A DNA stretch of 57,729 nucleotides from an uncultured Myxococcales bacterium (lineage in GTDB: Bacteria; Myxococcota_A; UBA9042). The stretch is from assembly GCA_903955385.1 (NCBI GenBank), contig CAJBNH010000104.1:1-57729 (forward strand), written 5' to 3'. Both the position numbers and the translations under genes were made by a program. The notes under the pieces are model-generated. The model was not told the DNA's origin, did not search any database, and was given only the letters and a program-made list of their open reading frames with translations. Shown piece after piece: positions 1 through 57,729 of this stretch; positions within the stretch are counted from its first letter, which is position 1, and every line of letters starts with the position of its first letter.

Positions 1-1
1 C

Positions 2-247
2 GCTGCCGCCCCCAACACCGGGCGACATGGCGACCACGACCAAGAGATCGGCTGCACCGGCTGCCACCCCGCGGCCAGCAGCAGTTCGCACATGAACGGT
101 ACACGCGACGTGTTGGCGGTGATCTCGGGCGGCACCGGCGGTGGCTCGATCACCACCAAGCCGCCCGGTACCACCACCCAGTGCACGACGCGTTGGGCAT
201 GCGCGGGAACGTGTCACGGCGACAACCACAACAACGTCTGCTGGTAG
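2..247 (+). CDS. C-terminal fragment of a secreted protein with CxxCH heme-type motifs
   Basis: Only the last 81 codons are inside the window; the start lies upstream. The frame reads through a CTGCHP motif, a canonical CxxCH heme c attachment site, then HMNGTRDV, a Gly/Thr-rich linker, and near the end CAGTCHG (a CxxxCH spacing) before a TAG stop. A CxxCHP followed by H-x-N-G-x-x-D-V and a second Cys...CHG resembles the CxxxxCH/CXXCH domain described from Geobacter (TIGR01904), so a periplasmic or surface multiheme-like protein is likely. Whether the second motif binds heme is uncertain because its spacing is unusual. The family call is from motif memory, not a search. Confidence 0.55.
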   Translation, partial: AAAPNTGRHGDHDQEIGCTGCHPAASSSSHMNGTRDVLAVISGGTGGGSITTKPPGTTTQCTTRWACAGTCHGDNHNNVCW

Positions 248-307
248 GCGGATGGCGGTCCCCTCCCGGCGACACCCTCTGCGCCGTCCAGGAGGGGGCG
301 CTGACCG

Positions 308-1951
308 CTATCGCCGCTTGGGCCCCGCGGCCGCAACCTCAGGCGGGCAGCCGTCGGCGAACTTCTTGAAGTTGTCGATGAAGCGCGAACCGAGCTCGAA
401 GTAGCGATCCCAATAGGCCTTCTGGTCGGGCCACGAGCTCTCGGGGTTCAGCACGCCCTGCGGCACACCCTCACACTCCGTCGGCACCTCGAACCCAAAG
501 ACCGGGTCCTTGCGGTACGCGACCTGGTCCAGCTTGCCGTCGAGCGCCGCATTCAACAGTGCGCGCGTGTGGCGGATGCTGATGCGCTTGCCCACGCGGT
601 ACGGGCCGCCCACCCAGCCGGTGTTGACCAGCCAGCAGCGCACGCCATAGCGGTCGATCTTGCGCTTGAGCAGATCGGCGTAAAAGCCCGGATGGTGCAC
701 CATGAAGGGACCGCCGAAGCACGTCGAGAACGTGATCGTGGGCTCCTTGTTCATGTCCATCTCGGTGCCGCTGACCTTGGCCGTGTAGCCCGAGATGAAG
801 TGGTACAGCGCCTGCTCGGTCGACAGCCGCGCGATGGGGGGCATCACGCCCGACGCGTCGCACGTCAGCATCACGATGTCGCGCGGGTGGCCGGCCCGCT
901 TGGACGGCACGGAATTGCCGATGAAGTCCATGGGGTAGGACGCGCGCGTGTTCTCGGTGTGGCGGTCGTCGTCCAGATCCAACACGCGCGAAACCGGGTC
1001 GTAGACGACGTTTTCGAGGATCGTCCCGAACCGGTGGGTGCAGGCGTAGATCTCAGGCTCGGCCGTCTCGGACAGACTGATGACCTTGGCGTAGCAGCCG
1101 TTCTCGTGGTTGAAGACGCCCGCGTCGCTCCACCCGTGCTCGTCGTCGCCGATCAGGTTGCGGTTCGGGTCGGCCGACAGCGTCGTCTTTCCCGTGCCGG
1201 ACAACCCGAAGAAGATGGCCACCGCGCCGTCGCGCCCGACGTTGGCCGAGCAGTGCATCGACATCACGCCCTTCAGCGGCAGGATGTAGTTCATCACCGT
1301 GAACATCGACTTCTTGATCTCGCCGGCATAGCCCGTGCCGCCGATGATGGCGATCTTCTGGTCGAAGCTGAGCACGATGAAGGTCTTGGTCGCGGTCGAG
1401 TCGATCTCGGGCATGCCCTGGAACGACGGCGCACAGATCAGCGTGAATTCCGGCACAAAGCGCGCCGACTCGTCGGGGTTCTCGACCGGCAGGAACATGT
1501 TGCGCGCAAACAGGCTGTGCCACGCGTACTCGGTGATGACGCGGACGGCGATCCGATGCTCCGGGTCGGCGCCCACGTAGCAGTCCTGCACGAACACGTC
1601 GTGGCCCTGCAGGAAGCCTTGCAAGCGGGCGTACAGGACGCCGAATTTCTCGGGCGTATACGGGCGGTTGTACTGGCCCCACCAGACGTGATCCTCAGAG
1701 CCGGGCTCTTTGACCACGAACTTGTCGTTGGCCGCGCGGGCGGTGTGCTTGCCGGTCGAGCAGACGAACGGTCCGCCCTGGGCGATGCGCCCCTCCTTGC
1801 GGAACAGCGCCTCCTCGTACAGCGCGGGCGTGTTGAGATTCCAGTACACGCCGCCCAGGTTCTGCAACCCGTGATTCTCGAGTCCGAAAGAGCTCTTGAC
1901 CGCCTTGGACTCGGGCGTGGCGGGCGTCTTGATGTCGAGCAAGTTGATCAT
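308..1951 (-). CDS. pckA: Phosphoenolpyruvate carboxykinase (ATP)
   Basis: Catalyses oxaloacetate + ATP to phosphoenolpyruvate + CO2 + ADP, the first committed step of gluconeogenesis, in the cytosol. The 547-residue length fits the ATP-dependent family (about 530-540). The P-loop GLSGTGKTTLS lies at about residues 249-259, followed by the GDDEHGW metal/nucleotide motif. The substrate-side segment GGTGYAGEIKKSMF is at about 204-217. The start is preceded by TGAGGAAGG, in which the stop codon of the upstream aminotransferase overlaps the ribosome binding site. The two genes are therefore an operon with a 13-base gap. This pairing puts amino-group removal to oxaloacetate next to its conversion to PEP. 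Identity is very secure. Confidence 0.97.
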   Translation of the reverse strand: MINLLDIKTPATPESKAVKSSFGLENHGLQNLGGVYWNLNTPALYEEALFRKEGRIAQGGPFVCSTGKHTARAANDKFVVKEPGSEDHVWWGQYNRPYTPEKFGVLYARLQGFLQGHDVFVQDCYVGADPEHRIAVRVITEYAWHSLFARNMFLPVENPDESARFVPEFTLICAPSFQGMPEIDSTATKTFIVLSFDQKIAIIGGTGYAGEIKKSMFTVMNYILPLKGVMSMHCSANVGRDGAVAIFFGLSGTGKTTLSADPNRNLIGDDEHGWSDAGVFNHENGCYAKVISLSETAEPEIYACTHRFGTILENVVYDPVSRVLDLDDDRHTENTRASYPMDFIGNSVPSKRAGHPRDIVMLTCDASGVMPPIARLSTEQALYHFISGYTAKVSGTEMDMNKEPTITFSTCFGGPFMVHHPGFYADLLKRKIDRYGVRCWLVNTGWVGGPYRVGKRISIRHTRALLNAALDGKLDQVAYRKDPVFGFEVPTECEGVPQGVLNPESSWPDQKAYWDRYFELGSRFIDNFKKFADGCPPEVAAAGPKRR

Positions 1952-1964
1952 GGTGCCACCTTCC

Positions 1965-3182
1965 TCAAGTCCAATCGCGGACGAGCCTGCGGTCGCCGAC
2001 GTAGATTTCCCTCGGAGCCTTGGGGTCGAGCGCCCACTTGATACGCTCCAAGCCCTCGGTGATGTCCTTCAGCGACCCGCAGTACGACAACCGCAGGTGC
2101 CCCTCGAAGCCGAATTCCTTGCCCGGCACCGTGACGACCAGCGCCTTCTCGAGCAGGAACTGCGACAGGGCCTCGGAACTCTTGTTGTAGTACGAGAAGT
2201 CCGGCAGGCAGTAGAAGGTGCCGCAGGGCTTCTCGAGGTACACGTTGTCGAACGACGCCAGCTCTTGGACCATGATGTTGCGGGCGTTCTGCAGGGTCGC
2301 GTTCAGGCTGTCGACCACGCCCTGCATCCCCAGCAGCGCACCGACCGCCGCCGACTGCAGCAGCGCAGACGGGCACGACACGGTCTGCCCCTGCACGTTG
2401 GTCATGGTGCGGATGACGGTCTTGGACGCGATGGCCCAGCCGATGCGGAAGCCGGTCATGCCGTAGAGCTTCGACAGGCCGTTGATCACGACCAGCCGTG
2501 AATTCTCGAACGGTTCCTTGACGTAGGCGTACGCCGGCGTCGGCTTGCGGCCGTCGAACACGAGCTTGTGGTAGATGTCGTCCATCACGAGCCACAGCTT
2601 CTTGCGCTCGCACAGCTCGACGATGCCCTGCACGAAGTCGTCGCTGTAGACGGCACCGCTCGGGTTGTTCGGGCTGTTGAGGATGATCATCTTGGTATAG
2701 GAGTTGACCGCCGCCTCGATGTCCTGCAGGCGCGGCTGGAAGCGACCGTCCTCGGACTTCACGGTCACCGGCACCGCGTAGACCATCTTCACCATCTCGG
2801 GATAGCTGACCCAATAGGGCGCCGGGATGATGACTTCGTCTTGCGGGTTCAGCACCGTCAGGAACAGCGAGTACAACGCCGCCTTGGCGCCGGGGGCGAC
2901 CATGACGTTCTCGGGTCCGACGACCTTGCCGTAGTTCTCTTCCGTGTAGCGGAGGATCGCCTTCTTCAGCGCAGGGATGCCGTCGGTCGGCGTGTACTTC
3001 ACCTCTGCGGTACTGAGCTTGGCCGAGGCCGCCAGAATCGCGTCGATGGGGGTCTTGATCTTGGGTTCGCCGCTGCCCAAGTGAATCACGGCCTCGCCGC
3101 GTTCCTTCAGCAGGTTGGCTTTTTCGTTCAGTTTGAGGGTCGGCGACTCGCCGATGGCCCTGGCCAGGACACTGATGCTCAT
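1965..3182 (-). CDS. PLP-dependent class I/II aminotransferase, aspartate aminotransferase-like
   Basis: Fold-type I aminotransferase of 405 residues, probably interconverting aspartate and oxaloacetate in the cytosol. Visible family marks are YTPTDGIPALKKAI near 64-76, the NSPNNPSG motif at about 169-176, DDIYHKL at about 201-207 and the PLP lysine K238 in GLSKLYGMTGFRIGW. The chosen ATG has GGAG eight bases upstream. A longer in-frame reading adds about 52 Pro/Ala-rich residues with no conserved sequence and is rejected. The gene is immediately followed by pckA, which uses oxaloacetate, supporting an aspartate aminotransferase role. Other small amino donors cannot be excluded from sequence alone. 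Confidence 0.9.
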   Translation of the reverse strand: MSISVLARAIGESPTLKLNEKANLLKERGEAVIHLGSGEPKIKTPIDAILAASAKLSTAEVKYTPTDGIPALKKAILRYTEENYGKVVGPENVMVAPGAKAALYSLFLTVLNPQDEVIIPAPYWVSYPEMVKMVYAVPVTVKSEDGRFQPRLQDIEAAVNSYTKMIILNSPNNPSGAVYSDDFVQGIVELCERKKLWLVMDDIYHKLVFDGRKPTPAYAYVKEPFENSRLVVINGLSKLYGMTGFRIGWAIASKTVIRTMTNVQGQTVSCPSALLQSAAVGALLGMQGVVDSLNATLQNARNIMVQELASFDNVYLEKPCGTFYCLPDFSYYNKSSEALSQFLLEKALVVTVPGKEFGFEGHLRLSYCGSLKDITEGLERIKWALDPKAPREIYVGDRRLVRDWT

Positions 3183-3558
3183 CTTGGACTCCGTTGCAGC
3201 CGCCCGGGGCGCCGGAGGATGTCTGGGAATCGGGGGGGAGACACACGGCCCGGCTACGCACCGAACCGCGACGACTGTTGCCACAGGCCAGCGCGAGTGG
3301 CAAGCGGGGGCCGGAATGATGCAGCGAAAGGCCGCCACCCCCGCGCCTGCCTTGGGTTTTCACCTTGACGTCGTCAGCCTGGGAGCGTACTCTCTCGCCC
3401 CTTCCGCCAGCCCCAACCGGGGCGATGCGTGGAAGGTATCAGAAAGTTGGTGGATCGATGCTGCGCCCCTCGGGGTCCCAGCCGCGTTTGGAGCGGCCGC
3501 AGTTGAACGATCCGGACTCCACCAAGGGCGCGCCTGGACGCGCTGCAGGAGCAAGCAA
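3183..3558. other. Divergent intergenic region between the aminotransferase and rplC
   Basis: 376 bases lie between the divergently transcribed aminotransferase-pckA pair and rplC. No coding frame with family sequence is visible in either direction. The region contains a sigma-70-like element described separately. No clear riboswitch or strong hairpin was recognised. Confidence 0.5.
3365..3393 (+). promoter_or_regulatory. Putative sigma-70 promoter for rplC
   Basis: TTGACG (5 of 6 to consensus) is followed by exactly 17 bases and TACTCT (3 of 6). This would give a 5' leader of roughly 160 bases before rplC, long enough for a regulatory RNA structure, though none was recognised. Prediction by eye only. 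Confidence 0.4.
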
Positions 3559-4224
3559 ATGGCAAAGGGTCTCTTCGGTCGCAAGCTGGGCATGACGCAG
3601 GTGTTCGATCTCAACGGCAATCGTCTGGGCGTCACGGTCCTGGAAGTCGGTCCCTGCCCCATCGTCCGCATCAAGTCCGCTGCCGGCCCGGACGGCTACA
3701 ACGCCATCCTGATCGCGTACGGCAAGGCCAAGCAGAGCCGGGTCACCAAGCCCAAGGCTGGTCTGTTCAAGAAGGCCGGTCTCGTGCCTCTGGCGCACCT
3801 GCGCGAGATGCGCGTGGAAGCCGATGACGTCGCGTCGGTCGAGGTTGGCATGGTGTTGGACGCGTCGGTCTTTTCGGCCGGACAGATCGTCGACGTCGTG
3901 GGCACCACCAAGGGCCGCGGCTTCACGGGCGTGATCAAGCGTCACAACTTCCACCAGCCCAAGGCTTCGCACGGTACGCACGAAGTGTTCCGTCACGGCG
4001 GCTCGCTGGGTAGCAACACGACGCCCGGTCGCGTGGTCTTGGGTCGCAAGATGGCCGGCCAGTACGGCAACGAGCGCGTGACCATCCAGAACCTGACGAT
4101 CGCCAGCGTCGAGGCCGATCGCAATCTCGTCGTCATTCGCGGCAGCGTGCCGGGTGCCAACGGCTCGATCGTGTGGATTCAGGAGTCGGCCAAGGTCAAG
4201 CCGGCTGCCGGTCCCGCCAATTAG
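3559..4224 (+). CDS. rplC: 50S ribosomal protein L3
   Basis: L3 binds 23S rRNA near the peptidyl transferase centre and nucleates 50S assembly. The 221-residue product has the family hallmarks: GLFGRKLGMTQVF at the N-terminus, the central GTTKGRGFTGVIKRHNF, then SHGTHEV and TPGRVVLGRKMAGQYGN, ending in a short Pro/Ala-rich tail. The ATG has AGGAG (3547-3551) seven bases upstream. An upstream in-frame extension of about 148 codons has no L3 sequence and is rejected. Unusually, neither rpsJ precedes nor rplD follows it, so the gene sits outside the usual S10 cluster. Family assignment is secure; whether it is the only copy is unknown. Confidence 0.95.
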   Translation: MAKGLFGRKLGMTQVFDLNGNRLGVTVLEVGPCPIVRIKSAAGPDGYNAILIAYGKAKQSRVTKPKAGLFKKAGLVPLAHLREMRVEADDVASVEVGMVLDASVFSAGQIVDVVGTTKGRGFTGVIKRHNFHQPKASHGTHEVFRHGGSLGSNTTPGRVVLGRKMAGQYGNERVTIQNLTIASVEADRNLVVIRGSVPGANGSIVWIQESAKVKPAAGPAN

Positions 4225-4226
4225 TC

Positions 4227-4252
4227 CTGCGGAACGGGTGCTTTTCCCGCAG
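4227..4252 (+). terminator. Weak hairpin with internal T-run after rplC
   Basis: CTGCGG pairs with CCGCAG three bases beyond the rplC stop; the loop contains CTTTT, and an alternative CGGG/CCCG stem is possible inside it. There is no trailing U-tract, so this is a weak terminator or attenuator candidate separating rplC from the next gene. Confidence 0.3.
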
Positions 4253-4266
4253 CGCAGGCCCCTGCC

Positions 4267-4695
4267 ATGAACCAGATGTTTCGCCGCCGCGAAGGCACCG
4301 GAGCCATGTACGCCGACAACCGGCGGCGGGCTCCGCGGTCCCTTGTGCGGCACAAGCGGCGATCAGGCATGTTCCGGGGGTCCAACCGCGATCGTCCCTG
4401 GGCGCAGGAAAGCGATGATCCGGAACCTCTGGATCACGTCGACCTCGCACAGCTGATCGTCGCGGCCCGTCAGGTGGCGTCGACCCTGCTGGGGCTGCTG
4501 GAAGACGTCGGCGGCTACATGCAGAAGTGCCGACGCACGCGACAAACCATGGCGCCTGAGGTCATGGCCGACATGGGAGACCTGTTGGATTGGTATCTGG
4601 TGCTGTACACGATCGGCATGGTCGACCGGCAGGGCAGGTGGCTCGCGGGTGATCTGCTGGGTCGAGAGGTGTTTCCCCCGTCGACTGGACGCTGA
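4267..4695 (+). CDS. Hypothetical protein of 142 residues
   Basis: I do not recognise this protein. It begins with a basic Arg-rich segment (about residues 1-45). The rest is mostly helical in appearance, with an amphipathic stretch around DLAQLIVAARQVASTLLGLL (about 59-78) and a second around MADMGDLLDWYLVLYTIGMV. There is no signal peptide. The start is unsure: no good ribosome binding site precedes the first ATG, and a second in-frame ATG at 4306 has AAGG ten bases upstream. It sits 42 bases after rplC on the same strand and could be co-transcribed. It is supported mainly by its uninterrupted frame in the gap and plausible composition. Confidence 0.45.
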   Translation: MNQMFRRREGTGAMYADNRRRAPRSLVRHKRRSGMFRGSNRDRPWAQESDDPEPLDHVDLAQLIVAARQVASTLLGLLEDVGGYMQKCRRTRQTMAPEVMADMGDLLDWYLVLYTIGMVDRQGRWLAGDLLGREVFPPSTGR

Positions 4696-4766
4696 GTCCC
4701 GAGGCGATCACTACCCGGCGGAAGCAACGGAACCCGGCGGCAGCAACTGAAGTGGGGTGAGGTCCG

Positions 4767-5867
4767 ATGCGCGTCACCTTCCCGGCCGTTCTGGATGCCT
4801 TTGCCTGCTCCGATCAGCGGTGCGCCTGCCGGAACAGCCTGCGGGCGGCGGCTGCGGTCAGCGCCGCGACCACTGACAAGTTCCCTTTCCGGGATGCAGA
4901 GTTGGCCATGATCGCCGGCGCTGATCCGGCGCGCGCGGCGGACAAGGCCTCGGCGGTGCAGGCTGCCGACCTTGGCGACCGCTTTGGCGACTATCCGGTC
5001 GTGGCCATTGCGACGCCGGACGGGGTCGAGCTTTCGTTCGCCAGCTTGTGTCCAACGGTGCAGGCGCTATTTGCCCGCAACGTCGAGCCGATCGCCTTGG
5101 CCCGCGCCGAGGGGGGCTGGCGCGTGGGGCTGCGCGTCTTTCACCACGCCGACAAGCTGAGAGAGGTGCGCCTGTCGCCTCGCCGGACGCTGCCGTGGGC
5201 TGAATTCGCGGCCTTTCGCGAGTCGGTGCTGGACCTGGTTGCCGAGCCGACCTTGCCGCTGCTGGCGCGACTGGCGCGGGTGGCCGGTCTGGTCGACCTG
5301 CTTGTGTCTGAGCGCTCGGCGCCCGGACTCGTGCCGCCGCTGACGGCACGCGGGTTCCTTGCGTTCCGCGGTTTCGTCGAGTCGCGCGTGGCCTCAGCCG
5401 AACCCGAGTCGCTGGCGGAGTTTGCCGCACGGACCCATGCGTTTTGGGGCCCGAACGTCGGCCTGCAGTCGTCGGAAGTGCCGGGTCTGCTGGACGCGCT
5501 TGGCGCGGATTGGCGAGGTCAGCTGCGGACTTGGGTGGTGCCGGTGGAGCGTCGACTGGGGCCGGTGCTGGAGGCGTGGCTGGGAGCCCGCCTGTTCGCG
5601 ACGCCGCTGGACCGCGACCTGTCGATTGCGCGCGGTTACAGCGAGCTGTTCGAGGGCTTTGCCGTTGCGCTGCGGTTCGCCGCTGCTCTGGGCGAGGTAC
5701 GCCAAGCCCCCGTCGATGAAAACGGAATCGCTGCGGCGCTTGCGCTGGGCGAGCATTTGGTGGCCAGTGAGGGAGCGCCGTTGCCGGCCTTCGAGCTGCC
5801 CCGTGACCTGCACGACAAGGGTCCGCGAATGGCCGACTTGGACATGACGCTGGAGAGCATCTGCTGA
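4767..5867 (+). CDS. Hypothetical protein with N-terminal cysteine cluster
   Basis: Unrecognised 366-residue soluble protein. Near the N-terminus there is a C-x4-C-x-C cluster (C14, C19, C21) in the sequence FACSDQRCACR, which could bind a metal. The remainder is Ala/Leu-rich and largely helical with no further cysteines until the last residue, which is itself Cys. No signal peptide or membrane segment is seen. GGGGTGAGG directly upstream gives a good ribosome binding site for the ATG. It ends 41 bases before hemC on the same strand, so it may lead the heme operon. A metal-cluster or lysine-methylase-like role (FliB-type proteins also have N-terminal Cys) was considered, but there is too little to claim it. 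Confidence 0.7.
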   Translation: MRVTFPAVLDAFACSDQRCACRNSLRAAAAVSAATTDKFPFRDAELAMIAGADPARAADKASAVQAADLGDRFGDYPVVAIATPDGVELSFASLCPTVQALFARNVEPIALARAEGGWRVGLRVFHHADKLREVRLSPRRTLPWAEFAAFRESVLDLVAEPTLPLLARLARVAGLVDLLVSERSAPGLVPPLTARGFLAFRGFVESRVASAEPESLAEFAARTHAFWGPNVGLQSSEVPGLLDALGADWRGQLRTWVVPVERRLGPVLEAWLGARLFATPLDRDLSIARGYSELFEGFAVALRFAAALGEVRQAPVDENGIAAALALGEHLVASEGAPLPAFELPRDLHDKGPRMADLDMTLESIC

Positions 5868-5908
5868 GGCCCGCGACCCATCGGAAGAAACGCAAGGAAG
5901 GCAAGCAC

Positions 5909-6868
5909 ATGACCGTTATCGGAACCCGCGGCAGCGAACTCGCCCTGTGGCAGACCCACTACATTCAGGGGCGTCTGGGCGGGGAGGCGGCTGGCATCAC
6001 GACCGAGATCATCAAGACTTCGGGCGACCGGCTGCTGGACATTCCGCTGCAGAATCAGCTCGACAAGGGCTTCTTCACCAAGGAATTGGAGGTCGCGCTG
6101 GCCGACCGCCGCGTCGATGTGGCCGTGCACTCGCTGAAGGACCTGCCGACGCAGATGCCGCCGGGTCTGGTGCTTGCGGCCGTGCCGGAGCGCGCGGACG
6201 TGGGCGACGTGCTGTTCGTGCACCGCGACCGCGTGGACCTGTCGCGTCGGCTGCCGGTGGTGGCCGGGGCGCGAGTGGGGACGGCCTCGATGCGACGCAG
6301 CGCACTGCTGCAGCACGTGGACCCGGAGGCCAAGCCCGAGTTTCTGCGCGGCAACGTCCCGACGCGGCTGAACAAAGCCAAGACGGGCGAGCTGGACGCG
6401 GTGTTGCTGGCGCGCGCGGGCGTGTCCCGGCTGGGGCTGGACTGGGGCGATCTGGTGGTGTTCGATCTGGACCCGCAATGGTGGCTGCCGGCGGCGGCGC
6501 AGGGAGCCCTGGGCATCCAGGCCCGCGCCGACGATCCCGAGCGCCTGCGGCTGCTTGCGACCGTCCACCACGCGCCGTCGGCGCACGCGGTCGCGCTTGA
6601 GCGTGGGCTGCTGCGGCGGCTGGAGGGCGGGTGCCACTCGGCGTTCGGCGCGCTGGGCCGGGTGGATGCCTCGGGCGTCGCCACGCTGCGTGCGGGTCTG
6701 ACCGACGCGGCGGGTGCCTGGCACGCGATCGAGGTCGTGGGCGACCCGGAACAGTTGATCGAGCGGGCCTACGAGGCCTTGCAGACCGTGCTCGCCGGCA
6801 AGTCGCACCCCGCCCGGCTGGACACCTCGGAGGCGCAATGGGCCACGCCCGCCCGACCGTGGTCCTGA
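5909..6868 (+). CDS. hemC: Hydroxymethylbilane synthase (porphobilinogen deaminase)
   Basis: Joins four porphobilinogen units into hydroxymethylbilane, using a covalently bound dipyrromethane cofactor. The 319-residue product opens with the typical IGTRGSELALWQ. It has the catalytic segment VAVHSLKDLPT (Asp78 is the expected catalytic residue), the substrate-binding arginines in GTASMRR (130-131) and the cofactor cysteine C242 in LEGGCHSAF. AAGGAAGG lies upstream of the ATG. Its 3' end overlaps the start of hemD by 31 bases, indicating translational coupling. It heads a run of five tightly spaced genes (hemC, hemD, hemL, histidine kinase, response regulator). Very secure. Confidence 0.97.
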   Translation: MTVIGTRGSELALWQTHYIQGRLGGEAAGITTEIIKTSGDRLLDIPLQNQLDKGFFTKELEVALADRRVDVAVHSLKDLPTQMPPGLVLAAVPERADVGDVLFVHRDRVDLSRRLPVVAGARVGTASMRRSALLQHVDPEAKPEFLRGNVPTRLNKAKTGELDAVLLARAGVSRLGLDWGDLVVFDLDPQWWLPAAAQGALGIQARADDPERLRLLATVHHAPSAHAVALERGLLRRLEGGCHSAFGALGRVDASGVATLRAGLTDAAGAWHAIEVVGDPEQLIERAYEALQTVLAGKSHPARLDTSEAQWATPARPWS

Positions 6869-7662
6869 CCCGGTCCAGCGATGACAACGCCCCTTTGCGC
6901 GAGCGCCTGGAAGCACTCGGCATTGCCGTGATCGAGCTGTCCACGGCCGCTTTGGTCGATCTGCCGCCGCAACCCGACGCAGCAACGTGCCTTGCGCAGT
7001 GTGCCCAGGCGCAGGTCGTCGCCTTCACCTCACGTCACGGCGTCGATGCCTGGTGCCGCCAGCTGGGCGCCCAGTCGCTGCAGGACGCCGTGCAGCGCGG
7101 AGCCTCGGTCGCCGCCGTCGGCAAGGGGACCGCAAGTGCCTTGGAGCGTTGGGGAATTGCCGTCGGCATTCAGGCCAAGGATCCCACGACCGGCGCGCAG
7201 CTGGCCCAGAGCATCGGCGACCACGTGATGCGCCTGCCGACTCACCGGTCGAGTGCGGACAAGCCCGCGCGCACCTTGGCCGTGCAGGGGCGTCAGGCCC
7301 GCCCAGAGCTGGTGCAAGGCCTGCGCGACCGTGGCCTGCCCGTCGACACCGCCGTCGTGTACGAGAATGCGCCGCCCGCGCCGCCCACACCTGAGCTGGT
7401 CGTGGCGTGTGCGCAGGCGGACGCCGTGTATCTGGCGGCGCCGTCGGCCGCCGACCGGGTGCTTGCGTGGGTGCCGCAACTGCGCGAAGTTCCACTTGTC
7501 GTCATCGGTCCAACGACCGCCACCGAGCTTCTGGAGCGCCACGGCCTGACTGCGGCCGCGGTGGCGGCTTCAGCGACCGTCGACGCCGCCGTGCAGGCGC
7601 TGCAGCAGGTGCTCGCGAACCGCACGCCCTTCCTCGATCCTTTCGACCGGAGTCCCGCATGA
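6838..7662 (+). CDS. hemD: Uroporphyrinogen-III synthase
   Basis: Cyclises hydroxymethylbilane to uroporphyrinogen III with inversion of ring D. The 274-residue reading from the ATG inside the hemC end begins RPTVVLTRSSDDNAPLRERL, the expected start of the first HemD lobe. It continues through AFTSRHGVDAW, a second-lobe VVYEN segment (typical of the family: V.VY....) and YLAAPSAADRV, and ends in VIGPTTATELLERHGL. HemD is poorly conserved, but order and motifs agree. Its stop overlaps the hemL start as ATGA, so synthesis of the three heme enzymes is probably coupled. Confidence 0.92.
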   Translation: MGHARPTVVLTRSSDDNAPLRERLEALGIAVIELSTAALVDLPPQPDAATCLAQCAQAQVVAFTSRHGVDAWCRQLGAQSLQDAVQRGASVAAVGKGTASALERWGIAVGIQAKDPTTGAQLAQSIGDHVMRLPTHRSSADKPARTLAVQGRQARPELVQGLRDRGLPVDTAVVYENAPPAPPTPELVVACAQADAVYLAAPSAADRVLAWVPQLREVPLVVIGPTTATELLERHGLTAAAVAASATVDAAVQALQQVLANRTPFLDPFDRSPA

Positions 7663-9032
7663 CCACTCGCAAGTCCGCATCCGCCAAGAGCCCCAAGCAG
7701 GCCCCGGTCGCCTCGACCTCCGCCGCGACCCCGGTTACGGCAGGACACGCGAAGTCACAGGAGTGGTTTGCCCGTGCCAAGACCCTGATCCCGGGCGGCG
7801 TCAACAGCCCGGTGCGCGCGTGCAAGTCTGTCCAAGGCGAGCCGATCTACATCGCCGAGGCCGCCGGCAGTCACATCACCGACGTCGACGGCAACCGCTA
7901 CATCGACTTCTGCATGTCGTGGGGGCCGCTGATCCTTGGCCATGCTGACCCGCATGTGATCAAGGCCGTTCAGGAAGCCGCGCCACGTGGGCTGAGCTAC
8001 GGTGCCTGCCACCCGGCTGAGGTCGCGATCGCGCAGGCGCTGGTCGACGGCTTCCCGGGCTTCGAGATGGCGCGTCTGGTCAGCAGCGGCACTGAGGCGG
8101 TGATGACAGCGCTGCGGCTGGCGCGGGGGGCCACAGGGCGCTCGCTGATCGTCAAGTTCGAGGGCGGCTATCACGGCCACAGCGACGGTCTGCTGGTCAA
8201 GGCGGGCTCGGGGCTGATCACGGGAGCGAAGCCGGGCGCCGAGGCATCCAGCGCGGGTATTCCCAAGGAACTCGCGGCCTTGACGATCTCGGTGCCGCTG
8301 GGCGACCTGCGCGCGGTCGAGAAGTTGTTCGCGTTCCACGGGTCGAAGATCGCCGCGGTCATCATCGAACCGATGCCTGCGAACAATGGGCTGCTGCTGC
8401 AGACGCCGGAATTCCTCAAGGGTCTTCGGAAGATCACCGCCGCCAACGGCACGCTGCTGATCTTCGACGAGGTCATCTCCGGCTTCCGTCTGCGTTACGG
8501 CGGGTACGGCGGTCTGGTCGACGTTCAGCCCGATCTCGTGACGCTGGGCAAGATCATCGGCGGCGGCATGCCCATCGGTGCCATCGTGGGGACGCGCAAG
8601 CTGATCGAGTTGCTGGCGCCTGTGGGTCCCGTCTATCAGGCGGGCACTTTGAGCGGCAATCCGGTGTCGGTCGCGGCAGGGCTGGAGACGCTGAAGCGCC
8701 TGCAGGACCCCAAGACTTACGCGTACCTCGACAGTCTGGGCGCGCATCTGGAGCAGCGGTTGGCCGCGGCGGGTCCGGCGTGGTTGCGGGTCCGTCGTCT
8801 GGGCTCGATCGCTTGGCCGTACTTCGACTTGGGTGCGTTTCCGGTCAACGCCGACACGATCTCTGCCAAGGCCATCGAGCGGTTCAACGCCCTGTATGCC
8901 GCAGTGTTGGCCCAAGGCGTGTACCTGCCGCCGTCGGCCTATGAGGTCTGGTTCCTGTCGCTGGCCCACACCAAGGCCGATGTCGATGCCTTGGCTGACG
9001 CCCTGATCGCGGCCGCCGCGCAGGTCGACTGA
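7659..9032 (+). CDS. hemL: Glutamate-1-semialdehyde 2,1-aminomutase
   Basis: PLP enzyme converting glutamate-1-semialdehyde to 5-aminolevulinate in the C5 heme pathway, which fits the hemA gene found later in the window. The product has 457 residues. After a low-complexity Lys/Ala/Pro/Ser extension of about 30 residues come AKTLIPGGVNSPVRA, SSGTEAVMTALRLAR, FEGGYHGHSD, the PLP Asp in LLIFDEVISGFR and the Schiff-base lysine K298 in LVTLGKIIGGGMPIGA. The start codon lies in the ATGA overlap with hemD. The downstream histidine kinase starts one base after the hemL stop. Secure. Confidence 0.97.
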   Translation: MTTRKSASAKSPKQAPVASTSAATPVTAGHAKSQEWFARAKTLIPGGVNSPVRACKSVQGEPIYIAEAAGSHITDVDGNRYIDFCMSWGPLILGHADPHVIKAVQEAAPRGLSYGACHPAEVAIAQALVDGFPGFEMARLVSSGTEAVMTALRLARGATGRSLIVKFEGGYHGHSDGLLVKAGSGLITGAKPGAEASSAGIPKELAALTISVPLGDLRAVEKLFAFHGSKIAAVIIEPMPANNGLLLQTPEFLKGLRKITAANGTLLIFDEVISGFRLRYGGYGGLVDVQPDLVTLGKIIGGGMPIGAIVGTRKLIELLAPVGPVYQAGTLSGNPVSVAAGLETLKRLQDPKTYAYLDSLGAHLEQRLAAAGPAWLRVRRLGSIAWPYFDLGAFPVNADTISAKAIERFNALYAAVLAQGVYLPPSAYEVWFLSLAHTKADVDALADALIAAAAQVD

Positions 9033-9033
9033 C

Positions 9034-10245
9034 ATGGGAAGGCGGGGCAAGTCGCGGTCGCTGCGCTTGCAGTACGGTGCGGTCGTGCTGTTCGGCGCGA
9101 CGGCGGTGCTGCTGATTGCGCTGGGCACGTGGTGGACGGTCTTCATCCACGGCACCGTCGACGGGCAGCATCGGATGGTGTTGCAGGCGCTGCAGACGGG
9201 GGCTCGCGTTCACGCGCTGGAGCTGGCGGGCGAGACTCGGTCCCTGGGCGAGGGGCCGCTGCCCGGCGACCCGAATTACGAGTTGATCCGGGTGCATGGC
9301 GTCCCCGCGCTGCCTGCGGCGTTGATCGGACCGCTGCCGGTCGACGCCCGCCAAGGCGTGCGATTTGCCGTGCGGCCCCGTCCTGCGCTGCTGCAGGACA
9401 TCGAGATTCGCCACGACCGGCGTCAGCTGATGATGAACGGCGAGGGCACGCTGCTGTTCTCGCTGTTGCTGGCCGTGCTGGCGATGCTGTTCCGGCTGGT
9501 GCGCAGCGAGCGCCGATTCCGCAGCGAAATGCAAGAGTTCCTGGGGCGCGTGACGCACGAGATGAAGACCCCGCTGGCGGGCATCAAGGCCGTGCTGCAG
9601 ACGCTGGAGGCGGGACGGATGCCCCCCGACCAAGCCCGAGAGCTGGTGCATATGGCGCTGCAGCAGACCGAGCGCGAGGAACACCTGATCCAAAACCTGT
9701 TGCTGGCCCAGCGGTTGCGCTTGCCGGAGCAGACGCTGGCGCATGAGAATGTCGACCTCTACGCGCTGCTGGATCGGTTTGTCGACCACCGGCAGGAGAC
9801 GATCGTCGGTCACGGCGCCGAGCTGGTGCTGGAGTGTCCGGACGGGCTGCGGCTGGACGGCGACCCGACAGCGGTGTGGACCATCCTGGAGAATCTGGCC
9901 GACAACGCCCTGAAGTACGGTGGAAAACGCTTGCGGATCAAGGCCCACCGCGAGTCTGCCCGGGTCGTGCTGCGCTTCTCGGACGACGGCATCGGCTTTG
10001 ACCCGCACCGCGCCGAGCAGCTGTTTGAGTCCTATGTGCGCGGCTTCGGTCGCGGGTCCAAGGCGCACGGCACCGGTCTTGGGCTGCACCTGGCGCGTGG
10101 GCTGGCTGAGCGCATGAGCGGCACGCTGCGCGCCCACAGCGACGGCGAGGGCAGGGGCGCCACGTTCATCCTCAAGCTGCCGATCCACGATCCGGACGGC
10201 GGCGCGCAACCGACCGCCGCTTCTGCGCATCCAAAGGTGTCATGA
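9034..10245 (+). CDS. Membrane-bound sensor histidine kinase
   Basis: 403-residue kinase. TM1 is about residues 14-38, then a periplasmic region of about 100 residues without a recognised sensor fold, and TM2 about 138-155. The dimerisation box FLGRVTHEMKTPLAGIKA carries the phospho-accepting H175. The ATPase domain has the N box ILENLADNALKYGG (N287, N291), G1 FSDDGIGFDP and G2 HGTGLGLHLARGL. It begins one base after hemL and overlaps the regulator gene by 4 bases, so it is expected to phosphorylate that regulator. The tie to the heme genes suggests sensing of a heme-related or envelope signal, but this is inference only. Confidence 0.93.
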   Translation: MGRRGKSRSLRLQYGAVVLFGATAVLLIALGTWWTVFIHGTVDGQHRMVLQALQTGARVHALELAGETRSLGEGPLPGDPNYELIRVHGVPALPAALIGPLPVDARQGVRFAVRPRPALLQDIEIRHDRRQLMMNGEGTLLFSLLLAVLAMLFRLVRSERRFRSEMQEFLGRVTHEMKTPLAGIKAVLQTLEAGRMPPDQARELVHMALQQTEREEHLIQNLLLAQRLRLPEQTLAHENVDLYALLDRFVDHRQETIVGHGAELVLECPDGLRLDGDPTAVWTILENLADNALKYGGKRLRIKAHRESARVVLRFSDDGIGFDPHRAEQLFESYVRGFGRGSKAHGTGLGLHLARGLAERMSGTLRAHSDGEGRGATFILKLPIHDPDGGAQPTAASAHPKVS

Positions 10246-10931
10246 GCCGCATACTCCTCTGTGAAGACGACCACCTGATCGGCACCATGGTGCGCCTGAA
10301 CCTGCAACAGGACGGCTATGAGGTCGACTGGCGCAAGACGGGCGAGGCCGCGGTCGAGGCCTTGGGCGGCGCGCGTTTCGACGTGATCCTGCTGGACATC
10401 GGCCTGCCTGGCATCTCGGGCATCGACGTGGCAAGGACCGTGCGTCGGCAGGGCGTCGGCACGCCGATCCTGATGCTGACGGCGCGCGACGACACGGAAT
10501 CCAAGGTACAGGCGCTGGATTCGGGCGCGGACGACTACCTGAGCAAGCCGTTCGACATGGCCGAGCTGCTGGCGCGCGTGCGGGCGCAGATTCGCAGGAG
10601 CCAAGGGTCGTTGGAGATCGCCTCGAACGCTGAGCTCCGCATGGGTGGCGCCCGCGTGGACAGCGAGCGACGGGCCCTGCAAACCGACGATGGCGTGTGG
10701 CACGACCTGTCGGACAAAGAGCTGGTGCTGCTGCAATTCCTGGCCAAGAACCCGGGGCGGGCGCTGTCGCGGGCCGATATCCTCGAGGAAGTGTGGGGCA
10801 TGGACGCGTCGCCGACCGAGCGCACCGTCGACAATTTCATTGTGCGGTTGCGGCGTTGGGTCGAGGCTGACCCCGAAAACCCGTGCCACATCGTCACGGT
10901 GCGCGGCTGGGGCTATCGCTACGAACCCTGA
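10242..10931 (+). CDS. OmpR/PhoB-family response regulator
   Basis: 229 residues: a receiver domain (about 1-118) with acidic pocket EDD at 8-10, phosphorylation site D52 in ILLDIGLPG, T80 in LMLTARDD and K102 in YLSKPFD. A C-terminal winged helix follows (about 130-229) with DLSDKELVLLQFLAKNPG, SRADILEEVWG and RTVDNFIVRLRRW, ending in VRGWGYRYEP. Start and stop codons overlap the kinase gene (ATGA). It is the last gene of the hem-regulator run; the next gene is convergent 26 bases away. Targets cannot be read from this sequence; heme biosynthesis or envelope genes are candidates by linkage. Confidence 0.95.
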   Translation: MSRILLCEDDHLIGTMVRLNLQQDGYEVDWRKTGEAAVEALGGARFDVILLDIGLPGISGIDVARTVRRQGVGTPILMLTARDDTESKVQALDSGADDYLSKPFDMAELLARVRAQIRRSQGSLEIASNAELRMGGARVDSERRALQTDDGVWHDLSDKELVLLQFLAKNPGRALSRADILEEVWGMDASPTERTVDNFIVRLRRWVEADPENPCHIVTVRGWGYRYEP

Positions 10932-10957
10932 CCGCCGGGTGGCCTATCCCCGGACGG

Positions 10958-11479
10958 CTACAGCGTTTCGCCCAGGGTGATGTCGGCCATCAGCTCTTCC
11001 GACAGCTTCTCGAAGTCGGCCTTCAGCGCACGGGCGTTGAAGCTCTGGGCCGCCGTCAGCTCAGCCTTGCAGTGAAACATCAGCTCGGCCGACATGGGGG
11101 CGCTGGCGCTGCGGGTCTCCAGTGACTCGACGTTGACGGCGTGGCGAGCCAAGATCTGCGCGACTTCCTTGACGATTCCCACACGGTCATGGCCGACGAG
11201 GTCCAGCGCAAGCCGCCGTCGAGGCAGCTGGGCCGGGGCGTTGCCCGCGACCTCTGCGGTGACCTTCAGGCCAGACACTGCGCCCAGCGCCGTCTTCAGC
11301 GAAGCGACCTCAGCGGCCGGTACGGCGACGTTCACGATGCCCGCGAACTTGCCGGACAATTGGGCCATCGACGACTCGAGCCAGTTGCCGCCGTGCGAAG
11401 AAATGGCGGTGGCCAGCGCTTCGACCAGACCGGGACGGTCGTCGCCAATCGCGGTGAGGATCAGGTGGGTATCGGCCAT
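10958..11479 (-). CDS. GcvR-like protein with two ACT domains
   Basis: 173 residues holding two ACT domains: LILTAIGDDRPGLVEALATAI (about 6-26) and LALDLVGHDRVGIVKEVAQIL (about 90-110). Each has the G-x-D-x-x-G-x-V turn that binds small ligands, often amino acids. Its arrangement matches GcvR, the glycine cleavage repressor accessory protein, and related small ACT-repeat regulators. GGAGG lies upstream of the ATG. No glycine cleavage gene is adjacent, so the regulated process is unknown here. It ends convergently with the response regulator. Confidence 0.85.
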   Translation of the reverse strand: MADTHLILTAIGDDRPGLVEALATAISSHGGNWLESSMAQLSGKFAGIVNVAVPAAEVASLKTALGAVSGLKVTAEVAGNAPAQLPRRRLALDLVGHDRVGIVKEVAQILARHAVNVESLETRSASAPMSAELMFHCKAELTAAQSFNARALKADFEKLSEELMADITLGETL

Positions 11480-11589
11480 GGGGCTTGCCTCCGCAGCGAA
11501 GAAAGGGGAAGGGCGACAGGGTGCTTGCGCCGTGCCGGAGGGTCAAGCCCACCACCGCACGAAGGCCCGACGTCGCGGCCCTCAGGGCA

Positions 11590-13692
11590 TCATGGCACGC
11601 GAACTACCACCTCGGTCACGCGCGCGCCTTCGCCATCGGGCAAGGTGACGGGCAGGGTGACGGGCTCGCGACCCGGCAGCAGGACGCGCACTTCGTGCAG
11701 CGGCCGGTCGTCAACCAAACGATCGAAGCGGCCATCGCCCGGCCGCGAAGTCCACACCTCGCCGTTGCGCGGCAGGTCGCTCGCCAGCTGCACCTCGGCC
11801 ACCACCGGCTTGCCTTGCCCATCGACGACCCGACCCGAGATGCGCGGACCCGACAGCACCCTATCGAACAGGGCCTCCCAGACGGGACGCGTGTCTGCCA
11901 CGGTGCGCCTGCGCAGCTCAGGCGAGGTCGGGTTGTGCTGGGCACCCTCGACCAGCAGCGCGACCGTGCCGTACGTCGCCCGCAGCCAGTCCTGGTCCGT
12001 CCCATCGACCGGGTACAGCTGGTGCTTGACGCGAAAGCGCCGACCGTCCGACTGGCGCGGCGCCGCTTTCGCAACATCTGCGCCGACTTGCCACGCCTGA
12101 TTCGGCTCCGGGCTTCGCACGCCGTCGGTCGTGTAGGGCACCAGAACGGCGCTGCCCCACGTGTGGAAGCTGATCGAGGCGACGAACCGCTGCGTCTCGG
12201 CCAGTCGCATCAGCGCCTGCGTCTCGGGCTCGGACCCGGGCTGCGGGCCGCGGTACCACTCGGCCAGAGGGCGCGAGCGACTACCGACCTCTCCCAACGC
12301 TCCCCAGCGAAACGGGAAATTGCGGTTCAGGTCCACGCCCTCGCCGACCAGGCGCTCGGTCTCGTCCGTCGTGCGGCGGCCGTTCTTGCGCCCCTCACCC
12401 CAAGTCGACACGTGCATAAACGCTTGCGCGCCGTCGGGGTTCAGCAGCGGCACCACCCAAATGTCGAGACCAGCCAACCACTTGCGTGCCTTCTCTGCCT
12501 CCGCCTCGTCCGTCGGCTGCAGCAGGCCTCGCGCGACGTCCAGGGCGAACTCCGCCGCCAGCAGCTCGTCGCCATGCGTCGCGCCGGTCACCAGCACGGC
12601 CGGTCGCGGTGTGAGTGCGCCATCTGTGCGAATCCAGTGCATCGCCAGAATCGGCCGCCCCTGCACCGACCTCCCGAGTTCGACCACCTGAACCTGCCGC
12701 GGAAAGCGGCGCTGCCAGCCCTCCAGCAGGCCTTGGACCATCGCGGGGTCCTTGTAGCTCGCATCGATCGACGGCGGCGAGGTCGGGTTCTGGCGCAGGC
12801 GGTCGCGCTCGGCGATGAAGCCCGGGTCCAGCCAGGCGAAAGGAGCGTCATCCGTGCACATCCGTAACGGCACTTGCGCCCGCGCCAGCCGCTCAGCGCC
12901 ACGCGGCGAGGTTCGGGCGATCCACGCCCCGTCCGCCAGCTTCTCGACGCGCGTCAGGTCCTTGGCCAGCCCCATCGGCAGCTGCTGCAACACCGCCTCG
13001 GCCACCTCGACAAAGCGATGGACGCCTGCGGGCGATGGCCGTGCCTGACCCGCCACCTTGGCCGTTCGCAGCGACAGGCGCGTCACCATCGGAGCTGGCA
13101 GCCCGCGCGTGCCCAGCGACACCCCCACGCGCCCGCTGGCAAACGCCTTGTCGGTCACGCTGGCGCTGCCCAGTGTCGTCAGCTTGCGGCCGTCCAGCAG
13201 CTGCGCGCCCAGATGCGGCCCGACCAGCCAGACCTCCAGCTCGATGGGGTCGCCGACCTTGAGCTTGCCGATCGGGGTCTTGCGGTCGATCGGCCGCTGG
13301 CGCCCGCGGTCCCAGCGCACGAACTGCAGGCCCTTGCGGTCGACCAGCACGCCGTAGCCGTTGAGCTCGTGGGCGCCGCCCTTGGGCACCTGCGCGCGGA
13401 ACACGAGGCCCACGGTGCCGCGTGCGGGCAAGGTCGTCTGCAGTCTGGCGAAACCGTCCGTCAGCTCGGCGCCTGGCAGCCAGAGCTGGTGGCCCTCCGG
13501 GTCGGGGCGCGTCAGCTCCAAGCCCGCTGGCTGAACCTGCCAGGAGCCCAGTGTCGCGGCCGGTCCAGACTGCGCGCCGGGGCCCACCAGCACGGTCTCC
13601 TCGCCTTGCGAGGGCGAGGTCTGGGCCTGCAACGGTGCCGGCGCGAGCACGGCGGTGCACACCAAAAAGCCCAGCAGGCGCACAAGGTTCAA
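11590..13692 (-). CDS. Secreted M14-family zinc carboxypeptidase with N-terminal beta domain
   Basis: A 700-residue exported metallopeptidase. It starts with a signal peptide (about 1-24, ending LQAQ). Residues of about 50-215 resemble a concanavalin-like beta domain. The M14 catalytic domain carries zinc ligands H373 and E376 in ATHGDEL and H510 in SISFHTWG, the substrate-binding DLNRNFPF (about 454-461) and the catalytic E582 in LLVEGAQHN. A C-terminal transthyretin-like regulatory domain (about 615-700, beginning GRVVDGQGKP) follows. The start codon is TTG and shares TTGA with the stop of the upstream FGE-domain gene, so translation is probably coupled. It likely trims peptides in the periplasm or outside. 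Confidence 0.9.
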   Translation of the reverse strand: MNLVRLLGFLVCTAVLAPAPLQAQTSPSQGEETVLVGPGAQSGPAATLGSWQVQPAGLELTRPDPEGHQLWLPGAELTDGFARLQTTLPARGTVGLVFRAQVPKGGAHELNGYGVLVDRKGLQFVRWDRGRQRPIDRKTPIGKLKVGDPIELEVWLVGPHLGAQLLDGRKLTTLGSASVTDKAFASGRVGVSLGTRGLPAPMVTRLSLRTAKVAGQARPSPAGVHRFVEVAEAVLQQLPMGLAKDLTRVEKLADGAWIARTSPRGAERLARAQVPLRMCTDDAPFAWLDPGFIAERDRLRQNPTSPPSIDASYKDPAMVQGLLEGWQRRFPRQVQVVELGRSVQGRPILAMHWIRTDGALTPRPAVLVTGATHGDELLAAEFALDVARGLLQPTDEAEAEKARKWLAGLDIWVVPLLNPDGAQAFMHVSTWGEGRKNGRRTTDETERLVGEGVDLNRNFPFRWGALGEVGSRSRPLAEWYRGPQPGSEPETQALMRLAETQRFVASISFHTWGSAVLVPYTTDGVRSPEPNQAWQVGADVAKAAPRQSDGRRFRVKHQLYPVDGTDQDWLRATYGTVALLVEGAQHNPTSPELRRRTVADTRPVWEALFDRVLSGPRISGRVVDGQGKPVVAEVQLASDLPRNGEVWTSRPGDGRFDRLVDDRPLHEVRVLLPGREPVTLPVTLPDGEGARVTEVVVRVP

Positions 13693-14555
13693 GGCTTGCC
13701 GCCCATCTTCGCGACCTCGTCCAGCGACGCGGCGCAGCGGAAGCCGAAGTGCGAGTAGGGGATGTTCTCAGGCGGGTGCGGCCGACGGTAGGTCGAGGTC
13801 GCGTAGTTGGTGTCCCAGTACCAGGACCCGCCGCGCACCAGCTTCTCCTTGTGGCCTGCGCACTTGGCCGCGCCGCCGCACGGTCCCTTCGGGTCGGAGC
13901 CCAGACAGTCCGCGCCGCACGCCGCGTAGTCGGGGCTGTACCAGTCGGCCACCCACTCCCACGCGTTGCCGACCATGTCGTGCAGGCCGTACTCGTAGGC
14001 GGCGTGGGTGCCGATCAGGTTGGTGCGTCCCACGTGCGCCAAACGTGCTTTTCCCTCCTTGGGGATACCGCAGCTGCGGCCGCGCTTGTCCTGAATGACG
14101 GCGCGCTCACACGTCGCGGGTTCCGGCCCCCAGGGGTGCAGCTTGCCGTCAGGGCCACGGGCTGCCTTTTCCCACTCGGCTTCGGTGGGCAGGTGCTTGC
14201 CTTGGGCCTTGCAGTAGTCGACCGCGTCGAACCAGGTCATGCCGACCATCGGCTGCTTGGCGCGGTTGAAGTCGCTGTACAACGGTCGGGCGGGCTTGCA
14301 CTTCTTCGAACGGGCGCAGGTCTGGTAGTCGGCGAACGTCACCTCGAACACGTCCATGAAGTACGTCTGCATCCACACCTGGGCGCGCGGCTTCTCGTTC
14401 GCCGGGCCGTCGTCGCGACCTCGGACGAACTCACCGCCCGGAATGCACGCAAGGCCGGCCGGCGCCTGCGGGCAGGGGACGACGGCAGGCGTCGCGGCGG
14501 CTGCGGGGAAAGCCATGAAACACAAAGAGAAGATCGAAATGATGGCGTGGCGCAT
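13689..14555 (-). CDS. Secreted formylglycine-generating-enzyme (SUMF1) domain protein
   Basis: 288 residues: a signal peptide (about 1-20, ...MAFPAAAA) followed by one FGE-sulfatase domain. The domain opens IPGGEFVRGRDDGPANEKP and contains the YFMDVFEVTFADYQ motif, MTWFDAVDYCKAQGKHLPTEAEWEKAARG, LHDMVGNAWEWVADWY, RGGSWYWDT and the terminal HFGFRCA. These are hallmark positions of the fold. Many bacterial members are not sulfatase activators, and no sulfatase is nearby, so enzymatic function is open. The ATG before the signal peptide is preferred over a longer reading that runs into the divergent gene. It is translationally linked to the downstream M14 peptidase. Confidence 0.88.
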   Translation of the reverse strand: MRHAIISIFSLCFMAFPAAAATPAVVPCPQAPAGLACIPGGEFVRGRDDGPANEKPRAQVWMQTYFMDVFEVTFADYQTCARSKKCKPARPLYSDFNRAKQPMVGMTWFDAVDYCKAQGKHLPTEAEWEKAARGPDGKLHPWGPEPATCERAVIQDKRGRSCGIPKEGKARLAHVGRTNLIGTHAAYEYGLHDMVGNAWEWVADWYSPDYAACGADCLGSDPKGPCGGAAKCAGHKEKLVRGGSWYWDTNYATSTYRRPHPPENIPYSHFGFRCAASLDEVAKMGGKP

Positions 14556-14634
14556 GTCGCGGAAACTAGCAGGCGGCGCCGGATCGGACAAGAATGCCGC
14601 GGCCGCGCGACGCGAGCCCCACTGAGGCACCCCC

Positions 14635-15717
14635 ATGCTGTTCCGTCCATTCCTGTCCCTGATCGTCCTGGCTGCGCTGGCGATGCCCTGTGCCGTGCTG
14701 GCCAACCCCGGCGCTCCTCTCGGCGTTCCGCCCAAGAAGGCTGACCCGCCGGTGGCTTTGGCGACACTGCCCGAGCTGACCCAGGCGCAGAAGGACGTCA
14801 TCGCGTCGCTGCCCACCGACCCGCCCGCGCCGACGCTGCTGGGCGTGAAGGAAGAGTACGTCGGTCGCCACTATCTGGTGGGCGACGAGTGGAATTTGCA
14901 GCTATGGACGCCGTACATCCAGCACTTGGGCGGCGCGTACATGGGCGTGGGGTCGGACCAGGGCTACCAGTTCGTGGGGTGGGCGCGGTCCGAGTACGCC
15001 TTCATGGTCGACTACGACCCGCTGGTGGTCGAGATGCACGCGATCTACCGCGCGTTCTTCCTGGCTGCGGCGACGCCGGCCGAGTTCCTGGCGTGGTGGT
15101 CGGCGCCCAAGGCCAAGGACGCAGCGGACCTGCTGGACAAGACCTATCCCGGTGACCCCAAGCTCGCGGGCTACAAGAAGCTGTACAAGTGGCAGCGCAG
15201 CTCCGTGGCGTATCGGCTTGCGTCGATCCGGAAGACGCTGGCCAAGGCCAAGACCCCGAACTTCTTGGATAATCAGGACATCTACGGTCACATTCGGCAG
15301 TTGGTCCAGCAGGGGCGGTTGCGACCGGTGCTGGCGAACCTGCTGGAGACCAAGGGCATCCAGGGCGTGGGCGATGCCTGCCGCAAGCTGGGCACGACGC
15401 TGCGGGTGGTCTACCTGTCGAACGCAGAGGAATACTGGCCCTACGGCAAGCAGTTCCGGCAGAACCTGCGCAGCCTGCCGTTCGACGCGCAGACGCAGAT
15501 CATCCGCACCTTCACCACCTTCACGATCAACAAGGACTATCGCTACAGCGTCCAACCGGGCCTGAAGTATCAGGCGTGGCTCGAGCAGGATTGGCTGCGC
15601 AACGTGCACCACATGATCGCACGGCGGAAGCTCAAGGGCCCCGAGGACATCGAGTTCGTGGTGTTCGACAAGGACCCGGCAGACGCGGCGGCCAAGCGGG
15701 TCAAGGGCAAGAAGTAG
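14635..15717 (+). CDS. LIC_10091-like secreted protein
   Basis: 360 residues with a cleavable signal peptide (about 1-23, ...AVLAN). The body includes GGAYMGVGSDQGYQFVGWAR, FMVDYDPLVVEMHAIYRAFFL and VVYLSNAEEYWPYGKQFRQN. This set of phrases (GVGxDQ, DYDxxVVxxHxxYRAFF, YLSNxExY) is what I recall for the LIC_10091 family known from Leptospira and some deltaproteobacteria, whose fold looks related to SAM-dependent methyltransferases; its function is not established. The N-terminal half of the mature chain is Pro-rich. It is transcribed divergently from the FGE-domain gene with an 80-base gap. Family call is from motif memory. Confidence 0.75.
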   Translation: MLFRPFLSLIVLAALAMPCAVLANPGAPLGVPPKKADPPVALATLPELTQAQKDVIASLPTDPPAPTLLGVKEEYVGRHYLVGDEWNLQLWTPYIQHLGGAYMGVGSDQGYQFVGWARSEYAFMVDYDPLVVEMHAIYRAFFLAAATPAEFLAWWSAPKAKDAADLLDKTYPGDPKLAGYKKLYKWQRSSVAYRLASIRKTLAKAKTPNFLDNQDIYGHIRQLVQQGRLRPVLANLLETKGIQGVGDACRKLGTTLRVVYLSNAEEYWPYGKQFRQNLRSLPFDAQTQIIRTFTTFTINKDYRYSVQPGLKYQAWLEQDWLRNVHHMIARRKLKGPEDIEFVVFDKDPADAAAKRVKGKK

Positions 15718-15750
15718 GCCCGGCGCCTTTGGTTTGTTGTCCCCAACTGG

Positions 15751-17523
15751 TCAAGGCAGCGGCACCAAGGCGTCTTGCAGGGGGGGCGTCGACTCAGGCG
15801 GCTTGCGGTGGTGCGTTGCCTGCTCGTAGGCGTAGGCGACACCGATCAAGTGGCCTTCCGAGAACGCTCTTCCGACAAACGCCACGCCGAACGGCCTTGC
15901 AGGACCATCCGGTCGCGAGATTAGACCTGCCGGAACAGCGATGGCGGGGTAGCCGGCTCGTCCCAAGATCCGGCCACTCTCCGTGGCAGCGAACAGCAAC
16001 GCATCCTGATCGTCAGAGGTACCGATCTGGCCGTCCGGACCCGCCAGCATGGCGTCCAGCGAACCGCGGGCGTTCGCCGTGTCGTCGGCCAGATCGGTCT
16101 GGTACCGCAGGGTGTCCTCGCTGTCGGGCGCAAGGTCAAACGGCATCGCCTCGTCCAACAGCTGCTGACCAAAGTGGATTTGGTCCATGTGGTCGTTGTT
16201 CCATTCGATCAGGTCCGCCAGGCTGTGCACCGCCTGCGACGCGGCGCAGCGCGACAGGTACTGGTTCAGGTCGCGCTTGAAGGCATACGACAGCGCCATC
16301 GAGCACGCCCGCTCGTCGTACTTGCCAGAGCAGGGCGTCCGTTCCGCCTTGGCATCCAGCTCGTCGGGCGCCCAGACGGCCTCAACCGTCGCGCCGGCGT
16401 CCAACAGCGCCCGCGTCACGTCGTACATGCGCTCGATCTCTTCGGTACTCAGGTCGGACCAGAACAGGCCGATCGGCATGCCGATGCGAGCACCTTTCAA
16501 CGCGCCGGCATCGAGAAACGGGCGGTAATCGCTGAGGCAGTGCCCGGGCTCCAGACACGTCGCCGTCGCAGGATCCAGCGGGTCGTACCCGGCGATGACG
16601 CCCAGCACGGTCGCGGCGTCGGCCACGGTGCGCGCCAGCGGACCGGGCGAGTCGAGGTCCAGCGAGATGGGAATCACCCCGCTGCGGCTGACCAAACCGA
16701 CCGTGGGACGGATCCCGACGATCTGGTTGGCGCTCGCGGGCTTGATGATCGAGCCCGACGTCTCGGTGCCGATCGCGGCCACGGCAAGCCCGGCTGCGAC
16801 CCCGACCGCAGCGCCTGAGCTGGAGCCCGCCGGCGACAACACGCAGGACCCCAAGGGACCGTCCACGCGCCGCGGGTCATACGGATTGCAGACATAGCCG
16901 CCCTCGGCACTGAAGCCCGGCGGCAGGTCGTAGGCCAGGTAGGCGGCCAGCTCGGTCATCGCGGTCTTGCCCAGCAGCACCGCACCGGCGGCACGCAGAC
17001 GCTGCACGACGGTCGCGTCGGCTTGCGGGATGTTGTCCAGCAGGGCGGTGGCTCCGGCGGTGGTCGGCATCCCGGCGACGTCGATGTTGTCCTTCACTGT
17101 CACGACGATGCCGCGCAGTGGGCCGGCGCTGTCGGGACCGTGTTGGGCTTCGGCCTGTTGCTGCACGTCGGGAGACACGCGCCGCAACGACCGCAGACCG
17201 GGGCCGGCGTTGTCGTAGGCCTGCAGGCGCGCCAGGTGCCACTCGAGGATCTCGGCAGCGTCCAGCGTCCCCTTCGCCTGCGCGGCAAGCAGCCGGGCAA
17301 TGGTCACTTCTGTCAGGTCGTAGTCGTCGTCTTCCACGGGTTCGGGCGCTGCGTCCGCGTTGGGTGCGACGGCGTCGTCGTCAGTCAGCGCAGCGTCGTT
17401 GCCGGCGGTGGAGGCGTCGGACTCGGCCCAAGCCGTGTCGGCTTCGGTTTCGGTCGGCGAGACTTCGCAACCCGCGGCAAACAGCGCGGCAAGGACAAGG
17501 GAGGATGTGGCTAGTCGGGGCAT
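15751..17523 (-). CDS. Lipoprotein amidase of the amidase-signature family
   Basis: 590 residues. The N-terminus is a lipoprotein signal with LFAAGC (Cys19) followed by an acidic Asp/Glu/Ala/Thr linker of about 45 residues, so the enzyme is membrane-anchored outside the cytoplasm. The amidase-signature core has the Ser-Ser-Lys triad: K144 in VTVKDNIDV, the cis-Ser in PAGSSSGAAVG (about 231-241) and the nucleophile S258 in GTETSGSI. A long insert between residues 200 and 230 contains two cysteines that might pair. Substrate (amide, aryl-acyl amide, peptide amide) is not predictable. It ends convergently, 33 bases from the LIC_10091-like gene. Confidence 0.9.
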   Translation of the reverse strand: MPRLATSSLVLAALFAAGCEVSPTETEADTAWAESDASTAGNDAALTDDDAVAPNADAAPEPVEDDDYDLTEVTIARLLAAQAKGTLDAAEILEWHLARLQAYDNAGPGLRSLRRVSPDVQQQAEAQHGPDSAGPLRGIVVTVKDNIDVAGMPTTAGATALLDNIPQADATVVQRLRAAGAVLLGKTAMTELAAYLAYDLPPGFSAEGGYVCNPYDPRRVDGPLGSCVLSPAGSSSGAAVGVAAGLAVAAIGTETSGSIIKPASANQIVGIRPTVGLVSRSGVIPISLDLDSPGPLARTVADAATVLGVIAGYDPLDPATATCLEPGHCLSDYRPFLDAGALKGARIGMPIGLFWSDLSTEEIERMYDVTRALLDAGATVEAVWAPDELDAKAERTPCSGKYDERACSMALSYAFKRDLNQYLSRCAASQAVHSLADLIEWNNDHMDQIHFGQQLLDEAMPFDLAPDSEDTLRYQTDLADDTANARGSLDAMLAGPDGQIGTSDDQDALLFAATESGRILGRAGYPAIAVPAGLISRPDGPARPFGVAFVGRAFSEGHLIGVAYAYEQATHHRKPPESTPPLQDALVPLP

Positions 17524-17880
17524 TGGGAGGGCTCACTGGCAGGCCAGTCAAGGCCTTCACGAGTGAGCTAAGCGCATCTCGCCAGCCGATGAATGAGGAT
17601 CTGTGTGGACCTGTGAGCGTGTGAGCGATTCTTGCCGGCCTCGGGAGCGGGAGGGGCGACATCCACGTCGCGGCCACCAACGAGTCTCTTGCCGGGACTG
17701 CTCCGTGCCATGGTTTGGCAAGTGCTCGATTCAATAGATGAAGTGCGACTCTTACTTTCCCAAGCCGCCCAATCGCCGCCTCGCCGACGGCCTTTCCCGC
17801 TGCCGATCTGCCGCCAATGTCGCTTGCAATCGTGCTGGAAATCTTCTCATCTCGACATGAAGCGAAGCGAACCTTCTCAC
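17524..17880. other. Intergenic region between the amidase and MaoC genes
   Basis: 357 bases upstream of the amidase and downstream of the MaoC gene, both on the minus strand. The short frames here show no protein family sequence. It is slightly AT-richer than its surroundings (around 17700-17880) and probably carries the amidase promoter, but no convincing -35/-10 pair, hairpin or repeat was seen. Confidence 0.4.
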
Positions 17881-18765
17881 CTAGCGGATCTCGCCGCGCA
17901 GGTGCTCCAGCTTGCCGTCGTGGCTGGACAGGCGAAAGCGCGTGCCGTCGTAACTCTTCAGCGCCTCAAGCGTCGCGGCGGTGGGCAGCAGCGCGGGCTT
18001 GCGGAACTCCACCTCGATGTCGAGTCGCTCGCGAGAGGTGGGCAGTGCGGCCAGACACCGCGCGAGCGTCCACGCTCCGTGGGCGATGGCGCGGGGAAAG
18101 CCGAATATCTTGGCGGAGTAAGCGTGCAGGTGGATCGGGTTGTAGTCCCCCGATGCCCAGGCGTAGCGGCGTCCGATGTCTTCGCTGATCTCGATAGCGT
18201 GCCGGATCACGTCGCCCTCGGAACCGTCCCCCCATTCCTCCACGGCAGCGTCCTGAGGCTTCACCGGCCGGGCGGCTCCCACGGGCTCGCTGCGTCGACT
18301 CAGTAGGGTCGCGGTGGCCTGCCAAACCGACTGGCCAGCCGACGTCGCCTCCGTCAGCAGATCGATCTCGATGCCCTTGGCCGACTCGCGGTGGCCACCG
18401 ATGCGCGCGACCAGATGCAGCGGTTCATCGCCTTGGATCAGGCGCTTCTGCACGATGCGCTGGCGCACGTGGATGAGGCCGAGGGCGGGGAAGGGAAAGG
18501 TCGGGTCCGTCAGGATGTCCAGGTGCAGCGGCAGGGCCAGCACGTGGGGGTAGGTGGCCGGCATCACAGCAGACTCGGCAAAGCCACACACCCACTGGTA
18601 GTCGCGCAGGTGCCTGCGGTCGGGCCTCTGCGCCATCAGCTCGCACTCCAGACCCGGCACGACCTGACCCGGCTGCAGACCGGTCTTGCGCGGCCAAAGC
18701 GCGTGCGCATAGCCCGTCAGGATCTTGGGGGGGTGCTCGTAGTAGCGGCGGGTGGGCGTCGTCAT
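17881..18765 (-). CDS. MaoC-like (R)-specific enoyl-CoA hydratase family protein
   Basis: 294 residues, long enough for a double hot-dog subunit. The C-terminal half has the hydratase-2 motif: Y-A-W-A-S-G-D-Y-N-P-I-H, then KIFGFPRAIAHG (about 228-250), which supplies the catalytic Asp and His. The N-terminal half is a degenerate hot-dog as in MaoC dehydratase pairs. It likely hydrates a trans-2-enoyl-CoA in fatty-acid or branched-chain metabolism. The ATG is the first of the conserved frame, with AGG upstream; longer readings run into Pro/Arg-rich sequence and are rejected. It follows the HEAT-like gene on the minus strand. Confidence 0.85.
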   Translation of the reverse strand: MTTPTRRYYEHPPKILTGYAHALWPRKTGLQPGQVVPGLECELMAQRPDRRHLRDYQWVCGFAESAVMPATYPHVLALPLHLDILTDPTFPFPALGLIHVRQRIVQKRLIQGDEPLHLVARIGGHRESAKGIEIDLLTEATSAGQSVWQATATLLSRRSEPVGAARPVKPQDAAVEEWGDGSEGDVIRHAIEISEDIGRRYAWASGDYNPIHLHAYSAKIFGFPRAIAHGAWTLARCLAALPTSRERLDIEVEFRKPALLPTAATLEALKSYDGTRFRLSSHDGKLEHLRGEIR

Positions 18766-18844
18766 GGGGTGACCTGTCGATGGATGGGGCGCGGACCTAG
18801 CACCGCTCATCGGAGGCGGCAAGGGGAAAGGCGGCAAGGCGCCG

Positions 18845-19855
18845 TCACGGTTCGAGTCTGGCGTAGGCCAGTGCTTGTGCAACCAGTGCAGAGACTTGCG
18901 GGTCCCGACGCAAGGGTTCCAGCAGCTTGGCCAGCCGTTCGGGGCGCGATGCGAGGGCGTTGGCCGCCGCCCGCACGCCCGCCGCCCGTCGCACCGGATC
19001 GCGACTCGACAGCCAAGCGGGCAGCAAGGGCTCAGCCTCACCCGGTGCCACCGCGGCAAGGGCGACCAGCGCTTCGCCGGACACAAGACCCGAAGCATCC
19101 TTCGTCAGTCCGCGAAATTCCTGGGTGGCTGGCAACCACCCGACCTCGCCCACCTTGCGGATCGCTTCTGCGCGCGCGGTTGGGCTGGCCTTGCCCTCCG
19201 TGACCCAGCCAAGCAGCCGACCGGCAAGTCCCAGGTCGCGTCGGGTCCGCAGGCTGGTCTGAACCTCTGCCATGACGGCCAGTTGCACCGTCTCACTCGG
19301 GTGGCGCAGGGCATCCAGGGCGAACAGCGCGGGCGTGTCGCAGCCGGTGGCGAACAGGAAGTGCACGGCGGCCTCAGCGACGCGCGGGTCGGCGTGCACG
19401 GCAAGCGGCGTCACAAAGCCGGCCAGGCGCGGGTGGACCATGGCGATGGGGCGAGCGGCGTCGAGCGACGTGGCAAGCATCCCCGGGTCCACGTCGCTCA
19501 GGGCCAGTCGGGCCAGCGTCGGCCCCTCGGGTCCGGCGAACAGGGCGGCCAGCGTCGCGCGCTGCGCCGGTGTGGCATTCGCCTTTCCCAGCAGGGGCTT
19601 GCGGGCTTCGCCAAGCCGCGCCTTGGCCTGCGGCGTGGGCGTGCGGAACACGGGATCAGCCGTCGCCGGCACCGAGGCCATCTGCTGTGCATGTGCGCCA
19701 AAGTTGCACCAAAGCTCGCGTTCGGCGCGCACCGTGGGACCGACCAGCGCCTGTCGGGGGGCGATCGGCCGCGTTTCCGCCACAGAGGCCTGTGCGGCAA
19801 GGCACAGGCCAAGGGCTGCAACTCCGCTTGCCGCAATCCGTCTGGGGAGGTTCAT
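18845..19855 (-). CDS. Secreted HEAT-repeat-like protein
   Basis: 336 residues with a signal peptide (about 1-26, ...AQASVAE). The mature part is built of Ala/Leu-rich helical pairs of about 30-40 residues, for example DPRVAEAAVHFLFATG, HPSETVQLAVMAEVQ and DPVRRAAGVRAAANALASRP. These look like HEAT/PBS-lyase-type repeats that form a protein-binding solenoid. Two cysteines (in ELWCNFG and FATGCDT) might be paired. No catalytic motif is seen. It is divergent from the AI-2E-type transporter with 132 bases between starts. Role unknown. Confidence 0.75.
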   Translation of the reverse strand: MNLPRRIAASGVAALGLCLAAQASVAETRPIAPRQALVGPTVRAERELWCNFGAHAQQMASVPATADPVFRTPTPQAKARLGEARKPLLGKANATPAQRATLAALFAGPEGPTLARLALSDVDPGMLATSLDAARPIAMVHPRLAGFVTPLAVHADPRVAEAAVHFLFATGCDTPALFALDALRHPSETVQLAVMAEVQTSLRTRRDLGLAGRLLGWVTEGKASPTARAEAIRKVGEVGWLPATQEFRGLTKDASGLVSGEALVALAAVAPGEAEPLLPAWLSSRDPVRRAAGVRAAANALASRPERLAKLLEPLRRDPQVSALVAQALAYARLEP

Positions 19856-19987
19856 GGGGGACTCACGGCCTCCGGGGGCGGAGGGCACGGGCGCGATTCT
19901 ACAGGGGTCGCGCTTTTCTGGCTTCCCCGCAAGCCGCCGACTATCCTGCGCCCAGGTGCCGCGCGACCGTGCGCGGGCAGGTGCGCC

Positions 19988-21151
19988 GTGGAGAACCAGC
20001 CGGAGGGAAAGCCCTTTCACATCGAGTGGCAGCCGCTGTTCTTCAAGCTGCTGTTGGTCAGCACCATTGCTGCCATCGTCCTGTGGCTGTTGGTGCGGTT
20101 GTCCGTCGTCACCGTGCCCATCCTCGTGGGCTTCTTCATCGCCTATGCCTTGAACCCGATGGTCGTGTGGCTGCGGCGGTGGCGCGTGCCGCCGGTGCTG
20201 GCGCTGACGGTGCCCGTCTTGGTGGTGGTGGTTCTGGCCGTGCTGTTCGCGACCATCGTGTTGCCGGGCATGGCGCACGAGGTGATTCAGGCCAGCCAGC
20301 ACGCCCCGGCGCGACTGTACAACGCGATCCTGAAGGCAGACCCGTGGTTCCAGACGTACACGGGGCAGCCGTTGTCCGCCGTCGTGGCTTACAGCGACCT
20401 CAGCAACGCCATGCAGTCCCTCGCGACGGAGATATTCGGCCCCGCGCGATCGACGCTGTCTTGGGTGCTGTCGAGTGCCCGAGAGATGCTGCTGGCCTTG
20501 GGCAACCTGCTGCTGGTGATCGTTGTCGCCTTCTTCCTGCTGGGCGAGTACGAGCGAATTCTTCGTCTGGGAGGCAGCTTGGTGCCGGTGCGCGACCAGC
20601 AGGTGGTCGCCCGGGTCATTCGGCGGATCGATGGGGTGCTGGGGGGCTTTATCCGGGGCGAGCTGCTGCTGCTGGTGCTGGCGACCGTCGTGTTCACCGG
20701 CGGCCTGGCGCTGCTGGGGGTGCCGTACGCTCTGGTCGTCGGACCGATGGTCGCCGTGATCTATCTGGTGCCCTACGTCGGCGTCGTGGCGGGCGTGGTG
20801 GTGTGCACGTCGCTGTCGCTGATGGCGGGGCACGCGCCGCTGCGCACCCTGGGCGTCGTCGCGCTGTTCTTCGCGTTCTACGGCACGGACTTGCTGTACA
20901 TCACCCCGCGCATCATCGGCAACCGGGTGGGATTGCGGCCGATCGCGGTGTTGTTGGGCATCATCGCTTGCGGCGAGCTGTTTGGCCCCGTGGGCGTGTT
21001 GCTGGCGATTCCGCTGCTGGCGTGTGGGCGCATCCTGCTGCTCGAGGTCTACGAGACCTACCGCGCATCGCCAGTCTACCTTGGCGACCTGCCTGCGCCC
21101 GAACCCTCGATCGACCCGCCCGCTGAACCTTCTGAAAGGACCGGCGAATGA
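19988..21151 (+). CDS. AI-2E/PerM-family membrane transporter
   Basis: 387-residue integral membrane protein. A first hydrophobic pair follows FHIEWQPLFFKLLLVSTI, including the family phrase PILVGFFIAYALNPMV (about 43-58). A soluble central region follows, then a cluster of four to five further segments carrying DGVLGGFIRGELLL, PYALVVGPMVAVIYLVPYVG, ITPRIIGNRVGLRPIAVLLGI and LFGPVGVLLAIPLLA. These are the standard marks of the UPF0118/AI-2E (PerM, YdiK) family, whose members export solutes or run Na+/H+ exchange. The start is GTG (reads ENQPEGKP next). The stop overlaps the start of the cyclic-nucleotide kinase gene (ATGA), linking the two functionally. Confidence 0.9.
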   Translation: MENQPEGKPFHIEWQPLFFKLLLVSTIAAIVLWLLVRLSVVTVPILVGFFIAYALNPMVVWLRRWRVPPVLALTVPVLVVVVLAVLFATIVLPGMAHEVIQASQHAPARLYNAILKADPWFQTYTGQPLSAVVAYSDLSNAMQSLATEIFGPARSTLSWVLSSAREMLLALGNLLLVIVVAFFLLGEYERILRLGGSLVPVRDQQVVARVIRRIDGVLGGFIRGELLLLVLATVVFTGGLALLGVPYALVVGPMVAVIYLVPYVGVVAGVVVCTSLSLMAGHAPLRTLGVVALFFAFYGTDLLYITPRIIGNRVGLRPIAVLLGIIACGELFGPVGVLLAIPLLACGRILLLEVYETYRASPVYLGDLPAPEPSIDPPAEPSERTGE

Positions 21152-22602
21152 CCTCCCGTTCCACCGTGATTCCCGACCCACCGTCTGTTTCCCGCGAGAC
21201 CGTGTTGGCGCCCGACGGCCGCCCCGCTTGGGCGCAGCTCGAGCTGTTCCGCGGCATGTCCGACTCTGCGGTCGAAGAGCTGCGATCGGCGATGCAGCCC
21301 GTGTACTTCGATGCTGGCGAAGCGATTCTGCGTCAGGGCGACGAAGGCACGGACATGTACCTGCTGGACCAGGGCGCCGTGCGGGTCCACGTGCGTGCGA
21401 GTCGGAAGGACACCGCGTTCGAGCGCGTGCTGCACCCTCCCGCGATGTTCGGCGAGATGGCGCTGGTGACCAACGCGCCGCGCACGGCAACGGTGGTGGC
21501 GGAAGAGACGTCGCGGTGCCTCAAGGTGTCGGCCGCGTCGTTTCGCTTGCTGGCCGCGAGGTTGCCAGAGGTCACGGCCTTTCTGACCGGAGCGGTGGGA
21601 GAGCGCCTGATCGAGGCCGACACCATCCAGCACGTCGGCAAGTATCAGGTCGTGGGGCGGCTGGGTGCCGGAGCGGTCGCCACGGTGTTCGAGGCGATGC
21701 ATCCTGAGCTGCAACGCACCGTAGCACTGAAGATGCTGTCGCACGCGCTGGTGCATCACCCCGGTTTTGCGGACCAGTTCAAGGACGAAGCCAAGCTGAT
21801 CGCCAAGCTGGACCACGAGCACATCGTGCGGGTGATCGACACCGAGAAGGCCTACGGCACCCACTTCATCGTGATGGAGAAGCTCAACGGCCTGACGCTG
21901 GACGACCTGATTCAGGACCGCACCCAGCTGACGTGGGGAACGACACGTCGTGTACTGCGCGAGATCGCCGCGGCGCTGGCCTACTCGCACGGCCAAGGCC
22001 TGCTGCACCGGGACATCAAGCCTTCCAACGTGTTCCTGACCCGTGAGGATCGCCGCGTCAAGCTGCTGGACTTCGGCATCGCGGTGAATGCCGACGCCTC
22101 GACCCGTCAAAGCGGGGCGCTGCTGGGCACGCCGTACTACATGTCGCCCGAGCAGATTCTGGGGCGGCCGCTGGACGGGCGCTCTGACCTGTATTCGCTG
22201 GGAATCCTGGCCTATGAGCTGGTCACGCACGAACTGCCGTTCGACGCAGAGTCGCTCGACGACCTGCTGCGCCTGCACCTGAACCAGCCCACGCCCAATC
22301 CGCGCGACCGGGCGCCCGACGTCCCCGAGGATCTGGTCGAGTTCATCGCGAAAGCGACGGCCAAGCGGCCTGCGGACCGATTCGCGTCCTGTGCCGACGC
22401 CATGACATTCCTGCAACTGGCGACAGAGCTGCCGACGGTGCAGCGCATGGAGCTGACCACACTCGCGATTTCCTACCACCCCGCCAAGCGCGACAAGGTC
22501 ATCCGGGCGCTGCGGCAGCTGGAGGACGCTCTGGAGTCTGAGGTCGGCGTGTCGGTGCTGTCGGCGCATCGGCGGTCGGGCGAGGGGAAGGGCGGGGAGT
22601 GA
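21148..22602 (+). CDS. Ser/Thr protein kinase with N-terminal cyclic-nucleotide-binding domain
   Basis: 484 residues. An N-terminal cNMP-binding domain (about 30-145) has an intact phosphate-binding cassette, FGEMALVTNAPRTATV, with the ribose/phosphate contacts E103 and R112. A Hanks-type kinase domain follows (about 165-435): GAGAVATV glycine loop, K195 in VALKML, HRDIKPSN (D289), DFG at 308-310 and GTPYYMSPEQ. No membrane segment. This domain order copies eukaryotic PKG. Threonine after the cassette arginine is the residue linked with cGMP preference in PKG, but many bacterial cAMP binders also have it. The gene is translationally coupled to the transporter. Catalytic competence looks complete. 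Confidence 0.93.
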   Translation: MTSRSTVIPDPPSVSRETVLAPDGRPAWAQLELFRGMSDSAVEELRSAMQPVYFDAGEAILRQGDEGTDMYLLDQGAVRVHVRASRKDTAFERVLHPPAMFGEMALVTNAPRTATVVAEETSRCLKVSAASFRLLAARLPEVTAFLTGAVGERLIEADTIQHVGKYQVVGRLGAGAVATVFEAMHPELQRTVALKMLSHALVHHPGFADQFKDEAKLIAKLDHEHIVRVIDTEKAYGTHFIVMEKLNGLTLDDLIQDRTQLTWGTTRRVLREIAAALAYSHGQGLLHRDIKPSNVFLTREDRRVKLLDFGIAVNADASTRQSGALLGTPYYMSPEQILGRPLDGRSDLYSLGILAYELVTHELPFDAESLDDLLRLHLNQPTPNPRDRAPDVPEDLVEFIAKATAKRPADRFASCADAMTFLQLATELPTVQRMELTTLAISYHPAKRDKVIRALRQLEDALESEVGVSVLSAHRRSGEGKGGE

Positions 22603-22734
22603 GGCGTATGGGCGACGGCACAGTGAGGCTCAGCGCCCGCTCCATCGTCCACCGCACCCACCTCCACAGCGAATTTCCACAGCCCTCGCCAACCCCCCGT
22701 ACCCTCAGAAGATTACCCGTCACTCGCGCCTGCT

Positions 22735-22750
22735 CTTGACATTTGTCAAG
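22735..22750. promoter_or_regulatory. Palindrome overlapping a -35-like box
   Basis: CTTGACA-TT-TGTCAAG is a perfect 7-base inverted repeat. Its left arm contains TTGACA, a perfect -35 hexamer; TAGATC sits 16 bases further on as a poor -10. A repressor bound here would block a promoter for the helix-turn-helix gene just downstream. Operator function is inferred. Confidence 0.45.
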
Positions 22751-22822
22751 CCACTGCTAGATCCCCGCCCACGCTCCCTACTTTGGGGCAAGCCGGCACG
22801 AATGCGCCGGGTTGGAGCACAG

Positions 22823-23398
22823 GTGGACCTCGCCCGACTCGACTTGCTTGACAGTTATCGACTGCTGTCTGGCGTCGCGGTCGACTTGCGCGAGGCTTCC
22901 CCCGCCGCCCGCATGTACCTGCTGGACCTGGCCCTTCGTCTGGCGCAAGGGCAGGGCTACTCGGAGCTGTTGAGCCGCGTGCTGCGCCCCGACCTGCCGA
23001 TCTACGACGGCATGAGTCCGCTGGCTCCGGGTGCCCATGAGCTGCCCGCCGTTCGCGCTGCCCGCGATCTGGTCTACCGCGCCGGAGTGGCTGAAGGGGT
23101 GATCGAGCCCGGTCCCGCCGAGTCCCAAGCCGTCGCGCTGCCTCCAGGACTTCGCGCTGGTCTTGGGACCGGTCCCGTCCAAGGGGTCGCAGGTGCCGGC
23201 CTGACCACCGAGCCGATCGTGACGGTGGGCGAGGCGATGGACATCCTGGCCATCACGCGTCAGGCCGTCATCAATGCCGTCCGTGTCGGTCGCGTGCGTG
23301 GCGAGCAGCACGGCAAGCTGTGGGTACTTTCGCGAGAGGACGTGCTGCGTTATCGCATGGCCCGCGACGATCGCCGCGCGGGGCGTCGCCCCAGCTGA
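22823..23398 (+). CDS. Protein with C-terminal excisionase-type helix-turn-helix
   Basis: About 191 residues from a GTG preceded by GGAG six bases upstream; an in-frame ATG at 22802 is an alternative. The N-terminal 75 residues are helical and Leu-rich (DLARLDLLDSYRLLSGVAVD...). A Pro/Gly-rich linker follows. The last 60 residues, VTVGEAMDILAITRQAVINA then GRVRGEQHGKLWVLSREDVLRY, read as a MerR/excisionase-type DNA-binding fold. A palindrome overlapping its likely promoter suggests autoregulation. It lies directly upstream of the giant cysteine-rich lipoprotein gene on the same strand, so it could regulate that gene too. The N-terminal domain is not recognised. Confidence 0.75.
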   Translation: MDLARLDLLDSYRLLSGVAVDLREASPAARMYLLDLALRLAQGQGYSELLSRVLRPDLPIYDGMSPLAPGAHELPAVRAARDLVYRAGVAEGVIEPGPAESQAVALPPGLRAGLGTGPVQGVAGAGLTTEPIVTVGEAMDILAITRQAVINAVRVGRVRGEQHGKLWVLSREDVLRYRMARDDRRAGRRPS

Positions 23399-23410
23399 TT
23401 CCCCTGCCGG

Positions 23411-23442
23411 TATAACCAATCATTACAATAACTTACGGTAAT
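23411..23442. promoter_or_regulatory. AT-rich island upstream of the giant lipoprotein gene
   Basis: One of the most AT-rich patches in the window. It contains TATAAC, CAATCATTACAATAACTTAC, and a 5-base inverted repeat ATTAC (23422-23426) / GTAAT (23438-23442). Such a patch in a GC-rich genome is likely a regulator or nucleoid-protein binding site. Inference from composition. Confidence 0.35.
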
Positions 23443-23485
23443 CCCTCGCCTCTGCGCCGCGGGTATGTGCAGGTTCGCAGACCGT

Positions 23486-23515
23486 TTGTGTTCACCCCCC
23501 CGGATCGCATACAGT
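23486..23515 (+). promoter_or_regulatory. Putative promoter of the giant lipoprotein gene
   Basis: TTGTGT, 18 bases, then TACAGT (4 of 6 to the -10 consensus). Transcription would start about 40 bases before the ATG. Weak match, judged by eye. Confidence 0.3.
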
Positions 23516-23560
23516 CTTGGCGACTTGTGCCGGCTCAGCCGGACGCGGAAAGGGGGCAGC

Positions 23561-26500
23561 ATGGCGGCGCGGCAACGGTTCGCTCAGTTCCTTGCAGCCC
23601 GGCGCGGGATCCTTCTGATTTCGTTGCTGATCTTCGCTGCCTCCGCTCAGGGTTGCCGGGGCTCGGCGATCGGCACCTCGTCCGAGCCGCTGGGTGGCCC
23701 CGTCCTGACCTTCCCCGATGGTGGGATGGACGGCGACGCCGTTTCCCCGACCTGCTTGACCGACGTGGACTGCGCACCCTTGGCCAAGTCGCCGTGTACC
23801 TTGGCGATCTGCGAGCCTGTCAGCCGCCGCTGCGTCACCGTCCCGCGCCCTGAGTTCGCCGCCTGCACCTCCACCGACCTCTGCGTTGCCGAAGCCGTCT
23901 GCTTTGGCGGCACCTGCCAGCCCCTGACCCCGCGCACCTGCGACGACGGCAACCCCTGCACGATCGACGCGTGCGACTCCGCCATCGGCTGCACCGCGCT
24001 GCCCGCGGACGCGACGGTTGCCTGCTCAGACGACAACCCCTGCACCTTGGGCGACCACTGCCAGGCCGGCTCGTGCACCTCTGTCCTGAACACCTGCAGC
24101 TGCGATCTGGCCAGCGACTGCACGGCGACGCTTGCCGACCCGTGTGCCGCGCCGATGCAGTGCTCGGGCGGGTTCTGCGTGCCGCTGCCCGACTCCGTCA
24201 CTTCGTGCGACGACAAGAATCCTTGTACCATCGATACTTGCGATTCCCAGGTGGGGGGCTGCATCCACGCAGAGCGGGCCGACGGTCTCGCCTGCGACGA
24301 CGGCAGCATCTGTACCCAAGGCGACGTCTGCCTGTCGGGTTCGTGCGTGTCGGCCGGCAAGCTGCCGTGCGCTGAGGCACCTGGCGCGTGTCCGACCACC
24401 TGCGACCCTGCCGTGGGCTGCAGCGCCGACGCCACCCCGACGACCGGGCCTTGCGACGACGGCGACGACACCACGACCGGCGACCAGTGCCTGCAGGGCG
24501 CTTGCGTGGGTCAGCCGACCGGCAAGTGTTTGACGGATGCCGACTGCCCGCCCGCCGCCGACTGTTTGGGCAAGCCGGTGTGCCGCCTGGGTCTTTGCAT
24601 GATCGACACCGATCTGGCCGTGGGCTGTCCCGCCGACCCGACGCAGACCTGCGTGCTGCCCGTCTGCACCGCGACCGGCTGTCAGACCTATGCCGCGGCA
24701 AAGGGGGCTCCCTGCCAGGACGGTTCGCAGTGCACCCACGGCGACCAGTGCTCGGCCAACGGCGGCTGCATGCCCGGCCCCGAGCTGAACTGCGACGACG
24801 CCGACCCCTGCACCTACGACGTCTGCGACGCGACGGTCGGCTGCAAGGCCACCCCGGCGGCGGGCGGAACCGCGTGCCAGGACGGCGACCCCTGCACCAC
24901 CGGCGACACCTGCGGCGACGGCAGCTGCGTGGCCGGACCTCACGTTTGCGACGACGGCGAGCCGTGCACCACCGATCTGTGCGACCCGGCAAAGAACAAC
25001 GCGTGCAGCCACTTGGACGCGGTCGAGGGTTCCGGCTGCGAGGACGGCAACCCCTGTACCGTCGGCGGCGCGTGCCAGGCCGGCGTGTGCGTGGGCGGAA
25101 TCAAGCTCGTGTGTGATGACGGCAGCCCGTGCACCAAGGACGCGTGCACCGAGCAAGGCACCTGCAGCCACGAACCGATCGACGCCCCCGACGGTCAGGT
25201 CGCGTGCGACGACGGCGACTCGTGCACCTCTGCCGACAAGTGCACGGCGGGCAAGTGTGAGGGCGTGTCGGGTGTGTGCCAGTGTGGCAAGGACTCGGAT
25301 TGTCAGGGGTTTGAGGACGCCAACCTGTGCAACGGCACCCTGCGGTGCATCAACCACGCCTGCGAGGTCGACCCCGGCACGCTGGTCGAGTGCCCCGCGC
25401 CGTCCAGCGCCTGTGCGGCTGTGCAGTGCCAGCCGTCCACCGGCCAGTGCTTCGAGGTCTCGATGCCCGGCGCCCCCTGCGACGACGGCGACATCTGCTC
25501 CACCCAGGACACCTGCCTGTCCGGCGGCGTGTGCGTCGGTGGACCGCCTGTTTTGTGCACGGATGGTGACCTTTGCACGGTAGATTCCTGTGACCCGAAC
25601 AAGGGTTGCACGTTTGTCGTCGGGGTCGGCGTTTCGGCCCCTTGCGACGACGGCAACGCCTGCACGTTCGGCGACAAGTGCGGCGCCAACGGCTGCGAGT
25701 CCGGCATCAACGCGTGCCAGTGCCAGACCGACGGCGACTGTCAGGCCTTCGACGACGGCAACGTCTGCAACGGCGGACTGCTGTGCAAGCAGGGACTTTG
25801 CGTGGCCGACGGCAAGGGCGTGACCTGCCCGGACCCCGGCGGACCCTGCACTCCCACGGCGTGCGACCCCAAGACCGGCCAATGCCTCTCCACCGCACTG
25901 TTGGACGGCTCTGCGTGCGAGATCGCCGCGACTTGCGCGACTGGCGGCATCTGCAAGGGTGGCGAGTGTCTGGGCGCTCAGGTGGCCAGCTGCGACGACC
26001 AGAACCCGTGCACCAAAGACTCATGCACGCTCGACGGCTGCCAGCACGCTGTCCAGCAGGGGCTATCTTGCAGCGACGGCAACGCGTGCACCGCCAACGA
26101 AACTTGCGGCGCAACCGGCACTTGCGGCGGCGGCACCAACGTCTGCAACTGCCAGCTCGACATCGACTGCCCCGACGACGGCGACAAGTGCAACGGCGTG
26201 TTCGAGTGCAAGGGCGGATTCTGCCAGCCCAAGTCTGGCTCGGTCGTCCAGTGCGACGCGACCCAGAACACCCCGTGCAGCGTGAACACCTGCCAGCCCA
26301 CCACCGGCCAGTGCGCGCCGGTCGTGACGGCCGACGGTCAGAAGTGCGACGACGGCGACCAGTGCTCGCTGGGCGACGCCTGTCTGGCAGGAAAGTGCAA
26401 GGCGGGAGCCGGGCTTGCGTGCGACGACCAGAACCCCTGCACCGACGACGGCTGCAACCCGGCGCAGGGCTGCTGGCATCAGGCGAACACCAAGACCTGT

Positions 26501-29500
26501 GACGACGGCAACCAGTGCACCGTCGGCGACGTGTGCGCGTCCGGCAAGTGCCAGTCGGGGCTGGGCAGCTGCGACTGCCAGATCGATCAGGACTGCGTGG
26601 CCAAGGACGACGGCAACGCGTGCAACGGCGTGGTCAAGTGTCAGCAGGGCCTGTGCAAGCTCGACGCCACCACGATTGTCACCTGCGACGCCTCGCTGAA
26701 CACCAGCTGCAAGGTCAACGCCTGCATGCCGGCCAGCGGCAAGTGCGCGCTGACGAACGTGCCCGACCTGACCGGGTGCGACGACCAGAGCGCCTGCACC
26801 CAGACCGACCGCTGCGTGGCCGGCCAGTGCGTGGGCAACGCGGTCGCTTGCGACGACGGCAACTCGTGCACGGCTGATTCCTGCGACGCCAAGCTGGGTT
26901 GCGTGTCCAAGCCGTCCGCCGGCACCTGCGACGACGGTGACGCCTGCACCAAGCCCGACACCTGCCAAGCCGGCGTGTGCAAGGCGGGACCCAACACCTG
27001 CCCGGTGTGCACCAAGGACGCCGACTGCCCCGACGACGGCAACCTGTGCAATGGCCTGCAGTATTGCGGCCCTGCGGGCGTGTGCGCGGCCAAGCCCGGC
27101 ACCACGGTCGTCTGCGGCGCCGGTAATGCCTGCAACGCCAACACCTGCCAGCCCAACACCGGCAAGTGCGTGCTGGTGCCGGTCACCAACGGCTCGCCGT
27201 GTGACGACGCCACCGTGTGCAGCGCCACGTCTTCCTGCTTCGGCGGCGCGTGCGTGGGCGCCAACCTGGTCGACTGCAACGACCAGAACGCCTGCTCTGC
27301 CGACGCCTGCGACCCCGTCAAGGGCTGCACGCACACCGCGACCGGCGCCACCTGCGACGACGGCAACGCCTGCACCGTGGGCGACCTGTGCACGCCCGAC
27401 CTGAAGTGCCTGCCGGGGGCCAACAAGTGCGCCTGCCAGCTCGACAGCGACTGCAAGAACGACGCGGACTTGTGCAACGGCACCCTGATCTGCTCGGGCA
27501 ACCAGTGCGTGGTCAAGCCCGGGTCGGTCATCGCCTGCCCGCCCGGAGGCATTCCCTGCTTGGTCGGCACGTGCACGCCCGCGACCGGCCAGTGTGGCGT
27601 TCAGCTTCTGCCCGACGGTGCGGCGTGCGACGACGGCACGGCGTGTTCGACGGGAGAGAAGTGCAATTCGGGCAAGTGCATCGGTTCGCAATTGGTGTGC
27701 AACGACAAGAACCCGTGCACCAAGGATTCCTGCGACGCCAAGCTGGGTTGCGTTACGACACCGGCACCCGGCGCGTGCGACGACGGCAATGCTTGCACGG
27801 TGGGCGACGCCTGCCAGAACGGCGCTTGCCAGCCCGGCGCCAACACCTGCCAGTGCCAAACCGCGGCCGACTGCGCGGCTTTCGAAGACGGCAACGTGTG
27901 CAACGGCAAGCTGACGTGTCTGGCCGGCAAGTGCGCCGTCGACCCCGCGACGGTGGTCGTGTGCGCTGACGACGGCTTGAGCTGCACCGCGGCGACCTGC
28001 AACCCCTTGAACGGCCAATGCACTCAGGCCCCCGCGACCAACGGCACCCCGTGCGGCGGCGCTGAGCTCTGCGGCGGCTCTGGCACCTGCCAGACCGGCA
28101 AGTGCACCGGCACCAGCGGCTGCGCCGACGACGGCAACCCGTGCACCACCACGATCTGTGACGGCAAGGGCACGTGCGGTACCCAACCCGCTGTCGCCAC
28201 CTGCGAGGACGGCGATGCGTGCACCGTCGGCGACGCCTGTCAGGCCGGCAAGTGCGTCGCGGGCACCAACACCTGCGCCTGCAAGACCAACGTCGATTGC
28301 GTGGGTTACGACGACGGCAACCTGTGCAACGGCGTGTTCACGTGTCAGGTGGGCCAGTGCAAGCTCGACCCCAAGACCATCGTGACTTGCGTCCCCGGGG
28401 CCAACACCTGCGTCACGCCCGTCTGCCTTGCCGCGACTGGCCAGTGCCAGGACCAGTCCGCGCCCAACGGCACCCCGTGTGACGACGGCAACGCCTGCAC
28501 GACGTCCGGCCAGTGCGCCAGCGGCCAGTGTCTGGTGCAGAAGGTCACGTGCAACGACAACAACGGCTGCACCACCGATACGTGCGACACCGTGGTGGGC
28601 TGCAAGTACGCGAATGTGCCCCAGTTCCCGCCCACCACCTGCGACGACGGCGACCCCTGCACCGTCATCAGCGCGTGCAACGCCGGCAAGTGCCAGGGCC
28701 TGCTGAACACCTGCTTCTGCGGCAGCGACGCCGACTGCAAGGACGACGGCAACCTCTGCAACGGCATCTCGACGTGTCAGGGCGGCACCTGCAAGACCAA
28801 GGCGGGCAGCGTGATCACCTGCAGCACCACGGGCGACACCGCGTGCCTGAAGAACCAGTGCGTGCCGGCGACCGGTGCCTGCGTCAAGGCGCCCAGCGCG
28901 GCCGGAACCGCGTGCGACGACGCCAACTTGTGCACAGGCGGCGACGTGTGTTCGCTGGGCAACTGCATCGGCGTGCCGTTCGACTGCGCCGACGCCGTCA
29001 ACTGCACCGTCGACGCCTGCGTGCCGGCCCAGGGCTGCATCCACACGCCCAACAACACCGCGTGCGCGGACGCTTCGGTCTGCACCGAGGACATTTGCGA
29101 CGCGACCGCTGGCTGCATGTCGTCGGCCAAGCCCGGCCTGCCGTGCGACGACGGCGACGCGTGCACCGCAGGCGAGAAGTGCCTGGTGCTCAGCGGTGGG
29201 GTCCAGTGCGGCGGAGGGGCGACGGTCGACTGCAACGACCTGAACCCGTGCACGGCGGATTCTTGCCAGAAGACGACCGGTTGCGCCCACGCCCCGCAAG
29301 TCGGCGCGACCTGCGACGACGGCAACGTCTGCACCAGCGGCGACGCCTGCGGGGCAACCGGCAAGTGCGAGGGCAAGGCCTCTACCTGCGACGACAACAA
29401 CCTTTGCACGACCGACGCTTGCTCAGCCGCCACAGGCTGCACGCATGTCGCCAACAACGCGGTCTGCGACGACGGCAATGTTTGCACCAAGGGCGACACG

Positions 29501-30583
29501 TGTCAGGCGACCAAGTGCGTGGGCGCGGCCGTCTCCTGCGACGATGGCAACCCTTGCACCCAGGACGTCTGTACAACAGGTGTCGGCTGCCAGTCGTCCC
29601 CAGTCGCGGCCGGCACCGCGTGCAATGATGGCAATGCCTGCACTTCGCCCGACACCTGCGCGGCCGGCAAGTGCACGGGACCCGCCAAGACGTGCGATGA
29701 CGCCAACCCCTGCACCAGCGATGCCTGTGACGCCGTGACGGGGGCGTGCGTGACCAAGCCGCTGCCGGGAGGCGCCTGCAACGACGCCGACGCCTGCACC
29801 AGCCTTGACGTTTGTCAGGCGTCGGGCAAGTGCGCGGGACAGGTCAAGGACTGCACCGACGCCAACACCTGCTCGGTCGACAGCTGCCAGAGCGCGACCG
29901 GCAACTGCCTGCACACCCCCAGCCCGGGCGCCACGTGCGACGACGGTCAGCCTTGCACTGCGCCGGACTTGTGCAGCGCGGCCGCTACCTGCATCGGTTC
30001 GCCCAAGGTCTGCGACGACGCCAAGGCGTGCACCACCGACAAGTGCGACGCGGCGACCGGCCAGTGCCTGTTCACGGCGATCCCCGGGATCACCAAGAAC
30101 TTTGAGGATGGCTCGACCAGCGGGTGGGCCTTCCAGTCCCTGAACCAGCAGATTCAGTGGACGCTCGACAAGCTCAAGTCCAGCTCGCCCTCGGTCTCTC
30201 TGTACGTCGGTCACATCGTGCCCGCGACTCAGCAGCACACCTACGACGTGGGCCCGGGCCTTGCGACGGCCACCCTGTCGAACATCGTCATTCCGGCTGG
30301 CGTGCAGAATGCCAAGCTGACCGTGCAGGTCTGGTTCGACCGCGACCCCAACCAGGCCGCCGGCTGCAACAATCTGTCCGACCGGGTGGGCGTGCTGGTC
30401 AACAGCCAAATCGCGACCCAGCTGTGTGTGCGCACGACGGCCTTCCAGCTGCTGACGGTCGACCTGCAAGCCTACGCTGGCCAGACCATCAGCATCGGTC
30501 TGACGTTTGCGCACAACATGCAGAACAACAACGGGCAGGGCGCTTGGTTCGACGACCTTGCGGTGACTTGGACCTGCCCTTAG
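23561..30583 (+). CDS. Giant cysteine-rich repeat lipoprotein
   Basis: About 2340 residues. The ATG follows AAAGGGGG. Residues 1-31 are a basic and hydrophobic signal ending in SAQGC with a candidate lipidated Cys32, so the protein is probably surface-anchored. From about residue 60 to 2175 the chain is a run of short disulfide-type modules of the form CDDGNxCTxDxCDxxxGC. I count about 49, matching the slime-mould CTDC repeat (Pfam Dicty_CTDC). The middle has nine longer super-repeats, listed separately. The last 160 residues, beginning NFEDGSTSGWAFQS, form a beta-rich domain like a carbohydrate-binding or MAM-type jelly roll. A stalk-like adhesin is the simplest reading. Codon use is uniform, with no sign of frameshift. 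Confidence 0.92.
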   Translation: MAARQRFAQFLAARRGILLISLLIFAASAQGCRGSAIGTSSEPLGGPVLTFPDGGMDGDAVSPTCLTDVDCAPLAKSPCTLAICEPVSRRCVTVPRPEFAACTSTDLCVAEAVCFGGTCQPLTPRTCDDGNPCTIDACDSAIGCTALPADATVACSDDNPCTLGDHCQAGSCTSVLNTCSCDLASDCTATLADPCAAPMQCSGGFCVPLPDSVTSCDDKNPCTIDTCDSQVGGCIHAERADGLACDDGSICTQGDVCLSGSCVSAGKLPCAEAPGACPTTCDPAVGCSADATPTTGPCDDGDDTTTGDQCLQGACVGQPTGKCLTDADCPPAADCLGKPVCRLGLCMIDTDLAVGCPADPTQTCVLPVCTATGCQTYAAAKGAPCQDGSQCTHGDQCSANGGCMPGPELNCDDADPCTYDVCDATVGCKATPAAGGTACQDGDPCTTGDTCGDGSCVAGPHVCDDGEPCTTDLCDPAKNNACSHLDAVEGSGCEDGNPCTVGGACQAGVCVGGIKLVCDDGSPCTKDACTEQGTCSHEPIDAPDGQVACDDGDSCTSADKCTAGKCEGVSGVCQCGKDSDCQGFEDANLCNGTLRCINHACEVDPGTLVECPAPSSACAAVQCQPSTGQCFEVSMPGAPCDDGDICSTQDTCLSGGVCVGGPPVLCTDGDLCTVDSCDPNKGCTFVVGVGVSAPCDDGNACTFGDKCGANGCESGINACQCQTDGDCQAFDDGNVCNGGLLCKQGLCVADGKGVTCPDPGGPCTPTACDPKTGQCLSTALLDGSACEIAATCATGGICKGGECLGAQVASCDDQNPCTKDSCTLDGCQHAVQQGLSCSDGNACTANETCGATGTCGGGTNVCNCQLDIDCPDDGDKCNGVFECKGGFCQPKSGSVVQCDATQNTPCSVNTCQPTTGQCAPVVTADGQKCDDGDQCSLGDACLAGKCKAGAGLACDDQNPCTDDGCNPAQGCWHQANTKTCDDGNQCTVGDVCASGKCQSGLGSCDCQIDQDCVAKDDGNACNGVVKCQQGLCKLDATTIVTCDASLNTSCKVNACMPASGKCALTNVPDLTGCDDQSACTQTDRCVAGQCVGNAVACDDGNSCTADSCDAKLGCVSKPSAGTCDDGDACTKPDTCQAGVCKAGPNTCPVCTKDADCPDDGNLCNGLQYCGPAGVCAAKPGTTVVCGAGNACNANTCQPNTGKCVLVPVTNGSPCDDATVCSATSSCFGGACVGANLVDCNDQNACSADACDPVKGCTHTATGATCDDGNACTVGDLCTPDLKCLPGANKCACQLDSDCKNDADLCNGTLICSGNQCVVKPGSVIACPPGGIPCLVGTCTPATGQCGVQLLPDGAACDDGTACSTGEKCNSGKCIGSQLVCNDKNPCTKDSCDAKLGCVTTPAPGACDDGNACTVGDACQNGACQPGANTCQCQTAADCAAFEDGNVCNGKLTCLAGKCAVDPATVVVCADDGLSCTAATCNPLNGQCTQAPATNGTPCGGAELCGGSGTCQTGKCTGTSGCADDGNPCTTTICDGKGTCGTQPAVATCEDGDACTVGDACQAGKCVAGTNTCACKTNVDCVGYDDGNLCNGVFTCQVGQCKLDPKTIVTCVPGANTCVTPVCLAATGQCQDQSAPNGTPCDDGNACTTSGQCASGQCLVQKVTCNDNNGCTTDTCDTVVGCKYANVPQFPPTTCDDGDPCTVISACNAGKCQGLLNTCFCGSDADCKDDGNLCNGISTCQGGTCKTKAGSVITCSTTGDTACLKNQCVPATGACVKAPSAAGTACDDANLCTGGDVCSLGNCIGVPFDCADAVNCTVDACVPAQGCIHTPNNTACADASVCTEDICDATAGCMSSAKPGLPCDDGDACTAGEKCLVLSGGVQCGGGATVDCNDLNPCTADSCQKTTGCAHAPQVGATCDDGNVCTSGDACGATGKCEGKASTCDDNNLCTTDACSAATGCTHVANNAVCDDGNVCTKGDTCQATKCVGAAVSCDDGNPCTQDVCTTGVGCQSSPVAAGTACNDGNACTSPDTCAAGKCTGPAKTCDDANPCTSDACDAVTGACVTKPLPGGACNDADACTSLDVCQASGKCAGQVKDCTDANTCSVDSCQSATGNCLHTPSPGATCDDGQPCTAPDLCSAAATCIGSPKVCDDAKACTTDKCDAATGQCLFTAIPGITKNFEDGSTSGWAFQSLNQQIQWTLDKLKSSSPSVSLYVGHIVPATQQHTYDVGPGLATATLSNIVIPAGVQNAKLTVQVWFDRDPNQAAGCNNLSDRVGVLVNSQIATQLCVRTTAFQLLTVDLQAYAGQTISIGLTFAHNMQNNNGQGAWFDDLAVTWTCP
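25205..29066 (+). repeat. Nine tandem super-repeats of 423-438 bp inside the giant lipoprotein gene
   Basis: Units start with the TGC of a CDDGxxCTxxD module at 25205, 25643, 26069, 26498, 26927, 27353, 27776, 28202 and 28640. Spacings are 438, 426, 429, 429, 426, 423, 426 and 438 bases, all multiples of three (141-146 residues). Each unit runs: CTVGD-type module, N-x-C-x-C linker, a DxDC...DDGNxCNG segment, a GxC...VVxC segment, C.PxTGxC, a CDDGxxCS module and an NPCTxDxCD module. They are intragenic protein repeats. The seventh copy is degenerate around CGGAELC, where a module has lost its CDDG start. Confidence 0.9.
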
Positions 30584-30906
30584 CGGTCGCGGGGCGCGTG
30601 GGCCAGTCTGAGTGGTCCGCTGCACCTTCTTCACGATCAACGTGCCGCGTGATGGACCGCCACAGCGCTGCCGAGGGCTTCCACCGTCAGCATCCGCATC
30701 GCCACGGTCGTTTCCAGCCACGGGCCTGTCCTGACGCCAGCCACAATTCGCAAGACTCGCGTCAAATCGGCCGAAAGCTTGCAATCCTGTGAGGCTCTGG
30801 CTAGGTTGCTGCGAAGTTGTCCGCTGCGGCGGCACCAGCGGAGCGAGCCGGGCCGGGCCGGATCGCACAAAGACCCGCAGTCAGGACGAACAAGGAGATA
30901 GGCTCT
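30584..30906. other. Intergenic region after the giant lipoprotein gene
   Basis: 323 bases between two same-strand surface-protein genes. No protein family sequence was recognised in the short frames here. It carries a promoter-like pair close to the downstream gene (separate entry). No good terminator hairpin with a T-tract was found after the giant gene. Confidence 0.45.
30779..30807 (+). promoter_or_regulatory. Putative promoter for the somatomedin-B-like gene
   Basis: TTGCAA, 17 bases, then TAGGTT, giving a leader of about 90 bases. It matches consensus at 4 of 6 and 3 of 6 positions with ideal spacing. Confidence 0.4.
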
Positions 30907-31998
30907 ATGAACTCAATGTGGAAGATTGCGCTGTGTACCCTTTGCATGGCCTTCGTGCCGGCTCTTGCGATGGCGGAAGACGTCATCTCGACCCCGGACG
31001 ATGCGACCGCAACGGACATCGCCGGCGACACGACCCAGACAACCGCCTTCAACACCAATCCTTGCTGGGACGCCAAGTGCCCGGAAGAGACGGCTGCCTG
31101 CCAGACCGACACGAAGTGCAATGCCTTCGTCGTCTGCGGCCAGAAGCCCGCCGCCGAGATCGACGCCTGCTACAAGGCCGCCGGTCTGACCGAGCAGCCC
31201 GCCCAGTACCAGCCCATGGCCGTCTGCGGCTGGAAGGCCTGCGCCGACCCCACCGCCGGTTCCTGCGTCGACAAGTGCGGCAAGTGGGACAACTCCTGGC
31301 CGTGCAACTGCGACGACGCCTGCACCGAGATGGGCGACTGCTGCTCCGACCTGGCCGACGTCTGCGTCCCCGCAGCGGCCCCGACCTGCAAGGACAGCGG
31401 CTGCGATGCTCAGGGTCTGAACCCCGACGGCTCGCAGGCTGCCTGCTACTGCGACACCGGTTGCGCCCAGTACGGCGACTGCTGCGAGGACATCGCTGAG
31501 TTCTGCGGCGGCGGCACGGAGCCCGGCGGCGACGGTCTCTGCGCTGACACCGCATGCGACGGCGCTGGCGTCACGGCCGACGGTGCCGAGGCCGCTTGCT
31601 ACTGCGACGGCGAGTGCGAGAAGTACGGCGACTGCTGCAGTGACTACGAAACCGTCTGCAAGAACCCGGTCTGCGTGCCGGCTTGCGACGGCAAGGCCTG
31701 CGGCCCCGACGGTTGCGGCGCGACCTGCGGCACCTGCACCGAGGGCGCCTGCGACATCCTGACCGGCCAGTGCAAGCCCACGACGGAGCCCACGGACACC
31801 ATCGGCACGGACATCACCGGAGGCTCGGACGCGATCAAGATCGACACCAAGTCCGACACGACCACTCCGGCCGCTACGGCGACCAGCTCGTCCAGCGGCG
31901 GTTGCTCCTCGACCGGCACGCCGGTGGGTCAGGGCGGCCTGCTGCTCGCGCTGTTCGCGCTGATCGGTGCGGTGGTTCTGCGTCGTCGTATCGTCTAG
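30907..31998 (+). CDS. Surface protein with three somatomedin-B-like domains and a C-terminal sorting signal
   Basis: 363 residues; AAGGAGA lies nine bases before the ATG. A signal peptide (1-23, ...ALAMA) is followed by a Thr/Asp linker and a Cys-rich region. Three segments (about 120-153, 161-200, 212-251) repeat the pattern C-x-C-x3-C-x3-GDCC-x-D-x4-C, the signature of somatomedin-B domains. Then comes ACGPDGCGATCGTC, a Thr-rich stalk, and a C-terminal GGCSS motif, a hydrophobic helix (about 344-358) and RRR. That ending is the plan of MYXO-CTERM-type sorting signals, processed at the Gly-Cys and displayed on the outer surface. A strong terminator follows, so it is probably monocistronic. 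Confidence 0.88.
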   Translation: MNSMWKIALCTLCMAFVPALAMAEDVISTPDDATATDIAGDTTQTTAFNTNPCWDAKCPEETAACQTDTKCNAFVVCGQKPAAEIDACYKAAGLTEQPAQYQPMAVCGWKACADPTAGSCVDKCGKWDNSWPCNCDDACTEMGDCCSDLADVCVPAAAPTCKDSGCDAQGLNPDGSQAACYCDTGCAQYGDCCEDIAEFCGGGTEPGGDGLCADTACDGAGVTADGAEAACYCDGECEKYGDCCSDYETVCKNPVCVPACDGKACGPDGCGATCGTCTEGACDILTGQCKPTTEPTDTIGTDITGGSDAIKIDTKSDTTTPAATATSSSSGGCSSTGTPVGQGGLLLALFALIGAVVLRRRIV

Positions 31999-32018
31999 AC
32001 AAGTGACGCTCGTGTGAG

Positions 32019-32060
32019 GCCCGTCGTCGGCTCCGGCCGGCGGCGGGCTTCGCCGTTTTT
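32019..32060 (+). terminator. Rho-independent terminator after the somatomedin-B-like gene
   Basis: GCCCGTCGTCGG (32019-32030) pairs with CCGGCGGCGGGC (32037-32048) over 12 positions with two G:U pairs and a 6-base loop. It is followed closely by a run of five T at 32056-32060. Confidence 0.7.
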
Positions 32061-32154
32061 GCGGCGCACCCTGCGCGCGGATTCCCCAGGTAGGACGCGG
32101 CGTCACCGCAGTCCGGGTAGCACGCAGCTTCGGCGCTGCCTACGTTGCACCTCA

Positions 32155-32598
32155 ATGACGCGCACAGACCTCACCCTGTTTCATGCCGCCGGAGGCGAGC
32201 CCGCGCTGCGCCCGGCGATCGCCGATCTCGTCCGTCGCTTGGTGACGGACCCCATGATCGGCTTTCATTTCAAAGGCATCGACCCAGTTCGTCTGGAGGT
32301 GCTGGAGTGGCAAGTGGCGGCACGGGCCTTGGGGGCTGACCTGCCGTACGAGGGGCGCCCGCTGCAGCAGGCCCACGCGCGTCACCGCATCCTCGACGGG
32401 CAGTTCGCCAGACGCACCCACCTGTTGCGTGAGGTGATGGCCGACCACGGACTGTCGACGCAGGTACAGGAGGCGCTGCTGGCCCACAGCGAGGACCAGC
32501 GCGATCTGGTGGTGGTGATGCACGCGGCTCCGGGCCGTTGCGACCCGTCGGCACCCTCGGCAGGGCCGTTGGTCACGCTCGTTACCCCCCGGCGATGA
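32155..32598 (+). CDS. Truncated-hemoglobin-like protein
   Basis: 147 residues. The order LTLFHAAGGEPALRPAIADLV, TDPMIGFHFKGIDPVRLEVLEWQVAARALG, YEGRPLQQAHARHRILDGQF follows the group I truncated hemoglobin plan: helix A/B, the DPx...FF segment, the Y.GR.L..AH motif and the helix after it. H74 in QQAHARH would be the proximal heme ligand. Odd: the B-helix pair Phe-Tyr that normally stabilises bound O2 is Leu-Val here, so the distal pocket lacks TyrB10. The chain is followed by a Pro/Ala-rich tail of about 25 residues. Ribosome binding site is weak. O2/NO binding or a heme-storage role is possible; the neighbouring tRNA gives no clue. Confidence 0.8.
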   Translation: MTRTDLTLFHAAGGEPALRPAIADLVRRLVTDPMIGFHFKGIDPVRLEVLEWQVAARALGADLPYEGRPLQQAHARHRILDGQFARRTHLLREVMADHGLSTQVQEALLAHSEDQRDLVVVMHAAPGRCDPSAPSAGPLVTLVTPRR

Positions 32599-32630
32599 CC
32601 GTCAATTCAGCGCACGGCGGCACCGGGGAC

Positions 32631-32660
32631 TTGACACGCAACCGCGATCTGACGCATGTT
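32631..32660 (+). promoter_or_regulatory. Putative promoter of the tRNA-Leu gene
   Basis: A perfect TTGACA, 18 bases, then CATGTT, ending 32 bases before the mature tRNA 5' end. Confidence 0.5.
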
Positions 32661-32692
32661 GTCGGGCGTCGTCGGTCCGCCGACGGTTCTTT

Positions 32693-32779
<87 letters not shown>

Positions 32780-32819
32780 CTTCCCCGACATTTCATTTCC
32801 GACTCCCGACGGTGGCCAC

Positions 32820-33281
32820 ATGACCACCGTGTGCGCGAGCATGGCTTTGACCTGCATTCCAGCGATCCGCAACCTGCTTGGCGCCCTGCCGTGGCGCGAC
32901 GTGGTCGTTGGCGTGGCGCTTGTCGCGGTGCTCGGCGCTGCGGGTTGCGCGAGTGACCCAGCGACCTTTCCCACTCGGCTGGAACGCGCCCTTGCATCTG
33001 GGCAGGTGGAGCAGGTCGAGCGTCTGCTGTCCCGCGAGTCACGACCTCTGTTTCGCGCCATGACGGCCACTTCCGCCAGGCGCGACGGTCCGTTTGCCCT
33101 GCTGACGCCCAAGCAGACCGTGCGGACGCTGGGCATCCAGCGAGGCGAGAGCGGCGTGCTGTTGTCGGTGCAAGTGGGCTCAGAGGTTCGGGATTGGGTG
33201 CTGGTCGACGAGGGTGGTGACTATCGCCTGGACCTGATGGCGACGTCTGCTCGTCGGCCTTGGGGCGCCCAGACCTACTGA
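32820..33281 (+). CDS. Small lipoprotein of unknown function
   Basis: 153 residues with a lipoprotein signal: hydrophobic VVVGVALVAVLGAAGC (about 28-43), lipidated Cys43. The n-region is unusually long from this ATG, and a start at 32841 would shorten it by seven residues. The mature part (about 110 residues) begins with an amphipathic helix TRLERALASGQVEQVERLLS and then beta strands ending VRDWVLVDEGGDYRLDLM. This plan recalls small ligand-binding or SnoaL/NTF2-like lipoproteins, but no family is recognised. A strong terminator follows. Confidence 0.75.
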   Translation: MTTVCASMALTCIPAIRNLLGALPWRDVVVGVALVAVLGAAGCASDPATFPTRLERALASGQVEQVERLLSRESRPLFRAMTATSARRDGPFALLTPKQTVRTLGIQRGESGVLLSVQVGSEVRDWVLVDEGGDYRLDLMATSARRPWGAQTY

Positions 33282-33311
33282 CCGCACTGGCCGCAGCTGC
33301 CGCAAAACGCA

Positions 33312-33341
33312 AACACCCGAGGCCTTGCGACCTCGGGTGTT
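33312..33341. terminator. Bidirectional terminator between convergent genes
   Basis: AACACCCGAGG and CCTCGGGTGTT form a perfect 11-base stem with an 8-base loop. The plus-strand side ends in TTCGTTCG. On the minus strand it is followed by TTTGCGTTTTGCG, a better U-rich tail. It sits between the lipoprotein gene (plus) and the RNA-binding protein gene (minus) and probably serves both. Confidence 0.8.
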
Positions 33342-33397
33342 CGTTCGATCCATCGTGTCCAGCTTTCAGGACCTGCCGGAGTCTAGCTCACGAACGA

Positions 33398-33856
33398 CTA
33401 CCACTCGCCGCGGTTGCCGCGACCGCCGCTGTCACGACCGCCACGACCGCCACGACCGCCGCCGCCGAAGTCACGACCGCCGCCGCCGCCGCCAAAGTCG
33501 CCGCCGCCGTAGCCGCCACCACCGCCGCCGTAGCCGCCACCGCCGCCACCGCCGCCGAAGTCACGACCACCACCGCCGCCGCCGCCACCACCGAAGTCAC
33601 GGCGCGGGGCGCGCTCGAGGGCTTCGCTGACCTTGACGGTGCGGCCGTCGATCGCCTGGCCGTCCATCTCGGCGATCGCCGTCGTCGCCTGCACGTCATC
33701 GGTCATCGTCACGAAGCCAAAGCCGCGCGAACGACCGGTCTCGCGGTCGGTGATGACCTTTGCGTCAGACACCTCGCCGTACTGCTCGAACGCCTGACGC
33801 AGCGACGCGTCCACCGTGTTCCAACTCAAACCACCCACAAACAGCTTCTTTGCCAT
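33398..33856 (-). CDS. Glycine-rich RNA-binding protein (single RRM)
   Basis: 152 residues. An N-terminal RNA recognition motif (about 3-80) has RNP2 LFVGGLSW at 5-12 and RNP1 RGFGFVTM at about 44-51, the aromatic pair that stacks on RNA bases. The C-terminal third is a low-complexity tail of Gly runs broken by Arg-Asp-Phe and Tyr (RDFGGGG, YGGGG). This is the same plan as plant and cyanobacterial cold-induced Rbp proteins, which act as RNA chaperones. The start at MAKKLFVGG is preferred to a longer reading with no conserved sequence. The tail produces the visually striking GCC/CCG triplet run in the DNA. Confidence 0.95.
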   Translation of the reverse strand: MAKKLFVGGLSWNTVDASLRQAFEQYGEVSDAKVITDRETGRSRGFGFVTMTDDVQATTAIAEMDGQAIDGRTVKVSEALERAPRRDFGGGGGGGGGRDFGGGGGGGGYGGGGGGYGGGDFGGGGGGRDFGGGGRGGRGGRDSGGRGNRGEW

Positions 33857-34011
33857 TGAACCCACTCTCTTGCTGATCAGCCCAATCCACCCGGGACAAC
33901 CGATTTTGTACCGAAGGCTCCCCATCGTACCACGGCGGCAGTGGCTTGAAAAGCGTGTAAAACGAGGGGGGATCGCGCCCCAAGTCCGCACGGTGCGGGC
34001 CGGAACCGGGG

Positions 34012-34020
34012 TTATCCACA
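34012..34020 (+). promoter_or_regulatory. Single consensus DnaA box
   Basis: TTATCCACA matches the DnaA box consensus exactly. It lies between the RNA-binding protein gene and the dehydrogenase gene. Only one is seen and no AT-rich unwinding element or dnaA/dnaN gene is near, so it is not an origin; a titration or regulatory site, or chance, are the options. Confidence 0.35.
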
Positions 34021-34046
34021 GGCTGGTGCAGGGTTACCGAGACTGC

Positions 34047-34817
34047 CTACTTCGGGGGCATTCGCAGCGCGCCGTCGAGGCGAATCACCTCGCCGTTCAG
34101 CATCGGATTGCGGACGATGTGCTCGGCCAGCTGCGCGTACTCGTCGGGGTCGCCCAGCCGCGAAGGGAAGGGAACTTGCGTGGCGAGCTGCGTTTGCACC
34201 ACTTCCGGCAGCCCGGCCAGCATCGGGGTCTTGAACAGGCCGGGGGCGATGGTGCAGATGCGGATGCCGTTGGGGGCGAGGTCGCGGGCGATGGGCAGCG
34301 TCATGCCGACGATGGCGCCCTTTGACGCGGAGTACGCTGCCTGGCCGATCTGGCCGTCGAACGCCGCGACACTGGCGGTGCAGACGAAGCAGCCGCGCTC
34401 GCCGCCCTCGTTCGGGTCGGTCTCGATCAAGCGGGCCGCGACCAAACGAATCACGTTGAATGAGCCGACGACGTTGACCTGCAGCACCTTGGCGAACAGA
34501 CCCAGATCGTGCGGCCCCTTCTTGGTGACGGTGCGGTTGGCGACGGCGATGCCCGCGCAGTTGACCGCGACGTTGACGGGGCCGCCGAACTTCGCCTGCG
34601 CCGCGTCCAAAGCGGCGGTGATGTCGGCCTCGGAGGTGACGTCGCACGGGGCGAATAGGGCGTTGCCGCCGATCTCTTCGGCGACCGCTGCGCCTTGGCT
34701 GCTCGGCAAGTCGACGACGACCACCCTGGCGCCCAAGCGACCGAAGCGGAGGGCGGTGGCCCGGCCCAGACCAGAGGCGGAACCGGTGACGAGCGCGATG
34801 ACCTTGGTGGGATCCAT
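34047..34817 (-). CDS. Short-chain dehydrogenase, HSD10-like 3-hydroxyacyl-CoA dehydrogenase
   Basis: 256-residue classical SDR: NAD-binding [12 protein letters not shown] at about 11-22, D36 in VVVVDLP (NAD preference), NCAG at about 86-89, and the catalytic S149, Y162 and K166 (YSASK). The phrases [22 protein letters not shown] and [13 protein letters not shown] are characteristic of the 17-beta-HSD type 10 group, which oxidises 2-methyl-3-hydroxybutyryl-CoA in isoleucine breakdown and other 3-hydroxyacyl-CoAs. GGAG precedes the ATG. Position next to the acyl-CoA carboxylase cluster fits branched-chain catabolism. Confidence 0.9.
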
Positions 34818-34901
34818 GTGAGCTCCTGCGGAGTTGCGTTTGGGGGACGCCGACGTGCGGGTTGGGCGACGGGGCAGGGCAACGCTCGCAGAAAACCGCC
34901 T

Positions 34902-35447
34902 CTAGCGCAACGCGGTGCCTTCCAACGCCAGCAGCAGTCGCTTGCGGTCCAAGCCACCGGTGTAGCCGCCCAGACGGCCGCCCTGTTGCAGCACGCGGTG
35001 GCAGGGCACGACCACGGCGACCGGGTTGTTGCCCAAGGCGTTGCCGACGGCTCTGGGGGCCCCCGGCGAGCCGATGCGCGTTGCCAAGTCTTTGTAGGCG
35101 CACGACTCGCCATGGCCCAGCCGACACAGCTCGACGAGTACGCGCTCTTGAAACGGCGGCAGGCCCCGCAGATCTACGGTCAGGTCGAAGTCCTTGCGGG
35201 TACCGAGGAAATAGGCGTCAAGCTGGTCGCAGTCGGGTTCTGGCTGCTCGACGGCGCGGACGAGACCGACCGGCAGACGCTTGCGCAGCTGGGCGACGAC
35301 CTGCTCGAGCGACCCCTGAAGTGCCAGCGCTGCGAGTCCGTGGTCGGTCCAGGCCAGCGCGAGCACCCCAAGCGGCGAGGGATGCAGGCAAGTCAGCAGG
35401 TCGATCGGGTGCTGGGGGCCTGGTCCGGTGATGAGCCGCAATGGCAT
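34902..35447 (-). CDS. ogt: Methylated-DNA--protein-cysteine methyltransferase
   Basis: 181-residue suicide repair enzyme removing alkyl groups from O6-alkylguanine. The C-terminal domain has [52 protein letters not shown] and [18 protein letters not shown]149 in PCHRV is the acceptor, and the downstream Arg/Asn recognition helix is intact. GAGGAAG lies five bases before the ATG. A longer in-frame reading into the divergent carboxylase gene is rejected. It is divergent from the carboxylase beta gene and has no obvious functional link with it. Confidence 0.95.
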
Positions 35448-35592
35448 GATCTTCCTCAGAATGGTTGCGCCAGCGCGCTTGGAGCGAGGGGCAGTGGTCC
35501 CCCCCATTCTGACCCTGCCGGTCGCGAACGCAACGACCCCTGCGCGGCCGTCGATTCGACGACAAGCGGCGGCGGTGATACAACGCCGCGCC

Positions 35593-37200
35593 ATGGACAA
35601 GCTAGGCTCTGCCGTCGACCTCCACTCCCCCTCCTTCCAGACCCACCGCGCGCACCACCTGCGCTTGGCGGAAGAGCTGCGCGAGCGGCTGGCCACCGCA
35701 CGAAAGGGCGGGCCACCTTCGGCGCGGCAGAAGGTTCTGGATCGCGGCGGGTTGCTGGTGCGTGATCGGATCTCGCTGTTGCTGGACGCCGGCAGCCCGT
35801 TTCTGGAGGTGTCGCCGCTGGCCGCCTTCGGCATGTACGAGGACACGGCGCCGGCGGCGGGCATGGTCGCAGGCGTAGGGCGCGTCGAGGGCCGCGAGGT
35901 CATGGTCGTCGCCAACGACGCGACGGTGAAGGGCGGCACGTATCTGCCCATCACCGTCAAGAAGCACCTGCGCGCCCAAGAGATTGCCGCTGAGAATCGG
36001 CTGCCGTGCATCTATCTGGTCGACTCGGGCGGCGCCTTTCTGCCGCAGCAGGCCGAGGTCTTTCCGGACCGGGACCACTTCGGGCGAATCTTCTACAACC
36101 AGGCCAGGTTGTCGGCCGCGGGCATCCCGCAGGTCGCGGTGGTGCTGGGCATGTGCACGGCGGGCGGCGCGTACGTCCCTGCCATGAGCGACGAGGCGAT
36201 CATCGTCCGCAACCGCGGCACCATCTATCTGGCGGGACCTCCGCTGGTGAAGGCCGCGACGGGCGAGGAGATCTCGGCCGAGGATCTGGGCGGCGGCGAC
36301 GTGCACACGCGCATCTCCGGCGTGGCGGACCACCTGGCTGAGGACGACGCCCACGCGTTGCACATCGCCCGGCGCATTGTCTCGACGTTTCACACGGTCA
36401 AGCGGCCCGACGGCTACTTTGCCGAGCCCGAGCCGCCGGCCTTCGACCCCGAAGAGCTGCTGGGCATCGTCCCCACCGACCTGCGCGTGCCCTATGACGT
36501 GCGTGAGGTCATCGCGCGCATCGTCGACGGCTCGCGGATGCACGAGTTCAAGCCGCGCTATGGCACGACGATCGTGACGGGTTTTGCGAGGATCCACGGC
36601 ATGCCGGTGGCGATCCTGGCGAACCAAGGGGTGCTGTTCTCGGACTCGGCGCTGAAGGCGACGCACTTCATCGAGCTGGCCTGTGCCCGCAAGACCCCCC
36701 TGATCTTCCTGCAGAATGTCAGCGGCTTCATGGTGGGGCGGCAGGCAGAGCACGGCGGCATCGCGCGCGACGGGGCCAAGATGGTGCACGCCGTTGCGGT
36801 GGCGCAAGTGCCCAAGATCACGGTCCTGATCGGCGGAAGCTACGGCGCGGGCAACTACGGCATGTGCGGCCGGGCGTACCAGCCCCGGTTCCTGTTCTCG
36901 TGGCCGAACTCACGGATTTCCGTGATGGGCGGCGAGCAGGCGGCGGCCGTGATGGCGACGGTCAAGCACGAGCAGCGTCGGTCGGAAGGTCGCGAGCTGT
37001 CGGCGGCTGAGGACGAAGCCATCCGCGCGCCGATCCTCGCCCGCTTCGAGCACGAGGGCAGCCCGTACTACGCAACGGCACGCCTGTGGGACGACGGCAT
37101 CGTCGAGCTGCCACAGACCCGCGACGCCCTGGCTCTGGCGTTGAGCGCGGCCTACAACGCGCCGATCGGCGAGTGGCGGCCCGGCGTAATCCGCATGTAG
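35593..37200 (+). CDS. mccB: Acyl-CoA carboxylase beta subunit, probably methylcrotonyl-CoA carboxylase
   Basis: 535-residue biotin-dependent carboxyltransferase subunit. It transfers carboxyl from carboxybiotin to an acyl-CoA. The N-terminal crotonase-fold half has [51 protein letters not shown] and [20 protein letters not shown]. The C-terminal half has [25 protein letters not shown] and [12 protein letters not shown]. The [13 protein letters not shown] stretch and the total length are typical of methylcrotonyl-CoA rather than propionyl-CoA carboxylases. It heads a six-gene plus-strand run with a hydratase, thiolase-fold protein, DUF35, biotin carboxylase and biotin carrier, as in leucine degradation. 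Confidence 0.92.
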
Positions 37201-37224
37201 CCCCAGGACTTCGGAGTCCCCACG

Positions 37225-38007
37225 ATGATGCGCTTTACCCTGCACGACGGCGTCGGCCGCGCCTGGTTCGACCGGGCCGAGCGACACAACGCGTTCGACG
37301 GCGCCATGCTGGAAGGCTTGCGCGACGCGCTGGACCGTTGGGAGGCCGACGATGCCTGCCGCGTGGTCGTGCTGGGGGCCAACGGGCCGTCGTTCTGTGC
37401 GGGGGCGGACCTGAAGTGGATGGCCGAACAGGGTCAGCTGGGGCCCGAGGTCAATCGACGCAACGCCATCGAGCTGGGCGAGACGTTTCAGCGGCTGGCG
37501 GCCTTTCCCAAGCCCGTGCTGGCGCGCATTCAGGGCGCGGCGCGCGGCGGCGGTGTGGGTTTTGCGGCGGCGGTGGACGTTGCCGTGGCCGTCGAGCGCG
37601 CGACGTTCGCGCTGACCGAGGTGCGGCTGGGGCTGGTGCCCGCGGTCATTTCTCCCTTTATCGTCGAGCGCTTGGGGCCCTCTCAGGCGCGGGCTCTGTT
37701 CCTGACCGGCGACGCGGTGTCGGCGACTGAGGCGCTGCGTCTGGGGCTGGTGCACCACGTGGTGGCGGACGAAGCGGCGCTGGATGCCAAGATCGACGCG
37801 CTGGTGGCTTCCTTGCGGTTGGGTGGCCCTGAGGCGTTGTCTGCCTGCAAGCGTCTGGTAGCTCAGGTGGCATTCCGACCGGCCGAGGCGATGCTGGGTG
37901 CGACGGCCGACGTGCTGGCCCAACGGCGTGCGTCGGCAGAGGCCGCCGAAGGCATGGCGGCGTTCGTGCAAAAGCGTCCCGCCGAGTGGACGCGCACAAA
38001 GACCTGA
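37225..38007 (+). CDS. Enoyl-CoA hydratase family, methylglutaconyl-CoA hydratase-like
   Basis: 260-residue crotonase-fold protein. The oxyanion-hole segment FCAGADLKWM (about 57-66) is the form usual in 3-methylglutaconyl-CoA hydratases (liuC/AUH), and RGGGVGFAAAVDVAVA supplies the second oxyanion glycine. The catalytic Glu is in FALTEVRLGLVPAVIS. It would hydrate 3-methylglutaconyl-CoA to HMG-CoA, the step directly after the carboxylase encoded 24 bases upstream. Two adjacent ATGs are possible starts. The assignment to leucine catabolism rests on motif and neighbours together. Confidence 0.88.
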   Translation: MMRFTLHDGVGRAWFDRAERHNAFDGAMLEGLRDALDRWEADDACRVVVLGANGPSFCAGADLKWMAEQGQLGPEVNRRNAIELGETFQRLAAFPKPVLARIQGAARGGGVGFAAAVDVAVAVERATFALTEVRLGLVPAVISPFIVERLGPSQARALFLTGDAVSATEALRLGLVHHVVADEAALDAKIDALVASLRLGGPEALSACKRLVAQVAFRPAEAMLGATADVLAQRRASAEAAEGMAAFVQKRPAEWTRTKT

Positions 38008-38024
38008 TCCGTAAGAAGAATTCG

Positions 38025-38054
38025 TCTCAAGTGCTTGGCGCTTGCGGCTTGAGA
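38025..38054. repeat. Inverted repeat after the hydratase gene
   Basis: TCTCAAG (38025-38031) and CTTGAGA (38048-38054) are a perfect 7-base inverted repeat with a 16-base loop, which itself can fold as AAGTGC/GCGCTT. There is no T-tract. It may be a partial terminator or an RNA-stability hairpin dividing the carboxylase-hydratase pair from the thiolase-DUF35 pair. Confidence 0.4.
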
Positions 38055-38156
38055 AGCTTGCTGCGGGGGCGCATTCCCTGTCGCGGCACTTCGTGCTAGA
38101 ACCCGAGGCCGTTCGCGTCCAGGGGGGGCACGGATCGACCACAAGCGAGGTTCGCG

Positions 38157-39515
38157 ATGAGGACGGTATACGTGGTGGCCGGCGGGGTCAGCAAGTTTGC
38201 TAAGGCCCGGCCAGACAAGACGTTTCAGGCAATCGTGAAGGAGGCGTACGACTACTGCCTTCAGGATCTGGGCATCGACGCAAGGCAGGCCTTCGAGCTG
38301 ATCGACGGCACGGTGGCGTCGTACTTCTCGGACCACTTCCAGCGGCAATTGATGAGCGGGATCATGGTCCAGGACTACCTGGGTCTGGTGCCCAAGCCGT
38401 CACATCGCGTGGAGGGAGGCGGCGCCACTGGCGGCCTGTCGTTCCAAGAGGCGTGGAAGAACATCGCCAGCGGCCACATGGACACCTGCTTGGTGTACGG
38501 CTTTGAGACGATGAGCCACGTCGAGACGTGGAAGGGCAACGAATTCATTGCGTTGGCATCCGACGTGTCGTTCGACTTTCCGGTCGGCGGCTTCTACTCG
38601 GGCTACTACGCGATGATGGTCGTGCGCCACATGAAGGAATTCGGCACGACGGTCGAGCAGCTGGCCAAGGTGTCGGTCAAGAACCACATCAACGCCCTGC
38701 ACAACCCGTATGCCCAGAAGCGCAAGCGCCTGACGGTCGAGGACGTGCGCAACTCGCCCATGGTCGCCTGGCCTTTGACGCGCCTGGACATCTGCACGAT
38801 GAGCGACGGCGCGGCCGCAGCGATTCTGGTGTCTGAGGACGGCTTGGCGAAGATGGAGAAGGCTGCGGGCCGTCGGCTGCCCAAGGTCAAGATCACCGGC
38901 ATCGGCCGTGGCACCGACGCCATGCGCATGTCGGACCGCCCCCACCAGAGCTTTGACGCCTTCTACGCCGCCAACAGCCTCGACAACGAGCAGGACGCCG
39001 ACAGCAAGGCGTACTACAAAGAGCTGTGGGGCAACGGGTTCCGCTATCCAGGCGTGCACTCGTTCCGCGCCGGTCGCATGGCGTCGAAGCAGGCGTACAA
39101 GCACGCCGGCATCCACGATCCCCTCAAGGAGATCGACTTCGTCGAGCTGCACGACGCCTATACCTCGTCAGAAATCCAGACCTACGAGGACATGGGCCTG
39201 TGCCGTTACGGCGAGGGCGGCACGTTCGCCGAGTCGGGCAAGGCGTTTCTGCCGGGCATCGACTACGGTCTCGACCTTCCCCACCAGCCCATCTGCCCGG
39301 TGAATCCGTCGGGTGGCCTGATCGCCTGCGGTCACCCCGTCGGCGCCACGGGCCTGATGCAGGCGGTGTTCGGGCTGTGGCAGCTGCAGAACACGTTCGG
39401 CAAGCACTTGGGAGACGACAAGCTCCAGGTCAAGGGTGCGCGTCGCGGCGTCGTTCACAGCCACGCCGGCACCGGCACCTACGTCACCGCCACGGTCATG
39501 GAGCGCGAACCCTAG
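38157..39515 (+). CDS. Thiolase-fold protein lacking the nucleophilic cysteine
   Basis: 452-residue protein of the SCP2-thiolase type. Family phrases are RVEGGGATGGLSFQEAW, GHMDTCLVYGFETMS, VELHDAYTSSEIQTYEDMG and NPSGGLIACGHPVGATG. The loop that normally reads ENACASG has Gly89 where the acyl-accepting Cys belongs. The C-terminal Cys/HN-GLGG element is HSHAGTG. H393 of the CGHP motif is kept. Normal thiolysis is therefore unlikely. Cys-less thiolase-fold proteins partnered with DUF35 include the steroid retro-aldolase Ltp2/ChsH2. Here the DUF35 gene follows 72 bases later, inside a leucine-type cluster, which suggests cleavage of a 3-hydroxyacyl-CoA. GAGG precedes the ATG. Confidence 0.88.
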   Translation: MRTVYVVAGGVSKFAKARPDKTFQAIVKEAYDYCLQDLGIDARQAFELIDGTVASYFSDHFQRQLMSGIMVQDYLGLVPKPSHRVEGGGATGGLSFQEAWKNIASGHMDTCLVYGFETMSHVETWKGNEFIALASDVSFDFPVGGFYSGYYAMMVVRHMKEFGTTVEQLAKVSVKNHINALHNPYAQKRKRLTVEDVRNSPMVAWPLTRLDICTMSDGAAAAILVSEDGLAKMEKAAGRRLPKVKITGIGRGTDAMRMSDRPHQSFDAFYAANSLDNEQDADSKAYYKELWGNGFRYPGVHSFRAGRMASKQAYKHAGIHDPLKEIDFVELHDAYTSSEIQTYEDMGLCRYGEGGTFAESGKAFLPGIDYGLDLPHQPICPVNPSGGLIACGHPVGATGLMQAVFGLWQLQNTFGKHLGDDKLQVKGARRGVVHSHAGTGTYVTATVMEREP

Positions 39516-39587
39516 TAGGGCCTCTCGTCGCTTCCCTTCACCGCAACGCTGCATCGACGTGCGAACGTCCCGTGAGGCAGAAATCCC

Positions 39588-40124
39588 ATGGCTGACCACA
39601 TCAAGACGCATCCCGAGGAGTCTCTGGAAGGCGCGGTTGTCTTCAACGTACCGATCCCCACCGACCTGGAAGCGCTGACGGGCATGGCGCCCATCGTCAT
39701 CAAGTACCCGTATCACATCGACTACGTGCATTCCTACGGACAGGACTCACCGTTCTTCGCCGGTCTTGCGAACAAGAAGCTGCTGGGCACCAAGTGCCAG
39801 TCCTGCGGCCACACGTTCGCTACGCCTCGCATGTCCTGCATGCAGTGCGGTGGGGCGACCAAGTGGGTGGAGATTCCGCACGAGGGCAAGGTCCACACGT
39901 TCACCGTCTGCCACTTCGGCAGCGAGGCGTTCCTGCCCGAGTGTCCGTTCGTCCTTGCGCTCATCGAGTTCGAAGGGGTCGACACCCTGTTCCTGACGCG
40001 GCTGATGGGCGTGGACCCGCTGAAGCCGTCGATGGACTGGGTCGGGACCAAGGTCAAGGCGAAGTTCCGCCGCCTGTCGCAGCTCAAGCCGACAGACGTG
40101 TGGTTCGTACCCGTCGGTTCGTGA
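39588..40124 (+). CDS. DUF35 zinc-ribbon/OB-fold protein, partner of the thiolase-fold protein
   Basis: 178 residues. After an N-terminal helical extension of about 60 residues comes a rubredoxin-like zinc ribbon, with C70, C73, C84 and C87 in GTKCQSCGHTF...MSCMQCG, and then an OB fold containing GKVHTFTVCHFGSEAF, PFVLALIEFEGVDTLFLTRL and GTKVKAKFRRL. DUF35 proteins bind acyl-CoA or bridge active sites beside thiolase-fold enzymes. It lies between the thiolase-fold gene and the biotin carboxylase gene. The extension is longer than in minimal DUF35 proteins and might contact the larger subunit. Confidence 0.92.
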   Translation: MADHIKTHPEESLEGAVVFNVPIPTDLEALTGMAPIVIKYPYHIDYVHSYGQDSPFFAGLANKKLLGTKCQSCGHTFATPRMSCMQCGGATKWVEIPHEGKVHTFTVCHFGSEAFLPECPFVLALIEFEGVDTLFLTRLMGVDPLKPSMDWVGTKVKAKFRRLSQLKPTDVWFVPVGS

Positions 40125-40253
40125 CGTGCATCCCACCGCCTGGGCGCGCCATTGGGGGCGCGTCTGGGTCGTGGGCAGATCGGTTACGGTGTGTCGCGCG
40201 GGGGGCGTGGCCAGGCCGTTCGCGAGGGCCGAAGTCCTCGGGAGGCATCGGGC

Positions 40254-41786
40254 TTGAAGAAGGTCCTCATCGCGAACCGTGGCGAGATTGCCATCCGGGT
40301 TGCTCGTGCATGTCGGGTCCTTGGGCTGCGGTCGGTCGCTGTCTACTCGGAAGCCGACGCGATGGCGCGGCACGTGCGCAAGGCCGACGAGGCGGTGTGC
40401 ATTGGCCCGCCCGAGCCCTCCAAGTCCTACCTGGACATTGACCGGGTCATGGATGCCGTGCGCAAGACGGGTGCCGACACCGTGCATCCCGGCTATGGCT
40501 TTCTCAGCGAGAACACGGACTTCGCTCGTGCCGTGATCGATGCTGGCCTGACGTGGGTGGGACCGCCTCCCGGCGTCATCGGCCCGCTGCAGTCCAAGAC
40601 TGGGGCCAAGGCGCAGGCGGAAGCGATCGGGCTTGCGACCGTGCCCGGCGCGGTGCTGGACGACCCGGCGGACGAGGCGGTGTTGGCCGCGGCGGCAAGT
40701 CTGGGTTATCCGGTCATCGTCAAGCCTGAGGCAGGCGGCGGCGGCAAGGGCATGGTCCGCGTCGACCGGCCAGAAGACCTGCTGGCGGCAGTCGCGGCGG
40801 CGCGGCGGGTGGCCAAGGGCGCCTTCAAGAGCGACGGACTGTTCCTGGAGCGCCACGTCGGCCACGCGCGGCACATCGAAGTGCAAGTGCTGGGCGACCG
40901 CCACGGCCAGGTCACGCACGTCCACGACCGCGAGTGCAGCGTCCAGCGTCGCCACCAGAAGATCATCGAGGAGTCGCCCTGCACGGCCATCACACCAGCC
41001 GAGCGCGAGCAGATTTGCGACATGGCGTACAGGTTTGCGAGCCACGTCGGCTACGAGGGCGCGGGCACGGTCGAGTTTCTGTGGGACCCGCAGACCCGCA
41101 AGGCCTGCTTCCTCGAGATGAACACGCGCATCCAGGTCGAGCATCCGGTCACCGAAGTGGTGACAGGCATGGACCTTGTCGTCGCCCAGCTGAGGCTGGC
41201 GGCCGGCGAGCCCCTGTCGCGGGTGTGGCAGCCCAGCGAGCACCTGCCGCGTGGCCATGCGATCGAGGTGCGGCTGTATGCCGAGGACCCAGCGAACGGC
41301 TTCCTGCCCCAAACCGGCAAGCTGCAGCGGGTCATCTGGCCCGATGCGCCGTTTGTTCGTGTGGACGCGGGCTTCGAGACGGGCGACGTGGTGTCGATGC
41401 ACACCGACCCGATGCTCGCCAAGATCATCGCGTGGGGCACCGACCGCAACGACGCGATCGCCCGGCTGCAGGGCGCACTGAGAGAGACCGTCGTCCACGG
41501 CGTGGTCTGCAACCTGCCGATTCTGGTCGATATCCTGCACCATCCTGACTTTGTCTCGGGCAACCTGCACACCACCTGGGTCGAAGAGGTCTATGGCATC
41601 GGCGGTCCTGCCTTGGGCGAGTCTCCCGATCTCGAGGCGCTGCTTGCCCTTGCGATGGCCGGTCCGTCCGGTCCGCCGCAGCGGGTCTCAGCGCGTGAGC
41701 CTGCCAGTCACCCGTACTCGAACGGCTTCGTCGACCCTTGGGCGTCCATCGCGGGCGTCGGGTTCGGCGTTGACGGATCGCGGTAG
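40254..41786 (+). CDS. Biotin carboxylase subunit of acyl-CoA carboxylase
   Basis: 510 residues, starting at a TTG with GGGAGG eight bases upstream; the reading begins KKVLIANRGEIAIRVARAC, the universal start of the family. The ATP-grasp core has KPEAGGGGKGMVRV, DRECSVQRRHQKIIEE and FLEMNTRIQVEHPVTEVVTGMDLV with the catalytic Glu/Arg. It ends about 60 residues after the biotin-carboxylase C-terminal domain with no biotin attachment site, unlike usual methylcrotonyl-CoA carboxylase alpha chains of about 650 residues. The biotin domain is encoded 15 bases downstream. Upstream in-frame codons add no family sequence. Confidence 0.93.
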   Translation: MKKVLIANRGEIAIRVARACRVLGLRSVAVYSEADAMARHVRKADEAVCIGPPEPSKSYLDIDRVMDAVRKTGADTVHPGYGFLSENTDFARAVIDAGLTWVGPPPGVIGPLQSKTGAKAQAEAIGLATVPGAVLDDPADEAVLAAAASLGYPVIVKPEAGGGGKGMVRVDRPEDLLAAVAAARRVAKGAFKSDGLFLERHVGHARHIEVQVLGDRHGQVTHVHDRECSVQRRHQKIIEESPCTAITPAEREQICDMAYRFASHVGYEGAGTVEFLWDPQTRKACFLEMNTRIQVEHPVTEVVTGMDLVVAQLRLAAGEPLSRVWQPSEHLPRGHAIEVRLYAEDPANGFLPQTGKLQRVIWPDAPFVRVDAGFETGDVVSMHTDPMLAKIIAWGTDRNDAIARLQGALRETVVHGVVCNLPILVDILHHPDFVSGNLHTTWVEEVYGIGGPALGESPDLEALLALAMAGPSGPPQRVSAREPASHPYSNGFVDPWASIAGVGFGVDGSR

Positions 41787-41801
41787 GCGGGGGAGGCGGC
41801 C

Positions 41802-42326
41802 ATGACCATCTGGCTCGAGACCCCTGCGGGACACCGCGTCGAGGTGCTGACCACTCCGGGACCTGAGGGAACTCGGACGGTTGTCCGCGCCGGCGGCGGC
41901 GATGTGCTGGTGCGAGAAGTGATGCTGCGACAGGCCCCCAACGGCGACTGGATGGTCGAGTCGGGCGGCGTGACGCGCACGGTGCAGGTCACCGAAGACC
42001 GCGACGTCATCTGGTTGAGCGACCCCGGGGCCACCGACCCCCGCAGCGCCACCGTGGTGTTGCGCAAGGTCATGTCGCGACCGTCCGGCCCCCCGGCCGA
42101 CCGTCACCTGTGTACGCCGATGACCGGCCGCGTGGTGTCGGTCGCCGTGAAGCCGGGAGAGCAGGTCCGTCGAGGTCAGGCGCTTGTGGTCGTCGAGGCG
42201 ATGAAGATGGAGCACGTGGTGCGTGCGCCCTGGGACGGCACCGTCGAGCGTCTGGCCTGTCACGTGGGGCTGATCGTCGAGACCGGCGGTGAGTTGCTGG
42301 TGCTCGACCGCGCCCAAGCCAGCTAG
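41802..42326 (+). CDS. Biotin carboxyl carrier protein subunit
   Basis: 174 residues. The C-terminal lipoyl-like domain (about 103-170) carries the biotinylation motif EAMKMEH with K135 as the attachment lysine, and ends LIVETGGELLVL. The N-terminal 100 residues contain strands such as VRAGGGDVLVREVMLRQ and GDWMVESGGVTRTVQV that look like the BT linker domain of acyl-CoA carboxylase alpha chains. So the alpha subunit seems split into two genes here rather than fused. The stop codon lies within a hairpin shared with the convergent kinase gene. Confidence 0.93.
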   Translation: MTIWLETPAGHRVEVLTTPGPEGTRTVVRAGGGDVLVREVMLRQAPNGDWMVESGGVTRTVQVTEDRDVIWLSDPGATDPRSATVVLRKVMSRPSGPPADRHLCTPMTGRVVSVAVKPGEQVRRGQALVVVEAMKMEHVVRAPWDGTVERLACHVGLIVETGGELLVLDRAQAS

Positions 42327-42344
42327 ATTCTCAGGAGAATCGAG

Positions 42345-42346
<2 letters not shown>
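42321..42346. terminator. Hairpin covering both stop codons of convergent genes
   Basis: AGCTAGATTCTC and GAGAATCGAGCT are 12-base arms with one mismatch and a 2-base centre. The TAG of the biotin carrier gene is in the left arm; the kinase stop (read on the minus strand) begins in the right arm. There is no T-tract. It may act as a bidirectional RNA 3'-end structure. Confidence 0.55.
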
Positions 42347-44120
<1,774 letters not shown>

Positions 44121-44213
44121 GGCACTGGAGTATAGAGGGAAGTCGGGCAGTGGCAACGTTCCGGGCAGTCGCGCCGCAGCGAGACTGTGCAACCCCCTCG
44201 TTCTTCTCGACGG

Positions 44214-45506
44214 CTACGCGAGCAGGGCCGGCCGCGCCGGAAACGGAGCCTCGAAGCCCGGGGCGGGGAAGGCGGCCATCAGGTCGTACACCTCGCCGGC
44301 CACCCGCCGCAGCACGGCCGGGTCCTCGCGTCCGCGGATCGCCTGGGCAATCCACCTGCCGACCGACGCCATCTCGGCCTGCTTCAAGCCGCGCGACGTC
44401 AGCGCAGGCGTCCCGATGCGCACGCCAGACGGGTCGAAGGGCGAGCGCGGGTCGAACGGGATGGTGTTCGCGTTCGCCTCGAGACCCGCAAGATCCATGG
44501 CGCTCGCGGCCTGCTTGCCGGTGGCGCCCAGCGGGGCAGCATTGAAGAGAATCAGGTGGTTGTCCGAGCCGCCGGTCACCAGCTCCAGTCCCTCATGCAT
44601 CAGGGCCTCGGCCAGCGCGCGGCTGTTGGCGACGATCTGGTGGGCGTACGAGCGGAACTCGGGCGACGCGGCCTCGTGCAGCGCGACGGCGATGCCGGCC
44701 GTGGTGTGGTTGTGCGGGCCGCCTTGCAGGCCGGGAAACACTGCCTTGTCAATCACGTTGGCGTGCGCCGACTTGCACAGGATCATGCCGCCGCGAGGGC
44801 CGCGCAGGGTCTTGTGGGTGGTCGTGGTGACGGCGTCGGCATACGGGACCGGGCTGGGGTGCGCGCCGCCCGCGACCAGGCCGGCGATGTGGGCCATGTC
44901 GGCGACCAGCAATGCCCCGACCTCCTTGGCGATCTCGGCGAACCTGGCGAAATCGATGATGCGCGGGTACGCGGTGGCGCCGCAGACGATGACGGCCGGC
45001 CTGACCTCCCGCGCCTGCGTCAGGATCGCGTCGTAGTCCAGCAGGTGCGTCGTCGGGTCCACGCCGTACTGGAACGCCTGGAAGAAGCGGCTGGTCACCG
45101 ACACCTTCCACCCGTGCGTCAGGTGACCGCCCGCGGGCAGGCCCAGGCCCAGGATCCGGTTGTTCTCTGCGGTCTTGGAGATCAGGCCGCAGTACACCGC
45201 CAGGTTCGCGGGCGAACCCGAGTAGGGCTGGACGTTGGCGTGCTCGGCGCCGAACACGGCCTTGGCGCGCGACACGGCCAGCTCCTCGATCTGGTCGATG
45301 ATCTGCTGGCCCTCGTAGTACCGCTTGCGGGCATAGCCTTCGCTGTACTTGTTGGTCAGCACGGTGCCCGACGCCTGCAGCACGGCCAGCGAGGCGTAGT
45401 TCTCGGACGGAATCAGCTTGGCCGTGTAGAACTGGCGCGCTTCCTCCAACTGGACAAGGCGCTCGAGCTCGGGATCGACATGGGTCAGGGCGTTGCGGGT
45501 CTGCAT
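44214..45506 (-). CDS. glyA: Serine hydroxymethyltransferase
   Basis: Converts serine and tetrahydrofolate to glycine and methylene-tetrahydrofolate. The 430-residue PLP enzyme shows LIPSENYASLAVLQASG, TNKYSEGYARKRYYEGQ, the cofactor region LLVADMAHIAGLVAGG and the Schiff-base K232 in TTTTHKTLRGPRGG, then FPGLQGGPHNHTTAGIAVAL and a C-terminal GVRIGTPALTSRG. GAGAGGAAG precedes the ATG; a further 66 upstream codons have no family sequence. One-carbon supply from it could feed heme precursors only indirectly. Very secure. Confidence 0.97.
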   Translation of the reverse strand: MQTRNALTHVDPELERLVQLEEARQFYTAKLIPSENYASLAVLQASGTVLTNKYSEGYARKRYYEGQQIIDQIEELAVSRAKAVFGAEHANVQPYSGSPANLAVYCGLISKTAENNRILGLGLPAGGHLTHGWKVSVTSRFFQAFQYGVDPTTHLLDYDAILTQAREVRPAVIVCGATAYPRIIDFARFAEIAKEVGALLVADMAHIAGLVAGGAHPSPVPYADAVTTTTHKTLRGPRGGMILCKSAHANVIDKAVFPGLQGGPHNHTTAGIAVALHEAASPEFRSYAHQIVANSRALAEALMHEGLELVTGGSDNHLILFNAAPLGATGKQAASAMDLAGLEANANTIPFDPRSPFDPSGVRIGTPALTSRGLKQAEMASVGRWIAQAIRGREDPAVLRRVAGEVYDLMAAFPAPGFEAPFPARPALLA

Positions 45507-45706
45507 GGGCTTCCTCTCCGGGGGGGCGTTCGAGGCCGCCACAGGTAGCAGGGTGGGCGCTTGCTGGCAAGGCGGGCAGGCGCCAGAACCCGACTCGGCC
45601 AGCAAGGTTGCCGGGTTGCAGCGACCGCCGTTGCGACTTGGCCGCGGGCCGTGACAGTCTGCCGACCTTCCCGCACCCGGAACCGCCGCAACCCCCTTGG
45701 TCACCG

Positions 45707-46870
45707 ATGCAGCTTGTCGTGCAACCCAGCTTCGACCGGATCCCTGCCGAGGCGTGGGACGCGCTGGTGGGGGCCGATCACCCGTTTGTCGAGCACGCGT
45801 TCCTGCTGGGGCTGGAGCGCACGGGCTGCGTGGGCGGCAAGACCGGCTGGCAGCCTGCGCCGCTGCTGGTGGTGCCGGACGGCGTGGCGGTGGACCCGTT
45901 GCCGCCGGACGTCGAGCTGCTGGGCGCCGCGCCGGCGTATCTGAAGGCAGACTCGATGGGCGAGTTCATCTTCGACTTTGCGTGGGCGGACTTTCATCAC
46001 CGCAACGGCCAGCGCTACTACCCCAAGGTGGTGGTCGCCGCCCCGTTTACGCCGGCCACGGGGCCTCGGCTGCTGCTGCGTCCCGGGCCGCACGCGGACG
46101 AGGTGGCGGCGCTGCTGGCGCAAGGGGTGTTGGCGCTGGCGACAGAGGTCAAGGCCAGCTCGGCGCACTGGCTGTACACGCCGGAGGATCAGGCCAACCT
46201 ATTGGAACAACAAGGCTACTTTCGCCGCGCGACGATCCAGGCCTTGTGGCTGAACCCGGGCTATCGCGACTTCGAGGCCTTTCTGGCGACGCGGAAGGCC
46301 CGGATCCGCAAGCAGATCCGCCGCGAGCGCCGCGAGATCGCCGACTCTGGTTTCGACGTCCGCGTGTGGACGGGCCCCGAGATGCAGGACGCCGAGTGGC
46401 AGGCGATCGAGCACTTCTACCGCGAGAACATCGACCGCCACGGCAACGAAGCGTACCTGAACCCCGCGTTTTTCCAGTGGATCCGCCAGCATCTGGCCCA
46501 TCGCGTGGTTTGCACGCTGGCACGTGGTCCCCACGGGTACGTCGCGGGGACGCTGAACTTTCAGAAGGGCGGGACGCTGTACGGCCGCTACTGGGGGTGC
46601 GTCGAACCTCGCCCGTTCCTGCATTTCGAGCTAGCCTTCTATCGCCTGATGGAGCACTGCATCGCGCACGGGATCGAGCGGTTCGAAGCGGGCGCGGGCG
46701 GCGAGCACAAGCTGCAGCGGGGCATGGAGGCGTCGGTCGTGCACAGCGCCCACTGGATCGCGCACCCGGAGCTGGCCCTCAGCATCGAACAGCACGTGCA
46801 GCGCGAGCGGGCTTCGGTAGCGGAAGAACTTGCAGCTCTGGACGGTACTTCCACCCGACGACACGACTAG
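45707..46870 (+). CDS. FemAB/GNAT-like acyltransferase (peptidoglycan-related family)
   Basis: 387 residues. It starts FDRIPAEAWDALVGADHPFVEHAFLLGLERTGCVG and continues PAYLKADSMGEFIFDFAWADFHHRNGQRYYPKVVVAAPFTPATG, the usual opening of the PF04339 FemAB-like family. Later phrases are FLATRKARIRKQIRRERRE, FYRENIDRHGNEAYLNPAFF, GGTLYGRYWGC and FEAGAGGEHKLQRGM, which cover the second acetyltransferase-like lobe. These proteins are thought to transfer acyl or aminoacyl groups, possibly in cell-wall synthesis, but substrate is unknown. It is divergent from glyA and 12 bases upstream of the rhodanese gene. Confidence 0.9.
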   Translation: MQLVVQPSFDRIPAEAWDALVGADHPFVEHAFLLGLERTGCVGGKTGWQPAPLLVVPDGVAVDPLPPDVELLGAAPAYLKADSMGEFIFDFAWADFHHRNGQRYYPKVVVAAPFTPATGPRLLLRPGPHADEVAALLAQGVLALATEVKASSAHWLYTPEDQANLLEQQGYFRRATIQALWLNPGYRDFEAFLATRKARIRKQIRRERREIADSGFDVRVWTGPEMQDAEWQAIEHFYRENIDRHGNEAYLNPAFFQWIRQHLAHRVVCTLARGPHGYVAGTLNFQKGGTLYGRYWGCVEPRPFLHFELAFYRLMEHCIAHGIERFEAGAGGEHKLQRGMEASVVHSAHWIAHPELALSIEQHVQRERASVAEELAALDGTSTRRHD

Positions 46871-46882
46871 TCAGGAGTTCCC

Positions 46883-47167
46883 TTGGACGACATTCGCATT
46901 GACCGCGCCACCGCGCATCGACTCGTTCACGAAGGCGCGCTGCTGGTCGACGTCCGGACGCCGGAGGAATTCGCCATGGGCGCGGTGCCCGACGCGATCA
47001 ACGTGCCCGTGCAGGTGATTGCCGAGACGATTCAAGACCATGCGACCGAAGACCGAACGCTGGTACTGTACTGCGTCTCCGGCGCACGCAGTCACGTGGC
47101 GGCGATGATGTTGCGCAGCTTCGGCTATGCAAAGTCGTACAACTTGGGTGGCATGGACGATTGGTGA
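46883..47167 (+). CDS. Single-domain rhodanese
   Basis: 94 residues, one rhodanese domain: LLVDVRTPEEFAMGAVPDAINVP and the active-site loop CVSGARS, with C64 as the persulfide-carrying cysteine; it ends LGGMDDW, typical of PspE/GlpE-sized proteins. The start is TTG with AGGAG five bases upstream. It likely carries sulfane sulfur in the cytoplasm; there is no signal peptide. It follows the acyltransferase gene by 12 bases and meets the CPBP protease gene convergently with a 3-base gap. Confidence 0.93.
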   Translation: MDDIRIDRATAHRLVHEGALLVDVRTPEEFAMGAVPDAINVPVQVIAETIQDHATEDRTLVLYCVSGARSHVAAMMLRSFGYAKSYNLGGMDDW

Positions 47168-47170
47168 CGC

Positions 47171-47932
47171 TCAGCGTCCGAGCACCACGATCACCCACAC
47201 GTCGTACAGCGCGTGCGTCCACGCAGCGACCGCGAACCCGCGCGCGAGAAACAGCGCGGCGAACACCACACCGGCCACCGTGCGAAACACGAAGGCCGTC
47301 AGCGTGAACGGTTCGACGATGTGGTGGACGGCTGAGAACACGAGCGCGGTCGTCAACACCAGCGCAAACAGCCGCACGCTGGGTCGTCGCCAGTCCTTGC
47401 CGAGCCACAGCAGTCCGATGCCGCCGATGCCCAGCAGCCGGAACACGAATTCCTCGTGCAGACCCGCACCTGCGCTGACGACCAGCCCGGTGACCGGCCC
47501 CATCTCTCGCGTCGTCGACAGCGTCGTCCCCGCCGCCATCAGCCAGCCGACCAGGTCGTTGGTGATCGTGCCGCTGATCGATCCCACGATCACGGCGTAG
47601 ATCGAACACTCGATCAGCAGCGGCAGAAAGTACTTGGTCTGAAAGCGGTTCTTGCTGGACAGCCAGGCCACCAGACCGACGTTCGCCACGATCAGCACGG
47701 CGTAGAAGGCCAGATAGCCCAGACCCGTCGCCGCCCCAAACAACGACAGCAGGGCGTGAAGTCCTTTCGAGAGAAAGTCGACCCCGTTGCGCGCCTGTGG
47801 CAGCAGCAGGACGCCCAGGCCGTAAAACACGAGCAGGGGCAGCGTCAAAGCTGCCGACTCGGTGGCGCCAGAGCTGTCGCGAAAGTAGGCACGGATGGGC
47901 CCTATCGGGCGGACGGCAGGTGCGGCAGGCAT
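47171..47932 (-). CDS. CPBP-family intramembrane metalloprotease
   Basis: 253-residue membrane protein with about six to seven hydrophobic segments. The Abi/CPBP motifs are present: motif 1 HEEFVFR (E160, E161, R165), motif 2 FSAVHH (H203 or H204) and motif 3 HALYDVW (H240, D244). These form a glutamate protease/metal site as in Rce1 and bacterial CAAX-protease-like proteins. The N-terminus has a 25-residue soluble lead with several Ser/Thr. Twelve bases downstream of the phosphoesterase on the same strand, so probably one operon. Substrate unknown. Confidence 0.9.
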   Translation of the reverse strand: MPAAPAVRPIGPIRAYFRDSSGATESAALTLPLLVFYGLGVLLLPQARNGVDFLSKGLHALLSLFGAATGLGYLAFYAVLIVANVGLVAWLSSKNRFQTKYFLPLLIECSIYAVIVGSISGTITNDLVGWLMAAGTTLSTTREMGPVTGLVVSAGAGLHEEFVFRLLGIGGIGLLWLGKDWRRPSVRLFALVLTTALVFSAVHHIVEPFTLTAFVFRTVAGVVFAALFLARGFAVAAWTHALYDVWVIVVLGR

Positions 47933-47944
47933 GCAGACTCGTCG

Positions 47945-49012
47945 CTAGGTGTGAATGATACGGCCCAGGGCCTTGTGCAGCAGATCGTCATATTCGGGCA
48001 GGAATTCGCCTTGTTCGCCGTCCAGCCGGAAGGAGGACACCCGTTCCAGATGGCCCTCGTGAACCTCGAGCACATTGAAGCGCGCCTTGGCGGCCCTGCC
48101 CACGCGCGACAAGGTCGACGACCCGCAGCCGATCACGGGAATGTCGGCGCCGATCTGATGGGCGGCTGCCTGGTCCAGCTTCCGCTCGACCTCGTCAGCG
48201 CGCGCAAGTGCCCTGACTGTCACGACAGGCGCGCGCCGACCCGGCAGGTGACCTTGGTGCGGGTGGTGCGTGTGACCATGCAGGACGACCGTTGCGTGGA
48301 TGTCGTGCATCGCCTCGCCCAGCGCCTTGCGGTCGATCAACGAAGCGACGTATTCCGCAGCACCTACGCGGTGATGCAGGTTGTGGTGCACCAGAACGAT
48401 CCGGACGCGCACCGTGGGCGGCTCGGCGGCAACCAGAGCGCGCAGGCGGTCCAGCTGGGCACGGCCGACGTGGCCAAACGCCAGAAGGGGCGGGGTCGGA
48501 ATCGCGCTGGAAAGCCCGTAGATGCGCACGTGCGGCGCCGGAGCGCGGACGAACGGGTAGTGCAGCCGCCCCTTCGTCAGCGCTGAGCGCAGCGGATCGG
48601 TTTCGTCGACCAGGTAGTCCTGAAAGTAGCGCTCGAACCGGTGGTGGCGCAGCGCTCCCCGCGTGTACATGTCGTGGTTGCCGGGGATCATGGTGATGTA
48701 GTCAGGCGGGCCGATGCGCTCGACGACCTGACGCACTCGCGCGAATTCGGACTCGAGCGCCAGATTGGTCAGGTCGCCGGTCAGGATGACGTGGTCGATG
48801 TCCTCAGCCCGCAGGCGCTCGGCCAGCAGCTCGGCGACGTGCACGGGATGGGCATTGCGGCGCAGTCCCGCGAGGTTGACGGCACCCGTCGCGCGCTTGT
48901 TCAGGAATCGGCTCCAGTGGGTACCGTTCAACTCGAGCACATGCAGATCGCTGATGTGCGCGATTCGAAAGGGCCGCGGCGCTGGCCGTGCGTTTGCTTC
49001 AACAGCGGTCAA
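47945..49012 (-). CDS. Calcineurin-like metallophosphoesterase
   Basis: 355 residues from a TTG start with GGAGG six bases upstream. A longer reading of 59 extra codons has no conserved content and is less likely. The five metal-binding blocks are present: HISDLHV (about 19-25), HVILTGDLTN, TMIPGNHDMY, VLVHHNLHH and VLHGHTHHP. This is a class III-type phosphoesterase resembling CpdA/DNA-repair-like enzymes. The phosphodiester substrate (cyclic nucleotide, other) cannot be told. Interesting because the window also encodes a cyclic-nucleotide-binding kinase, though 26 kb away. Confidence 0.92.
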   Translation of the reverse strand: MTAVEANARPAPRPFRIAHISDLHVLELNGTHWSRFLNKRATGAVNLAGLRRNAHPVHVAELLAERLRAEDIDHVILTGDLTNLALESEFARVRQVVERIGPPDYITMIPGNHDMYTRGALRHHRFERYFQDYLVDETDPLRSALTKGRLHYPFVRAPAPHVRIYGLSSAIPTPPLLAFGHVGRAQLDRLRALVAAEPPTVRVRIVLVHHNLHHRVGAAEYVASLIDRKALGEAMHDIHATVVLHGHTHHPHQGHLPGRRAPVVTVRALARADEVERKLDQAAAHQIGADIPVIGCGSSTLSRVGRAAKARFNVLEVHEGHLERVSSFRLDGEQGEFLPEYDDLLHKALGRIIHT

Positions 49013-49243
49013 GAAGTGCCTCCAGAGCGGGGGGGAGCTGCAGGTTAGCCCTTTTCGGCGTGGTTCCTGCCATCCCTGATGCAAAACCCTCGTCCCTGTC
49101 GACGATTCCAACGCCCGACCGATGCCTCTCCGCACGCTTGCGAACCCCTGCATCTCCAGCTGGCGCTTGACAAGGGGGGAGTCTGGCACTACCTAGCCCC
49201 GCCTGCAACGACCCACAGGGCGGCAGGATTCGGAGGCACTCGC

Positions 49244-50026
49244 ATGGCGCGTCGCGTCAAGAAGACCCGGAAAGAGGAACTCAGGGAACTCCAGGCCCCT
49301 GAGATCGTCGAGGTCAAGCTGTGGTCGCTGAGCGACTGGATGGAGAAGCACTGGCGGCCCGTGCTCGGCACCATTGCGGCCGTTTCGGTCGTGTGGGGCG
49401 GCATCGGCATCTACCAGATCGTCTCCGCCTCGTCCGAGCAGGGCACGGCTGAGGCCACGGCGCAGGTGTTTTCGCAGGCAGCGACCCCGGTCGTGGCGCC
49501 TTCGACCACGCCCGACCAGCCCCCACCCGCCGCAGACGGACCCACGTTTGCCACGGCCAAGGAGCGCGCCGAGGCGGTGCTCAAGGCCGCGCAGGGCATC
49601 GAGAGCCAGTCTCCCGAGATCCTCAAGCTGCTGGTGGCCGGGCAGAAAGCGACGCTGGGCGAGTGGAAGGCACAGCTAGACGCCGTTGACGCCATGCTGC
49701 CCAAGGTGCAGGGCGAACCGCTCGAGATCGCGCTGCGTGAGCAGCGTGCGACCGCGCTGGAGGCCTTGGACCGTCCCGCCGATGCCGCGGCCGAGTGGGC
49801 CAAGTACGGTGAGAAGGTGACGACCCCGTTTGGCAAGGCGCTGGCCAAGGTTCGTACGGGCGACCTGTACAACCCGACGCTGGGAGCCAAGACTGCCGAC
49901 GCCGCCAAGGCCCGCGCTGCATACGAGCAGGCGGTTGCAGGTGCGCGCAAGGGCGACAAGGATCCGGCCCCCGGACCGCTCGCCTTCCTGGTGGCCGACG
50001 CCCGGCAGAAGCTCTCGCGCCTGTAA
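49244..50026 (+). CDS. YfgM-like membrane-anchored TPR protein
   Basis: 260 residues. Basic N-terminus (MARRVKKTRKEELREL), then VKLWSLSDWMEKHWRPVLGTIAAVSVVWGGIGIYQIVSAS with one transmembrane helix at about 43-62, and a periplasmic Ala/Pro-rich linker followed by helical repeats (about 105-260) suggesting tetratricopeptide units, e.g. ALREQRATALEALDRPADAAAEWAKYG. This plan matches YfgM, a periplasmic chaperone-associated protein next to BamB in many proteobacteria. CGGAGG lies seven bases upstream. The next gene, 33 bases on, is a BamB-like propeller, strengthening the call. Confidence 0.8.
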   Translation: MARRVKKTRKEELRELQAPEIVEVKLWSLSDWMEKHWRPVLGTIAAVSVVWGGIGIYQIVSASSEQGTAEATAQVFSQAATPVVAPSTTPDQPPPAADGPTFATAKERAEAVLKAAQGIESQSPEILKLLVAGQKATLGEWKAQLDAVDAMLPKVQGEPLEIALREQRATALEALDRPADAAAEWAKYGEKVTTPFGKALAKVRTGDLYNPTLGAKTADAAKARAAYEQAVAGARKGDKDPAPGPLAFLVADARQKLSRL

Positions 50027-50059
50027 GCGCCCGTGCGCCGCGCAAGGAAAGGTCCAGAC

Positions 50060-51253
50060 ATGCACCCCCTTGTCCGCCGCGGTTCGCCGCTCGCCTTTGC
50101 CGTCTATCCCGTCTTGGCGATGACCGCGGCGCTCGTGGCTACACTCCCATCGCCTTCGGCCCAAGCCCAACCGCAGCCGTTTCAGGCACGTCAGCCGCTG
50201 TTCAGCGTTGGCTGGCGGATGCCGTTGGTGGACCCGCCCAGCGTCGACTGGAAGCCCAGAGAGCGTGCCGGCGTGGTCGTCTCGCCCAAGGGTGGCCTGC
50301 TGTTCGCAGGCTCGGCGACCGGGGTGTCCGCGCTGCAGACCGACGACGGCAAGCGGCTGTGGCACCACAAGACGACGGAGTCGGTCGAGTCTCGCCCAGC
50401 GCTGTGGAATGGCGTTGTGTACGCGGCGACCTTGAGCGGTGCCGTGTGGGCGCTGGACGCGAGGAACGGAGAGCCGGTGTGGGAAGCGCCGACCAAGCTG
50501 GACGCGGCGGTGCAGGCGCCGATCGCGGCAGACGACAAGCAGATCTACGTCGCGGTCGCCCCCAGTTCGCTGGTCGCGCTGGACCGCAAGACCGGCAAGC
50601 CCGCCTGGCGCTACAACGACGAAACGGTGCGGGAGTTCCTGATCACCGGGCAGTCGGGCGCTCTGGTGGTGGGACAGCAGCTCTGGTTCGGCACCGCCTC
50701 GGGCAAGCTGGTGGCGCTGTCGACCCGCGATGGTGGCGTGAACTGGCAGGTTTCTCTTGACCGCCCCGACCATGGTCCCTACGCCGACATCGACACGACT
50801 CCCGTTTACGTTCCGCGTCCGGAGGCCAAGGATCGGCCGGGCGACTGGGTGCTGGCGGCCAGCTACAACGGCGGGTTGTTCGCGGTCTCTGCCGTGGACG
50901 GCGCGGCGATCTGGCAGTACCCGGTCGAGGCGTTGGGCCAGCCGATCGTCGCCGGTGGGCTTGTGTATGCCGTTTCGTCGAATGGGGAATTGCACATTCT
51001 GGACCTGGCGACCGGCAAGCCGATGGTCACCCGCAAGCTCGACGGCGCTCCGTCGGGCACGCTGGCCGTTCTGTCTTCCGGGTTGCTGCTGGTGCCGGGT
51101 GAGTTGGGGCTCGACGCCGTTTCGCCGCGTACTGGGCAGGCTTCGGCGCGCGCCATGACCGAGACGGGCTTCTCTGCCGCGCCAACGGTTGTGGGAGACC
51201 GCGTGTTCGCCGTGTCGAACGGCGGTGTTCTGTACGCGCTCTCGCTGCGCTGA
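50060..51253 (+). CDS. PQQ-type beta-propeller protein, BamB-like
   Basis: 397 residues with a signal peptide (about 1-36, ...PSAQAQ); no lipobox cysteine, unlike E. coli BamB. The mature part is made of about seven blades carrying the W-docking pattern A-x-D-x-x-x-G-x-x-x-W: ALQTDDGKRLWHHK, ALDARNGEPVWEAP, ALDRKTGKPAWRY, ALSTRDGGVNWQV, AVSAVDGAAIWQYP and ILDLATGKPM. Such propellers serve outer-membrane protein assembly (BamB) or other periplasmic scaffolding. AAGGAAAGG precedes the ATG. Position behind the YfgM-like gene favours BamB; absence of the lipid anchor is a caveat. Confidence 0.82.
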   Translation: MHPLVRRGSPLAFAVYPVLAMTAALVATLPSPSAQAQPQPFQARQPLFSVGWRMPLVDPPSVDWKPRERAGVVVSPKGGLLFAGSATGVSALQTDDGKRLWHHKTTESVESRPALWNGVVYAATLSGAVWALDARNGEPVWEAPTKLDAAVQAPIAADDKQIYVAVAPSSLVALDRKTGKPAWRYNDETVREFLITGQSGALVVGQQLWFGTASGKLVALSTRDGGVNWQVSLDRPDHGPYADIDTTPVYVPRPEAKDRPGDWVLAASYNGGLFAVSAVDGAAIWQYPVEALGQPIVAGGLVYAVSSNGELHILDLATGKPMVTRKLDGAPSGTLAVLSSGLLLVPGELGLDAVSPRTGQASARAMTETGFSAAPTVVGDRVFAVSNGGVLYALSLR

Positions 51254-51338
51254 CCCGCCCTTGCGCCTGCCCGCGGATTCGCCGAACCTGCCCCCTGCAA
51301 CGCGTCCCACTCGCCGTCCCCCGGCCTGCGAGGTCTCG

Positions 51339-52523
51339 ATGAAGACTCGTGTTTCTGCGGCCTTTGGTCTCCCTCTTGCGTGCACGGCGCTGCTGCTCTT
51401 TCTGGGCTGCGGCACCAAGACGACTTCGACCGGCACGCCCGCAGCAGATGTGACGCCGTCCGATGACCAGACGGCTGCCGACACCACCACAGACGACGCT
51501 GCGGACACTGCGACAAGCGAGATCTCTGCCACCGAGTGCGTCGCGCTGGGGCAGGGAGAGTGCGACGCCTCGTCGGAGTGCGGGTCTGGCAAGTACTGTG
51601 ACCCGTGCACGCGCAAGTGCCTGACGGAACGCGGTTTGTGTGACCCTTGCGAGTTCGACGTGCAGTGCGAAAAGGCGGCGCTGGGGTCGATGTGCCTGAC
51701 GTTCCTGACGGGAGGCTCGTACTGCGGCCGGGCTTGTCTGGGCCAGGCGGGCTGTCCGTTGGACCACGAGTGCAAGAAGGTCGCCCCGCAGGGAGAGATG
51801 CAGTGCGTGCCGAAGAGCGGCAGCTGCGCCCCCCAGTCCGGCGCGTGCAAGACCGACGGCGACTGCCCGTTTCAGACCATCTGCAACGCCGACTACGGCA
51901 AGTGCGTCCCCGGCTGCACGCAGGACGAGAACTGCGCGTCGCCCAACGTCTGCTCGCTGGGCCGCTGCGTGGCGCCCTGTGCCGAAGACGCCGACTGCAA
52001 GGTCCTTTCGGCCGACGCCGTGTGCAAGGACCTGCACTGCAAGATCGCCGGCGGCTGCCTGTCGTCGGTCGAGTGCGAGACGCCGGAGACCCACTGCAAC
52101 CTGAAGGACCACAAGTGCGTGCCCGGCTGCGCGGTGGACGCCGACTGCAAGGACTTTGCGCTGGGCTGTGAGAACGGCAAGTGCGTCAAGAAGGGCTGCG
52201 ACAAGAACTGGCAGTGCTCGTTCAGCCAGGTGTGCAACACCGTGACCCGGCAGTGTCAGGCCGCTGAGGGGCCCTTCTGCGCGGTCTGCAACCCTGACGA
52301 CGAGAACGTGCCGGAGTGCGGCGGCAAGCCCAACGCCTGCTTCAAGATGTCCGACGCGGACGACAAAGAGATGGGCGCCTTTTGCGGCTTGGTGTGTGGC
52401 AACGACCCGGCGGGCGCGTGCCCTCAGGGCTGGGGTTGCATGGAGCTCAAGGACGACAAGGGCACCTCGCAGGGCAAGTACTGCCTGCGCCAGTGCTGGA
52501 GCAAGCCCGTCGGCGCCCCCTGA
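51339..52523 (+). CDS. Cysteine-rich lipoprotein
   Basis: 394 residues. Lipoprotein signal ends LLLFLGC (Cys24). It is followed by an Asp/Thr/Ala-rich spacer and about 330 residues of closely spaced Cys modules such as CDASSECGSGKYC, CKTDGDCPFQTIC, CTQDENCASPNVCSLGRC and CAVDADCKDF. These are of the type C-x2-3-D-x2-C...C...G-x-C, related in style to, but distinct from, the CDDGNPCT modules of the giant lipoprotein. Probably a disulfide-stapled surface protein. There is no catalytic motif. It starts 85 bases after the BamB-like gene; function unknown. Confidence 0.85.
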   Translation: MKTRVSAAFGLPLACTALLLFLGCGTKTTSTGTPAADVTPSDDQTAADTTTDDAADTATSEISATECVALGQGECDASSECGSGKYCDPCTRKCLTERGLCDPCEFDVQCEKAALGSMCLTFLTGGSYCGRACLGQAGCPLDHECKKVAPQGEMQCVPKSGSCAPQSGACKTDGDCPFQTICNADYGKCVPGCTQDENCASPNVCSLGRCVAPCAEDADCKVLSADAVCKDLHCKIAGGCLSSVECETPETHCNLKDHKCVPGCAVDADCKDFALGCENGKCVKKGCDKNWQCSFSQVCNTVTRQCQAAEGPFCAVCNPDDENVPECGGKPNACFKMSDADDKEMGAFCGLVCGNDPAGACPQGWGCMELKDDKGTSQGKYCLRQCWSKPVGAP

Positions 52524-52544
52524 CCAGACCCGCATGACACAGGG

Positions 52545-52574
52545 ATGACGTTGCACCGTCAGGATCGGTACAAT
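52545..52574 (+). promoter_or_regulatory. Putative promoter of hemE
   Basis: ATGACG (4 of 6), 18 bases, then TACAAT (5 of 6 to the -10 consensus). The -10 is one of the best in the window. A GACG/CGTC inverted repeat lies in the spacer and could be an operator. The leader would be about 55 bases. Confidence 0.5.
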
Positions 52575-52633
52575 ACCCGCCCCGTCCGCCGACCACGCAA
52601 GGCCGCGTGTCGCAGTGAACCGAAAGAGGAAGC

Positions 52634-53710
52634 ATGACCGTCATGACGCACCGAGAGCGTTTTCTGGCCGCCCTGAACCACCAGCCGGTGGACCGCCCCC
52701 CTGTGTGGTTGATGCGTCAGGCCGGACGCTTTCTGCCCGAGTACCGAGAAGTCCGCAAAGGCCATAGCTTTCTCGACATGGTCCGCACGCCCGAGCTGGC
52801 GACCGAGGTGACGCTGCAGCCGCTGCGTCGGTTTGGCATCGACGCGGCGATTCTGTTCTCGGACATCCTCACGATTCCCGAGGCGTTCGGCATGCGCGTC
52901 GACTTCCCGGAGGGTGGTCCTGTGCTGTCCCCGCCGCTACGCACGGCCGAGGATGTGCGCCGCCTGCCACGTGCAGAAGTCCGTGAGTCGCTCCACTATG
53001 TCGGCGACGCTGTTCGCATGATCCACGGCGAGCTGGGGGGCAAGCACGCGCTGCTCGGTTTCTCCGGGGCACCTTGGACGCTCGCCTGCTACATGGTGGA
53101 AGGCAAGGGCTCGAAGTCCTACGACACGATCAAGGCGATGTTGTACTCGGCACCTGAAACGCTGACTGCGCTGCTGGACAAGCTGGCCGACGCCGTCATC
53201 GACTATCTGCTGATGCAGCTGGAGGCCGGCGCGGATGCCGTGCAGCTGTTCGACACATGGGCGGGCGAGCTGCGGGCGGCGGACTACGACAAGTACGTGC
53301 GGCCCTCGACCCTGCGGATCATTCAGGCGATTCAGGCCAAGGGCCACAAGATCATGGTGTTTGCGCGCCATCCGGGCCACCTGACCGAGAGCACCGTGCG
53401 GCTGGGTGCTGATGGTCTGGGCCTCGATTGGCGGGTGGACATGGCCCAGGTCCGCAAGGCCCTGCTGGGGCTGGGGCAGCGTCCGACGGTGCTGCAGGGC
53501 AATCTGGACCCGATTGAGCTGTTCGCCCCGCGTGAGCACATCGAGCGCCGCGTGCAGGAGATGTTCGCGGCGGCGGGTGGCGGCACCGGCTGGATCGCCA
53601 ACCTGGGCCACGGGGTGGTGCCCCCGACGCCGATCGCCGGCGTGGAGGCTTTCGTCAATGCCGTCCAAGCGTTGCGCGTGGCACCGATGGCCGGAGGCGC
53701 GGGGCAATGA
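52634..53710 (+). CDS. hemE: Uroporphyrinogen-III decarboxylase
   Basis: Removes four acetate carboxyls from uroporphyrinogen III to give coproporphyrinogen III. The 358-residue protein has the signature RQAGRFLPEYRE (R28 onward), the catalytic Asp in FSDILTIPEAFGM (D77), FSGAPWTLACYMVEGKGSK, FDTWAGELRAADY and the C-terminal LGHGVVPPTPIAGVEAFV. AGAGGAAG precedes the ATG. It starts a three-gene heme run with hemY and hemA; its stop overlaps the start of hemY (ATGA). Very secure. Confidence 0.98.
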   Translation: MTVMTHRERFLAALNHQPVDRPPVWLMRQAGRFLPEYREVRKGHSFLDMVRTPELATEVTLQPLRRFGIDAAILFSDILTIPEAFGMRVDFPEGGPVLSPPLRTAEDVRRLPRAEVRESLHYVGDAVRMIHGELGGKHALLGFSGAPWTLACYMVEGKGSKSYDTIKAMLYSAPETLTALLDKLADAVIDYLLMQLEAGADAVQLFDTWAGELRAADYDKYVRPSTLRIIQAIQAKGHKIMVFARHPGHLTESTVRLGADGLGLDWRVDMAQVRKALLGLGQRPTVLQGNLDPIELFAPREHIERRVQEMFAAAGGGTGWIANLGHGVVPPTPIAGVEAFVNAVQALRVAPMAGGAGQ

Positions 53711-55176
53711 CCCACCTGGAACCAGCTTCGCACGACGAATGCGTCGACCTTGCGGTCGTGGGCGGCGGCATGGCCGGCCTTGCGGCAGCTTGGGCGGCGC
53801 ATCAGCGTGGCTGGCGGGTTCGGCTGCTCGAGGCCGGTCGAACTGTCGGCGGCAAGATCCGCACAGAGCGGCGCGACGGCTACCTGACCGAGTCAGGTCC
53901 CCACAGCTTCGCGGGACACGCCGCTGGCATCTGGCAGTTGATCGACGAGATCGGCCTGCAGGATCAGGTCGTGGCTGCCGAGCCGCCGCTTGACCGCTTT
54001 GTGTATCGCCACCGCCGTGCCCGTCGTCTGCCCCACGGGCCGGGGTCGCTGCTGAGCGGCGACTACATGAGTCTGGGCGGCAAGTTGCGGATGCTGGCCG
54101 AGCCGTTTGTTTTCGGCGACGCGCATGCGGACGACACCGTGATGAGCTTTGCCCAGCGCCGTCTGGGGCGAGAGGCGGCGCAGTACCTCATCACGCCGCT
54201 GGTCTCGGGTGTATTTGGCGGCGACCCCGAGTCCTTGGGGGCCCGCGATGCCTTTCCGCGGCTGTGGCAGTGGGAGCACCAGTCCGGCAGCGTGCTGATG
54301 GGCGCGCTGATGGGCTGGACGCTGCGACGTGAACCTGCCCCCGAAGGCGACGCGGACGGCTCTGGCACGCGCAGGGGCCTGTATTCATTCCGGGATGGCT
54401 TCGACACGCTGCCCAAGGGGCTGGCGGCCGCGCTACCCGCCGGGACGGTTCGCACGACGTCGATGGTGCAGGGCATCGAGAAGCAGAGCGACGGCACCTT
54501 CCTCGTTCGCTGCGCGGCGACGGCGGACGCGCGCGAGGTCGGCTTTGTGCGGGCGCGGCGGGTCATCGTCGCGGCTCCGGCGCGCATCGGTGCGTCGTTG
54601 CTGCGAGAAGTGCCGCGGGCGCAGGAACTGCTGGCCCACGTGCAGAACTGCCGCATCGCGCTGGTGCATCTGGGCGGTCCCAATCCGGACGGTCTGGCGC
54701 CGCGGGGCTCGGGGCTGCTGATCCCGCCGGGTGAAGGGCTGCGGACGTTGGGGATCCTGATGCCGTCCAGTCTGTTCCCCAACCGCGCGCCAGAAGGCCA
54801 CTGGCTGCACACGGGCTTTGTTGGGGGCGCTTTGGATCCCGATGCGGTCGACCTGACCGACGACACGCTGATCTCTCTGGTCGAGCGCGCGCAGCAGCAG
54901 GCGTTTCCGCCGGGCAAGGAACAACGGCCACTCGAGACGACCTTTGCCACCGTCGTGCGCTGGCGCGAGGCGATTCCGCAGTACCGTGTCGGTCACCGTG
55001 ACGCCATGGCAGAGGCCATCGAGGTCGTTGAGGCCACGCTGCCCGGCATGACGCTGGCCGGCAGCCACCTGCAGGGCATCAGCGTGAACGAAGCGGCGCT
55101 GTCGGGTCTGACGGCCGTGCAGCGACTGGCCCGCCTGGACGACGGGGATGCGCCCGACCGCAAGAGGGAGCCGTAG
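53707..55176 (+). CDS. hemY: Protoporphyrinogen oxidase (oxygen-dependent type)
   Basis: FAD flavoprotein oxidising protoporphyrinogen IX (or coproporphyrinogen III) in late heme synthesis. 489 residues. The dinucleotide fold VVGGGMAGLAAAW (about 17-29) and LLEAGRTVGGKIRTERRDGYLTESGPHSF open the protein. FAQRRLGREAAQYLITPLVSGVFGGDPESL, YSFRDGFDTLPKGLAAALP and a C-terminal GMTLAGSHLQGISVNEAALSG (FAD-binding) complete the HemY/PPOX plan. Start overlaps hemE and the stop is three bases from the hemA start, so the three genes are co-translated. Confidence 0.96.
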   Translation: MTHLEPASHDECVDLAVVGGGMAGLAAAWAAHQRGWRVRLLEAGRTVGGKIRTERRDGYLTESGPHSFAGHAAGIWQLIDEIGLQDQVVAAEPPLDRFVYRHRRARRLPHGPGSLLSGDYMSLGGKLRMLAEPFVFGDAHADDTVMSFAQRRLGREAAQYLITPLVSGVFGGDPESLGARDAFPRLWQWEHQSGSVLMGALMGWTLRREPAPEGDADGSGTRRGLYSFRDGFDTLPKGLAAALPAGTVRTTSMVQGIEKQSDGTFLVRCAATADAREVGFVRARRVIVAAPARIGASLLREVPRAQELLAHVQNCRIALVHLGGPNPDGLAPRGSGLLIPPGEGLRTLGILMPSSLFPNRAPEGHWLHTGFVGGALDPDAVDLTDDTLISLVERAQQQAFPPGKEQRPLETTFATVVRWREAIPQYRVGHRDAMAEAIEVVEATLPGMTLAGSHLQGISVNEAALSGLTAVQRLARLDDGDAPDRKREP

Positions 55177-55179
55177 ACG

Positions 55180-56460
55180 ATGGCCGCTGGCCCCACCCGA
55201 CCCGCCCACCCGCACCGCGCCGCTGCAGCGGAACCACCAGCCTTGCCGCTGGCGGTGATCGGCTGCGATTTCCGCGTTGCTTCGGCTACTTGGCGCAATC
55301 GGCTGTTGCTCTCGGCCGACGAGCGCGAGTCCCTGACCGGCGCCCTGCGTGCGTCGTGTGGCGCCGAGGGGCTGGTCGTGCTCGAGACCTGCAACCGCAT
55401 CGAGTGGATTCTGGCGGCGCAGCAGCCCCAGTGGGCCGCCGAGGCGTTGCGTGCCCAGATGGTGGAGCGCTGGGTCGGCCTTGCCGGCGCTCCGTCGTCG
55501 CTGCCGATGCCCTACCTGTACACCGGCCGCAACGCCGTCCTGCATCTGCTACGGGTGGCGGTGGGCCTCGAGTCCTTTGTCGTCGGTGAGCGCGAGATCG
55601 CAGGGCAGCTGAACCGGGCGGTCGTCGCCGCGCGCGGCAGGGGGCAAGCGTCGCCGCTGCACAACGCGCTGCAGACCGCCGTCGGGCGCGTCGTCAAGAA
55701 AATCCAGCGGTTGCCGCACTGGCGCCATCCCGGTCGGGGCGTGCACGGGCTGGCCTACGATGCGATTCGCCAACACTGCCCGTCCACCGACGGCACGCGC
55801 CGCGAAGTTGCAGTGGTCGGCATGGGTGAGATCGGTCGCAAGACCGCGGGGTTGCTTGCGTCGGCCGGCGGCTACCGGGTGCGCCTGTTGAACCGGACGA
55901 TTCCGCCAGCGAAGAAGGGCGAGTGGTTGCCGCTGACCGAGCACCTGACCGACATCGTGCGCACCGTGGACGCGGTGGTGGTGGCGACTGGCGCACAGTC
56001 GGCCATCGTGGACCTGTCGGGGCTGTCGGCGTATCGGCGCAAGCCGTTGGTGGTCGTGGATCTGGGAGCCCCTGCGCAAGTCCGCACGCCCCCTGGGGAA
56101 CCCGTGCTGTATTTCGGGCTGGACGAGCTGCTGGCGACGCCTGCGGTGGCGCCTGAGCCGACGGAGCTGCAGGCCGTTCACGAGCTGGTCGAAGAGGGCG
56201 TGCGCGAGTTTCTGGTCGAGTGCAACAAGCGCGAACTGTCTGGGTTGCTGCGGGCCACCCACGACGCCTATGAGCGCGTATCGTATGAGCAATTGCCCGC
56301 CGCTCTGGAAGCCGAACTGGGCGACGCGCTGGACCCCGACCGCCGGCGCCGGCTGCACGGCGCGATGCGAGACCTGTTCCGCGACTACACGCGCGGACTG
56401 GTGCAGGAAATCGAAGCGATCGCCGAGTCGCGGTCGCGACATCCCAAGGCGGAGCGTTGA
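55180..56460 (+). CDS. hemA: Glutamyl-tRNA reductase, divergent
   Basis: Reduces glutamyl-tRNA to glutamate-1-semialdehyde, the substrate of hemL. 426 residues. The catalytic Cys is C71 in VLETCNRIEW. The next blocks are AVGLESFVVGEREIAGQLNRAVVAARGRG, the Rossmann motif VAVVGMGEIGRKTAGLLASAGGYRVRLLNRT and a C-terminal dimerisation helix region. Divergence: the usual GLSHKTAPVELRE opening is GCDFRVASATWRN, and the S/A-V-S-V-x-x-A segment reads HPGRGVHGLAYDA. Function is likely but less certain than the other heme genes. The CDF transporter gene begins one base after its stop. Confidence 0.85.
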   Translation: MAAGPTRPAHPHRAAAAEPPALPLAVIGCDFRVASATWRNRLLLSADERESLTGALRASCGAEGLVVLETCNRIEWILAAQQPQWAAEALRAQMVERWVGLAGAPSSLPMPYLYTGRNAVLHLLRVAVGLESFVVGEREIAGQLNRAVVAARGRGQASPLHNALQTAVGRVVKKIQRLPHWRHPGRGVHGLAYDAIRQHCPSTDGTRREVAVVGMGEIGRKTAGLLASAGGYRVRLLNRTIPPAKKGEWLPLTEHLTDIVRTVDAVVVATGAQSAIVDLSGLSAYRRKPLVVVDLGAPAQVRTPPGEPVLYFGLDELLATPAVAPEPTELQAVHELVEEGVREFLVECNKRELSGLLRATHDAYERVSYEQLPAALEAELGDALDPDRRRRLHGAMRDLFRDYTRGLVQEIEAIAESRSRHPKAER

Positions 56461-56461
56461 C

Positions 56462-57379
56462 ATGGAAGCCATCGCCGAAGCTGCCAAGGGCGACCTGATG
56501 CGTCGCGCCACCCGCGCGTCTCTGGCCGTCGCATTGTCCCTTGCGTGCTTCAAGCTGGGGGCCTGGTGGGTCACGGACTCCGTCAGCGTGCTCGCGAGTC
56601 TGGTCGATTCGCTGGTCGATCTGACGGCCTCGGGGTTGACGCTGTTTGCGGTCAAGGTCTCGCTGCAACCCGCCGACCACGAACATCGCTTTGGCCACGG
56701 CAAGTTCGAGCCCTTGGCCGGGTTGGGGCAGGCCGCCTTGGTCGGAGGATCGGCCGTCACGCTGCTGTACTCTGCCGTCCAGCGGTTGCGCGACCCGCAG
56801 CCGATCCAGGAGAGCTGGGCGGGTGTGGCCGTGATGGTCATCGCCAGTGTCGCCACGTTGTTCCTGGTCCGCTATCAGCGCCGCGTCATCGCCACCACCG
56901 GGTCGACCGCCGTCAGTGCGGACTCGCTGCACTACCAGACCGACCTGTTGATGAACGCCGCGGTCGTGGTGTCGCTGCTCGCCTCGACCTTTCTGGGCTG
57001 GACCCTCGTCGATCCGCTGTTCGGCCTGATGGTGGCGGTGCTGGTCGGGCGCAGCGCCTGGCAGATCGGTGCGCGGGCCGTACATCTGCTGATTGACTCG
57101 GAGTTTCCCGATCAGGAGCGCAAGGAAATCATTGCCCGAGCCATGGCGCACCCCGAGGTTCGCGGCGTGCACGACCTGCGCACCCGTTACTCAGGCCTGC
57201 AGTCGTTCATCCAGTTTCATCTGGAGCTGGATGGCGAGCTGACGCTGAGGACCGCGCACGACATCGGCGATGCCGTCGAGCTCGAGGTGCTGCAGCGCTA
57301 TCCGGGGGCAGAGGTCATCATCCACCTCGACCCTGGCTTCGATGTGCGCAAGGAGTACGGGTTCGAGGTGCGCGGCTGA
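56462..57379 (+). CDS. Cation diffusion facilitator metal transporter (FieF-like)
   Basis: 305 residues, six predicted membrane helices and a C-terminal ferredoxin-like cytoplasmic domain. The metal site is formed by D-x3-D in SLVDSLVDLTASG (TM2) and H-x3-D in LHYQTDLLMN (TM5), the D/D/H/D set of the FieF/YiiP group, which exports Fe2+ or Zn2+ by proton antiport. HRFGHGKFEPLAGL is the family phrase after TM2. The C-terminal part contains HPEVRGVHDLRTR and IIHLDP. It begins one base after hemA, suggesting a link between iron or zinc efflux and heme synthesis. Confidence 0.93.
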   Translation: MEAIAEAAKGDLMRRATRASLAVALSLACFKLGAWWVTDSVSVLASLVDSLVDLTASGLTLFAVKVSLQPADHEHRFGHGKFEPLAGLGQAALVGGSAVTLLYSAVQRLRDPQPIQESWAGVAVMVIASVATLFLVRYQRRVIATTGSTAVSADSLHYQTDLLMNAAVVVSLLASTFLGWTLVDPLFGLMVAVLVGRSAWQIGARAVHLLIDSEFPDQERKEIIARAMAHPEVRGVHDLRTRYSGLQSFIQFHLELDGELTLRTAHDIGDAVELEVLQRYPGAEVIIHLDPGFDVRKEYGFEVRG

Positions 57380-57404
57380 CCGTGGTGAGCGCAAGCAGGT
57401 CGGC

Positions 57405-57729
57405 TCAGGCGGGGCGTGCCCGCAGATACTGCGGCGGCCAGTCGATGCGGTCGCCGAGCTCTTGCGCCGCGTGCAGAGGCCAGTGCGGGTCGCGCAGCAG
57501 CTCACGCCCCACCATCACGGCGTCGGCCTGACCCTTTGCAAGCACCTGTTCTGCCTGCGCGGCCTCGGTGATCAGGCCCACCGCACTTACCGGCAGCCCG
57601 GTGGCGCTGCGGATCGCTGCGGCGAACGGCACCTGGAAGCCCGGGGCCACCGGGACCACCGCGTCGGCGACCAACCCTCCCGTCGAGCAGTCGATCAGGT
57701 CGACCCCCAGCTCACCCAGTCGCCGGGCC
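57405..57729 (-). CDS. C-terminal end of an old-yellow-enzyme family oxidoreductase (YqjM/NamA-like)
   Basis: Only the last 108 codons are in the window; the gene continues past the right edge on the minus strand. The reading shows [33 protein letters not shown], then [43 protein letters not shown], the FMN-phosphate-binding strand and loop of TIM-barrel flavoproteins of the NADH:flavin oxidoreductase family. It ends [12 protein letters not shown]. Class YqjM-like thermophilic-type OYE is suggested by DLIDCSTGG. It is convergent with the metal transporter gene (25-base gap). Confidence 0.88.

Follow-up and report, generated by a model that had tools for sequence, protein, structure and literature searches.

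The closest described systems to the gene pair studied here, which encodes a thiolase-fold protein (T) and a DUF35 protein (D), are two aldolases and a group of archaeal thiolases. The steroid aldolase Ltp2-ChsH2 (6ok1) has a thiolase fold, a Gly in place of the nucleophilic Cys and a DUF35 partner, and it cleaves a tertiary 3-hydroxyacyl-CoA. The bile acid aldolase Sal-Shy (9myr) also carries a Gly for this Cys (Gly89) and a DUF35 partner, and performs an acetyl-CoA-releasing retro-aldol reaction. In both aldolases, the backbone NH of the Gly has been proposed to hold the beta-hydroxyl, with the Tyr of YDHF (Ltp2) or YDCY (Sal) acting as the base (PMC12329534). TbSLP, another thiolase-fold protein with a replaced Cys, shows weak malonyl-CoA decarboxylase activity (PMC12329534). 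The archaeal acetoacetyl-CoA thiolase/DUF35/HMG-CoA synthase complex (6esq, 6et9), in which DUF35 is a separate partner, and the Pyrococcus furiosus thiolase 7yvy share the thiolase fold and keep the nucleophilic Cys (ACASG). The cleavage of HMG-CoA in leucine breakdown is known from unrelated folds, namely the DRE-TIM barrel HMG-CoA lyase (NF004283, PF00682) and Rv2498c of Mycobacterium tuberculosis, a Mg-containing TIM barrel that is an (R)-HMG-CoA lyase (PMC6689899) and thus a precedent for the replacement of one fold by another.

The window, the whole 57,729-bp stretch of DNA analysed here, holds T and D between a methylcrotonyl-CoA carboxylase (MCC) beta gene and a hydratase gene on one side and the biotin carboxylase (BC) and biotin carboxyl carrier (BCCP) genes on the other, all on the + strand (Table 1). 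This placement, which the initial annotation had already described, agrees with both coordinates and Pfam matches.

Table 1. Features of the carboxylase cluster and its flank, in window positions.
Feature	Position	Strand	Length	Remark
SDR dehydrogenase	34047..34817	-		Divergent flank of cluster; synteny marker
MCC beta	35428..37200	+		True start probably near 35596
Crotonase-family hydratase	37225..38007	+		Proposed 3-methylglutaconyl-CoA hydratase
T, thiolase-fold protein without nucleophilic Cys	38157..39515	+	452 aa	Proposed 3-hydroxy-3-methylacyl-CoA (HMG-CoA) retro-aldolase
D, DUF35 partner	39588..40124	+	178 aa	zf-ChsH2 + OB_ChsH2_C (Pfam)
BC subunit	about 40251..41786	+		Same carboxylase
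BCCP subunit	41802..42326	+		Followed in relatives by HMG-CoA lyase, absent in the window

T matches the Pfam families Thiolase_N, Thiolase_C and Thiolase_C_1 and has an SCP2-like thiolase fold with N- and C-terminal thiolase domains. Its motifs are RVEGGGATGG (residues 84-93, with Gly89), HDAY (332-335), CGHPVGATG (391-399, with His393) and HSHAGTG (434-440). Scanning a single genome for each species gave homologues at 80 loci (70-82% identity). When aligned with the T of the window (81 sequences), Gly89 occupied the place of the nucleophilic Cys (CASG) of SCP2-type thiolases in 81/81. Ala334 and His434 (81/81 each) stand where the acid/base Cys (HDCF or CxGGG) would be expected. His332 (81/81) takes the position of the catalytic Tyr of Ltp2 and Sal, with Ala334 facing the essential Cys304 that accompanies Tyr302 in Sal; the equivalence of HDAY with YDHF/YDCY comes from a published HDCF/YDCY comparison (PMC12329534) and our own alignments. 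Asp333, His393, Ser435, His436, Gly438 and Thr439 were invariant as well, as were the stretches HSHAGTGTY and GH393P, and 206 of the 452 positions were at least 97% conserved among the 81 sequences, which rules out a decayed thiolase. From the 6esq alignment and general knowledge of thiolases, we take His434 to correspond to the second catalytic Cys in the classical enzymes. Three other cysteines (Cys213, Cys349, Cys391) are essentially invariant, and the 81-sequence alignment placed no Cys at either thiolase catalytic position. The initial annotation had read Gly89, the HSHAGTG loop and an intact His393 from the letters alone and had staked its reading on no other Cys aligning with the nucleophile; all of this holds, while its label "Cys-less" applies to the catalytic positions and not to the protein as a whole. 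The best profile for T, NCBIfam NF004982 (PRK06365; 627 bits, under the curated cut-off of 695), carries only the name "thiolase domain-containing protein".

The predicted structure of T (pLDDT 82.8, pTM 0.88; residues 120-146 under 50) matched SCP2 and archaeal thiolases with Z scores of 41 to 48, an SCP2-type fold. Individual scores were 47.9 for 7yvy, 45.6 for ST0096 of Sulfolobus tokodaii (4yzo), 45.3 for the archaeal acetoacetyl-CoA thiolase, 39.9 for Ltp2 and 38.9 for Sal. Judged by sequence, T is also nearer to the archaeal acetoacetyl-CoA thiolases (6esq/6et9 and 7yvy, 159 and 156 bits) than to Ltp2 (47 bits) or Sal, although these thiolases have ACASG where T has GGATG, and T also has its HSH loop. 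ST0096, a thiolase-like protein of unassigned function, is 35% identical to T and has likewise replaced its nucleophilic Cys, with Ser according to the alignment, but the HSHAGTG loop is absent from its aligned part.

D begins 72 bases after T, and its C4 zinc ribbon (Cys70/73/84/87) is intact, as the initial annotation had noted. At all 80 scorable loci, a D gene directly followed T, so that at the gene level the pair has the DUF35 partner known from Ltp2 and Sal. Together with the Gly at the nucleophile position, it thereby resembles the anatomy of Ltp2/ChsH2 and Sal/Shy. The analogy with Ltp2/ChsH2, drawn before this analysis, is therefore borne out for the Gly and the DUF35 partner and fails for the catalytic Tyr (PMC12329534). 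The four zinc-ribbon cysteines are replaced, often by Asp, Thr or Ser, in roughly two thirds of the homologous DUF35 partners (loci L037 to L116), and this loss coexists with an invariant T active site.

By score, the carboxylase beta subunit is an MCC beta, with 733 bits to the Pseudomonas aeruginosa MCC beta 3u9r and 725 bits to the human one, in agreement with the leucine-type carboxylase that had been suspected. The score to geranyl-CoA carboxylase was 451 bits, which rules out an Atu cluster, and most PCC chains reached at most about 277 bits; the exception, 9tps, is deposited as a PCC beta and scored 724 bits, like the MCC chains. The hydratase is 50-60% identical to those at the same position in same-family relatives. 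The window thus has MCC beta, hydratase, BC and BCCP in the orthologous order of a liu-type leucine operon, and the HMG-CoA lyase gene of such operons is missing from both the window and the genome. Past BCCP, the first long ORF to follow (42345-44192) lies on the - strand. A second MCC-beta-like carboxylase (51-55% identity) was seen beside the true MCC beta in G003, G010 and other same-family genomes.

Eight relatives, seven from the same family and one from the same class, have the order MCC beta, hydratase, BC, BCCP, HMG-CoA lyase, with MCC beta cut off by contig ends in two of them. Their lyases scored 396-425 bits to NF004283 (cut-off 246). Hydratase and BC overlap or nearly touch in these relatives (one gap of about 140 bases), whereas T and D lie in between in the window. 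The SDR flank is also divergent in four of the seven same-family relatives (66-76% identity). A profile search of the whole draft genome (5.3 Mb, 95.6% complete) for PF00682 (HMGL-like) returned no gene, while the same model matched in 14 of 14 well-known genomes used as a control. With no match at all to this family, LeuA-type proteins included, in a draft of that size and completeness, an HMG-CoA lyase hidden by fragmentation is unlikely. We then considered 25 genomes, including that of the window, whose MCC beta is a close one (60% identity or more). HMG-CoA lyase matches occurred in 23 (in pieces in two), and one further genome had only a short N-terminal lyase fragment, located on the MCC beta contig downstream of that gene. 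The window's genome was the sole one of the 25 without any lyase match and also the sole one with T. Among 53 relatives, HMG-CoA lyase was found in none of the seven genomes with T and T in no genome with the lyase, a count not corrected for the kinship of the T-bearing genomes. The absence of PF00682 proteins also means that the genome has no LeuA-type 2-isopropylmalate synthase, and leucine auxotrophy is possible.

The initial annotation had proposed that T and D cleave HMG-CoA and had made this dependent on the genome having no HMG-CoA lyase elsewhere; neither the lyase nor any other PF00682 gene was found. For this genome, an operon that is orthologous apart from the exchange of the lyase for T and D makes a strong circumstantial case that the pair may do the lyase's job, since the lyase is missing from the draft genome and the pair lies inside the same cluster. 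That part of the proposal gains from our comparison, but other genomes with T mostly do without MCC. The reading we favour for this genome, with a nearly even chance of being right, is that T and D form a thiolase-fold/DUF35 lyase that cleaves (S)-HMG-CoA in place of the lost DRE-TIM enzyme. The two proteins would form a complex that breaks a carbon-carbon bond in a tertiary 3-hydroxy-3-methylacyl-CoA, here (S)-HMG-CoA from the MCC and hydratase encoded next to them. The (S) form would be expected since the crotonase-type hydratase is an orthologue of those that accompany canonical HMG-CoA lyases in the relatives. The backbone NH of Gly89 might hold the beta-hydroxyl, in the manner put forward for Sal and Ltp2. 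The base that deprotonates it would most likely be one of the invariant His residues (His434, His332 or His393), possibly with a metal bound at the HSH motif. Cleavage of the C2-C3 bond would yield acetoacetate and an acetyl-CoA enolate, which would then be protonated. The loss of the Tyr used by the known aldolases (HDAY for YDHF/YDCY) speaks against such an activity.

T loci were found mostly in Chloroflexota and also in Myxococcota, Acidobacteriota, Melainabacteria, Methylomirabilota, Planctomycetota and others, making the T-D family a widespread, strongly conserved and so far uncharacterised one. In the literature library searched, we found no paper combining HMG-CoA lyase, thiolase and DUF35, and no title or abstract on the T family. 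In the tree, the T of the window grouped with those of Myxococcota. In four Anaerolineae, T-D adjoins MCC genes in other arrangements, divergent from MCC beta (G488, G555, G455) or from BC (G511), and in G455 T and MCC beta share one 4.4-Mb contig. The T of these four sits in the Chloroflexota clade, far from that of the window, suggesting that the linkage of T-D with MCC probably arose at least twice. Of 298 Anaerolineae, 85 had MCC, 30 HMG-CoA lyase and 47 T. Among those with MCC, the lyase occurred in 0/9 with T versus 24/76 without T (p about 0.04, uncorrected for kinship). Across all Anaerolineae, no positive association of T with MCC was found (9 genomes observed versus 13.4 expected), and 52 with MCC lacked both T and the lyase, indicating that other solutions exist.

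A universal linkage of T-D with MCC is ruled out, as about 47 of the 57 T-bearing genomes examined lacked a close MCC beta; HMG-CoA may therefore not be the substrate of the whole family. The commonest operon partners of T-D were acyl-CoA dehydrogenase, mutase, hydroxybutyryl-CoA dehydrogenase and acetoacetyl-CoA thiolase. At ten loci, T-D lies downstream of the large subunit of a B12 mutase with Phe/Gln at the positions of MCM Tyr89/Arg207 (Tyr/Gln in L116), Phe/Gln being the signature of isobutyryl-CoA mutase. Such surroundings, and the scarcity of MCC, favour a retro-aldolase for another branched 3-hydroxyacyl-CoA from the breakdown of branched-chain amino acids, isobutyrate or isovalerate, for example one that splits 3-hydroxyisovaleryl-CoA into acetone and acetyl-CoA with no need for MCC, HMG-CoA here being either left to a different enzyme or not cleaved. 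We consider this less likely, though a serious contender, as it leaves unexplained why the lyase was lost while MCC and hydratase were kept, with T-D inside their operon. It also leaves aside, unless acetone is carboxylated, the acetoacetate-CoA ligase genes found directly after T-D in L059 and after an intervening acyl-CoA dehydrogenase gene in L113 (855 and 903 bits to TIGR01217, cut-off 521). CoA-transferase genes adjoin T-D at several loci, in some as a glutaconate-CoA-transferase-like pair after it, and these neighbours and the ligases are enzymes that would use the product predicted from HMG-CoA. The theme common to the T-D contexts is the breakdown of short branched acyl-CoAs, and we infer that the family may have tertiary or branched 3-hydroxyacyl-CoAs at large as its substrates.

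Another enzyme could also do the cleavage, with T-D as an accessory of the leucine cluster: a TIM-barrel lyase of the CLYBL/Rv2498c type encoded elsewhere. Rv2498c fills this role in leucine breakdown (PMC6689899), genes resembling CLYBL (a citramalyl-CoA lyase relative) lie near T-D at six Anaerolineae loci, two of them MCC-adjacent clusters (L168, which also has a MaoC hydratase, and L169), and the 52 Anaerolineae with MCC and neither T nor HMG-CoA lyase show that there are other solutions. Rv2498c is (R)-specific, whereas hydratase orthology points to (S)-HMG-CoA, and no CLYBL-like gene occurred in about 270 kb of the 5.3-Mb genome (a 237-kb sample and two mutase regions), a sample too small for exclusion; we hold this reading improbable. 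Still less probable is a non-thiolytic role for T-D, as a decarboxylating or condensing enzyme or a CoA-binding scaffold. The nearest solved folds of T are indeed acetoacetyl-CoA thiolases and their relatives, and other thiolase-fold proteins with a replaced Cys exist (ST0096, with Ser, and TbSLP; PMC12329534). However, the invariance of the active site in 81 sequences argues against a pure scaffold, and in the operon the two genes have taken the place of a lyase gene.

The reading of T-D as an HMG-CoA lyase can be extended, more tentatively than for the single genome, to a new class of HMG-CoA (3-hydroxy-3-methylacyl-CoA) lyases, the third and unrelated to the other two. It would be a thiolase-fold/DUF35 type without the catalytic Cys and the Tyr of Ltp2/Sal, using invariant His residues and possibly a metal at HSH. 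This class would span Chloroflexota, Myxococcota, Acidobacteriota, Methylomirabilota, Planctomycetota and others, against which stand the mostly absent MCC, the neighbours of isobutyryl-CoA-mutase type and some CLYBL-like lyases. If true, thiolase-fold aldolases would extend from steroids into central amino acid metabolism, the last step of leucine breakdown would gain a further unrelated solution, and a large conserved family named only as thiolase domain-containing proteins would receive a testable function. Metabolic models built from genomes would then be wrong where they call the leucine pathway of these bacteria broken or count T genes as thiolases.

Elsewhere in the window, a 2372-aa ORF (23465-30583) overlaps many antisense ORFs and has no annotation. 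Positions 30817-31998 encode a protein with three Somatomedin_B domain matches, domains that are unusual in bacteria, and a MYXO-CTERM sorting signal.
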